IMG/VR virus record: IMGVR_UViG_3300025083_000130
Span: 1 to 31,902 of that record
DNA length: 31,902 nucleotides
DNA from: a virus
Reading direction: 5' to 3' (one strand)
Shown here: piece after piece, positions 1 to 31,902 of the stretch
Position numbering within the stretch: the first letter of the stretch is position 1
Layout of the letters: each line of letters begins with the position of its first letter
The notes under the pieces: generated by a model
What the model saw: the letters and a program-made list of their open reading frames with translations, nothing else
What the model was told of the DNA's origin: nothing
Databases searched by the model: none
Translations under genes and position numbers: made by a program

Positions 1-12
1 GTTGGAAATACC
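1..12. repeat. Left copy of 12-bp terminal direct repeat (candidate cos overhang)
   Basis: GTTGGAAATACC here is identical to positions 31891-31902. A filled-in 12-nt cohesive end would give exactly this, and lambda also has a 12-nt cos overhang. Across the join, an HNH gene lies upstream of terS-terL, as in HK97-like cos phages. A trimmed overlap from circular assembly would look the same. Confidence 0.6.
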
Positions 13-53
13 CGCACACGGGATAGTTGGCAAGGTAGCTTGACCCCCCCCCT
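11..53. other. Non-coding cos-proximal segment with small hairpin and C9 tract
   Basis: This is the left-hand non-coding arm of the inferred cos region, between the HNH stop and the genome end. Positions 11-22 form a perfect CCCG-CACA-CGGG inverted repeat. Positions 44-52 are nine consecutive C (G9 on the coding strand), two bases beyond the HNH stop codon. No gene was found. The hairpin and homopolymer could be terminase recognition or bending elements, but that is inference. Confidence 0.45.
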
Positions 54-893
54 CTATAGCAATCGCCCCTCACGCTTCGCTGCCTTCCTTCTGTTATCTT
101 CTGCCCATAAAGGGCGTAGGTTTGATAGCTGCCACGCTGCTCTCACCTCGTCTTCGTTGGTTCGGTCGAATGAGGACAGAGGAATGATGTGGTCTATATG
201 TATCTCACCTGACATGAACCTCTGCCAGTTCATCCCTTTTGTAAACTGTTTCTCCAGATGTTTTTTTAATTGTCCAACTGAATATCCTGTAAACGCTTCT
301 GCGGTTGGTGTCCGTCCATTTGTTTTTATTGCTGTGCGGAACATATCCCCGACCCTGTAGCCGCGCCTGTTCATGCGGCGGTGGTGCGCCCTCAATCTTT
401 CTTTTAGGTTAAACTCTGGGTCGTTGTGATAGCGGTGTTTGTATATTTCAGCGGTAGTCATTCCGGGATACTTAACACTCCGCCGCACCTTTTTCGGTTT
501 ATAGACCGCGCGCAGCCTTTTAATTATCGCGTGTGTCTCCCTCTTGAACTTCGTCCACTGTTTTAACTCGTCCCGTGTTTGATAGAGTTTGCCTTGCCTC
601 TCGTATATTCTTCTTCGCTCGGCTTGCCTTTGCTCTTTCGTTCTCTTGCGAGCGCGTCTTCTACGCTGTTCCCCTATGCAGTCTCGGCATCTGTTTTTAG
701 AATACATCTCGCCATCAATTTTTTTATGTATGTTACAGAGACCACAAAAAGATAGGTGTGATGGGGCAGGTGGATAAACAGCACCTTTCTCTCGTGCATA
801 TTTTTTTCTTCTTTTTTCATCATGGCAGGGTCGGCATTGATTTTTGGACTTCATAACCTCCTGCTCGCTCTCGCAATACTTACACCAACTCAT
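54..893 (-). CDS. HNH endonuclease with N-terminal zinc-binding Cys pairs
   Basis: A 279-residue HNH nuclease. The N-terminal half has CxxC pairs at about residues 4-7, 20-23, 50-53 and 69-72, which look like two zinc ribbons, followed by a very basic Arg/Lys-rich linker. The HNH core is near the C-terminus: IHIDHIIPL around 231-239, SNLRPL around 257-262 and a further Asn in EDNRRK around 267. Its ATG follows the upstream stop directly (TAGATG). It is the last gene before the genome end, so in a circle it precedes cos and terS; in HK97 an HNH protein (gp74) occupies this place and assists terminase in cos cleavage. A role in packaging is therefore likely, though a homing-type HNH remains possible. 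Confidence 0.85.
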   Translation of the reverse strand: MSWCKYCESEQEVMKSKNQCRPCHDEKRRKKYAREKGAVYPPAPSHLSFCGLCNIHKKIDGEMYSKNRCRDCIGEQRRRRARKRTKEQRQAERRRIYERQGKLYQTRDELKQWTKFKRETHAIIKRLRAVYKPKKVRRSVKYPGMTTAEIYKHRYHNDPEFNLKERLRAHHRRMNRRGYRVGDMFRTAIKTNGRTPTAEAFTGYSVGQLKKHLEKQFTKGMNWQRFMSGEIHIDHIIPLSSFDRTNEDEVRAAWQLSNLRPLWAEDNRRKAAKREGRLL

Positions 894-1661
894 CTATTTT
901 TTGCCCGACATATATTTCTTAACATTGTTACGCAACGCCCTAACGAACTTGCGCGGCGACTCTTGCTTAACAAACCTCTCACTTAACCCATAGAAGTCAT
1001 AACGCTTGGGGTGTGTCTTGGGTGCATCAGTGAAGTTAAGGATTTTCTTTGCCCTGCTCTTGCTCGTTCTCTCGCGGATACCAACAGCCTTGCCACCCTT
1101 GCGCGCGACATAAAACTGATTGCGACGCTTGCCTGCCCTCGCCTTGCTTCGCGCAGTCTGGTTGGCTAGATAGCCTTGCTCACCTGATGCTCCAAGCTGA
1201 GACAAAATCTTTACATACTGTGCAGCAGTGACGTTGCCGTGCTTATCTTTTCTAACATCACGCCCCGGTGCTGTAGCACCGCCAGCAGGCAAGACACCAC
1301 GCTTTGTCAGCGCAACCTCATGCCGCTTCTGCCCACCCTTGCCACCAAAGATGTGCGGTGACAAATATTTGTAGGCTGGCGTTCCTTTGCCGGGGTTCTC
1401 GGCAAAAAACACGCGACCAAATTGGTCACGCTCACTGCGCCTTGTATATTGCATTTTGACTGAGTTGACCGTCCAACGTGTTGGCCTGTCAAACACACGC
1501 TTCATTTCTTTCTTTTGAACTTCTTTTAAGTCAGCAACCAGAAAGCGCGTGGTGTCGTGAATAGTTTTCGGCAACACCTTTTTCTCAATGCGGTTCAACC
1601 GCTTTGTCAGGTCTTTCAGGTTATCTGAGACATCTACATTAAATCGGTCTAATAAAGCCAT
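894..1661 (-). CDS. Phage structural-type protein, possibly tail completion (gpZ-like)
   Basis: A 255-residue strongly basic protein. It has a heptad-like N-terminus (about residues 10-50), then a segment with VFDRPTRWTVNSVKM, GKGTPAYKYL and IFGGKGGQKR, and a Lys/Arg-rich C-terminus. This pattern recalls a widespread phage protein usually annotated as a minor tail or tail-completion component; the assignment is from memory and is tentative. It lies in the early/replication operon between the SSB-tip protein (TGATG junction) and the HNH gene, far from the tail genes. The tail cluster has no obvious gpZ between its FII-like and U-like genes, so this may be that gene moved elsewhere. A nucleic-acid-binding role is the alternative. 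Confidence 0.5.
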   Translation of the reverse strand: MALLDRFNVDVSDNLKDLTKRLNRIEKKVLPKTIHDTTRFLVADLKEVQKKEMKRVFDRPTRWTVNSVKMQYTRRSERDQFGRVFFAENPGKGTPAYKYLSPHIFGGKGGQKRHEVALTKRGVLPAGGATAPGRDVRKDKHGNVTAAQYVKILSQLGASGEQGYLANQTARSKARAGKRRNQFYVARKGGKAVGIRERTSKSRAKKILNFTDAPKTHPKRYDFYGLSERFVKQESPRKFVRALRNNVKKYMSGKK

Positions 1662-2242
1662 CAGAAGGGTATCTCGTCATCAAACTCTTGGTTGTCAGCG
1701 ATGTTGACAATCTCCGCGCCGGGGAACGCATCCTTCACGGCATGAACGTCCATTTGCGCGCGCCATGCACGGACAATCCGTGCAATCTCCGTAACAGTAT
1801 AGACAGGCAAGTCAGTCTGCGCCAGTGTCGCGGCGGAGTTATCTTTTGCGATAACTATCTGCATTTCATCTTTGCCTTCCTCATTCGGCGCGGTGGCATA
1901 CCAAAACTCAGGCGGGGCTGGTTTATGCCCTCGTTCCGTCGCTTCTTTCTCCAGTGCTGCCCAGCCACGTTGCATAACGCCAGCGCGCTGAATAACCAGC
2001 GCAACATCCTTCTCATGCAACGCCACATCCAGCTTCGCCTTCGCTGCCTCGAACTTAGCGGCAGTCTCAGGGCTGACCAGCGTCTCAAGTCGCCCGACAC
2101 CCCAGCGCAACTCAATGTCAGCCGCAACCGCATCCAGCGGCTTCAACGCGCCATGTATCTGGTCATATTGCCAACCCTGCATGGGAACGTAATCGTCTTT
2201 GCCGATTGCATCTAAATCATATCTACTTTTTCGCTTTGTCAT
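1661..2242 (-). CDS. Conserved phage protein with SSB-type acidic C-terminal tip (DDEIPF)
   Basis: A 193-residue protein. The N-terminus is charged (MTKRKSRYDLDAIGKDDYVP), the middle is helical (about residues 55-105) and it has no obvious OB fold. It ends in QEFDDEIPF, nearly the C-terminal tip of bacterial SSB (DDDIPF in E. coli), which recruits RecO, PriA, Exo I and other partners. It overlaps the upstream nuclease gene by 20 nt and joins the next gene by TGATG. Its place beside the replication genes suggests a recombination or replication accessory factor that engages SSB-binding host proteins. The tip is plainly visible; the function is inference. Confidence 0.7.
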   Translation of the reverse strand: MTKRKSRYDLDAIGKDDYVPMQGWQYDQIHGALKPLDAVAADIELRWGVGRLETLVSPETAAKFEAAKAKLDVALHEKDVALVIQRAGVMQRGWAALEKEATERGHKPAPPEFWYATAPNEEGKDEMQIVIAKDNSAATLAQTDLPVYTVTEIARIVRAWRAQMDVHAVKDAFPGAEIVNIADNQEFDDEIPF

Positions 2243-2636
2243 CTATAAACGCCTCGCTTGCTTCTTTGATTGTCTTGCCATTATACGCCATGCGGATAAT
2301 CGCGCCGTCTTGGCTGTGCCAGCTATCGGTAACACATACGTTACCAACGTCGATATTCTCCGACGGGTCGGTGTCATGTTCTCCGACCAGAACCACCACC
2401 TCTTTGCCAGCTTGCATCAACCCATTCATCAGACCCGTCAACATTCTTAGCTGCCCCATTGGCAACCTCGCCCCGGTTGATTTCAATTCGCCAATGACGA
2501 ACACCTCGCCACGCACATCGTATATGAAGTCAATGTCGGTAGGTGTGTATCCGTTGATGTGCAGATTGCCAAAGTCTTTTACTTGTGCCATCCGGTCACG
2601 ATATTGCACCGTGCCATGATTAAAGTTTAACGCCAT
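2223..2636 (-). CDS. PD-(D/E)XK-type nuclease-like protein
   Basis: A 137-residue protein with a probable PD-(D/E)XK core: Asp34 or Asp36 in PTDIDFIYD, then VFVIGELKS with Glu50 and Lys52, then a following Gln in MGQ near residue 62. The order D...ExK...Q is typical of the fold. The remainder is alternating strand and helix. The start has a good ribosome binding site (GGAG about 8 nt before ATG). It is the first gene after the repeat-rich segment following the prim-pol gene, which fits DNA processing in replication or recombination. The exact family (VRR-NUC-like or other) is not established from sequence alone. Confidence 0.6.
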   Translation of the reverse strand: MALNFNHGTVQYRDRMAQVKDFGNLHINGYTPTDIDFIYDVRGEVFVIGELKSTGARLPMGQLRMLTGLMNGLMQAGKEVVVLVGEHDTDPSENIDVGNVCVTDSWHSQDGAIIRMAYNGKTIKEASEAFIDDKAKK

Positions 2637-2663
2637 TTAACTTCTCCATACATAGTTCCGACC

Positions 2664-2749
2664 ATCCATAACCATACCCCTTTATAGGGGGGTATGGATA
2701 TGTATGGATATGGGCAGCACCTATGGATTACCATCCATACCCATCCATA
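2664..2749. repeat. Cluster of six ATCCATA/TATGGAT repeats with hairpin; candidate origin
   Basis: Six exact copies of a 7-bp word lie in 86 bp: ATCCATA at 2664-2670, 2733-2739 and 2743-2749, and TATGGAT at 2693-2699, 2703-2709 and 2722-2728. Two same-orientation pairs are spaced by exactly 10 bp, one helical turn. Between them is a 9-bp perfect inverted repeat, CCATACCCC (2672-2680) with GGGGTATGG (2689-2697), around an AT-rich loop. The cluster straddles the stop codon of the prim-pol/helicase gene. Such iteron-like arrays often bind a phage initiator; an operator for the downstream nuclease gene is the alternative. Confidence 0.55.
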
Positions 2750-4616
2750 TCTCATTAACTAACCCATTGAAAAAGCTGACACTCTCAGATATGGATGTCC
2801 CCTTCTTAAACTGATACCAGTCATTCGACGACATTTTGCCGATTTTGGCCTCAACAGCACTTCTCCAGTCCGCTTCACGTATGCCGGGTGCGCCATCTTC
2901 ATCGTGTTCTGTCCAATTACCAGCCGCCAACATCTCTTGCAGCGTGTCGATTGCTGTCTGTTGTTTGGCACTCCGGCGCGACTTCGGCTTGGGCAATTCG
3001 TCCATTATGTCCAAAACCAAGCTGCTTTGCTCTTGTGCAAATGCGTCTTGCACAAATCGCACCTCACGCGCATTTAGGGCAATAGGCTCGGCCTCTTGCA
3101 CATCTTTCTGCTTTGCTACCTTTACAACGACAGATTGCGTCCCCTCAGTGCGTTTAATGGCAACAGAGGTATCAACAGCCCCCAACAAAGAAGAACTGCC
3201 ACGCAAGCCCTTGTCGCTGTCTTTGCCGCTATGGTGAACAGCCAGCACAGTGCAGTCGAACCATTCCTTCATTAGGTCGCATGAGCGGATAAACATACCC
3301 ATATCGGTTGCTGAGTTCTCATCAGCACCCGACCCGGCGAATGACCTTGCCAGCGTATCCACTACGATAAGGTCGGGTGATACACCGCCGAGCGTATCCT
3401 CGATGGCGTGTCTCAGTTGTAACACATCTGGAGCATCTTCCATCGCCATACCGATGGGCGTAGTAACGGCATAGAACGGCACACCATCGTCATCTAGCTG
3501 CCTATCCCTATGCCAAGCCTCCGCCCTTACGGCGATGCCGGACTGGCCTTCCATAGCCAAATAAACGACTGCGCCTTGTGATGTGGGTCGCCCGTTCCAG
3601 TCGATACCGTGTGCAATCGACAACGCCCAATCTATCGCTAGGAACGATTTGAATGTTGCTGGTGCGCCATACAGCACCGCAAAGCTGTTCTCGATTAGGT
3701 AATCCGCCACCATAAAGCTGGGCGGAGGGGTAGCCCTTAGTTCTCCGAGCGTCTTGACGCGGATTTTCCGCTCGACAGGAACTGCCGTATCGCTTGCGGC
3801 ATTGCTTGGATGCGGTTGTGTTTTGTCTGGCGCAATATGAAGGTCTGCAATCTTGCCTTCTCTTGCTCGGATAATAGTGCTGGTAACTTTCTTTCGGAAC
3901 TCATCTATTCCTCTCCCCTCTTGGTTCAAATCGCCTGTGCGGCTTCCTACCTTTATTTCATATGTCGGGTAAACTTCTTGCTCCATCCACTGCATAGTCG
4001 GAAAAGTGCCGTGCTTGCGGAAATAGTCGGATATAGAAGCCAGCACCATACTAGCCATATAATGTTCACGGCCATCGACCCGCCGACCAAAAGCATCAAA
4101 AGCACCGCTGCCCATAGGAACGTCAAGGCTTGCAGCAGCCACTCCGGTGGATTGCGCTGCAACCTTTGGAGGAAATATGGCGAAGTCTTCGTCATTTACC
4201 CAACGATAACCTGTGCTTGAGGGGTGTATGACGTAACCGCCGTCACCTCTAACGTCAACACAGCCGTCAATACCAGCACGATTTCTAATGCCATCAGAGT
4301 GCCGATAATAATAGTGCCATCCACCTGATTGCGTCTCAGATACCTTAGTGATGCCCAAAAGTTCCGCATTGTCCTTTACCCAGTCCTTACCTTGTTTTCC
4401 GTCTCTTACGTCAATGTCGATGACCGACACGCCGGAGACTTCTCCGGTTGGCATACCAATAAGAGCAGCACCCGGCAAGGAAAATAACCGCTCAATCTCA
4501 TCTGGGTCTTGCGTAGCCGCCTTGAACCCGCCCTGACAGACAGGACGCTTCTTTACATCGCACGGGAAGACAGGGTAATCCTCTGCCACCTCAAGTGCTG
4601 TGCTTATAATATCCAT
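2721..4616 (-). CDS. Bifunctional prim-pol / RecA-like (RepA-type) helicase
   Basis: A 631-residue replication protein. Residues 1-155 resemble the bifunctional DNA primase/polymerase (prim-pol) domain: VIDIDVRDG around 65-73 with paired Asp, SGGWHYYYRH around 97-106 and DVRGDGGYVIHPS around 121-133. Residues about 290-500 form a RecA-like ATPase with Walker A GAPATFKS (317-324), Walker B DLIVVDT (415-421) and HHSGK near 461-465. It probably makes primers and unwinds DNA at the origin while host polymerase elongates, since no phage polymerase gene is present. It starts by TAATG coupling to the methyltransferase gene, and its last codons lie inside the ATCCATA repeat cluster. Confidence 0.85.
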   Translation of the reverse strand: MDIISTALEVAEDYPVFPCDVKKRPVCQGGFKAATQDPDEIERLFSLPGAALIGMPTGEVSGVSVIDIDVRDGKQGKDWVKDNAELLGITKVSETQSGGWHYYYRHSDGIRNRAGIDGCVDVRGDGGYVIHPSSTGYRWVNDEDFAIFPPKVAAQSTGVAAASLDVPMGSGAFDAFGRRVDGREHYMASMVLASISDYFRKHGTFPTMQWMEQEVYPTYEIKVGSRTGDLNQEGRGIDEFRKKVTSTIIRAREGKIADLHIAPDKTQPHPSNAASDTAVPVERKIRVKTLGELRATPPPSFMVADYLIENSFAVLYGAPATFKSFLAIDWALSIAHGIDWNGRPTSQGAVVYLAMEGQSGIAVRAEAWHRDRQLDDDGVPFYAVTTPIGMAMEDAPDVLQLRHAIEDTLGGVSPDLIVVDTLARSFAGSGADENSATDMGMFIRSCDLMKEWFDCTVLAVHHSGKDSDKGLRGSSSLLGAVDTSVAIKRTEGTQSVVVKVAKQKDVQEAEPIALNAREVRFVQDAFAQEQSSLVLDIMDELPKPKSRRSAKQQTAIDTLQEMLAAGNWTEHDEDGAPGIREADWRSAVEAKIGKMSSNDWYQFKKGTSISESVSFFNGLVNEIWMGMDGNP

Positions 4617-5674
4617 TATAATGCTCCCTCAAGCTGCTTAATTACTCTTCCGATTTGTTCTGGGATTTGCGGGACGACCGCGTTACCCAATGCTTTAATT
4701 CTGTGTGACCGATTGGAAACCCCATTAGCCACTCGACCCACGTTGGGTTCAGCTGCCCAGAGTGTCGGCTGTGACCCGCCACCACTTCTTCTAAATTGCC
4801 CTTGTTTCGATTGGCTAACTGTTCCCTGTTCTTGTCCGTGATTGTCGGGTGAACCTTGTTTGCCCTCGGTGTCGGCCACATCCTTACGTCCGTTCTCAGG
4901 CTCTTGCCCTGACCGCCGCCCGTCGTCTCCTGACTGTCCGCTGCGTTGGGTGTTGCCCACATCTGAGGACTGCTCTGTATTTCCTTCCAAGCCTTCACTG
5001 TGTTCTCGTCCACTTGCTCCCGAAGGTTGGACGGCCACGCTCTGCCCTTCCGCGCCACTGTCGCTTGCTTTACTAGCGACTGCTCCGACCTCTGTGGTAG
5101 GTCGTCCATCGCGCAAGGTGTCGCCCACAGTGGCGGCTCTCGCCACCCACTGTTCATGCTGGGGGACATCTGATTTCCCTTCGCTGTTGGCGTGTGCAAC
5201 AATCCATACTCTGTCTCGTCTGTGCGGGGCATCGACACCGCAAGCTGGAATAACAAATGGCCTTGCGGCGTAGTCTTCGGCTTCCAAGTCAGATAACACC
5301 TCGTCGAGGCCCATGCTGATGTGTCCAGCAACATTCTCGAAAATTCCCCAAGTGGGTCTGATTTCTTTAATAAGCCGATACACTTCAGGCCAGAGGTGAC
5401 GGTCATCTTCCGCGCCTCGCTGCTTCCCGGCAACACTGAATGGCTGGCACGGGTATCCCCCGACGATGACATCTGGTCGAACAATCCCATCTGCTCGGAG
5501 TTGCTCTCCAGTGAGGCTTCGGACATCATCGTAGATTGGTGTGTCAGGCCAATGTCGTCTAAGGACTTCTTGGCAGTATCTTTCGATTTCGCAGAACGCG
5601 ACTGTTTCAAATCCGGCTTTTTCGAGGCCAATGCTAAATCCCCCTATACCACTAAATAAATCTAATACTTTCAT
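4616..5674 (-). CDS. DNA (cytosine-5) methyltransferase
   Basis: A 352-residue C5 cytosine methyltransferase. Motif I DLFSGIGG lies at 5-12 (SAM binding), motif IV GGYPCQPFS at 72-80 with catalytic Cys76, motif VI ENV at 113-115, motif VIII PHRRDRVWIVA near 150-160 and motif X RIKALGNAVVPQI near the C-terminus. The target-recognition region between VIII and X is hydrophilic, low-complexity and repetitive (VxDT/VGNT units). No partner restriction enzyme is visible, so it probably protects phage DNA from host restriction. A good ribosome binding site (AGGGGG, 4 nt before ATG) directly follows a pseudoknot-forming leader. A second frame is open almost throughout. Confidence 0.9.
   Translation of the reverse strand: MKVLDLFSGIGGFSIGLEKAGFETVAFCEIERYCQEVLRRHWPDTPIYDDVRSLTGEQLRADGIVRPDVIVGGYPCQPFSVAGKQRGAEDDRHLWPEVYRLIKEIRPTWGIFENVAGHISMGLDEVLSDLEAEDYAARPFVIPACGVDAPHRRDRVWIVAHANSEGKSDVPQHEQWVARAATVGDTLRDGRPTTEVGAVASKASDSGAEGQSVAVQPSGASGREHSEGLEGNTEQSSDVGNTQRSGQSGDDGRRSGQEPENGRKDVADTEGKQGSPDNHGQEQGTVSQSKQGQFRRSGGGSQPTLWAAEPNVGRVANGVSNRSHRIKALGNAVVPQIPEQIGRVIKQLEGAL
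4642..5631 (-). CDS. Overlapping +1-frame ORF within the methyltransferase gene (possible dual coding)
   Basis: A 330-codon open frame shifted +1 relative to the methyltransferase. Its longest form starts with TTG; in-frame ATGs follow at the MM of TMMSEASLES and at MGLFDQM, and none has a convincing ribosome binding site. The product is not random-looking: it has four (L/M)(W/H)xTPxA units (LHTPTAKG, LWATPCAM, MWATPNAA, MWPTPRAN) and a C-terminal LNPTWVEWLMGFPIG segment, which I recall as recurring in database proteins linked to phage cytosine methyltransferases. It may be a real overlapping gene, a frameshift product or a by-product of constrained codons. Translation is unproven. Confidence 0.35.
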   Translation of the reverse strand: MASKKPDLKQSRSAKSKDTAKKSLDDIGLTHQSTMMSEASLESNSEQMGLFDQMSSSGDTRASHSVLPGSSEARKMTVTSGLKCIGLLKKSDPLGEFSRMLLDTSAWASTRCYLTWKPKTTPQGHLLFQLAVSMPRTDETEYGLLHTPTAKGNQMSPSMNSGWREPPLWATPCAMDDLPQRSEQSLVKQATVARKGRAWPSNLREQVDENTVKAWKEIQSSPQMWATPNAADSQETTGGGQGKSLRTDVRMWPTPRANKVHPTITDKNREQLANRNKGNLEEVVAGHSRHSGQLNPTWVEWLMGFPIGHTELKHWVTRSSRKSQNKSEE

Positions 5675-5685
5675 GTTTCCCCCTA

Positions 5686-5738
5686 TCCCTCGTAAAAGTC
5701 GGGTCGGCGCAGACGAGGGAGTTAAACCGCGCCGACCC
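5686..5738 (-). promoter_or_regulatory. Predicted H-type pseudoknot in the methyltransferase leader
   Basis: On the transcript, GGGUCGGCGC (5738-5729) pairs perfectly with GCGCCGACCC (5710-5701), 10 bp. The 18-nt loop contains UCCCUCGU (5720-5713), perfectly complementary to ACGAGGGA (5693-5686), 8 bp. The second stem ends one base before the UAGGGGG ribosome binding site. This is a classic H-type pseudoknot, as in small translational riboswitches. The GC stem followed by GACUUUU could also act as a weak terminator between the ssDNA-binding-like gene and the methyltransferase. A GGUUUAAC stretch after the first arm loosely resembles SAM-II, but the conserved SAM-II 3' core is not seen. Confidence 0.6.
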
Positions 5739-5751
5739 TTCTTGCTAGTGC

Positions 5752-6321
5752 TTAGAACTCGTCGTCCGCACTAGCTGCTGGCTGCGCTATGGAGGAAGGA
5801 AGCGCGCCAGTTTCTTCATCATCATCCAGTTCGGACGGACGGTCAATCCAACTCACAATCTTGAGCGTTGGGATTGTCGTTGAGCCTTTGCCAACCTTAG
5901 TTGGCACAGCACCCGAAAACTCCACAACCGGGACTTGTCCACCTTTGTCCCCTGCCGCTTCGTAATCGCTATAAAGCTGCTGGATGCTCATCGTTGCACC
6001 AGCACCATTCGTTGCCCATTCTGCGACTGGTTCTTCATCACCAAACGCAGACTTGCTCATGATGCAGACCTTGAAGCCACGCTTCCATTGGCCTTCGCCA
6101 TCAGGGCGAGCCGCTGGTGCTTCCAAGCTGGCATCCATCACCCATTCAGGTGCGCCACCCTCAGTAAACAAGCACCAGCCTGTTTTAATATTAGCAAGGT
6201 CGAAGACCGCCTTGCTCAAGTTGACCTGACCGTCGCGGTTAGCCCAACTTGATGTGGATGCCATATACTTCACATAAGGCTTATAATTTCCACTGCCACC
6301 ATTTCCAAAACTTAAAGGCAT
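5752..6321 (-). CDS. Probable ssDNA-binding / recombination accessory protein
   Basis: A 189-residue protein of mainly beta character. The N-terminus has YKPYVKYMAST, followed by a Trp- and Gly-rich body (GWCLFTEGGAPEW around residues 47-60, RGFKVCIMSKSAFG around 82-96) and a long acidic, disordered C-terminal tail ending ADDEF. Mid-size DNA-binding body plus acidic tail is the layout of phage SSBs such as T7 gp2.5. It lies between a RecB/Cas4-like nuclease and the methyltransferase/prim-pol genes, where an SSB would be expected. No family was recognised with certainty, so the role is inferred from layout and position. Confidence 0.5.
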   Translation of the reverse strand: MPLSFGNGGSGNYKPYVKYMASTSSWANRDGQVNLSKAVFDLANIKTGWCLFTEGGAPEWVMDASLEAPAARPDGEGQWKRGFKVCIMSKSAFGDEEPVAEWATNGAGATMSIQQLYSDYEAAGDKGGQVPVVEFSGAVPTKVGKGSTTIPTLKIVSWIDRPSELDDDEETGALPSSIAQPAASADDEF

Positions 6322-6354
6322 TTTACATTCTCTCTTTTTGCATGAAGCCGTTGA

Positions 6355-7119
6355 TTAAACCCCGAAGATGCGCTTGGCTTCACTACGCATTATCGGGTCA
6401 TTCCAGTAAAAGCTGGAATAGGATGGGGCGAAGATGCTGGCGAGTTCCCGTGCGTCATTCGACAACGATAGGAACGTCTCCATCTTCTTCACCGTAACTT
6501 TATATTCCTCAAGTATCTCCGCCGCCTCATCTTTATCGAGGTCATACACAGCAAACTTCTTTGGTGTGACGTAGCAGAACTTGATGTCATAGTCAGGCCG
6601 CATCGCTTGATACAATGCGCCTTGACGCTTGTGGTTATCCATTATCACGCTTGGCAGTCTGCCAGTCGTCTTGAGGTCGATGGATAGGTTGGGGTCGGTA
6701 TAGCTAAAGTCATCGAACCCCATAATCTCAACCGGACAGCCTTCCAGCCGCAGCGATAGGCGCGTCTGGGTAGCGTCTGGTGTGCCAAAGGGCTTCATGG
6801 CTTCAATGCCATTGGTGACGTAACCAACAAGGTCTTCTCGCGCCTTGTCCCTGTCGCCGCCATTTGTCAGCAATGCAGTGTCCTTTGAGAACTGCTTGAC
6901 CGCCATCTCAATGGCCTGCTCAACCGACAGCACACCAAATTCGTCTGTCAGATATTGCTCAACACCGTGTTCGGCAGCTATACCGCGCCACATATTTACA
7001 TTGCTGCCACCCTTGATTTTCATCGGGTAGCGCAACAGCCACGCAGCCGGGTCTGTCCTAAACATATCAATGTTGCTGTAGGACAGATGGCGTATGCCGT
7101 GCGCTTCAAACGCGCTCAT
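6355..7119 (-). CDS. PD-(D/E)XK superfamily nuclease (RecB/Cas4-like)
   Basis: A 254-residue protein with the RecB/Cas4-type PD-(D/E)XK pattern: an N-terminal helix region with His in IAAEHGVEQ (motif near residue 50), Asp in IMGFDDFSY, DLKTTG giving the D-x-K catalytic pair, and RQGALYQAM carrying the downstream Gln/Tyr motif. YSNIDMFRTDPAAWLLRY at the start is typical of these exonucleases. It joins the DUF1737 gene by TAATG and precedes the ssDNA-binding-like gene, so the two may act as an exonuclease/ssDNA-binding recombination pair. No Cys cluster for an iron-sulphur site was noticed. Confidence 0.75.
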   Translation of the reverse strand: MSAFEAHGIRHLSYSNIDMFRTDPAAWLLRYPMKIKGGSNVNMWRGIAAEHGVEQYLTDEFGVLSVEQAIEMAVKQFSKDTALLTNGGDRDKAREDLVGYVTNGIEAMKPFGTPDATQTRLSLRLEGCPVEIMGFDDFSYTDPNLSIDLKTTGRLPSVIMDNHKRQGALYQAMRPDYDIKFCYVTPKKFAVYDLDKDEAAEILEEYKVTVKKMETFLSLSNDARELASIFAPSYSSFYWNDPIMRSEAKRIFGV

Positions 7120-7313
7120 TATTTATCACCATCGTATTTCACCATTGGCTGTATAAGTTCTTCTCGGTATCCCGACCCATCAAGAAAAGGCGTAACCTGA
7201 TAGCAAAGGCTGCCATAAGGCTGCCAACCAAGTTCAATATTTTCACGCATGACATCTTCAAACTGCCACCGTGTAGGTTCTCTGATAATTATATAATTTG
7301 TTATTCTTCTCAT
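7119..7313 (-). CDS. DUF1737-like small protein
   Basis: A 64-residue protein matching the DUF1737 pattern: a short beta strand (NYIIIRE), a helix containing FEDVMRENIELGWQPYGSL with the characteristic GWQP, and a second strand pair ending in ELIQPMVKY. The family is common in phages and bacteria and its role is unknown. Its ATG has a strong ribosome binding site (GGGAG, 8 nt upstream), and it is the first gene after the second shared promoter element, so it heads the replication operon. The stop overlaps the next start (TAATG). Confidence 0.65.
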   Translation of the reverse strand: MRRITNYIIIREPTRWQFEDVMRENIELGWQPYGSLCYQVTPFLDGSGYREELIQPMVKYDGDK

Positions 7314-7346
7314 CGAATAAACTCCCTTGTTTGTCTCGATATGTAA

Positions 7347-7388
7347 CTATTAAGATGCGTCACGCTTTGCGTCAACCCCCAGTGGAAA
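7347..7388 (-). promoter_or_regulatory. Promoter-like element B with co-varying direct repeat
   Basis: On the minus strand, TTTCCACTG then GGGTTGAC leads into TTGACG (7375-7370, -35-like). With a 17-bp spacer this gives TAATAG (7352-7347), a weak -10. Within it TGACGC occurs twice, 12 bp apart (plus-strand GCGTCA at 7357-7362 and 7369-7374). Positions 7357-7388 align with 9663-9694 at 25 of 32 bases. The element begins immediately after the rusA-like stop codon and precedes the replication operon. A repressor could bind the direct repeat over the spacer; the Cro-like protein at 7738-7941 is the obvious candidate. Confidence 0.6.
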
Positions 7389-7748
7389 TTAAAATGCCTC
7401 CGCTGGGGATATGGTAACCTTCGCACCTTCTATCTCATTGCTCCACATCATCGTCACGCGATTTGCCAAGCAATCATCCGTGATGACATTGCAGTGCTGC
7501 AACACATCCATCACGGCCTTGGCGCGGTTGTCGATGTCCATACGCCGCCTCGATGGTCGGCCTACAATGATTTCGATATTGAACGGATAGTCAATCTCAG
7601 GACGCATCTCGGTTTCGAGTGCCAGAGTGACTTCGTTAATCCACTCCATATACTGCTTGGAGCGATACATCCGCCGACCCGTTATGCGCCATAAACGATT
7701 GACGCTTGGTGGGGTCGGCAGATGGTAACAATATATTTTATTTGCCAC
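7389..7748 (-). CDS. rusA: RusA-family Holliday junction resolvase
   Basis: A 119-residue resolvase of the RusA family, which cuts branched recombination and replication intermediates before packaging. The N-terminus has LPTPPSVNRLWR, a typical RusA opening. The catalytic region reads MDIDNRAKAVMDVL followed by ITDD, with the family's conserved acidic residues. I chose the GTG at 7748, which overlaps the regulator's stop by 11 nt and has AGGT upstream; an ATG at 7787 would add 13 residues unlike the family. It ends directly against promoter element B. Confidence 0.85.
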   Translation of the reverse strand: MANKIYCYHLPTPPSVNRLWRITGRRMYRSKQYMEWINEVTLALETEMRPEIDYPFNIEIIVGRPSRRRMDIDNRAKAVMDVLQHCNVITDDCLANRVTMMWSNEIEGAKVTISPAEAF

Positions 7749-7941
7749 GGCGCAGACCTGATGCCAAGTCCAGTGGACTGACCTCATTATCGGTTGCCGC
7801 TACCAGCTTCACCAAAATCTCAGGCTTGGGCATACGGTCGCCCAAACGATACTGGGTAATTGCTGACCGACTAACGCCAACCTTGTCAGCAAGCTTCTGG
7901 TCATTGATGTCATTATTCTTCATATATTCATGCAGGTTCAT
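7738..7941 (-). CDS. XRE/Cro-like helix-turn-helix regulator
   Basis: A 67-residue single-domain HTH protein. The motif runs from about residue 14: DQKLADKVGVSRSAITQYRL, with the Ala, Gly and Val/Ile positions of an XRE HTH; residues 36-60 resemble the usual C-terminal helices. Small size without a cleavage or oligomerisation domain suggests a Cro-type or lytic-switch regulator rather than a CI repressor. It overlaps both neighbours and sits in the operon between promoter elements A and B, so it may autoregulate element A and control element B. No integrase is visible, so a role in lysogeny is unsupported. Confidence 0.8.
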   Translation of the reverse strand: MNLHEYMKNNDINDQKLADKVGVSRSAITQYRLGDRMPKPEILVKLVAATDNEVSPLDLASGLRRGK

Positions 7942-8119
7942 CTGGTGTAACTCCCGTGATTTTTTCTAACTGCCACATTGTCTTTTCCAGCAAGTCCTCG
8001 TCAGTCGTATGACCGCGCTGGCGGTGGATGTTTTGCACTACCGCTTTAACATCTTGCATCATCTGTGACAATGCCTCTCCGTCTGATAGGCCAGCATATC
8101 TCACATCCGGTTTAGCCAT
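7928..8119 (-). CDS. Small hypothetical early protein
   Basis: A 63-residue, mostly helical, soluble protein starting MAKPDVRYAGLSDG. No family was recognised. I chose the ATG at 8119, which overlaps the upstream stop by 8 nt, over an ATG at 8155 that would overlap by 44 nt. Its end overlaps the start of the HTH regulator by 14 nt, so the two are probably translated together. It belongs to the compact run of small genes behind promoter element A. Confidence 0.6.
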   Translation of the reverse strand: MAKPDVRYAGLSDGEALSQMMQDVKAVVQNIHRQRGHTTDEDLLEKTMWQLEKITGVTPDEPA

Positions 8120-8372
8120 TATAAGTGTCCTCTGGTGTGCGCTTATCAAACTCACGCAGAAGGCTTGTCAGCGTGTCAATCATGTTGACCGCCTGATTGC
8201 GGTTCACTGCAAAGCGAACATAGTCGTCGCCTTCCTTGATGCACAGGTCAGCCACAAACGCCGCATCAATGCAGGGCGATACATAACGCAACTGCGGCGG
8301 CGGTATATCAACCGCTGGCGTTTCGGTGGCGATAACAACAGTGTCGCCGTTTTCATCTTTATGCTCAATCAT
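8112..8372 (-). CDS. Small hypothetical early protein
   Basis: An 86-residue acidic, soluble protein. The N-terminal half is strand-like (GDTVVIATETPAVDIPPP) and the C-terminal half helical (NQAVNMIDTLTSLLREF). There is no membrane segment and no family was recognised. The start overlaps the upstream stop as ATGA, with TAGGAG about 7 nt upstream. It is part of the early small-gene operon; such genes in phages often encode host-takeover factors, but nothing in the sequence shows that here. Confidence 0.65.
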   Translation of the reverse strand: MIEHKDENGDTVVIATETPAVDIPPPQLRYVSPCIDAAFVADLCIKEGDDYVRFAVNRNQAVNMIDTLTSLLREFDKRTPEDTYNG

Positions 8373-8647
8373 GGGTTCACTCCTAAGTAGGTTTCCATCA
8401 GTGCAAAAGTGATAAGGAAGAATAGCACAAAACTAACCACTTCTGGCAATAGCCTTACAACCGGGGCGGGAGGCTTGGCTTGCACAATCTCAAGCTGCCC
8501 TTCATCATTCACGATGCCGATTGTATATTCTGGTTTGCTTAGTTCGGCGCGCTCGGCCTTATCGGCCTCACGCTCCTCACGCTTGCGCCTATTGTGATGA
8601 TATTCTGCCATCCAATAATTATGCGCTGCTTCCTCCTTACTCAACAT
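8369..8647 (-). CDS. Small protein with C-terminal membrane segment
   Basis: A 92-residue protein starting MLSKEEAAHNYW. Residues 1-40 are highly charged and helical (HNRRKREEREADKAERAE), a middle part is soluble, and the C-terminus is a hydrophobic helix (VVSFVLFFLITFALMETYL), suggesting a tail-anchored inner membrane protein facing the cytoplasm. I chose the ATG at 8647, overlapping the upstream stop by 11 nt; a start at 8749 would add 34 residues and overlap by over 100 nt. Function unknown. Confidence 0.6.
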   Translation of the reverse strand: MLSKEEAAHNYWMAEYHHNRRKREEREADKAERAELSKPEYTIGIVNDEGQLEIVQAKPPAPVVRLLPEVVSFVLFFLITFALMETYLGVNP

Positions 8648-8858
8648 CTGCTCTCTCCAAGATTGATTTCTTGCCGCGCTCAAGAAGCCATAGGGCTTCC
8701 GGCAGATGACCGAATGTAATCGCTGTGACCTCATTATTATTATTGTCATAACCGATTAGAACAAATCCCTGCAACTTACCCTTCAAGCTATCCAGCGTTG
8801 CATCAGGGTCGAAGTCCGAGTTTTTGCGGCCTCCACCAAAGTCAATTATTTCAGCCAT
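8637..8858 (-). CDS. Small hypothetical early protein
   Basis: A 73-residue protein opening MAEIIDFGGGRKNSDFDPDA, followed by a strand pair (GFVLIGYDNNNNEVTAITFG) and a helix (LPEALWLLERGKKSILE). The layout suggests a small alpha/beta fold and no family was recognised. It has one of the strongest ribosome binding sites in the window (AAGGAGG, 7 nt before ATG), located inside the end of the upstream gene, which it overlaps by 13 nt. High expression early in infection is likely; function unknown. Confidence 0.65.
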   Translation of the reverse strand: MAEIIDFGGGRKNSDFDPDATLDSLKGKLQGFVLIGYDNNNNEVTAITFGHLPEALWLLERGKKSILERADVE

Positions 8859-9091
8859 TGGATTTCCTCCTTCCGCTCAACACGGTTCATCAGCTTTGCC
8901 ATGCTGCGCTTGTTATCTGGCTCAACCACATCAACACGGTCAAGACGACGCTGCCGACAATAGAACGTGCGGCTTGATGCGTTGGCACAGTTTACGATTG
9001 ATAGACGCTCAAGTTCGCGGTCTGCATCAGCTTTGGTCGCATGATAAACCCAGAACTCTTTTTTATCATCCAAGTGTCTCCACAAAATCAT
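8846..9091 (-). CDS. Small hypothetical early protein
   Basis: An 81-residue basic soluble protein. It begins MILWRHLDDKKEFWVYHATKA, followed by a helix and a Cys-containing segment (NCANASSRTFYCRQRR). No family was recognised. I chose the ATG at 9091, which overlaps the upstream stop as ATGA, over a GTG four codons earlier. Tight overlaps on both sides mark it as an ordinary member of the early operon. Confidence 0.6.
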   Translation of the reverse strand: MILWRHLDDKKEFWVYHATKADADRELERLSIVNCANASSRTFYCRQRRLDRVDVVEPDNKRSMAKLMNRVERKEEIQWLK

Positions 9092-9279
9092 TGCCGATAC
9101 CACCGTTTCATCACCGCAGTCGTGCCAGTTTCGTGGTCAACACGAGCATCGTAAACAAGAAAGTCGCGCTTATAGTCCGCGATGCCCTGCTGCTTACCTT
9201 CTGGCGTTTCAGCCTCAATACGAGCAAAACAATACTTGCCCTCTTGTGGCATCCGATAAATTTTATATGGCTTACTCAT
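9088..9279 (-). CDS. Small hypothetical early protein
   Basis: A 63-residue basic protein of mainly beta character (YKIYRMPQEGKYCFARIEAE, then DFLVYDARVD). No membrane segment and no recognised family. Its start overlaps the stop of the tiny membrane ORF upstream as ATGA, and its stop overlaps the next start in the same way, so the reading frame is well supported by operon structure even though function is unknown. Confidence 0.6.
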   Translation of the reverse strand: MSKPYKIYRMPQEGKYCFARIEAETPEGKQQGIADYKRDFLVYDARVDHETGTTAVMKRWYRQ

Positions 9280-9377
9280 TGAACAACCCCCTCAAGCACA
9301 TAGCCCCACATTAAAATCATGTAGAGCGACAGCATAAATACTGCCGCCCCACATATGTCTTTGACCAGCGACCACAT
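9276..9377 (-). CDS. Tiny predicted membrane protein (33 residues)
   Basis: A 33-residue ORF with one hydrophobic helix (ICGAAVFMLSLYMILMWGY). It starts inside the previous stop codon as TAATG and ends as ATGA with the next start, so it fills the gap between its neighbours exactly. That fit is the main evidence that it is real. It is probably a single-pass inner membrane peptide; no function can be assigned. Confidence 0.5.
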   Translation of the reverse strand: MWSLVKDICGAAVFMLSLYMILMWGYVLEGVVQ

Positions 9378-9616
9378 TATTGTTCAATCCCAAGATGCAA
9401 ATGAGCAACTTTTTTCATTGCTTCAGCAAGCGTCTTTTGCGGATAAAAAATGAACCCATCATCAGTTTTTTGACCCACATTATATTTTTCGCCAATTTCC
9501 TCTGCATAATCGCAAACTTGAATAGCTATATTTTCGTCACGCTTAAACACAAATATAGGGTCAACATCGCAATCACCATCAATGTAGGTGAAATCGTATT
9601 TACTAATTACATTCAT
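9377..9616 (-). CDS. Small hypothetical protein, first gene after promoter A
   Basis: A 79-residue acidic protein: an N-terminal beta region (KYDFTYIDGDCDVDPIFVFKR), a central helix and a C-terminal helix (LAEAMKKVAHLHLG). No family was recognised. It is the first clear gene after promoter-like element A, with a strong AAGGAG ribosome binding site 9 nt before ATG, so it should be the first and perhaps best-translated product of that message. Confidence 0.65.
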   Translation of the reverse strand: MNVISKYDFTYIDGDCDVDPIFVFKRDENIAIQVCDYAEEIGEKYNVGQKTDDGFIFYPQKTLAEAMKKVAHLHLGIEQ

Positions 9617-9652
9617 CGGTCTAACTCCTTCTCAATATGTGACCATGACATG

Positions 9653-9694
9653 AATATGGGGGGTGTCACGAAAAGTGTCAACCCTCAGTGGAAA
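9653..9694 (-). promoter_or_regulatory. Promoter-like element A with co-varying direct repeat
   Basis: On the minus strand, a perfect -35 TTGACA (9681-9676) is followed after 17 bp by CATATT (9658-9653, 4 of 6 to TATAAT). Upstream are TTTCCACTG and GGGTTGAC as in element B. TGACAC occurs twice, 12 bp apart (plus-strand GTGTCA at 9663-9668 and 9675-9680). It separates the lysis genes from the run of small early genes and should drive the latter. Confidence 0.65.
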
Positions 9695-9747
9695 ATAATA
9701 ATTACTGATATGAAACCTACGATACCCCCAGCAAGGAAGTATGCCAT
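9685..9747 (-). CDS. Possible 20-residue hydrophobic peptide
   Basis: A 20-codon ORF whose product is almost wholly hydrophobic (LAGGIVGFISVIIIF). It begins by TAATG overlap with the preceding small ORF. Its stop codon lies within the conserved TTTCCACTG part of promoter element A, so the open frame may be chance next to a regulatory site. It could be a membrane microprotein of the lysis cassette, but evidence is thin. Confidence 0.25.
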   Translation of the reverse strand: MAYFLAGGIVGFISVIIIFH

Positions 9748-9851
9748 TACTCTTTGCCGAACCGTTTTCGCCAGAGGTAATCGGATAGCTTGCTGAGTTT
9801 GCCAACAAGCCAGTTCACCGGGCGGCTATGCCAGAACCAACGCCTACTCAT
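9747..9851 (-). CDS. Tiny basic ORF downstream of holin
   Basis: A 34-residue Trp- and Arg-rich product (MSRRWFWHSRPVNWLVGKLS...). The start overlaps the holin stop as ATGA, the coupling used throughout the genome. No domain is recognised. The amphipathic, basic, aromatic composition could let it lie at a membrane surface. Support is positional only. Confidence 0.4.
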   Translation of the reverse strand: MSRRWFWHSRPVNWLVGKLSKLSDYLWRKRFGKE

Positions 9852-10210
9852 TTGCGGAACTGCCCAATCGACTTGATGCCGAAGCTTGCGCCGATGGATG
9901 CCAAGATGCCCCACTGGATAAAGTCGGGTGCAGTCTTGAGGAACTCAAAGCCAGATTTCATGTAGGGCTGCGCCGGGGGATAGAAGCTTGCCAGAATTAT
10001 TCCAATAAAGCAGATTGTCCAAGCCTCATCTTTGAGGCTGTCTGCCGCGCTACCAAGTGCCTTGTCTTCCCACGCTTCACCAGCCCTTGCAGCTTTGGCT
10101 TGCGCCTCAATCTTGGCGACTGCCAACTTGTTCTTGGCCTCGGTCTTCTTCTGTCTGCCCTCAAGATAAGCACCAGCAATCTTTGTGACTGGGTTTAACC
10201 AATTCAACAT
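9848..10210 (-). CDS. Holin, GTA 3-TM holin-like
   Basis: A 120-residue protein resembling the holin family of gene transfer agents (3 TMs). It opens MLNWLNPVTKIAGAYLEG, then an Ala/Lys/Glu-rich helix, KDEAWTICFIGIILASFYPP (first clear membrane segment), an amphipathic stretch (FEFLKTAPDFIQWGILASIG) and GASFGIKSIGQFRK at the end, which matches the family's terminal pattern. It probably forms inner-membrane lesions that release the M15 endolysin encoded two genes upstream. I chose ATG 10210 (TGATG with the previous stop, GGAG 8 nt upstream) over a GTG at 10213. Confidence 0.75.
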   Translation of the reverse strand: MLNWLNPVTKIAGAYLEGRQKKTEAKNKLAVAKIEAQAKAARAGEAWEDKALGSAADSLKDEAWTICFIGIILASFYPPAQPYMKSGFEFLKTAPDFIQWGILASIGASFGIKSIGQFRK

Positions 10211-10431
10211 CACATAATCTCCTGAGTAATCACGCTGCCATCGCTCTGGCTGGCAGTCCTTATAATACCATTCAGCTTACGCAGTATGTATTGAAACCGC
10301 GCTTGGCTAAGTTCCTGAGTGGCTGTGGCGGCACTAATCTCACCAGCCAGTTCGTCATAGATGACACCGAGCCAATACACGCGAGCATCGTCGCCTGTTA
10401 TTGTTTCCGGCTCGCTGTCAAACAATGCCAT
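10210..10431 (-). CDS. Small hypothetical protein between endolysin and holin
   Basis: A 73-residue soluble, largely helical protein (DDARVYWLGVIYDELAGEIS, then FQYILRKLNGIIRTA). No family was recognised. It starts by TGATG overlap with the endolysin stop and ends by TGATG with the holin start, so it is embedded in the lysis operon. It could modulate lysis, but nothing in the sequence shows this. Confidence 0.6.
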   Translation of the reverse strand: MALFDSEPETITGDDARVYWLGVIYDELAGEISAATATQELSQARFQYILRKLNGIIRTASQSDGSVITQEIM

Positions 10432-10829
10432 CAATAACTCCAAACAGTTGGTCTAGGCCAACCCTCTTTGTTCGTCAGGTCGTCCAAGTGAATAAAACGC
10501 CCGTCGCCCTTTTGCTGAATACCGACACCCGTAAAGCCCATTCGCATCGCCAGTCTCAGCAGCGCGTATGCTTCGCCACGCGAGACAGCAACATCAACAG
10601 CACGGCCTGATGAGTGTGTGCCGGGTTTGCTCTTGGATGCCTCAATAGGGTGTTCGGGGCAGCGATATCCAGATGTAATCTTCATCGGCTTGCCATACGC
10701 TTCGCGCAAGTCCTGCAACCTCCACATGAAATCCTCATCCATCTCAGCACGACCACAGTGCTGGCAAGCCACTTCGCTGCGCCCAAAGTTCGGGAAGTCT
10801 TCCCAATGTGGTTCGATAGTTTTAGACAT
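10431..10829 (-). CDS. Endolysin, peptidase M15 family (L-Ala-D-Glu or D-Ala-D-Ala type)
   Basis: A 132-residue M15-type zinc peptidase that should cut peptidoglycan peptide bonds at lysis. Core features are ITSGYRCPEH (51-60), the zinc ligands His72 and Asp79 in THSSGRAVDV, and His114 in RFIHLD. A CQHCG pair near residues 22-26 precedes the core, as in related phage enzymes. There is no signal peptide, so export depends on the holin. I chose ATG 10829, just after the previous stop; an ATG at 10946 would add 39 residues unlike the family and overlap the previous gene heavily. Confidence 0.85.
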   Translation of the reverse strand: MSKTIEPHWEDFPNFGRSEVACQHCGRAEMDEDFMWRLQDLREAYGKPMKITSGYRCPEHPIEASKSKPGTHSSGRAVDVAVSRGEAYALLRLAMRMGFTGVGIQQKGDGRFIHLDDLTNKEGWPRPTVWSY

Positions 10830-10830
10830 T

Positions 10831-11250
10831 TTAGCTATTCTTTCTGGCCTTGACCGATGCGATTGCTTTTCTGAGTTGCCCAGCTTCAGGCTGGTCAAAC
10901 CTTCCAATGTTGACAGTAGTTTTCTTATGCTTGATTTGCATAACATCCGTAAAGATTATCATCTTTTCGTCTAACGCGACAAGGGCAACAATATCGCAAT
11001 CATCTGGCGACAACAGCTTCTTGCTACCCGACCCGGTGGCAGTCATAAACTTATATCGCTGGTTTGATTTGGTTTTGCAGGACTTTACTTCAACCCTGTA
11101 AGCTTCTCCGCAATCGTCAAACATTAACAAGTCAAAGCCCTGCCCGTTACAGATGGCGGTTTGATACCCCATCATTTCTAACGCGCTACAAACGAGAAAC
11201 TCTCCCGCCTTGCCAATCTGAACTGCGTTACGCACAGTCGTGTAAGCCAT
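10831..11250 (-). CDS. PD-(D/E)XK nuclease-like protein within the lysis region
   Basis: A 139-residue protein with IGKAGEFLVCSALEMMGY near the start (conserved Glu in the first helix), GFDLLMF (Asp), YRVEVKSC (Glu-x-Lys) and a following strand-rich part. This is the layout of small PD-(D/E)XK proteins, including those typed as intron-associated endonucleases, and of Holliday resolvase-like folds. It starts by TAATG overlap with the coiled-coil membrane protein and precedes the endolysin. Host DNA degradation or a DNA-repair role is possible. Nuclease fold likely, substrate unknown. Confidence 0.65.
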   Translation of the reverse strand: MAYTTVRNAVQIGKAGEFLVCSALEMMGYQTAICNGQGFDLLMFDDCGEAYRVEVKSCKTKSNQRYKFMTATGSGSKKLLSPDDCDIVALVALDEKMIIFTDVMQIKHKKTTVNIGRFDQPEAGQLRKAIASVKARKNS

Positions 11251-11657
11251 TACTGTAGTGGATTACTCGCAGCATCCAAACCGCGCCACAAATCGTCCAC
11301 CTCCCGATTTATCTTGCCGAACCGACTGTCGATTGATTTGACCTTCTCGTCAAACTGTTTGACCAGCAAATCATTCTCCACTGTCGTCTTCTCTACCTCT
11401 GCAATACGGTCACGCAAATCCAGAAGCTGCTTCTGGTTCTCCATAATAGTTTCTAGGTTTGTGCCTAGCACGGTCAGCTTCTCGGCTGTGTCACCGTTGC
11501 CAGAGACAGCCGCCTCTACAGCCTCTATGCGTCCGTAGAACTCCGCGACTGCCCAGATGCCGCCAGCCATAGTCGTGGCGATAGATAGCACAATGGCTAT
11601 CCATACGCCGCGCAGCTTCGTGCCGCCGATTGTGAGTTCGGTGTCTTCTAGGCTCAT
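11250..11657 (-). CDS. Single-pass membrane protein with coiled coil (i-spanin-like layout)
   Basis: A 135-residue protein. Residues 15-37 form a membrane helix (GVWIAIVLSIATTMAGGIWAV), followed by a long heptad-rich, charged coiled coil (about 40-125) with ENQKQLLDLRDRIAEVEK. This is the layout of inner-membrane spanins and of some structural accessory proteins. No partner lipoprotein with a lipobox was found nearby, so spanin is only a suggestion. ATGA overlap with the secreted protein upstream and TAATG downstream place it in the lysis operon. Confidence 0.6.
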   Translation of the reverse strand: MSLEDTELTIGGTKLRGVWIAIVLSIATTMAGGIWAVAEFYGRIEAVEAAVSGNGDTAEKLTVLGTNLETIMENQKQLLDLRDRIAEVEKTTVENDLLVKQFDEKVKSIDSRFGKINREVDDLWRGLDAASNPLQ

Positions 11658-12448
11658 TGATACATATACGCTTGCTGGTCACTGTAGATAGCTTCGCCCT
11701 GACCAAGCACTTCACTGGCAGTCACATAGTCACCCATCAGGAAGTCGTGGAACTCGATATGACCCGTATTGGTTGCCCATTGGACACTCAAGATGTCATT
11801 GGTAGCTGAGTATGAGATAGAGGCTTCAGCCATAGAGTTGCCATATTCTTGAGCATGTTCGTCTGACAGGCTGGTCAACTGCTCATTCTTAGATGCAGCA
11901 AGGAACGCCCCTGCCTCGCGCGAACTTGTGGCGATTTGCTCCAATGATTGATTATATTCAAGCACAGTCTCTTGGCTGATGCTTACGTCGTTCTGTTCGA
12001 CGTATTCTTGAACGGCTATTTGGTCTTCGACGCTGTTTGTCTCTTGTGCCACTTCCGCTTTTTCTGCCACTTCCTCAACGACTGCAAGCTGATGAGAAGC
12101 TACAACGAAATTATCAACTGCTACCGAAACCGCCGCCATTGATTGCTCGGCCTTTTCTTCCAATGCCATCTTGGTGGTGAAATACAAAGCGTTCTGCACT
12201 CCTGCAAGAGCGTCATTATAGGCAGTTATGTCGCCCTCATTGATGATGTATTGCTCATCGTCCACTGCATTGTAGTCAATGATACCACCGATAGATGCGT
12301 AGTGTTCTGCGCCATATACTGCATAGCGGCCTTGCTCCAGCTTGGCAGCGATTGTCTTGCTGGCACTAACCAGATTATCAATCGTCGTCTCTGCTTGTGC
12401 TGCGGAAACGCTCAGAAATGCTGAGATTGCTATCGCTATTTTCTTCAT
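11654..12448 (-). CDS. Secreted protein of unknown function
   Basis: A 264-residue protein with a clear signal peptide (MKKIAIAISAFLSVSAAQA, cleavage after AQA). The mature part is acidic and helical, with a Glu/Val/Ala-rich stretch (VVEEVAEKAEVAQE) near residues 125-145. No lipobox, membrane segment or enzyme motif. I chose ATG 12448, preceded by AAGGA at 8 nt, over an ATG three codons earlier with no ribosome binding site. Its signal-peptide region overlaps the end of the preceding secreted-protein gene by 71 nt in another frame. It may act in the periplasm during lysis or superinfection exclusion; this is speculation. Confidence 0.6.
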   Translation of the reverse strand: MKKIAIAISAFLSVSAAQAETTIDNLVSASKTIAAKLEQGRYAVYGAEHYASIGGIIDYNAVDDEQYIINEGDITAYNDALAGVQNALYFTTKMALEEKAEQSMAAVSVAVDNFVVASHQLAVVEEVAEKAEVAQETNSVEDQIAVQEYVEQNDVSISQETVLEYNQSLEQIATSSREAGAFLAASKNEQLTSLSDEHAQEYGNSMAEASISYSATNDILSVQWATNTGHIEFHDFLMGDYVTASEVLGQGEAIYSDQQAYMYQ

Positions 12449-13010
12449 CGGTATCATCCTTACCTATCCTTAATATCTTATCGTAGAAATCTTTCCTGTC
12501 TAGGTAATCTGGAATAAACGTCTCTGGGTCGCGCTTCATCAGCAATGTCGCGGCTCTGCCGACGACCAACTTACCTCCGACGGAAATAGGGCAAGGCGTA
12601 GCACTGGCGAACATAGCCTTCCAAGTGTCTAAGTTCTGGCAAAGCCGAGCCACCGAGGCAATCGACATACCCTGCTCCTTTAGGGCTTTGGCATCACGCC
12701 TCCGGTTGCACTCTGCATCCTGCTTATAGCCGCCCATAGACAAGCCAAGCACGTTGACCTGAACGCCCATACCACGGCCTATCAAGCAGCTTTCACTGCC
12801 GCCAGATGGCGCGCTAGGGCTGACAGCCGTAGGTGGTGGAGTGACGTTAGATGCCGCACCTGCGCCATTGTAATTATTGGTGGTGGATGTGGAGGGATTG
12901 TTTGAACTGACCGTGCTGTTGATGTTGCTGGTGTTCAAGTCGCCAGTCTGCTCGTTCTGAGCGTGTGCTGCGGTTAGTGTGAGCAGCAGAAGTAATATGA
13001 CCCGGCGCAT
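12378..13010 (-). CDS. Secreted Ser/Thr/Asn-rich protein
   Basis: A 210-residue protein with an N-terminal signal peptide (MRRVILLLLLTLTAAHAQ). Next come a low-complexity Ser/Thr/Asn/Pro region (about residues 20-70), a Cys-containing domain (CLIGRGMGVQVNVLGLSMGG, ECNRRRDAKAL, ARLCQNLDTWKAMF, TPCPI, about 75-145) and a charged tail. The four Cys suggest disulphides in the periplasm. I recall similar proteins, with N/S/T-rich linkers before this Cys domain, in marine phages; their function is unknown to me. It overlaps the downstream secreted-protein gene. Confidence 0.65.
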   Translation of the reverse strand: MRRVILLLLLTLTAAHAQNEQTGDLNTSNINSTVSSNNPSTSTTNNYNGAGAASNVTPPPTAVSPSAPSGGSESCLIGRGMGVQVNVLGLSMGGYKQDAECNRRRDAKALKEQGMSIASVARLCQNLDTWKAMFASATPCPISVGGKLVVGRAATLLMKRDPETFIPDYLDRKDFYDKILRIGKDDTDEENSDSNLSISERFRSTSRDDD

Positions 13011-13016
13011 CGCATC

Positions 13017-13190
13017 TTACAGCTTCTGCATTATGATGCCGCCGAGAGTGAATAACCCAAGCACAGCCGTGAAGGCTAAGGCCTCAATGCGCCACATGCG
13101 GCGGTCAAGAGTGTTTAATTTATCGTCAACCATCTGACGGAACACCTTGCACTCACGCTCATGTGCTTCTAGCTGCGCTTGGGTAGACAT
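13017..13190 (-). CDS. Small XhlA-like membrane protein (57 residues)
   Basis: A 57-residue ORF. The N-terminal half is a charged helix (QAQLEAHERECKVFRQMVDD) and the C-terminal half a membrane helix (IEALAFTAVLGLFTLGGIIM) ending KL. This is the layout of haemolysin XhlA and similar phage lysis proteins. It starts one base after the stop of the other small membrane ORF. It probably belongs to the lysis functions; the family call rests on layout only. Confidence 0.55.
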   Translation of the reverse strand: MSTQAQLEAHERECKVFRQMVDDKLNTLDRRMWRIEALAFTAVLGLFTLGGIIMQKL

Positions 13191-13191
13191 T

Positions 13192-13350
13192 TTATTTCTC
13201 TTTGGCTTTGCCGATATTCACGGCGCAAAGGTCAATAACACGATAGAGCTTGCCAATGAAGTTATCGTCTTTTTGAGTTGGTGTCACCGCAGCTATGATG
13301 CTGGCGGCACTGATGATTGCGGTTGCATATGAAATAATTGTCTCAATCAT
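13192..13350 (-). CDS. Small membrane protein, holin-like (52 residues)
   Basis: A 52-residue ORF with one hydrophobic helix at residues 2-24 (IETIISYATAIISAASIIAA), then TPTQKDD and a short amphipathic C-terminal region (FIGKLYRVIDLCAVNIGKAK). The start overlaps the upstream stop as ATGA. Similar small proteins with a V-TPTxKDD turn occur in marine phage lysis regions, from memory. It may be a holin, antiholin or accessory; with the GTA-type holin at 9848-10210 the genome would carry several candidate holins. Confidence 0.55.
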   Translation of the reverse strand: MIETIISYATAIISAASIIAAVTPTQKDDNFIGKLYRVIDLCAVNIGKAKEK

Positions 13351-13568
13351 TCTTCTGTCTCCGGTTCGGCTTCCAATGATGACTTTAGCATATTCATAAA
13401 TGCTTGTCTGCCGACATTCAGTTGGTCGATATTGAATTGTGCCGAACTGATTTTGCGGTCTAGGTCGAGCAGGTGGTTAATCATAACCTTCTGCTCATCC
13501 GTCAAATCATCTTCTGCATATTCAACACCGTCAATCGTGATAGGGGTCTTTTCCTGTTTTCCCATCAT
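13347..13568 (-). CDS. DUF6447-like small protein
   Basis: A 73-residue acidic protein opening with ITIDGVEYAEDDLTDEQKVM and then two helices with coiled-coil character (LDLDRKISSAQFNIDQLNVGRQAFMNML). This matches my memory of DUF6447, a small phage family found near tail genes; role unknown. AGGAG lies 4 nt before the first ATG and 7 nt before the second (13565), so the second may be the real start. It lies between the tail fibre region and the small membrane proteins. Confidence 0.6.
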   Translation of the reverse strand: MMGKQEKTPITIDGVEYAEDDLTDEQKVMINHLLDLDRKISSAQFNIDQLNVGRQAFMNMLKSSLEAEPETEE

Positions 13569-13586
13569 TCTCTCCTGTGTGTTGCG

Positions 13587-13904
13587 TTACCACGGCACTC
13601 CGTCAGTAGTAACAGGGGTTTTCTGCCCAGCAATATCAGCAGCCAGAGCAGCTTCGGTTTCGTCTTTATCAACGCTTTCGTAAACCCAGCCAAGCACATT
13701 AGCTTCGGTCAGGCTGTTAAAAGCAATAAAGCCGTCAGCACTTGCATCAGGCGTAAAGCCAACAGTGCCATAAGAGGAAGCAGAATAGGTTACGGCATCA
13801 TCGCCTTCCCCAACTGTTTCCGTTTCAGTGACGCGCCAATGCGCCACAGTAACGCCGCCATCGGCAGTGTTACGTTCTAAGTTTGCTATAGTCCAAGTTG
13901 CCAT
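13587..13904 (-). CDS. DUF7936-like small protein downstream of tail fibre
   Basis: A 105-residue acidic protein. It starts MATWTIANLERN, continues GGVTVAHWRVTE, has a strand-rich centre (SSYGTVGFTPD) and ends with a helix-like region and TDGVPW. I associate this pattern with a conserved phage family (DUF7936, from memory) that usually follows tail fibre genes. It is likely a virion-associated or fibre-assembly factor. The start lies one base after the fibre gene's stop. Confidence 0.6.
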   Translation of the reverse strand: MATWTIANLERNTADGGVTVAHWRVTETETVGEGDDAVTYSASSYGTVGFTPDASADGFIAFNSLTEANVLGWVYESVDKDETEAALAADIAGQKTPVTTDGVPW

Positions 13905-13905
13905 T

Positions 13906-15702
13906 TTAATTCTCCAGTGCGGTCAATCTTGCTTCAATGTTAGTTAGGCGTTGTTCAGTAGCCGCGCCAATAAAAGCTAGAAGTTCAGCATATCGAACAC
14001 CAAGTCGGGTGCGTTCAGTTGCACCTTCTGGTGCTTCTTCGGCTGTCTCATAGGTGTCTGTGCGGGTGTATGCGTCAACAGCCTCAATGCCATTTTCTTC
14101 GTCAGCTTCAACCGCTGGCACTTCGGTCTGTGTTTCCCACCAAGTCGTAGAGATGAAGAAGGCATAGTCACCAGCGTCCAAGCCAGCATCAGTCATAGCT
14201 TGCTGAATGTCTTGTGCAATGTGACCAGTGTGGGTTCTTGCGTTATCGCCTTTGCTTTCTACTGCGCTGTTCCACTTAAATGTCTTGAACAGTTTGCTTA
14301 GTGCTTTGGCGGCAGTAACCTCTGCATCCGTTAGGCTGGCAATCTGCTGCTTTTCGTTTGCATCCGATGTGCCAATAATGGTTGTGTTGGTGGCGTAAAC
14401 GTCATCCCAGCGAAACATAGAAGAACCAACATCTTTGGCATTGTCTATTCTATTTGCTCCATCAGTAGGAAGAATATCTAAAGCACCAAAGCTGATACCA
14501 CAATCGTTAGAGCCTATATAAGGTCTATTAGCTATAACCCCAATCGACCCGACAGTTGAGCCTTCTTTGCGGAAAGAAACAATATCGCCATCGCTTGTAT
14601 AAGAACTATTGATAAACATTGTGCCAACAGCAAACTCAGGTTGGTCACTGCCAAGTTTCACACCACTAGCACCGCCAGTAAAGTTTCTGGGGTCACTGCT
14701 TGTCGTTGAGATAAGGACATTCCCGCTGCTGTCGATGCGCATGCTTTCAGCAACTGTTGTTCCGTTGTATCTTTGAAATGCAATAGTGCCGTGAGAAGTG
14801 TTGTTGCGAGATGTTATTTTTGTTGTGCCGTTATCAGATTGAAATGATGCGAACTGATTTGTGCCATCTGCATCATAAAGACGAACTTGGCTATCTGATG
14901 CACTAATTGTAAGGGCTTTATCAGGCGAACTCGTGCCGATGCCTAACCGCTCCGCACTCGCATCCCAGAACAGCTTGGCAGTTGTGCCTGTGTCTTCGTA
15001 GAAGGAGATGTCGCCGTTGGTGTCTATTTTCATTCTTTGTTCGTTATCAATGGCAGAACCATCATAACCTGTGCGAAATTGAATAGAGCCATATCTACCA
15101 TTCGCATCAAGAATTACATTTCCGTAACTTGAATTTCCACCAACACTTTTTAATGTGATGTCTGGATTTGAGTTATTAAAAGTTATAAACCCACTGTTGC
15201 CGAATTGACTATCCCCATCCACAGTCAGCCCATCAGCCGTGACCGTGCCAGTGACATCAATGCCTGTGCTGATAACACTCATCTTTGTCTGGTCAGCAAC
15301 CTGAAAAACAAGATTGCCGCCGCCAGAACTTGTCGACAGTGTTAAGTTTGAGCCATCGTGAATAATTCTGCCATCATAGTCATCGCTAAATGGTGCTTTC
15401 ATATCTATATATGCACCAGACGCTCCGCCCATTTCCAAACGCGCAAAACCAGACGCAGGGGCAATATTGACATCTGTAAAACTGGCACCCGCAGAAGTCG
15501 TGCTGCCGATGACTGTGTTGTCGATTGTGCCGCCGTTAATATCAACAGTCGATAGAACATCTTGCTCGATGGCGTTGTTCAGTTCTTCGCGTGTGATTTT
15601 CTTGGTCTGCCCGGTGCTGGTATCGACAACGACAAACACATCAGTCGCGGCTGTGTTCGAGCCGGTGATTGCAGTGAGTTCGGATATTTTCTTGTCAGCC
15701 AT
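13906..15702 (-). CDS. Tail fibre with C-terminal S74 intramolecular chaperone
   Basis: A 598-residue fibre protein. The N-terminus (KISELTAITGSNTAATDVFV) is a typical virion-attachment segment. The middle has repeated beta-rich units (RLGIGTSSPDKALTI, ESMRIDSSGNVLI). The C-terminus, about residues 440-598, is a peptidase S74-type chaperone: GTSDANEKQQIASLT, then KTFKWN and HTGHIAQDIQQAM, ending in a coiled coil (TEQRLTNIEARLTALEN). Such domains drive trimerisation and then cleave themselves off; the Ser of TSDANEK is the likely nucleophile. It probably determines host binding. TAATG junction upstream. Confidence 0.8.
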   Translation of the reverse strand: MADKKISELTAITGSNTAATDVFVVVDTSTGQTKKITREELNNAIEQDVLSTVDINGGTIDNTVIGSTTSAGASFTDVNIAPASGFARLEMGGASGAYIDMKAPFSDDYDGRIIHDGSNLTLSTSSGGGNLVFQVADQTKMSVISTGIDVTGTVTADGLTVDGDSQFGNSGFITFNNSNPDITLKSVGGNSSYGNVILDANGRYGSIQFRTGYDGSAIDNEQRMKIDTNGDISFYEDTGTTAKLFWDASAERLGIGTSSPDKALTISASDSQVRLYDADGTNQFASFQSDNGTTKITSRNNTSHGTIAFQRYNGTTVAESMRIDSSGNVLISTTSSDPRNFTGGASGVKLGSDQPEFAVGTMFINSSYTSDGDIVSFRKEGSTVGSIGVIANRPYIGSNDCGISFGALDILPTDGANRIDNAKDVGSSMFRWDDVYATNTTIIGTSDANEKQQIASLTDAEVTAAKALSKLFKTFKWNSAVESKGDNARTHTGHIAQDIQQAMTDAGLDAGDYAFFISTTWWETQTEVPAVEADEENGIEAVDAYTRTDTYETAEEAPEGATERTRLGVRYAELLAFIGAATEQRLTNIEARLTALEN

Positions 15703-16613
15703 TATATACCCCAGACTGTGACGAATGAACTATTGCTGCCACGGAAAGTGCCAGATGTTGTGAACTGCACGAATGACCACGCTTCGCTGCGAGTAGATAT
15801 TGAAGCCATATTGTTTGCGGTAAGGTCAACACCTAAATCTTCCCCACCAGCTTCAGTATTGCTTCCAACCTCATCATCTCTGCGCGCATAGCTGATTGAT
15901 ACTGGCTTGCCAATACCGCTTTGACCGTTATTAAAATTCATAATCTCAGCAACACCGAAATAAGAACGCGCATAATCAGCACTGTCAGCCCCCGGCCCTT
16001 GCAAATCCATCGTGTCTTCGAGCGTAATCAAACTGCGTGTGCTTGCGCCGCCAGCTTTGAGCGTTGGCTGGTAGGCGGAGTTCTCAGAAGTAATGTTAAG
16101 CAAGAACCCAACCTTGACATAGCTGTAATTACCAAGACCCGATACTGTGATTGTGCTGGTGTTTGAACCCGGCTCAGTCGTGCCAACGTGCTTCAGGCCA
16201 GTATCGGCCAAAGCTGCGATGGCTTGCGATGTGCGAAGCGGTGTCATCACATAGGTGTTATCAGTGCCTACTTCTGCGGTTTGTTGCGAAGCCACCGCTA
16301 AGTTAATAATAGTCGTGCCACTGCTATTCTTGACAGAAGTGCCAGAGGCAGACGCGGCTTGAATGACATCGGTGCGAACTTCAAACTTTGAGCCAGACTG
16401 GTCAAGATAGCCGACAATAATCCAGTCTGTGTCGGATGCGTTCCGCATCTTAAGCAAGTGATTTGCCGTATCATACCAAAACATATTTGCGGCGGTGACA
16501 GTCGGTGCTGTCGAGTTGCTATTGTTCGACAAGATAGCTTGTAGAACACTGTTGATGTCAGCCCGTGCCAGTAGGCTCGTCTGGTTGTCAATTACATAAT
16601 CATGTGTTGCCAT
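15702..16613 (-). CDS. Tail fibre / tip-associated fibre protein
   Basis: A 303-residue beta-rich fibre protein. Residues about 45-72 (MFWYDTANHLLKMRNASD) form a segment common near fibre N-termini, where it describes a repeated collar-like unit. A Ser/Thr/Gly-rich body follows, and it ends with FVQFTTSGTFRGSN and VTVWGI. It lies between the gpJ-like tip protein and the S74 fibre with TAATG at both junctions, so it probably connects or accompanies the receptor-binding fibre. No enzymatic motif was seen. Confidence 0.7.
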   Translation of the reverse strand: MATHDYVIDNQTSLLARADINSVLQAILSNNSNSTAPTVTAANMFWYDTANHLLKMRNASDTDWIIVGYLDQSGSKFEVRTDVIQAASASGTSVKNSSGTTIINLAVASQQTAEVGTDNTYVMTPLRTSQAIAALADTGLKHVGTTEPGSNTSTITVSGLGNYSYVKVGFLLNITSENSAYQPTLKAGGASTRSLITLEDTMDLQGPGADSADYARSYFGVAEIMNFNNGQSGIGKPVSISYARRDDEVGSNTEAGGEDLGVDLTANNMASISTRSEAWSFVQFTTSGTFRGSNSSFVTVWGI

Positions 16614-19225
16614 TAGTTATACTCCACCACTGCGGTAAGTTCATCGATGCTTGGCGAAATGTTTTCGGCCTCTGAAACCAATACTACACGAAAACGGAAC
16701 GCCCTGCCACTAAAGTCGCCAGCCTTAAACAGTTTGTAATCCGACCACGTTGGCGACGACGCCGGGTTATCATTTGTTGTTGAAATATAGAACAAGACAT
16801 TGTGGTCTGCAAACTGCGGGTCAGACCAGCTATCCCACAAGCCAGTCCAAGTGTTCCAATCACCAGCAATGTCATCCCACAAGCCAGCACCAGCATTAAA
16901 CCTAGTGACAGCCGCGTCTATGCGCGCCCTAACGCGCCGCACAGAGCCAGTGTCAATGTAGTTGCTAAAGTCATAAGTGCCTGTCGCCGGGCTGCTCTCT
17001 GACGCGCCTGTGGTGCTTGTGAGGCGCAGATTGCCTGATGTCACTGTCAGGTTTGTTTTGCTGCCAGAGAACGTGCTGTGTTCGGCTTGGTTGCTGGTGT
17101 TGCTGAAATCTTCTAGGTCAACTGCTGGCACGACAACGCTGGTATAGTTAGTGCTGTTGATGCCCAGCTTGTCATATGCGCGGATGGTGTATGTGCCAGA
17201 CCGCGCCGGAACAGTAATGCTGTTAGCCGGACGCGCCACTTTATAGACTGCCGTTGTTGCATTTGCCCAGCTTGCGCCGCTTTCTTCGATGGCGTGACGG
17301 ATGCGGTAGAAACTCAAGTCAAGATTATTAACCGCTTCCCACTCTAAGTTCAGCAATGCGCCGCCCACTGTAGCGTTAAAGTTAGTAACATCATCTGGCG
17401 CATCGACAAATGCGTTGACTGCATAATTCTGCCGCAATTCATACTCGCCACGGATGCCAAACGTGTTCACTGACCTTGCGCGAATGTCATAGTTTGTGTT
17501 CTCAACATCAATAATCTCAAACAAGCCTAACTCGCCAACACCCGCTTGCGTAAACACGCTATCGGTTGATTTCTTATATTCGACCTCAACAAAGTCAATG
17601 CGCTCTGGTGAAGCTGAATCAATAGTCACGCCCAAGACGGTGAACACGCCTTCGTTAATCACACGCGCTTCGGTCACAACATTTACACTAACTGGCGGCG
17701 CAACAAACGCATCAGCCAAAGATGTGTTGTTAGTTTCAAACGCGGTTTCTTCGGCAGACCAGTCATAGACAGCCGAACTGATTTCACCCAGCGTCAGATT
17801 GACCTCAAGCATCGTGTCGCCTGTCGGTGCGAACTGCCAAGCCAGCACCTCAAATGTTTTCTCTGTCCACCCGGCGCGTGTATTCGTCAGCTTAATAATA
17901 TCGCCAACCTGAACTTGCATTGCGCGAAGACCCATTGTGGCGTTGACCACAATCTGTTCACGATTGCGGAACAGCAGAATTTTAGCAATACGCTGCGCCA
18001 TTGTGCTGGTCGATGTAAATGGCAAATCCAAGCTGGTCTTGATTTCTTCACCGCCATCAATGTCTGTGATTGTCGTAGCACTCAGGCGAACCTCTGGATA
18101 ATCGGTCTGCATCCAGTTGCTTTCTTCGCCAGAGAATTTGCCGTTGACGATATTGAAGTTCTCTTGGCGACTGCGGCGCGTCTGTATCTGTAGATTGCCA
18201 CGCAAATCATCTTCATCGAATGTATAGATTGGCGTTGTATATGCGCCAGCTTTGACGCGGAACTTGCCTTGTGCATACCAGACCGAACCAGCCATTGATT
18301 TGGTTATGCTTTCAATAATCTTGTCTGGCTGCGTCCCTGTCGTGAATGAACCGTTGACTTCATAGCGGTTTTCTGTGCCGCCAGCGGCCAGTGTTACGTC
18401 ATCATCGCAGACATTCATTGCTGTGATGAACGATGTATCGTCAACCTCATCGCTGTCCGCGTTGATGCCATATCCAGATGTCAGGTAATCACGCAAGCAC
18501 AAGGCCGCGTTTGCTGACCAAGCTGTCGTTGCCGTGTTTGGGTTATAAACCTTCTTGCCCTTAATCACGGCAGAGATTTGCGGCTCACCTTGCGGGAACG
18601 CTTCTTGGTCAAACTCTAGGCGAATGTAGAGATAAGCAACGCCTTGCAAGCGGTGGTCGTTTGTCCATAGACCGCTTGACACTGTAACCAGTTCACTGGC
18701 TGCCGCTTGATTATCTGCGCCAAGAAACGCGGCGCAATAGACTTTGTTGTCATACTTATCTGGCGCGGTAGATGTCTGCAATGTTGTTGTCAGACCTGAC
18801 GCAAACGTCAACTGCTCATCGTTTAGATATACTTCTTCAACGCTTTCAATCTCGTGACCAGCCAGTGCCACCAGAATGTGCAAGTCCTTATTGTTGTTCG
18901 TCGTCTCCTTATAAACAATCGCGCCGCCGACCTTAGTCTTGCCATAAACAATGGCGTGGTCTGCTGCGGGTGATAAGCCGGCTACGTCATAGCCAGTCAG
19001 ATTGTTGCCAGCGTTTACATCTTTGACATCTGGCGAAAGAAGTTTGGCTGCGGTGGAAAGTGCGAATGTCGTAGCAAAGTGCGTCCAGAAACTAGTGCCA
19101 ATCAGTGCTGCCGTGCCGCCAACTGCGGCTGTTATTGCGGTTGATAGCAATGAGACAGCCACACTAACCGCCCCAGCTTCTGCGGCAGTCGGCAGGAATA
19201 GTAAAAAAAGTAAAACGTGCCACAT
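16613..19225 (-). CDS. gpJ-like tail tip / host-specificity protein
   Basis: An 870-residue tip protein in the position of lambda J, directly after the K-like peptidase. The N-terminus (MWHVLLFLLFLPTAAEAG) looks like a signal peptide, followed by an Ala-rich hydrophobic stretch to about residue 65. Next are HIVYGKTKVGGAIVYKE-like baseplate-hub sequence (about 92-110), hub domains, and fibronectin-III-like modules (about 570-720, e.g. NLEWEAVNNLDLSFYRIR). I chose ATG 19225, one base after the previous stop; an ATG at 19276 would add 17 residues before the hydrophobic segment. It should form the tail tip and contact the host receptor. Confidence 0.8.
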   Translation of the reverse strand: MWHVLLFLLFLPTAAEAGAVSVAVSLLSTAITAAVGGTAALIGTSFWTHFATTFALSTAAKLLSPDVKDVNAGNNLTGYDVAGLSPAADHAIVYGKTKVGGAIVYKETTNNNKDLHILVALAGHEIESVEEVYLNDEQLTFASGLTTTLQTSTAPDKYDNKVYCAAFLGADNQAAASELVTVSSGLWTNDHRLQGVAYLYIRLEFDQEAFPQGEPQISAVIKGKKVYNPNTATTAWSANAALCLRDYLTSGYGINADSDEVDDTSFITAMNVCDDDVTLAAGGTENRYEVNGSFTTGTQPDKIIESITKSMAGSVWYAQGKFRVKAGAYTTPIYTFDEDDLRGNLQIQTRRSRQENFNIVNGKFSGEESNWMQTDYPEVRLSATTITDIDGGEEIKTSLDLPFTSTSTMAQRIAKILLFRNREQIVVNATMGLRAMQVQVGDIIKLTNTRAGWTEKTFEVLAWQFAPTGDTMLEVNLTLGEISSAVYDWSAEETAFETNNTSLADAFVAPPVSVNVVTEARVINEGVFTVLGVTIDSASPERIDFVEVEYKKSTDSVFTQAGVGELGLFEIIDVENTNYDIRARSVNTFGIRGEYELRQNYAVNAFVDAPDDVTNFNATVGGALLNLEWEAVNNLDLSFYRIRHAIEESGASWANATTAVYKVARPANSITVPARSGTYTIRAYDKLGINSTNYTSVVVPAVDLEDFSNTSNQAEHSTFSGSKTNLTVTSGNLRLTSTTGASESSPATGTYDFSNYIDTGSVRRVRARIDAAVTRFNAGAGLWDDIAGDWNTWTGLWDSWSDPQFADHNVLFYISTTNDNPASSPTWSDYKLFKAGDFSGRAFRFRVVLVSEAENISPSIDELTAVVEYN

Positions 19226-19226
19226 A

Positions 19227-19649
19227 TCAAATCGCCCAGAAAATATCGTCAGCCTGTGTCGGTAAGAATACCACACCTTCGTCAGAAATAAACGCTACCT
19301 TGTCACCAATGCAAACACCAAGCGCAATCTGTGTAACTTGGTTATCTGCCGGGCGTCCGACTAACGAACCACGCGGCGGCAGCTTAACGTGTATTCGTGT
19401 CAGCCTTTTATCTAAGGCTTGCTCAATGTTGGCAAAGCCTTGCGTCTTCAGCAGCTTGAGATAATGCCGCTTTGCACCAAAGGCCGTCTTATAATTACCC
19501 GACCAATCCGATGCTAGTGGCTTTCCGGTCATAGCCAGATGCGCTCGATTAGCAAAGTTAAGGCAATCATTCTCACCCCACGCAAACGGCTTGTCGCGCA
19601 GACTGTCAATCAAATCGTTTAAGTTATGTGACCATTCTGCTAGGCGCAT
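19227..19649 (-). CDS. Tail-tip cysteine peptidase-like protein (lambda K-like)
   Basis: A 140-residue protein whose N-terminal region carries FAWGENDCLNFANRAH, the Cys motif of NlpC/P60-like phage proteins (DUF6950-type). A later GDKVAFISDEG segment fits the rest of the fold, although a clear catalytic His was not confirmed. Lambda K and the GTA peptidase occupy the same place, between the L-like protein and J, and help open the cell wall or assemble the tip. ATG 19649 forms TGATG with the previous stop; an ATG at 19661 is an alternative. Confidence 0.65.
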   Translation of the reverse strand: MRLAEWSHNLNDLIDSLRDKPFAWGENDCLNFANRAHLAMTGKPLASDWSGNYKTAFGAKRHYLKLLKTQGFANIEQALDKRLTRIHVKLPPRGSLVGRPADNQVTQIALGVCIGDKVAFISDEGVVFLPTQADDIFWAI

Positions 19650-20275
19650 CACCGCCCCCAAGCAAACTTCTTGTCCTGCAAGTCGTTGACAAACTGGAAG
19701 CCCAAATCATTTGGAAAGCGCGACTTTTGGCTTTCGTGTGTATAGCGGCGCACACGCGGACGCTGCAAGTCAATCAATCGGCTTTCAACACCGACAGCGA
19801 TGGTCGCAGTCTCCGGCCCCTCGTCAATGTTCATTTGGTCTATGTAGCCAGTAAATATCTCAGCCATTACGCTTTCTGTATCTGTAGCAATACTGAACGC
19901 AGAGCCATTTTCGTTCAACAAGAACGAACCATTTTCCTGCAACAGAAACTCGCCCCTTGCGTCCAACGCTCCAAAGTAAATCTTGCACTTGCGACCCTGA
20001 TACGGCTCAGACAGTGCAAGGCTAATAAGTTCGCTAGGTATGCCAGACAGTGTAAGTGTCGCGCCTTTGGCTGCAACTTCAGATGTTTCGTCAATAGTCG
20101 AGATGGCAAGCATATTGCCGCTGCCAACATAGGTATCACCATCAATATTCTGCTCACCCAAGCCAGACCAAAAACGCAATGTCGATGTCTGGAAGAATAA
20201 CTCCACAGCAAAAAACGGCGTAATCTCTGCCGCCAGTAATTCTGTGGCAAGTGCTGTTGGTAAATCGCGGCTCAC
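19649..20275 (-). CDS. Tail-tip protein, DUF2163/lambda L-like position
   Basis: A 208-residue beta-rich protein. It has AVELFFQTSTLRFWSG near residues 22-38, GATLTLSGIPSELISLAL in the middle and YQGRKCKIYFGAL, like DUF2163-type and other hub proteins of GTA-like phages. It ends with FVNDLQDKKFAWGR. The GTG start overlaps the previous stop as GTGA. Its order after the tape measure and M-like genes and before the peptidase and J corresponds to lambda L or the GTA hub protein. Confidence 0.6.
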   Translation of the reverse strand: MSRDLPTALATELLAAEITPFFAVELFFQTSTLRFWSGLGEQNIDGDTYVGSGNMLAISTIDETSEVAAKGATLTLSGIPSELISLALSEPYQGRKCKIYFGALDARGEFLLQENGSFLLNENGSAFSIATDTESVMAEIFTGYIDQMNIDEGPETATIAVGVESRLIDLQRPRVRRYTHESQKSRFPNDLGFQFVNDLQDKKFAWGR

Positions 20276-20904
20276 GTTATGGCCTCAACTGCGGCAAAGG
20301 TAATGCCGAAATGCGTTACCTCATTGATTGACCAGTTTGTTTCGTTGGTCGCAAGACGGAATATGCCCTTTGCATTGCTAACTGTAACCGCCGCATTATC
20401 GGCTGGTGCTGTGCGGATAGATGGATAGATGTCGATGTTAGCTTCACCAGATGCGCTAGTGGTTACATCGTTCAACACCTTATGCAGCGTTGCTGACGAT
20501 GATGTGCCAAGCTGGATATAGTCGCCAGCTTTTAGGTAGCCAGACGCACTAGCTGGCGCGCCATCAATGGTCAGACTGCCACCTGTTTGGTCTGCGCCGT
20601 TTACTAGCGGTGTGCCGGGTGTAGAGGCTGCGCTGCCGCGTGGCGTTGCACCTGATGGGTCGCCCAGTAAGAACGTGCCTTGCTGACCCTTTAGCTTAAC
20701 CAGAAACGATACCCATTCCTCACCTTCGGCGCGGGTCATTGGCGGCAATGCAATCTCTGCTTCCCATTGCTGACCTGAGTGGGAAATAACCTGCTGCTTT
20801 AGCGTGAATGGCGATTGAGATATGCCAACAACATTACGCGCTCGCAGATTGATGGAGCGGATGCCAGTGACTGTCGGCAGTGTTAGTGGATAAGAATATG
20901 CCAT
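20272..20904 (-). CDS. Minor tail protein (distal tail/lambda M-like position)
   Basis: A 210-residue beta-rich protein. SYPLTLPTVTGIRSINLRAR near the N-terminus, then WEAEIALPPMTRAEGEEWVSFLVKLKG, then a Gly/Ser/Thr-rich insertion (about 85-160) and a final beta region. Distal-tail-type proteins begin similarly. It starts by TAATG at the tape-measure stop, matching lambda M in order. It probably forms the ring between the tube and the tip. Confidence 0.55.
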   Translation of the reverse strand: MAYSYPLTLPTVTGIRSINLRARNVVGISQSPFTLKQQVISHSGQQWEAEIALPPMTRAEGEEWVSFLVKLKGQQGTFLLGDPSGATPRGSAASTPGTPLVNGADQTGGSLTIDGAPASASGYLKAGDYIQLGTSSSATLHKVLNDVTTSASGEANIDIYPSIRTAPADNAAVTVSNAKGIFRLATNETNWSINEVTHFGITFAAVEAIT

Positions 20905-22544
20905 TAGAATGCCTTGCTAAATGTGCCGCCACGCTGCTTCGCATCCAGCACGGCAGCTTTGGCTGAGTTGGCGATTTGCGGCATAAGTTGAGCAATCTCA
21001 GCACGAACCGTCTGAGATACCCCAGTGGAAATATTGATGTTCTGCACGACTGTTGTGCCGCCATCGCCGCCTAATTGGTTGTTCGGCACGATAGAACCCG
21101 CCGAGTGAGGAACGAATACCTCTTTTCCTCTTTCACCAACCATATAGGGAACGCCGCGCTGAACCGAGCCGCCAATAGCATCTCCGGTCAGCCCCTTTGC
21201 CGGGGCTTTAGTGCTAAATCCTTTTGTTACCGCGCCTGTTATCGACGAAACCAGCTGCTCGACAACCAGAATTTCGTATAACCTTTTTATGATGTCACGC
21301 GCCATTTGCTTGAACGCATCTTTCGCGCTCATCGCACCCTCAGATAGTTTCATAAAGGCTTCGCCAAAGCTGTCGCCTATAACGCTGGCGGTGTCCTCTG
21401 CCTGTGCCTTTGAGAACCCAAGCATCTCTCTGATTGTTTCCCCCGCGTCCTTGCCGCTGCCAGTTGCGTTTTGCAGGGCAGCGTCAAGTTCGCCAACGCT
21501 CTTGGTCAGACCACCCTTATCGCTACCAGCCGCCGCTGCGGCTGCGCGGAACTTTTCAATCATTTCGGCCAAGCCAAACAAGGATTTGCTGAAGTCAATT
21601 TTTCCGACACCGGGAATCTTGGCCGCTGCGGCGGCGAGTTGGTCTAGGGCTTGAACAGCCGTAAAGGCTGCGTTAAGGAACTCAGCCGCTATCGTTAAGG
21701 CAAACTGCTTAACACCGCCCTCACCCAGTTCTAAAACTCCTGTCAGTTTCGTTACAGCATCTCCAAGCGTCTTGCCTATGGCTTCTGCAAAATCGGGGCT
21801 GTTTCTAACTAGATTGCCCAATGCAACGGCAAAATCGTTGATGGCTTTATTTAAGCCAGCCTTGCCCACCAGAACTTGGAACGCATCAAACGCATCTCCA
21901 AGATTGGAGAACGCCCCGTTGAGCGTGTCCGCTTGTCTTGCGATAGCACCAGAGAACTCAGTTTTTCCGAGGGTGCGTAAGTAGCCCTCGATGCTCTCAG
22001 CATCTTTTGCTATCTCTGTCTCGACACCCTTAAAGGTGAAAATGACCTTGCTGCCCTCTGAGCGCGCCTTAATACCAAATTCTTTTAGACGCTCAAATTC
22101 ACCAACGGCTGCGTCGGCTGCCGCCTCGACAAATTGCTCAAGCGTTTTGCCCGTGCCACTGGCAATGTTACCGAAAGCCTCTAGTGCAGCGATGGATGGG
22201 TTTAATCCGACTGAAATAAGACGGTTAAAGGCTCCAACTATCTCTTGCAAACTGAACGGCGTTTTGGCAGCAAACTCTTGTAAGACGCTGAAAGCACTAG
22301 CGGCCTTTTTACTGCTTCCCAAGAAAGTTTGAAGACTAGCCTCTAGCGATTGGAATTTTCTATTTGTTTCAATGGTGCTTTTGATGAAAAGCCCAAAACC
22401 AGCAGCCCCGGCAAGACCAGCCACAGCGGTCTTAACATTCAAGACCCTTTTCTTGACACCGTTAAGGCCGCGACCAACAGCGTTAAAAACACCCTGCGTT
22501 TTATTAAACGCCCTGATTACAATATTAAGATTTTCTGCCGCCAT
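20904..22544 (-). CDS. Tape measure protein
   Basis: A 546-residue helical protein in the position of lambda H. The N-terminal part (MAAENLNIVIRAFNKTQGVF, then hydrophobic GLAGAAGFGLFIKSTI near 42-57) precedes a conserved tape-measure segment (TPFSLQEIVGAFNRLISVGLN near 95-115, with GEFERLKEFGI later). The C-terminal third has SMR-like MARDIIKRLYEILVVEQL and a final GKEVFVPHSAGSIVP region. Tape-measure length sets tail length, and at about 0.15 nm per residue this predicts a tail near 80 nm. The start overlaps the frameshifted chaperone end by 20 nt. Confidence 0.85.
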   Translation of the reverse strand: MAAENLNIVIRAFNKTQGVFNAVGRGLNGVKKRVLNVKTAVAGLAGAAGFGLFIKSTIETNRKFQSLEASLQTFLGSSKKAASAFSVLQEFAAKTPFSLQEIVGAFNRLISVGLNPSIAALEAFGNIASGTGKTLEQFVEAAADAAVGEFERLKEFGIKARSEGSKVIFTFKGVETEIAKDAESIEGYLRTLGKTEFSGAIARQADTLNGAFSNLGDAFDAFQVLVGKAGLNKAINDFAVALGNLVRNSPDFAEAIGKTLGDAVTKLTGVLELGEGGVKQFALTIAAEFLNAAFTAVQALDQLAAAAAKIPGVGKIDFSKSLFGLAEMIEKFRAAAAAAGSDKGGLTKSVGELDAALQNATGSGKDAGETIREMLGFSKAQAEDTASVIGDSFGEAFMKLSEGAMSAKDAFKQMARDIIKRLYEILVVEQLVSSITGAVTKGFSTKAPAKGLTGDAIGGSVQRGVPYMVGERGKEVFVPHSAGSIVPNNQLGGDGGTTVVQNINISTGVSQTVRAEIAQLMPQIANSAKAAVLDAKQRGGTFSKAF

Positions 22545-23018
22545 CTGCTAAGACTTCCAAGTATGCTACCCACTCAACGAGTTCAGTATAGGGCATATCC
22601 TCGATTTCGCCAATGGTCTTACCAAGCCTGTCAGCTAATGCGATGACCACAAATCGGTCAGGGTCATCGCTTAAATCTTTTTTACTTCTTCAACATCATT
22701 CATCTCGCCCATAAGCTGCCCTGCAACTTCGCTGACGATGGTCACTGATTGACGCATAAGAACTGGCTTGTCACCAACATCAAAAGCCTTCTCTCCGTCT
22801 TCGTCGAGAGCCTTCATAATGATTAAGTCAACCAGACCTTCAATGGTCATATTGTTTAAGAAGTTTGGATGCTTTTTTTGCAAGCGAGAAAACTCGCCAG
22901 CATTTAGCGGGGTGGCGAAAAGAACCATCGGCTCGTTTTCGTCACCCCATGCCTCAACCTCAACACGCACGGTGTTTTGATTGCTTTTTGCGCTGATGCG
23001 CTCGCCAAATGCAGACAT
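22525..23018 (-). CDS. Tail assembly chaperone gpGT-like, -1 frameshift product
   Basis: Reading from 23018 to the slippery site A AAA AAG (22683-22677) and shifting -1 extends the chaperone by 50 residues: DLSDDPDRFVVIALADRLGK, then TIGEIEDMPYTELVEWVAYL, then a short tail ending at 22525. The added part has the Ala/Gly-Leu-helix and WVAYLEV pattern of lambda gpT-type and related extensions. The 164-residue fusion should recruit tail tube subunits to the tape measure. The frame is open exactly from the slippery site into the tape-measure start, as in lambda gpG/gpGT. Frameshift frequency is unknown. Confidence 0.8.
22671..23018 (-). CDS. Tail assembly chaperone gpG-like
   Basis: A 115-residue acidic protein in the position of lambda G, between the tail tube and tape-measure genes. 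It carries VEAWGDENEPMVLFATPLNAG and ends MNDVEEVKKI. The start has a strong GGGGGTGG-type ribosome binding site. It is the unshifted product of the slippery site at its own 3' end. It should bind the tape measure and prevent aggregation during tail assembly and is not expected in the virion. Confidence 0.8.
   Translation of the reverse strand: MSAFGERISAKSNQNTVRVEVEAWGDENEPMVLFATPLNAGEFSRLQKKHPNFLNNMTIEGLVDLIIMKALDEDGEKAFDVGDKPVLMRQSVTIVSEVAGQLMGEMNDVEEVKKI
22677..22683 (-). promoter_or_regulatory. Slippery heptamer A AAA AAG for -1 frameshift
   Basis: The chaperone codons GTA AAA AAG contain A AAA AAG in the correct phase for -1 slippage, two codons before the zero-frame stop (22671-22673). 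The -1 frame is open for 50 codons beyond it with a gpT-like product. This matches established dnaX- and lambda-G/GT-type sites. Confidence 0.8.
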
Positions 23019-23041
23019 AGTGCCACCCCCTGTCTGTTAGA

Positions 23042-23443
23042 TTATACGGTTGTTTCGGTCAGTGCGCCTGTGCCTTGAACCGTCAGAGCCATCTCTACCA
23101 TGCCGTCAAAGCTGGCAGTGATTGTGCGACCCGTTACAATAGCTGAACCAGTGTAATAGGTGTCGCCGCTTGTGTCGCCTTCTGGGAACACCGCAAAGGT
23201 AATTTCTGCGCCGGCGTATATCTCAGGCTGCGCTGTATCGGTTTCGTCAAAGAAAACCTCAAGAGAGCCGGTGAAGGTTTTTAGCCCGGCTTTGTAAGTG
23301 CGGTCTCCATTGCCCATTGTGGTGTCTTCAATAACCTCGGCTGACGATTCAATCGTATAGCTGCGGACTTCACCGACTGCGGTTGCTGAACCGCCGCTCG
23401 GCGTGATTTTAACAGTTCCTTCAGAACCAGTATGTGTTGCCAT
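23042..23443 (-). CDS. Major tail tube protein
   Basis: A 133-residue beta-rich protein with MATHTGSEGTVKITPSGGSA at the start, GEVRSYTIESSAEVIEDTTM (about 24-43), TYKAGLKTFTGSLEVFFD and FDGMVEMALTVQG near the end. This is the fold and pattern of short phage tail tube proteins (lambda V N-domain or gp10/TTP_2-like). Its position between the terminator and chaperone agrees. The ribosome binding site GGAG is 8 nt before ATG, consistent with a highly expressed protein. It should form the hexameric rings of the tail tube. Confidence 0.8.
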   Translation of the reverse strand: MATHTGSEGTVKITPSGGSATAVGEVRSYTIESSAEVIEDTTMGNGDRTYKAGLKTFTGSLEVFFDETDTAQPEIYAGAEITFAVFPEGDTSGDTYYTGSAIVTGRTITASFDGMVEMALTVQGTGALTETTV

Positions 23444-23478
23444 TTTCTAATCTCCAAGTTTGCAAACAAAGTAAGATA

Positions 23479-23922
23479 TTAAGCGGCAGTCTCAATATCG
23501 TTTTCAACTGTAGCATAAGTGATTGCAATGGTAAATCGCCCCATGCCAACAGATTGTTCACCGTCGGCAGTATAGTCTGCCTCAAAATCTGTGACCTGAG
23601 TGTCTTTGGCGAAACCACCACGGGTCAAATCGGTGTAAATAGCTTCCTCAACCTCAACGGCAATCACATCAAGCGTGTCATCAACCGCGTCCGTTCCCTT
23701 TATATATGCTTCCACTATTACTTCAAGTTCTCGAACCTGAGTGCGCGGGGGAGAAATAGTCGGGTAAGTAATATTCTCTGTTTTTGTATATATGCAAAGC
23801 GCGGGAAGCTTCGCCTCGCCCAGCGGGAACAAGCGCGTCTTGAATACATTTGAACCCGTAGTGGTCAGCCCTGTAAGGGTTGTGGCGACGTTATCTCGTA
23901 TGTTTTTTCTAACGTGTGCCAT
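23479..23922 (-). CDS. Tail terminator-like protein (gpU-like)
   Basis: A 147-residue alpha/beta protein. The N-terminal helix (VRKNIRDNVATTLTGL) is followed by a strand-rich part with KTRLFPLGEAKLPALCIYTK and RELEVIVEAYIKG, and a late TDFEADYTADGEQSVGMGRFTI-like region (split here in description). This matches lambda gpU-type terminators that cap the growing tail and join it to the head. The place before the tail tube gene agrees, and its start forms TAATG with the previous gene. Confidence 0.65.
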   Translation of the reverse strand: MAHVRKNIRDNVATTLTGLTTTGSNVFKTRLFPLGEAKLPALCIYTKTENITYPTISPPRTQVRELEVIVEAYIKGTDAVDDTLDVIAVEVEEAIYTDLTRGGFAKDTQVTDFEADYTADGEQSVGMGRFTIAITYATVENDIETAA

Positions 23923-24230
23923 TAGTCTTCCTCAAGAACTAGCGTTGTAACACCAGTCCCGTCGGGCTGGACAACTCGTATAGTATAAGCAACAGAATTA
24001 ACGGTAAGGGCATCGCCCTCAACAGCCGTAGAAATATCCGACGAGCGGCACACAAAACGCGGCTGCTGAATAGCCACACCAACTTCACCGACAGCAGCTT
24101 CAAAAAATTCATTGTCAAAGATACCCTTTACATTTGAAGCAGAGCCGCCGAGAGGGGTATAAGTAGCCGTCACGCCGAAATCATCTGCGCTAAAGAATAC
24201 CTCAAGTTCTGTGGCGGTTTCGACAGCCAT
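23922..24230 (-). CDS. Head-tail joining protein (gpFII-like)
   Basis: A 102-residue beta-rich protein: ELEVFFSADDFGVTATYTP, IFDNEFFEAAVGEVGVA, RFVCRSSDIST and a final VAYTIRVVQPDGTGVTTLVL. This pattern is typical of lambda FII-type head-tail joining proteins, which sit at the connector and receive the tail. It starts by TAATG after the second small head protein and ends by TAATG at the terminator gene. Confidence 0.75.
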   Translation of the reverse strand: MAVETATELEVFFSADDFGVTATYTPLGGSASNVKGIFDNEFFEAAVGEVGVAIQQPRFVCRSSDISTAVEGDALTVNSVAYTIRVVQPDGTGVTTLVLEED

Positions 24231-24439
24231 TAGTCTTTACTCTCTACTTCTTCTTTTTTCTTGACGGCTGTGCTGGTCGCACGTTTCTTCTCCGCAACAG
24301 GCTTATCGTCTGTGGCTTCTTCTGCAAAACCACGCGCGACAAGCTTTCTCGCCAAACGGTCTTCAACCTGACCTTCTTCGCCAGCCTTCATGTCTCCCAC
24401 GGACGACACAGAACAGTCCTTCAAAATCTTGACCTTCAT
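24230..24439 (-). CDS. Small head-region protein, copy 2 of a similar pair
   Basis: A 69-residue protein: a short beta region (MKVKILKDCSVSSVGDMKAG), a helix (DRLARKLVARGFAEE) and a Lys/Glu-rich tail (EKKRATSTAVKKKEEVESKD). It resembles the neighbouring protein at 24443-24652 in length and layout: ILK near the start, KAG near residue 18, A-xx-L-xA-xG in the helix, KP then Lys-rich tail. Small proteins of this type after the capsid gene often act in head completion. The ribosome binding site GGAG is 6 nt before ATG. Confidence 0.6.
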   Translation of the reverse strand: MKVKILKDCSVSSVGDMKAGEEGQVEDRLARKLVARGFAEEATDDKPVAEKKRATSTAVKKKEEVESKD

Positions 24440-24442
24440 AGC

Positions 24443-24652
24443 TTACTCCGCTTCGGGGGTGTCAAAGTCGGTCACAGCCCGGTTGGTTGCTTTCTTGGTT
24501 GATTTAACTTGCTTGGGTTTGGGAGCATCAGTTTGCTCAACGCGACCCATTGCCAACAGTGAAGCCGCTTCGTCTGCTGCGATTTCAATAACGTCACCCG
24601 CTTTAACGCGCTGACCAGCTACAACTGTGTTCTTGAGAATAAGATAATACAT
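24443..24652 (-). CDS. Small head-region protein, copy 1 of a similar pair
   Basis: A 69-residue protein: beta region MYYLILKNTVVAGQRVKAGD, helix DEAASLLAMGRVEQ and a Lys/Pro/Thr-rich tail. It shares layout with the next gene, suggesting an old tandem duplication. I chose ATG 24652, with AAGGG 8 nt upstream, over a GTG at 24661. It is the first gene after the terminator-like hairpin following the capsid gene. Function is probably structural or head-tail related, by position. Confidence 0.6.
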   Translation of the reverse strand: MYYLILKNTVVAGQRVKAGDVIEIAADEAASLLAMGRVEQTDAPKPKQVKSTKKATNRAVTDFDTPEAE

Positions 24653-24671
24653 AATTTCCACCCTTAATAAG

Positions 24672-24703
24672 AAAGGTCAGGAGAGAGGCCGAAGCCCCTC
24701 TCC
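24672..24703 (-). terminator. UUCG-capped hairpin after capsid gene (weak terminator/attenuator)
   Basis: On the transcript, GGAGAGGGGC (24703-24694) pairs with GCCUCUCUCC (24689-24680) over 10 bp with one G-U, closed by C(UUCG)G, an exceptionally stable loop. It follows the capsid stop by about 14 nt and is followed by UGACCUUUCUUAUU, only partly U-rich. It may partly terminate transcription or protect the 3' end of capsid mRNA, raising capsid levels above downstream genes. Confidence 0.6.
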
Positions 24704-24716
24704 ATCACTCTAATGC

Positions 24717-25949
24717 TTACGCACCGTCGTTGTTGACAGCAAAGCTGACAGCATGACGAACAGCAACGTCAACAGTTTGCAACGCGGTAACAGTTACCGT
24801 GCCGCTTGTGCTGTTGCTGTATGGGTCTGCGATGATGTCTAATCCACCGTAAAGACCAATCAAGCAATCGGCAAAATTACCGAAATACAAATCACCAGCA
24901 GTGACTTGGTTAGACACAACAGCGTTGTAGCCGTTGATTTGACCGTCCGGGCCGACTACGAACTGGCCTGAACCAGCGTCTTTCGCAGTCGTTTTCAGCG
25001 CACCATACATGGAGGCTGGCAGGATGTAGGCCAAGTTGCCCAACAGAGCGTTGTCTTCAGCAACGGCAGTTTCCATTGCAACAACTTCTGCGAAGGTCGG
25101 GTTGGCAGCAGCAAAATCAGTCGGGTTGTTAATGCCCGAAGTGTTTTTGATGCCTGTAGGCTGACCCGAAGAACCAGAGCCTTGAAGCGCGCCAGCGTCG
25201 ATTGACAGGGCGATGCCTTGAGCAAGGTCGTTACGGATGAGGTTCTCAATGTCCAAAGATGACTGTTGCATCATCAGGCGAGTGATTTGCGTATGTGCGC
25301 CAACCACGCGAGGGGACATTGTGATTTGACCGAATGTCGGTTCGCTCTCAGCAGAGGCAGCACCTTCGGTGGCAATCCAACCAGCAGACGAAGCGGCTGA
25401 TTTTTTCGGGATTGCAACGCTACCTTGCAGACCGTTCAGAACGGTTGCGCCAGCAGCCATAACGCTTGAAGCGTTACGCAGAACGTCAACGAAATCACCG
25501 CCACGGAAGTCTTCGGCAATCAAGCCAGCGTCGTCAGTGGTGTTGATGTCGCGCTGCGCCCAAGAACGCAGAACTTCGGTCGGAAGCATGATGCCACGAG
25601 CAGAACGACCAGTTGCGCGCTGGGCGGCTTCTGATACTTCACGCTCAAATGCAGCGTCTTCTTGAGCCTGACGGTCAGTCGGGTTTGCCATTGCACGGAT
25701 AGCGCGCAGAACGGAAAACTCACGAACTTCGTTTTTGGTCAGGCCGACTTCGGCAGTTTCGAGGGGCTTGTCACCGATGATTTCGAGAAGTTCACCACGG
25801 AACTCGTCGATTGATTTGTTTTCGGCAACAGCTTTGGCAGCCATTTCGCTGCGCTGGTGTTTTGCGCCCAATTCGATGATTGATGCGACTTCTTTGTTGC
25901 GAGCAGAACGAGCCTCGTCTGCAACAACATTAATATCGATTTCTGACAT
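24717..25949 (-). CDS. Major capsid protein from internal start (HK97 fold)
   Basis: The same frame contains ATG 25949 (residue 466, MSEIDINVV), preceded at 6 nt by a perfect AAGGAG. Translation from here gives 410 residues, the usual length of an HK97-type capsid precursor. This would give abundant capsid subunits and a smaller amount of protease-capsid fusion. The capsid has a helical, charged N-terminal delta-like region (about 1-100) and then the shell fold. Internal initiation is inferred from the ribosome binding site. Confidence 0.65.
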   Translation of the reverse strand: MSEIDINVVADEARSARNKEVASIIELGAKHQRSEMAAKAVAENKSIDEFRGELLEIIGDKPLETAEVGLTKNEVREFSVLRAIRAMANPTDRQAQEDAAFEREVSEAAQRATGRSARGIMLPTEVLRSWAQRDINTTDDAGLIAEDFRGGDFVDVLRNASSVMAAGATVLNGLQGSVAIPKKSAASSAGWIATEGAASAESEPTFGQITMSPRVVGAHTQITRLMMQQSSLDIENLIRNDLAQGIALSIDAGALQGSGSSGQPTGIKNTSGINNPTDFAAANPTFAEVVAMETAVAEDNALLGNLAYILPASMYGALKTTAKDAGSGQFVVGPDGQINGYNAVVSNQVTAGDLYFGNFADCLIGLYGGLDIIADPYSNSTSGTVTVTALQTVDVAVRHAVSFAVNNDGA

Positions 25950-27344
25950 TTCCGTCTCCTTAGTTTCGATAGTTTCAATTTGGGTTTCGGTGGTGACATC
26001 TTTAGAGCGTCCAATACCAACATTTTCATCTGCCGGAATAGATACCAAAGATACCTCCATTACGCGCCAAGAATTGACACGGTAGCTATCCGCATCCTCT
26101 TTTTGCATTTTGTTGACTTGGTAGCCAACGCTGATGTTTGAACGGATGCCATCCGTTACATCATCAAACATCTCTTTAGCCATTCCGTTTTTACCAAACC
26201 GAACTGTTGCTCGCAACACGCGAGACGAACTATCGAGAGTAACATCCTCAACAACACCGATTGTTTGTTTTGGGTCGTGGTCAAGCAAGAGCGGCATACG
26301 CCCAGACTTGGCAAACGACAGGTCAACACTGTCTTCGGTGTGGTCGAGAATTTCTTTGCCGAAGTTGCGCTCCACAGGTGTTTCGCTGGAGACAGCAATC
26401 TTTACTCGGCGTGTTTCTTCATCAATCGCGCCAGCCTTCATGTCGGACGCGCGATGCTGCATTTCTTGAGGGGCGGCTCGGTCGGCTTCTTCTTCCGGGG
26501 CTTCTTCAACCTCGGCTTCGGCTTCTTCTTCGCCCTCATGTTTGGCGTAGACAATGGTTACCGTCTCGTCATCGTCCTGCACGGCGACAACGTGGCGTTC
26601 TTCCAGTTCATCCGTTTCAACGATTTCCTCGACGATTTCCTCAACGATTTCTTCGCTGGTTTCTCTAAGGTCAGTCATTGTTTCAAATCCTATATAATCA
26701 AAGTTGTCATCAGAGCGTTCTTTGCTCGACATCGGATGTCCTGATGGTAACAAATCCGTGTCATGTTTGCCACTGCGGAATTTTCCGTTGCGGAGGACGT
26801 ATAAAAAGCTATTCACGCGCGCGTATGCCCACTGGTCTGGTGAAGATACATTCGGACGAACACTGCCGGGATTGGTCTTATACGCACCAACGCCACGGCG
26901 AAATACGGCAACCAATGTGCGTGTGCTTGTCCGCTTGGATGCGGTGTCGCCAACCTTCTCATTGTGGTCGGCGGCTTTCTTCGCTAGTGCGGTGCGAACC
27001 TTGTCGCTGACTTCCTCGGCGCGTTCATCTTTGTCGATAATCTTGACCAAGCCACGCGCCCAACGCTGTCCGGCTGTTCCGCCCCACAAATCCCACGCAA
27101 TTCTAAATGAAGTCGGTCCGCCATCAGGCTTCTTGGCATCATAGTGCTTCGCCTTATTAACTTCGTGGCGAGAGAAGAACGAGTGCATACGCTTGACGGT
27201 GCTTTCCGACAGGCTCTTTCCGTTAGCAATATCTCTAGCACGGGCAACGCCAACAGCAGTCCCGCCGCGACCATACTTGCGGCGCATTTCAAGACCGCGC
27301 TTGGCGGCGATAACCATTCCGTCAGTCGGCTTATAACTCGCCAT
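24717..27344 (-). CDS. Fusion: two N-terminal modules + prohead protease + HK97-fold major capsid protein
   Basis: An 875-residue polyprotein. Residues 1-103 (DGMVIAAKRGLEMR ... RIAWDLWGG) are a module I recall as frequent in marine phage proteins. About 145-205 is a second module (YKTNPGSVRPN, QWAYARVNSFLYVLRNGK), followed by an acidic EEIV repeat linker (230-290). Residues 310-447 are a prohead protease with His356 (LLLDHD), Ser405 (SNISVGY) and Glu430 (MEVSLVSIPAD); the His-Ser spacing of 49 equals HK97. From about 466 comes the capsid protein (Glu-rich delta-like region, then the HK97 fold, with NLIRNDLAQGIALSIDAGAL). The ATG has GGAG 6 nt upstream and overlaps the portal end. Confidence 0.8.
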   Translation of the reverse strand: MASYKPTDGMVIAAKRGLEMRRKYGRGGTAVGVARARDIANGKSLSESTVKRMHSFFSRHEVNKAKHYDAKKPDGGPTSFRIAWDLWGGTAGQRWARGLVKIIDKDERAEEVSDKVRTALAKKAADHNEKVGDTASKRTSTRTLVAVFRRGVGAYKTNPGSVRPNVSSPDQWAYARVNSFLYVLRNGKFRSGKHDTDLLPSGHPMSSKERSDDNFDYIGFETMTDLRETSEEIVEEIVEEIVETDELEERHVVAVQDDDETVTIVYAKHEGEEEAEAEVEEAPEEEADRAAPQEMQHRASDMKAGAIDEETRRVKIAVSSETPVERNFGKEILDHTEDSVDLSFAKSGRMPLLLDHDPKQTIGVVEDVTLDSSSRVLRATVRFGKNGMAKEMFDDVTDGIRSNISVGYQVNKMQKEDADSYRVNSWRVMEVSLVSIPADENVGIGRSKDVTTETQIETIETKETEMSEIDINVVADEARSARNKEVASIIELGAKHQRSEMAAKAVAENKSIDEFRGELLEIIGDKPLETAEVGLTKNEVREFSVLRAIRAMANPTDRQAQEDAAFEREVSEAAQRATGRSARGIMLPTEVLRSWAQRDINTTDDAGLIAEDFRGGDFVDVLRNASSVMAAGATVLNGLQGSVAIPKKSAASSAGWIATEGAASAESEPTFGQITMSPRVVGAHTQITRLMMQQSSLDIENLIRNDLAQGIALSIDAGALQGSGSSGQPTGIKNTSGINNPTDFAAANPTFAEVVAMETAVAEDNALLGNLAYILPASMYGALKTTAKDAGSGQFVVGPDGQINGYNAVVSNQVTAGDLYFGNFADCLIGLYGGLDIIADPYSNSTSGTVTVTALQTVDVAVRHAVSFAVNNDGA
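25956..25961 (-). promoter_or_regulatory. Internal Shine-Dalgarno AAGGAG for capsid start
   Basis: AAGGAG lies 6 nt before ATG 25949, and its bases also encode Lys-Glu of the fusion (KETEM). It is as strong as the best gene starts in the window, and the ATG is exactly at the protease-capsid boundary, so chance is unlikely though not excluded. A weaker candidate (AGGA, 9 nt before ATG 26678) would start the protease part. Confidence 0.65.
26619..26654 (-). repeat. 12-bp tandem repeat, three units, encoding EEIV repeats
   Basis: Three consecutive 12-bp units, AACGATTTCCTC with one or two changes, give EEIV-EEIV-EEIV in the acidic linker of the capsid fusion. This may form a short coiled coil or flexible spacer, and its copy number could change by slippage. 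Confidence 0.7.
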
Positions 27345-28836
27345 CGTCGTCTCCGCTTACCTCTGGCGCGGCTGGCATCTTCATGCCAAATGGTTCAAAC
27401 GCCATCTTGAGGCCGTAACGCTCCGCCATTTCTTTATCGCTCTGGATTTGCGCGAACAGTTCTTCAACATCACGACCATAGTTAGCGGCGACATCATTCA
27501 TGCTGATGAGGCCATTATTGATAGCGGTGACTGCTGCGTTAATCTCTTTGAGCGGGTCAACCCAAGCAAAGCCACGCCCACGGAAATGCACATTGCTTGC
27601 GAACTTGTTGTATTTCTCTTTGCTGGCGGGAATGTTTGTTGCCCCAAAGTCCAAAGCACTATCTAGCCATGCCGCGAATACTGGCTCACAGAAATGCTCA
27701 ATCAAGAATGATTGAAGCATTTTGTAATGGTCGCGTTCTTCGATTGTGCCTTGACGGATGGACGAGTAAGAAACGCCAGTCAGGTCATTCGCCAAGCTGG
27801 TGTAAGATACGTTCAGGCCGGACGCGATGCCGCGAAGCACAGCAGCCTCGAACTCACCAAACGCCGTCGTCGGGTGCGTTGGGTCAATCATTTTGAAGTC
27901 ATGGCCTTCTGGCAACTGACTATATGAACCCGGCTCCATGTCCACAATCGGCAGTTGGTTCTCGTCCTCACTGTCGCCAACAAACTCATCACCAGACGGT
28001 GTGGTTATGATGCCGAACTTAGCTGCGGCTGCACGGGCAGCTACAAGTTCCGCCTCACGATAACCACCGAGCATTTTTAGACTAGAAATAACAGGCGACA
28101 TAAACGGTTCGCCGCGTGTCTGATGCTGACGCTGCTGAAGGAAGATGTGTATCATCTCATCGGCAGGGACAACTTTATATTTCTTGTCCTGCTTATCTTT
28201 GATGAAGAACGTATCATTGGGATGACTGGTCAGAACGTGATAGGCGACAGGACGCTGGAACTCGTCAATCTCTACACCCATACGAATTTCATTGCCGTTC
28301 TTGGCGCGTCCGTTCTTGTCGTGGTCAATACGTTCTGGCTCAATGAACTGCAAGCTGAAACCATCTTGGTAACGATTGTTGCGAACCTTCTTGACGAAGA
28401 CTTCTCCGTCACGGGCGAGAGCCTCGGCTACATATGCTTGGCAGTCTTTCCATGACATTCGACCAGACACTTCCGCACTGCCCATCTTAGACCAGCGACG
28501 GAAAGCATCCTCGATTACCTGATTGCCCTTAACATCCAGACTGGCATCATTATTGCGCGCGCGAACTTGCAACGTAAAACCGCTTTCGCCAATGACATTG
28601 GTTTTGATTAGATGCAAGAACCGCCGTGCATATTCGTTATTGCGAGCGAGGTCGCGGCTACGATTACGCAGTGTGGGAAGGGCTTGGCTCAGTTCAGCAT
28701 CGGCGGAATTATTAGAAGCCAAGAAGTCCGCAAAGAGACGACCAGTGTTTGCGCCAGAATAAGTGCGGTATTGGCGCGGCATCCTCATCCGCTTGGTCGG
28801 CTCTTTATCTCGGCGCAAGAAATCAAACAATGCCAT
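27331..28836 (-). CDS. Portal protein, lambda family
   Basis: A 501-residue lambda-family portal protein, which forms the dodecameric DNA gate at the head vertex. The N-terminus MALFDFLRRDKEPTKRM is typical. The core contains RSRDLARNNEYARRFLHLIK (about 58-77), FIEPERID and GVEIDEFQRPVAYHV (about 165-200), HIFLQQRQHQTRGEPFMSPV (about 238-257) and a late AVLRGIASGLNVSYTSLAND (about 335-355). The start is two bases beyond the previous stop; the end overlaps the fusion gene by 14 nt. Confidence 0.9.
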   Translation of the reverse strand: MALFDFLRRDKEPTKRMRMPRQYRTYSGANTGRLFADFLASNNSADAELSQALPTLRNRSRDLARNNEYARRFLHLIKTNVIGESGFTLQVRARNNDASLDVKGNQVIEDAFRRWSKMGSAEVSGRMSWKDCQAYVAEALARDGEVFVKKVRNNRYQDGFSLQFIEPERIDHDKNGRAKNGNEIRMGVEIDEFQRPVAYHVLTSHPNDTFFIKDKQDKKYKVVPADEMIHIFLQQRQHQTRGEPFMSPVISSLKMLGGYREAELVAARAAAAKFGIITTPSGDEFVGDSEDENQLPIVDMEPGSYSQLPEGHDFKMIDPTHPTTAFGEFEAAVLRGIASGLNVSYTSLANDLTGVSYSSIRQGTIEERDHYKMLQSFLIEHFCEPVFAAWLDSALDFGATNIPASKEKYNKFASNVHFRGRGFAWVDPLKEINAAVTAINNGLISMNDVAANYGRDVEELFAQIQSDKEMAERYGLKMAFEPFGMKMPAAPEVSGDDDGEL

Positions 28837-28837
28837 A

Positions 28838-29419
28838 TTAGAACCTCAACAAAATTGTGCTTTTGGGTTTGCGTCCGTGTTTGATAGCTTCCTTGCGCTT
28901 AATCGCAGAAACCTCACGGCGATAATAGTCGCGCCATTGAACTAACTCATCTGGCGTGAACTTAGATAGTGAGCGTCCGTTTATGCTGTAGCTAGAAACA
29001 TCGCTATCGGCTTTTCCTTCGAGGATGCCTTCAATCTTGCCAAGCATAATCTCAGCGTGATGGCGCGGGTCAACCTGATTGTCGAAGTCGGTCGAAACTT
29101 TAATCTGACCACGGTCAACGATGATGCGCTCGTTGTCGCTATTGCGCTCAATCTCTATCTGGTAGTGATACTCACCAACCGTATAGTTTGCTGAAGTCGC
29201 ACTGGGAATAGCAAATAGATAATCACTATCAAGTGAAGTCGCATCGACTTTAATCTCAGTGCTGCCGCCAGTGGAAATGCGAGCAACAAAGCGCATCGTG
29301 AAAAGTGAGTTGGAGTAGTCTTCGGAGAATTGAGTTATCTTAAACTGAACAAAGTCACCGACAACAATCTCGGTAGGAACTCCAGTCGGTGCGTTTGCGC
29401 TATCAAATAAGTTACCCAC
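28838..29419 (-). CDS. gpW-like head-tail connector with N-terminal beta domain
   Basis: A 193-residue protein at the gpW position between terL and portal. Residues 1-125 are a beta-rich domain (VVGDFVQFKITQFSEDYSNS, YHYQIEIERNSDNERIIVD) like baseplate or head-associated Ig-like modules. The C-terminal 65 residues have the gpW pattern: SYSINGRSLSKFTPDELVQW, then RDYYRREVSAIKRK and a basic tail with STILLRF. Lambda gpW is only 68 residues, so this looks like gpW fused to an extra domain. The GTG start overlaps the tiny ORF upstream by 8 nt. Confidence 0.6.
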   Translation of the reverse strand: MGNLFDSANAPTGVPTEIVVGDFVQFKITQFSEDYSNSLFTMRFVARISTGGSTEIKVDATSLDSDYLFAIPSATSANYTVGEYHYQIEIERNSDNERIIVDRGQIKVSTDFDNQVDPRHHAEIMLGKIEGILEGKADSDVSSYSINGRSLSKFTPDELVQWRDYYRREVSAIKRKEAIKHGRKPKSTILLRF

Positions 29420-29543
29420 GGCAAGCCCCTTGCGTATAGAACGTCTGTTTCTTCACTCGCGCTTTTACACGCTTAGAATGACGACCCTTACGACGAACCC
29501 TTAACTTATCTCGCGGTGCAGCAATGCTACTTTTACGCGCCAT
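29412..29543 (-). CDS. Tiny highly basic ORF between terL and the connector
   Basis: A 43-residue product rich in Arg and Lys (RDKLRVRRKGRHSKRVKARV, then KKQTFYTQGACRG). The start overlaps the terL stop as TGATG and the stop lies within the next start region, so it fills the junction exactly. It could be a DNA-binding factor for packaging, but composition alone does not prove it is made. Confidence 0.45.
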   Translation of the reverse strand: MARKSSIAAPRDKLRVRRKGRHSKRVKARVKKQTFYTQGACRG

Positions 29544-31417
29544 CAACGCCACCCATTCACGAACCCGCCTTCCCGTCTCGGCACTTTGCGCCTCACTTTT
29601 GGCTTCGGTTTGTCGTCCACATCATCATTTGCGTTGGCCTTACTAGACCTCTGCGCCATGATATTAACATTGACATTGATAATAGACAAGGCCGCCCAAG
29701 CATATACGCGGCAATCGAGTGCCTCGTTCCTTGCTCGCGTTTTTACCCACTCTCTCTTATAAAATCCCTTGTGATATTTCTTTACAATCTTCTCGGCTGT
29801 CAACTGTTTGAAATACTCGTCAGGATAATTTAATGGAAAGTGACAATAGCCAGCACCCTGTTCCTTAATTTTTAGGTGAGCATAAACCATCTCTTTGATT
29901 GTATCGACCCCGACTGGGAACAGCTTACACTTGATGTGATTGTTGGTGCTGGGTCTTCCGACCATAGGCTTGGCTTCCCCACCAACGCCTTTGATGGCGA
30001 AGACACGCCTCCCAAGACGGGGCTTGCAGTATTTATAAACAGCTTGCGTGTGATGACCGCCGCTATCAATCGCAGTAGATATAACTTTGAGTTCACGACC
30101 ATCATGCGTTTGATAGGTCTGCTCCAAAAGTTCGTCTAGCTGCGCCCATACATCACCGCCAGCCGGGTCGCCATAAAGAACGTGGTAGGCCACGGAAAAA
30201 GTTTCAGAGTCCTTGGCGTGTCCGAGAAGCTCGACTTCTAACCTATCATCTTGGCAATCTGCCCCAGCCGTTAAGCACACGACCTCCTCTGGCAAGCAGT
30301 CTCCATATTCTTCTCTGTTGTTGGAAATCTCGAAGTCTGCGACACCCTCACCTTCTTCCTCCCAAGTCTCGCCAAGTGTTACGTTAACAAAAACACGCAA
30401 TGTCTCTGGAAGTTTTTTAGCCGCGAGAAAATCGCGCACCATGCTCTCCAGTGAAGTCCACGGGGAACATAAACCAGAAAGTCGGAATCCCGCCACTCCG
30501 ACCAATGGCTCGGTGGCTAGCCATTGTCCCCTGCGTATTGCTCGAAAGCGAGCCGCATCATCCCAAACCGAGCCACATTCTTCGCAAGCATAATGCGCTG
30601 TCTCTGGCTTGTCTTGCTCCCAGTGAACGCCTTTCCACCGCATAACTTGGGAGTGACCGCAATCGGCACAGGGAACATGATATTCTCGTTTGTCTGACTT
30701 TTCAAACTCTGCTTCAATCCGCGAGTGACCCTTGATGGTCGGGGTGCTGACCATTACGAACTTTCTGTTCCAAAAAGTTGCTGCACGTTTTTTTGCCAGT
30801 TCTATCGCGTCTCCTTCGGTTGTTTGGGAATAACGGTCAACCTCATCAAACAGGACAAGCCGTATCGGACGAGAAGCCAACCCACTCGCGCTGTTGCTGC
30901 CAACCAAAGTTATGTGGCCTCCTTCAAATGCCTTGTGGTATGTCGTGTTGTTCGCGTCCCTACTGCGAGCATCTTTGATTTTTTCTTTTAGTGCTGGAGT
31001 GTCACGAAACATCGGGGCAAGTCTGTCCTTTGAGAATGTTGCCGCCATATCCAGTGTCGGCTGGATACACATTATGGGACAACTATCGTGAGACACATGG
31101 TATCCTATCAGGTTCAGCAAAATCTCTGTCTTGCCCACCTGTGCTGATGACATCACCACAACTGTTTCAACGCGCTCGTCTGAAAGCGCGTCCATTATTC
31201 CCCGTTGATACTCGGCTCTTTCTGTGACCCACTGCCCAGCCTCCGCACTTGCCTCTGGGGAGAGGCGGCGATACTGGTCAGCCCAATCACTTACCTTTAG
31301 TTCTGGCGGGGGTGCTAGAAGACGCAGCGTTTTGGTCGCTATCGTCCCCAGTGCTGGTCGCCCGAATAGGGTTAGCTGTTTTGACTTCGATTGACGAGAG
31401 TTCCGCGAGTGCTTCAT
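29543..31417 (-). CDS. terL: Terminase large subunit, GpA (lambda) family
   Basis: A 624-residue lambda gpA-type packaging motor and nuclease. The N-terminus has VSDWADQYRRLSPEASAEAG, Walker A-like SSAQVGKTE at 90-98 and Walker B LVLFDEVDR at 187-195. A Cys4 zinc-like site follows (CADCGHSQ ... CEECG). FVNVTLGETWEEEGEG leads into the nuclease domain (LTAGADCQDDRLEVELLG, STAIDSGGHHTQAVY), and NEALDCRVYAWAALSI lies near the C-terminus. It matches a cos cleaving enzyme. It overlaps terS by 131 nt in another frame. Confidence 0.9.
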   Translation of the reverse strand: MKHSRNSRQSKSKQLTLFGRPALGTIATKTLRLLAPPPELKVSDWADQYRRLSPEASAEAGQWVTERAEYQRGIMDALSDERVETVVVMSSAQVGKTEILLNLIGYHVSHDSCPIMCIQPTLDMAATFSKDRLAPMFRDTPALKEKIKDARSRDANNTTYHKAFEGGHITLVGSNSASGLASRPIRLVLFDEVDRYSQTTEGDAIELAKKRAATFWNRKFVMVSTPTIKGHSRIEAEFEKSDKREYHVPCADCGHSQVMRWKGVHWEQDKPETAHYACEECGSVWDDAARFRAIRRGQWLATEPLVGVAGFRLSGLCSPWTSLESMVRDFLAAKKLPETLRVFVNVTLGETWEEEGEGVADFEISNNREEYGDCLPEEVVCLTAGADCQDDRLEVELLGHAKDSETFSVAYHVLYGDPAGGDVWAQLDELLEQTYQTHDGRELKVISTAIDSGGHHTQAVYKYCKPRLGRRVFAIKGVGGEAKPMVGRPSTNNHIKCKLFPVGVDTIKEMVYAHLKIKEQGAGYCHFPLNYPDEYFKQLTAEKIVKKYHKGFYKREWVKTRARNEALDCRVYAWAALSIINVNVNIMAQRSSKANANDDVDDKPKPKVRRKVPRREGGFVNGWR

Positions 31418-31841
31418 TCACCTGCTCCTTAATTGTCCGCTTCGCCTCTGAGACATCTTCTGCCACAAAAACTGCGGTTGCCACCTTCGAGGGCAAAGAT
31501 AACATCTTGGCTCTCATGTTGGAAACCATTGTGTCCCAAGCGTTTTCAACATCATCAGCAGGAATGAGGCTGTCTTCCATTTGAAGCTTCTCCATTTCTG
31601 CCATGTCTGCTTTTGCTTTTGTCAGCCTTGTCCGCTGCGCGGCGTAATCATCCGCGCCAACATCGCTGTTGACTGAGTTGTTCCGCAAGAAGTTTACATA
31701 CGCCTTAACCACAGGGATTAACTCATATCTGCCGCGCTCAGTCTTTGGCAGCACTCCATCCTTAACAAGCTGGTTGACCCGGCGTTCAGTTAGGTCGAGC
31801 GCACGGGCGATTGTCTTCAAAGGCACAACTGTTTCACTCAT
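31287..31841 (-). CDS. terS: Terminase small subunit, Nu1-like
   Basis: A 184-residue protein. The N-terminal helix-turn-helix region (IARALDLTERRVNQLVKDGV, then LPKTERGRYELIPVVKAYV) is the winged-helix DNA-binding type of lambda Nu1. It should bind cosB beside it and recruit the large subunit. The centre is helical (RTRLTKAKADMAEMEKLQME), with a Ser/Thr-rich C-terminal tail. Its ATG is about 60 nt from the genome end. AAGGG lies 12 nt upstream, a rather long spacing. The end overlaps terL. Confidence 0.8.
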   Translation of the reverse strand: MSETVVPLKTIARALDLTERRVNQLVKDGVLPKTERGRYELIPVVKAYVNFLRNNSVNSDVGADDYAAQRTRLTKAKADMAEMEKLQMEDSLIPADDVENAWDTMVSNMRAKMLSLPSKVATAVFVAEDVSEAKRTIKEQVNEALAELSSIEVKTANPIRATSTGDDSDQNAASSSTPARTKGK

Positions 31842-31890
31842 TGTAGAATAGAACCCTTCTAATTTGTTCTGTCGCTAAAAAAAACTCGGG
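31842..31890. other. cos-proximal segment upstream of terS with T8 tract
   Basis: Reading toward terS from the genome end: CCCGAG, then eight T (31884-31877), then AGCGACAG and a ribosome-binding-like AAGGG. When ends join, CGGG from the left end (14-11) can pair with CCCG here around the 12-nt repeat, followed by AG and T8, which looks like a weak terminator spanning cos. No clear terS promoter was seen. Confidence 0.4.
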
Positions 31891-31902
31891 GTTGGAAATA
31901 CC
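31891..31902. repeat. Right copy of 12-bp terminal direct repeat (candidate cos overhang)
   Basis: GTTGGAAATACC, identical to positions 1-12. If these are cohesive ends, the genome circularises by pairing them and one copy remains. Terminase genes begin about 50 bp away, as expected for cosN followed by cosB and terS. Confidence 0.6.

Follow-up and report, generated by a model that had tools for sequence, protein, structure and literature searches.

Nested reading frames of a phage C5-cytosine DNA methyltransferase gene very probably encode both subunits of one heterodimeric enzyme

What is the meaning of a long open reading frame that lies inside, and on the same strand as, the gene of a recognisable enzyme? 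The question is raised by an IMG/VR virus record of 31.9 kb (IMGVR_UViG_3300025083_000130) that carries a tailed-phage gene set (portal, head, tail and replication); we refer to the whole stretch analysed, 31,902 nucleotides, as the window. The enzyme, here called alpha, is the catalytic subunit of a C5-cytosine DNA methyltransferase (352 aa; 4616..5674, minus strand), and the second frame, here called beta, is a nested gene in frame +1 of alpha (282 aa plus stop; 4642..5490, minus strand). The beta stop codon is at 4644-4642 and the same frame is open upstream as far as 5640. As the two genes are drawn here, they overlap by 849 nt. An earlier note on this DNA had reported that a second frame of 330 codons (329 aa plus stop) is open through the methyltransferase gene (5631-4642, minus strand, +1 of 5674-4616), which is correct, and had proposed dual coding, by either an overlapping gene or a frameshifted isoform.

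The identity of alpha follows from its match to PF00145 (E 4.9e-46, confined to residues 1-193) together with PCQ, ENV and motif X; it also matches phrog_363 (E 5.9e-81), and all PDB sequence matches to it fall inside approximately residues 1-165. With the motifs numbered as is usual for C5-methyltransferases, we located in the sequence, all on the minus strand, motif I (VLDLFSGIGGFSIGLEKAG, 5612..5668), the catalytic PCQ of motif IV (5444..5452), ENV of motif VI (5330..5338) and HRRDR of motif VIII (5210..5224). Motif X (ALGNAVVPQI, 4664..4693, minus strand) lies within the overlap, just 5′ of the beta stop. Residues 165-320 form a linker (4715..5182, minus strand) of low model confidence, the DNA of which is also that of the beta recognition region (TRD). 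In the AF2 model of alpha (1..352) the catalytic fold is mostly confident and aligns with M.HhaI over 201 residues (Z 20.7, rmsd 2.8), and the motif X helices are at 322-330 and 336-351, whilst pLDDT is below 50 over residues 165-216 and 218-320. At the 3′ end of alpha, its stop codon overlaps the start of a downstream primase-like gene (TAATG, 4614-4618), an arrangement that suggests translational coupling. Elsewhere in the window, an 875-aa protein (24717-27344) matches major head proteins over residues 295-872 and, more weakly and overlapping those matches, a head maturation protease; it may be a protease-capsid fusion.

Four 12-nt units described in the earlier note are found on the minus strand where it had placed them, each read in both frames: VAHA in alpha and LHTPTA in beta (5189..5200), VGDT and LWATPCA (5117..5128), VGNT and MWATPNA (4949..4960), and VADT and MWPTPRA (4868..4879). 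LNPTWVEWLMGFPIG does lie near the end of the second frame (4752-4708), as had been claimed, but it is not opposite the conserved motif that had been named. It overlies alpha EPNVGRVANGVSNR, which stands just ahead of ALGNAVVPQI (4693-4664).

Is the second frame maintained by selection? Relatives were fetched with the N-terminal half of alpha only (residues 1-163), so that the query itself exerted no choice for an open second frame. With genes defined by an open alpha frame and exact duplicates removed, this gave 79 distinct genes, of which 76 were complete and used; the three that run off contig ends were left out and none was excluded for a short complete alpha. The +1 frame was open from alpha codon 66 or earlier to within 60 codons of the alpha end in 76/76 genes. 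When synonymous codons are shuffled so that the protein sequence and codon usage of each alpha are preserved, 482 stops are expected in the +1 frame between alpha codon 63 and 35 codons short of the end, compared with 9 observed; over codons 63-160 the expectation is 326 and none was seen. The third frame of the same genes has 1194 stops against 1257 expected, and a control set of 67 neighbouring genes has 1042 where 1064 are expected. The window alone has no +1 stop in 254 codons (4.3 expected; 0/200 shuffles were as stop-free), and 43 genes retrieved with full-length alpha have 8 compared with 166 expected. When the shuffle is reversed and beta is kept, the linker should contain 383 alpha-frame stops but has none (third frame, 1255 versus 1196).

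The pattern of substitution differs between regions. We counted changes by alpha codon position in 24 of 66 candidate pairs, using each gene once, and give here the rates at alpha positions 1/2/3 for the 15 pairs with at least 90% identity. Upstream of the overlap they are.017/.014/.111, the ordinary pattern for alpha. Within the catalytic overlap (.025/.015/.061) alpha constraint dominates, whilst the alpha wobble rate is approximately halved (Fisher p 2e-5, a test that assumes independent sites, as does the next). In the alpha linker the pattern becomes.153/.057/.051 (Fisher p 3e-21), with 236/1538 changes at the beta wobble position versus 78/1522 at the alpha wobble position. The free position in the linker is thus the third position of beta, and beta is therefore the constrained protein there. 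Beta motif IX gives.040/.013/.013, and past the beta stop the alpha pattern is back (.034/.031/.131). More distant pairs show a weaker contrast, the beta third position still being the most changed in the linker. In L001, the nearest relative, identity is 90% for the second frame compared with 83% for alpha, and the pair formed by the window and L001 alone shows 46/22/17 linker changes at alpha positions 1/2/3.

A sceptic might hold that the frame is open by chance, an untranslated by-product of alpha protein conservation and codon usage. Some of the second-frame similarity does follow from conserved alpha motifs, and 16 single-frame methyltransferases are likewise somewhat depleted of +1 stops (69 versus 117 expected), a depletion that is not comparable with that of the nested genes. 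However, the shortfall of stops persists against shuffles that preserve alpha, linker changes gather at the wobble position of beta, and the nearest relative is closer in the second frame than in alpha, which makes chance very improbable. The second frame is coding, and dual coding is demonstrated through selection; for the N-terminal ~95 residues of beta the support comes from stop avoidance and the halved change at alpha wobble positions. The earlier note had proposed that constraint be measured in each frame, and had named frequent second-frame stops in homologues, or constraint confined to the enzyme frame, as outcomes that would speak against dual coding. Both were looked for; stops are nearly absent and constraint extends to beta.

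Where beta begins was less well anticipated. The earlier note ran the second frame from 5631, where there is a TTG, whereas in 67/76 homologues a stop between alpha codons 38 and 63 closes the frame, and for this reason we prefer the ATG at 5490 (5490-5488; alpha codon 62) as the most likely start. Within alpha codons 50-72 the 76 genes offer an ATG in 67 cases, a TTG in 8 and no start codon in one. The offset of ATG 5490, 184 nt, equals that of an annotated internal gene in phage Lily; ATGs at 5529, 5526 and 5472 are possible alternatives. It had also been stated that the second frame lacks a good ribosome binding site. This holds for the window, where the internal site is weak and the nearest candidate Shine-Dalgarno sequence, GGAG (5506..5509, minus strand), is 15 nt 5′ of ATG 5490, but not for most relatives, many of which show a canonical sequence, for example GATATAAAGGAGCTAACACATG, with AAAGGAG ~7 nt 5′ of the start. 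Duplexes with the anti-Shine-Dalgarno sequence have a mean energy of -5.75 kcal/mol compared with -3.02 in shuffles, and the real site beats the shuffle mean in 61/75 genes (L169, with no start codon in range, was left out), with a slight bias towards strong sites because the candidate with the best site was chosen per gene.

What, then, is beta? Besides its WxTPxA modules it contains the motif IX region that alpha is without (LNPTWVEWLMGFPIGHT, 4702..4752, minus strand), and single-frame methyltransferases have the same block directly before motif X; within beta, LNPTWVEWLMGFP is homologous to the block preceding X in single-chain enzymes. A DNA scan with the pattern FVEWMMG[LF]P returned 80 loci, which were classed by text patterns. 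The block is in frame with motif X or with motifs I-VIII in 37 of these, which makes it part of a single-chain enzyme, just before X; in 41 it is in the +1 frame with I-VIII or X in the other, and two were unclassed. Single-frame phage C5-methyltransferases read ...LxPxFVEWMMGLPxGWVT..LGNGVVPQQA and have TP modules between VIII and X. A HMMER profile of beta (built without L041 and L066) matches 16/16 single-frame methyltransferases, and several of the matches include the TP modules upstream of motif IX. Conversely, a profile of the single-frame enzymes matches 132 of the 141 betas that end before alpha, compared with 0/141 shuffled and 0/141 third-frame sequences. Since the single-frame enzymes had been found by the motif IX pattern, the motif IX part of the match is partly built in; the TP modules are absent from that pattern. 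At the level of sequence, these matches show the C-terminal half of beta to be homologous to the VIII-X interval of single-chain C5-methyltransferases, and beta most likely supplies target recognition. The earlier note had missed that the second frame most likely contributes the TRD and motif IX to the very enzyme in whose gene it lies, and that M.EcoHK31I is a precedent.

Across 165 loci, [LWFYM]xTP modules number from 0 to 8 per beta, most often 3, with a median spacing of 39 residues, and their number tracks beta length (r 0.75); it may be linked to target recognition. Both the window beta (E 5.6e-33) and 77/77 aligned betas match phrog_1008, named 'DNA methyltransferase', a misleading name because the catalytic motifs sit in the other frame.

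Might beta instead be a separate protein with another task, such as an inhibitor or a regulator, its overlap with alpha incidental? Modelled alone, beta gives a pLDDT of 60 and a pTM of 0.23; Foldseek with this model found no match at E 0.001 or better, a null that says little because the model is poor. In addition, a phmmer search of PDB sequences with the second frame returned nothing useful, and Pfam and NCBIfam profiles gave no useful match for beta. A poor model of beta alone might equally fit a subunit that needs its partner. Against a separate task stand the homology of its C-terminal half to the very interval that alpha is without, and three loci in which alpha ends past motif VIII and motif X is on beta (L041, 2790-4150, with TRD, IX and X all on beta; L351; L371). 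There X follows IX, the canonical order. We consider a separate task very improbable.

We conclude that alpha and beta are very probably the two subunits of a single heterodimeric C5-cytosine methyltransferase, similar in kind to M.EcoHK31I. Alpha would form the catalytic large domain (motifs I-VIII), responsible for AdoMet binding and catalysis, and would carry motif X at its C-terminus, joined through a long, probably disordered linker. Beta would be translated in the +1 frame, from the internal start at about codon 62 of alpha, and would supply the recognition region (the WxTPxA modules) and motif IX (LNPxWVEWLMGFPxGWT), both of which lie between VIII and X in single-chain relatives. Thus the same DNA could be a mere linker for alpha and a recognition region for beta. 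We infer the production of beta, its binding to alpha, the need for both subunits, the target sequence and the biological role, which is probably to protect phage DNA from host restriction by methylating it.

An alternative is a programmed +1 frameshift, by which ribosomes would pass from alpha into beta near motif VIII and produce a fused isoform that has a second recognition region. Consistent with it, the +1 relation holds in 80/80 of the best 80 of 264 cellular relatives, and one locus (L122) is a natural in-frame fusion of the N-terminal half of alpha to the C-terminal half of beta. Such a fusion, however, would have no need of a conserved internal Shine-Dalgarno sequence and ATG near codon 60, nor of a beta frame free of stops over codons 63-160, and its product would be without motif X. 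We regard a frameshift as highly improbable. The two alternatives of the earlier note thus fare differently, and an overlapping gene with an internal start fits much better than an isoform, because relatives share the internal Shine-Dalgarno sequence, the ATG and the upstream second-frame stop.

Directly past motif VIII, and within both frames, one sub-family has a poly-G tract of 10-17 G (L417-L464, L122, L124-L126 and L133). The first series comprises 48 IMG/VR contigs from a pattern search, and in 47/48 the tract is clear of the contig end; its lengths are G10 in 1, G11 in 7, G12 in 11, G13 in 13, G14 in 11, G15 in 3 and G17 in 1. Among 39 scorable contigs 12 have an alpha that continues to motif X, and ten of these are G13; in nine with G12 the alpha frame leads into that of motif IX, and the remainder run mostly into the third frame. 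G13 thus usually leaves both subunits intact, and G12 joins the N-terminal half of alpha to the motif IX region of beta. By its sequence the tract could be a contingency tract that switches both subunits together, whilst the length variation may possibly be slippage in sequencing or assembly, which would yield the same picture.

The arrangement is widespread: IMG/VR contains at least 587 relatives of the second frame, and GTDB genomes yielded 264 confirmed candidates. The best 80 of these 264, which include repeat copies (L372-L376, L387-L389 and L394-L395), belong by record title to Bacillota, Pseudomonadota, Bacteroidota, spirochaetes, planctomycetes and other groups, and in all 80 alpha is in the -1 frame relative to beta. 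Six of the 80 have no motif X in alpha by pattern: two have X on beta (L351 and L371), three have an alpha frame that is broken or partly matched (L369, L406 and L409) and one is near a contig end (L338). A collection of isolate phages has 70 records with a second-frame match at 1e-5. Three-frame readings show the same layout in the isolate phages Lily, Lc-Nu, C72C1, VLCpiM12a and ABMM1 and in two E. coli chromosomes. At the DNA level the VLCpiM12a gene is matched in 56/5,426 E. coli genomes, nesting having been examined in two; a prevalence check matched 1/6 genomes, all of one genus. It might be supposed that such loci are single-chain methyltransferases decayed through frameshifts or sequencing error, given that single-frame enzymes with the same modules exist and that a few loci have broken frames (L032 and L369). 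Yet the layout is intact in 76/76 genes, five isolate phages and two E. coli chromosomes, and purifying selection acts on both frames; decay is extremely improbable.

Annotation of these loci is uneven. Both E. coli records annotate alpha and omit beta, whilst in Klebsiella phage VLCpiM12a (L465) the 'DNA methyltransferase' CDS, M12a_00050, is the beta frame and the catalytic alpha is unannotated; the record of phage Lily annotates both. Methylation specificity is probably misassigned, since annotation often keeps one frame or gives the name 'DNA methyltransferase' to the non-catalytic one. In the open PMC literature we recognised no report of this family among papers on overlapping or nested C5-methyltransferase genes, saw nothing related by title on phase-variable phage C5-methyltransferases, and found none on P. 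larvae phages with an 'internal gene'. We tentatively propose, as somewhat less than an even chance, a large and mostly unannotated phage and prophage family that encodes both subunits in the same DNA and includes a sub-family in which a G10-G17 tract acts as a phase switch, G12 fusing the two halves. If so, a recognition region in one frame would be a flexible linker in the other, and a single slip in the G tract would turn both subunits on or off.

This kind of enzyme is already known; its wide distribution and poor annotation are the unusual features. Few long same-strand overlaps in bacteria or their viruses have been established as under selection in both frames, and the present one is found repeatedly, across phages and the genomes of many bacterial phyla. 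The family would be a good system for the study of constraint shared between two frames and, as a natural split methyltransferase, of use for targeted methylation.

Among known systems, gp62/gp63 of phage Lily ('g62 internal gene') is nested likewise, with an internal start that again lies at 184 nt, and was so annotated by its depositors; its linker and beta are shorter, and the function given in the record is a methyltransferase name only. The single-frame phage C5-methyltransferases share with the window the motif IX block and the TP modules between VIII and X, but are one chain in one frame. M.AquI, a split C5-methyltransferase, resembles the locus in drawing two polypeptides out of one region, and three variants (L041, L351 and L371) come closer still, alpha ending past VIII with the remainder on beta, inside the nested layout. 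In M.AquI motif X is on the small subunit (PMC3404938). An enzyme of the M.AquI type would carry its TRD together with IX and X on the small subunit; the window differs in having motif X on alpha, and its genes overlap by 849 nt. The closest likeness is to M.EcoHK31I (YGGCCR), a heterodimeric C5-methyltransferase in which the gene of the small subunit reportedly lies within that of the large subunit, in a different frame (Lee, Kam and Shaw, 1995), as beta (5490-4642) is inside alpha (5674-4616) in frame +1. The large subunit of M.EcoHK31I carries motifs I-VIII and X and the small subunit motif IX (PMC3404938), the same division as between window alpha and beta. The window locus, in comparison with M.EcoHK31I as described, is phage-encoded and has no recognised restriction partner. 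Moreover, the predicted TRD of M.EcoHK31I is placed in the large subunit (PMC3404938), whereas here selection and homology point to beta.

What the first reader, a model, noticed from the sequence alone, without database searches (positions are those of the whole stretch)
5675..5738. Perfect H-type pseudoknot directly before the methyltransferase ribosome binding site
Seen: a 10-bp perfect GC-rich stem (5738-5729 with 5710-5701) and an 8-bp perfect stem from its loop (5720-5713) to 5693-5686. The second stem ends one base before UAGGGGG and the ATG at 5674. Established: small H-type pseudoknots at ribosome binding sites include SAM-II, SAM/SAH and preQ1 riboswitches, some common in alphaproteobacteria, and the downstream enzyme uses SAM. 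Inference: a translational control element, perhaps sensing SAM or SAH or bound by the methyltransferase itself. Known SAM-II and SAM/SAH consensus sequences do not match well, so it would be a new class or a protein-binding site.
Basis: partly seen in the sequence, partly recalled or inferred. Interest (0 to 1): 0.75.

Follow-up and report, generated by a model that had tools for sequence, protein, structure and literature searches.

The report
Conserved RNA pseudoknot after ssb gene
The messenger RNA of this uncultured phage, and of dozens of distant relatives, folds into a conserved pseudoknot at the junction between a single-strand-DNA-binding-like gene and whatever gene comes next, so it is a real, undescribed RNA element of the phage replication operon and not a sensor belonging to the methyltransferase gene.

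Summary
The pseudoknot is real. On the minus strand it has a 10-bp stem (12 bp with two further pairs), an 8-bp second stem, and ends one base before UAGGGGG. No comparable fold appeared in shuffles. It is a conserved RNA: 38 distinct homologous leaders keep the same architecture, compensatory changes occur throughout both stems, and non-Watson-Crick stem-1 pairs are G·U on the mRNA strand (22) and never A·C.

The link to the methyltransferase is wrong. The element follows an SSB-like gene (window 5752-6321), in two clades whose SSB-like proteins share about 30% identity. The gene after it varies: C5 or N4/N6 methyltransferase, Mom, PAPS-reductase-like, or the primase-helicase directly. Methyltransferase homologues without that SSB gene have no pseudoknot. 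In L010 the order is methyltransferase-SSB-pseudoknot-primase. Rfam has no match.

Best reading: a cis-acting element at the ssb/primase junction that lowers expression of the next cistron relative to SSB, at the spot where several more distant relatives carry intrinsic terminators. Conservation, strand and position are shown; the regulatory effect is inferred. SSB-mediated feedback, as in the T4 gene 32 operator, is the most interesting rival. SAM/SAH sensing is very unlikely.

The parts
5752..6321 (-). Upstream cistron: SSB-like protein P0002 (189 aa, acidic C-terminus ...SADDEF), the gene the pseudoknot travels with
   Evidence: Translation; homologues with conserved acidic tail; no Pfam/PHROG hit; fold evidence weak
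5739..5751 (-). 13-nt spacer between ssb stop codon (5754-5752) and S1; 9-16 nt in clade A (13 in half), 4-10 nt in clade B
5727..5738 (-). Stem 1, 5' strand (10 perfect pairs 5738-5729 plus 2 inner pairs)
5721..5726 (-). Loop 1 (UUUAAC)
5713..5720 (-). Stem 2, 5' strand UCCCUCGU (pyrimidine-rich, anti-SD-like; 86% pyrimidine over 38 members)
5701..5712 (-). Stem 1, 3' strand; abuts stem 2 with no linker
5694..5700 (-). Loop 3 (GACUUUU); U-run not conserved among members
5686..5693 (-). Stem 2, 3' strand ACGAGGGA (purine-rich, SD-like)
5679..5684 (-). Shine-Dalgarno AGGGGG of the next gene, outside the pseudoknot
4616..5674 (-). Downstream cistron in this phage: C5-cytosine DNA methyltransferase; an exchangeable gene in this slot
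   Evidence: PF00145 E=4.9e-46; replaced or absent in relatives
2721..4616 (-). Prim-Pol/AAA_25 primase-helicase, the next conserved replication gene; directly follows the pseudoknot in relatives without an inserted gene
   Evidence: L059, L101, L102, L108, L111, L113, L127, L142, L099

Best explanation
It is a conserved cis-acting mRNA pseudoknot of the ssb/primase intercistronic junction. It folds in the polycistronic transcript a few nucleotides after the ssb stop codon and just before the Shine-Dalgarno of the next cistron. Its most likely job is to set a step in expression: SSB, needed in excess, is made freely, while ribosome passage or loading onto the next cistron (primase-helicase, or a DNA-modification gene inserted in front of it) is held lower by the coaxially stacked pseudoknot sitting at the 5' edge of the ribosome binding site. 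It occupies the place where several more distant relatives carry an intrinsic terminator. Shown: the structure, its covariation, RNA-strand specificity, position and linkage to the ssb-like gene. Inferred: that it lowers downstream expression, and that it does so at translation.
For: Pseudoknot right after the ssb-like stop codon in 18 distinct clade A sequences (plus a near-duplicate) and in 59 of 73 clade B loci. 38 distinct members show double changes at every S1 position 1-14 and at S2 positions 1-9; swapping 3' arms between members drops pairing to 56% (S1) and 71% (S2). Independent count on a MAFFT alignment: 8 pairs with both-side change vs 1.8 in shuffles, 0/500; slid controls 44-51% paired vs 92%. 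S1: 224 cells, 22 G·U, 0 A·C, so the mRNA strand is the selected one. Downstream gene varies while the pseudoknot stays. L010 was found by a structure-only scan of 1.36 Mb and again follows an ssb homologue. SD lies 0-15 nt after the pseudoknot in every member examined. Several more distant ssb-like homologues have a terminator (hairpin plus T-run) at the same place (14 of 42).
Against: No expression data. No intrinsic-terminator signature in the pseudoknot itself, so equivalence with the terminators is by position only; many other non-pseudoknot homologues have neither. Partition-function folding shows no consistent change in tail (SD) accessibility with or without S2, so blocking must be steric, not by SD pairing. 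Loop 3 is only 3-5 nt in many clade B members against an 11-14-bp S1, so some S1 or S2 pairs must open in the full pseudoknot there. The SSB identity of P0002 rests on acidic tail and synteny. Pairing of own arms is 100% partly because the finder demanded it.
Confidence: 0.5

Rival explanations
1. Autogenous operator: the SSB-like protein binds the pseudoknot when in excess over ssDNA and then represses the following cistron (and perhaps destabilises its own mRNA), a relative in function of the T4 gene 32 operator.
For: The element tracks the ssb-like gene across two distant clades. The precedent is exact in kind: T4 gp32 binds an H-type pseudoknot in its own leader (PMC3014915; PMC535899).
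Against: It lies after ssb, not before it; no comparable pseudoknot was found in front of ssb in the window. No conserved loop sequence that looks like a protein-binding site; conservation is of pairing. P0002 is not proven to bind ssDNA.
Confidence: 0.2
2. mRNA processing or stability element: the stacked ~20-bp helix blocks 3'-5' exonucleases or is cut by RNase III, giving ssb mRNA a stable 3' end and separating its decay from that of the replication genes.
For: Position directly after ssb; 12-bp GC-rich S1 always present; relatives keep some GC-rich hairpin there. A phage precedent for cleavage near the end of an ssb gene is RNase E in T4 gene 32 (PMC3014915).
Against: A plain hairpin would do; it does not explain why S2 is conserved by compensatory change, nor why its 3' strand abuts the next SD in all members.
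Confidence: 0.17
3. Leaky intrinsic terminator: S1 plus the following U-rich loop 3 ends part of the transcription after ssb.
For: Terminators at the same place in more distant relatives; GC-rich S1; four U in the window's loop 3.
Against: Only 1 of 19 pseudoknot members has a T-run of 5 or more after S1; several have 0-1 T in the first 8 bases (L111, L112, L061).
Confidence: 0.07
4. DNA-level element: the inverted repeats act as ssDNA, for example as a recombination or insertion site for the exchangeable DNA-modification genes next to it.
For: The slot after the pseudoknot is a hot spot for exchange; in L112 a direct repeat AGGGAATAAGGTGATGGTGGA flanks the inserted gene.
Against: 22 G·U and 0 A·C in S1 on the mRNA strand indicate selection on RNA. 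The pseudoknot is equally kept where nothing is inserted.
Confidence: 0.03
5. One reading: a SAM/SAH-sensing or methyltransferase-bound leader.
For: In this window the next gene is a C5 methyltransferase.
Against: Methyltransferase homologues without the ssb-like gene have no pseudoknot; the pseudoknot stands before primase, Mom or other genes in most relatives; in L010 it lies after the methyltransferase and after ssb; no Rfam match.
Confidence: 0.02

Closest known systems
T4/T2/RB69 gene 32 translational operator pseudoknot
   Same: H-type pseudoknot with coaxial stems in the mRNA of a phage ssb gene; replication-protein context (PMC3014915, PMC535899)
   Different: T4: 67 nt upstream of the ssb start, followed by an A+U-rich gp32-binding stretch, controls ssb itself. 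Here: after the ssb-like gene, just before the SD of a different gene; larger and GC-rich; no binding shown
STAXI motif (candidate RNA, PMC2864571)
   Same: Pseudoknot found near single-stranded DNA-binding protein genes and other DNA-handling genes
   Different: STAXI is a tandem array of two or three pseudoknots, frequently with UUCG tetraloops; here a single pseudoknot with no UUCG-capped repeat; no Rfam match
SAM-II, SAM/SAH and preQ1 riboswitches
   Same: Small H-type pseudoknots at ribosome binding sites (known from the literature, not tested beyond Rfam)
   Different: No model match; no association with SAM or queuosine genes; SD not inside the pseudoknot; sequence of stems and loops not conserved as an aptamer core would be
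Intrinsic terminators after ssb-like genes in more distant relatives
   Same: Same place, GC-rich hairpin a few nt after the ssb stop
   Different: Pseudoknot members lack the U-run and have a second conserved stem
timP mRNA pseudoknot (PMC11228461)
   Same: Pseudoknot acting on translation initiation in a bacterial mRNA
   Different: There a long-range pseudoknot essential for translation and targeted by an antitoxin sRNA; no relation in sequence or context

Membership tests
SAM-II / SAM-SAH / preQ1 riboswitch (Rfam) | Match to the family's covariance model | tested here: not met
   No match at gathering score for the window; only an unrelated chance hit at E up to 10 for 5600-5800; none at E<=0.1 in 8 homologous loci
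SAM-II / SAM-SAH / preQ1 riboswitch (Rfam) | Recurrent association with genes of the ligand's pathway | tested here: not met
   Downstream genes: methyltransferases, Mom, PAPS_reduct, primase-helicase, others
SAM-II / SAM-SAH / preQ1 riboswitch (Rfam) | Ligand binding | not testable with these tools
   Needs in-line probing or ITC
T4 gene 32 type SSB operator | Pseudoknot in the leader of the ssb gene itself | tested here: not met
   Pseudoknot lies after ssb; no comparable one upstream of ssb in the window
T4 gene 32 type SSB operator | Binding and repression by the phage SSB | not testable with these tools
   Needs binding and translation assays
STAXI | Pseudoknot repeated at least twice in tandem | tested here: not met
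   Single copy at each locus
Intrinsic (Rho-independent) terminator | GC-rich hairpin followed directly by a U-run | tested here: not met
   Hairpin yes, U-run of 5 or more in 1 of 19 pseudoknot members
Recoding (readthrough or frameshift) pseudoknot | Open extension frame beyond the stop codon | tested here: not met
   Next in-frame stop after 0, 2, 3, 4, 7 or 9 codons in several members
Single-stranded DNA-binding proteins (P0002) | Match to a known SSB family or fold | tested here: inconclusive
   Conserved acidic DDEF/DLF tail; no Pfam/PHROG match; Foldseek only weak hits: bacterial SSBs at E~0.5, a Gordonia phage SSB at 3.6e-3, phiC31 RDF at 1.5e-2

The most novel reading that the evidence does not exclude
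A new family of phage RNA regulators in which an SSB-like protein controls the next replication or DNA-modification gene by binding a pseudoknot placed after its own stop codon, a downstream counterpart of the T4 gene 32 operator, kept while neighbouring anti-restriction genes come and go.
Probability: 0.2. Interest if true: 0.75.

Novelty: new variant of a known kind. Interest (0 to 1): 0.6.

Why it matters
It is a well-supported RNA element (dozens of members, strong covariation) that is not in Rfam release 15, in uncultured phages that are absent or nearly absent from isolate collections. It marks the ssb/primase junction as a place where phages place either a terminator or a pseudoknot, and makes the question of how SSB dosage is set against primase-helicase directly testable with short reporter constructs. 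It also shows that reading a leader's function from the gene just downstream can mislead when that gene is an exchangeable cassette.

Tried and rejected
SAM/SAH or methyltransferase control (gene association fails; no Rfam hit). Stop-codon readthrough or frameshifting (extension frames not conserved). Intrinsic terminator (no conserved U-run). Hiding or freeing of the main SD by stem 2 (SD lies outside the pseudoknot; accessibility change inconsistent). DNA-strand function (G·U but no A·C). MAFFT alone does not align stem 2 correctly across members, so covariation was also counted on structure-anchored alignments. Genome-contig scan with the SSB alignment found no relatives; INPHARED had none for P0002 and one for the clade B SSB (MW202711), which has hairpins but no clear pseudoknot. 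A DNA pattern scan of viral contigs brought mainly unrelated GC-rich loci. L098 looked like a candidate by eye but did not score as the same architecture. Literature: no paper found describing this element; the 2017 224-motif paper is not held.

Full report
Observation. On the minus strand, after the stop codon of the gene 5752-6321, comes GGGUCGGCGCGG UUUAAC UCCCUCGU CUGCGCCGACCC GACUUUU ACGAGGGA U AGGGGG AAAC AUG. With two inner pairs added, stem 1 is 12 bp (5738-5727/5712-5701) and stem 2 is 8 bp (5720-5713/5693-5686) with no linker between them, the form that allows coaxial stacking. No perfect 10+8 pseudoknot appears in 30 Markov shuffles of the window. None of 1500 dinucleotide shuffles of each of 19 homologous 100-nt regions reaches the observed score. 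Rfam has no match.

Homologues. A search of IMG/VR with the downstream methyltransferase and with the upstream protein P0002 gave a clear split. Close and distant homologues of P0002 are followed by the same architecture. Methyltransferase homologues lacking the P0002 gene in front have no pseudoknot: a structural scan of all loci held at that point (1.36 Mb, both strands) found it in the methyltransferase loci only where P0002 homologues also lie (L002, L003, L010-L012). L010 was decisive: the scan found a pseudoknot there after a distant P0002 homologue (31% identity), with the order methyltransferase - ssb-like - pseudoknot - primase. Searching with that protein brought 72 loci of a second clade. 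In one search, 58 of 73 such loci scored as having the pseudoknot right after the ssb-like stop, and L178, not in the coordinate table, makes 59. Three others are cut off there, and only four other distinct hits lay elsewhere in 404 kb.

Covariation. In 18 clade A members placed by structure, stem 1 has 224 pair cells, none non-standard, 22 G·U and no A·C on the mRNA strand; 12 of 15 pair positions show changes on both sides, as do 6 of 9 in stem 2. Over 38 distinct members from both clades every stem-1 position shows double changes, and so do stem-2 positions 1-9; exchanging 3' arms between members lowers pairing to 56% and 71%. An independent count on a MAFFT alignment of nine clade A sequences gives 8 pairs with both-side changes against 1.8 in shuffles (0/500), and 92% of cells paired against 44-51% for slid versions, although MAFFT misplaces stem 2 in three rows. 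The pairing, not the sequence, is conserved, and the G·U/A·C imbalance says it is selected in the mRNA. The own-arm pairing of 100% is partly imposed by the finder; the arm-swap, shuffle and slide controls are not.

Anatomy across members. Stem 1 is 11-14 bp, loop 1 is 1-7 nt, the linker is 0-2 nt, stem 2 is 6-12 bp, and loop 3 is 5-11 nt in clade A and 3-10 nt in clade B. The 5' strand of stem 2 is 86% pyrimidine, so its 3' strand is purine-rich and SD-like. The distance from the ssb stop to stem 1 is 9-16 nt in clade A and 4-10 nt in clade B. An SD always lies between the pseudoknot and the start codon, in a tail of 8-22 nt. In several clade A members (L055, L057, L059, L060, L097, L102) the SD sits in the loop of a second small hairpin whose stem also varies in step.

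What lies downstream. The pseudoknot is followed by a C5 methyltransferase (window, L055, L056, L060, L062), Mom (L057, L058, L112), an N4/N6 methyltransferase (L061; after a small ORF in L064), an HTH protein (L097), or the Prim-Pol/AAA_25 primase-helicase directly (nine distinct members). In clade B it is followed by a Toprim/AAA_25 primase directly or by Mom (L203), a PAPS-reductase-domain protein (L200) or others. The slot is therefore a hot spot for DNA-modification genes, and the methyltransferase in this window is one visitor among several.

Relatives without it. More distant ssb-like homologues often carry an ordinary intrinsic terminator at this place, for example GCCCCCGGAAACGGGGGC followed by a T-run (14 of 42 by the simple rule). 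Pseudoknot members nearly all lack the T-run.

Mechanism. Shown: structure, conservation, RNA strand, position, linkage to ssb. Inferred: a step-down or insulating role for the following cistron, acting sterically at the 5' edge of its ribosome binding site. I rank this first because the same junction bears terminators in relatives and because the pseudoknot abuts but does not contain the SD. Folding with and without stem 2 gives no consistent change in SD accessibility, which argues against a riboswitch-like SD switch. Feedback by the SSB-like protein itself, in the manner of T4 gp32, fits the linkage and cannot be excluded.

Caveats. P0002 is called SSB-like from its conserved acidic tail and its place beside primase-helicase genes; no family matches, and fold searches give only weak hits to SSBs and to the phiC31 RDF. 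Loop 3 in many clade B members is too short to span all of stem 1 in one rigid helix (my estimate from A-form geometry), so some terminal pairs there must open. Members within each clade are related, so counts of sequences are not counts of independent events.

Noticed in passing
window 4642-5631 (-), inside the methyltransferase gene 4616-5674: A 329-aa ORF in the +1 frame of the methyltransferase gene is conserved: it matches PHROG 1008 ('DNA methyltransferase', E=1e-33) and is 35% identical to the overlapping ORF of L010. A dual-coding region or a second gene in another frame.
   Followed up: partly
L112 4600-5330; L111 and L113 without insert: The Mom gene after the pseudoknot is flanked by a direct repeat AGGGAATAAGGTGATGGTGGA (RBS plus start of primase); genomes without the insert have one copy. 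Suggests how modification genes enter this slot.
   Followed up: partly
L055, L057, L059, L060, L097, L102, just before the start codon; L249 (MW202711) 3683-3704: Small hairpin with the SD in its loop (ACAAAC-GTGGGA-GTTTGT, AAACG-TGGGAG-CGTTT, AAAAATG-TGGGAG-CATTTTT); stem sequence varies, pairing kept.
   Followed up: partly
window 2672-2697 (-), after the primase gene; similar sequence after the L108 primase: Hairpin CCATACCCC...GGGGTATGG with further repeats of TATCCATA around it in the gap before the gene 2223-2636; a second conserved intercistronic structure.
   Followed up: no
window 5752-6321 (-): P0002 has no family match; its best solved-structure neighbour is the phiC31 recombination directionality factor (Foldseek prob 0.95-0.99 but TM about 0.34), with SSBs weaker.
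   Followed up: partly
clade B loci L192-L214: Genes in the slot after the pseudoknot include a PAPS-reductase-domain protein (L200) and Mom (L203), so the modification-gene hot spot is shared by both clades.
   Followed up: partly
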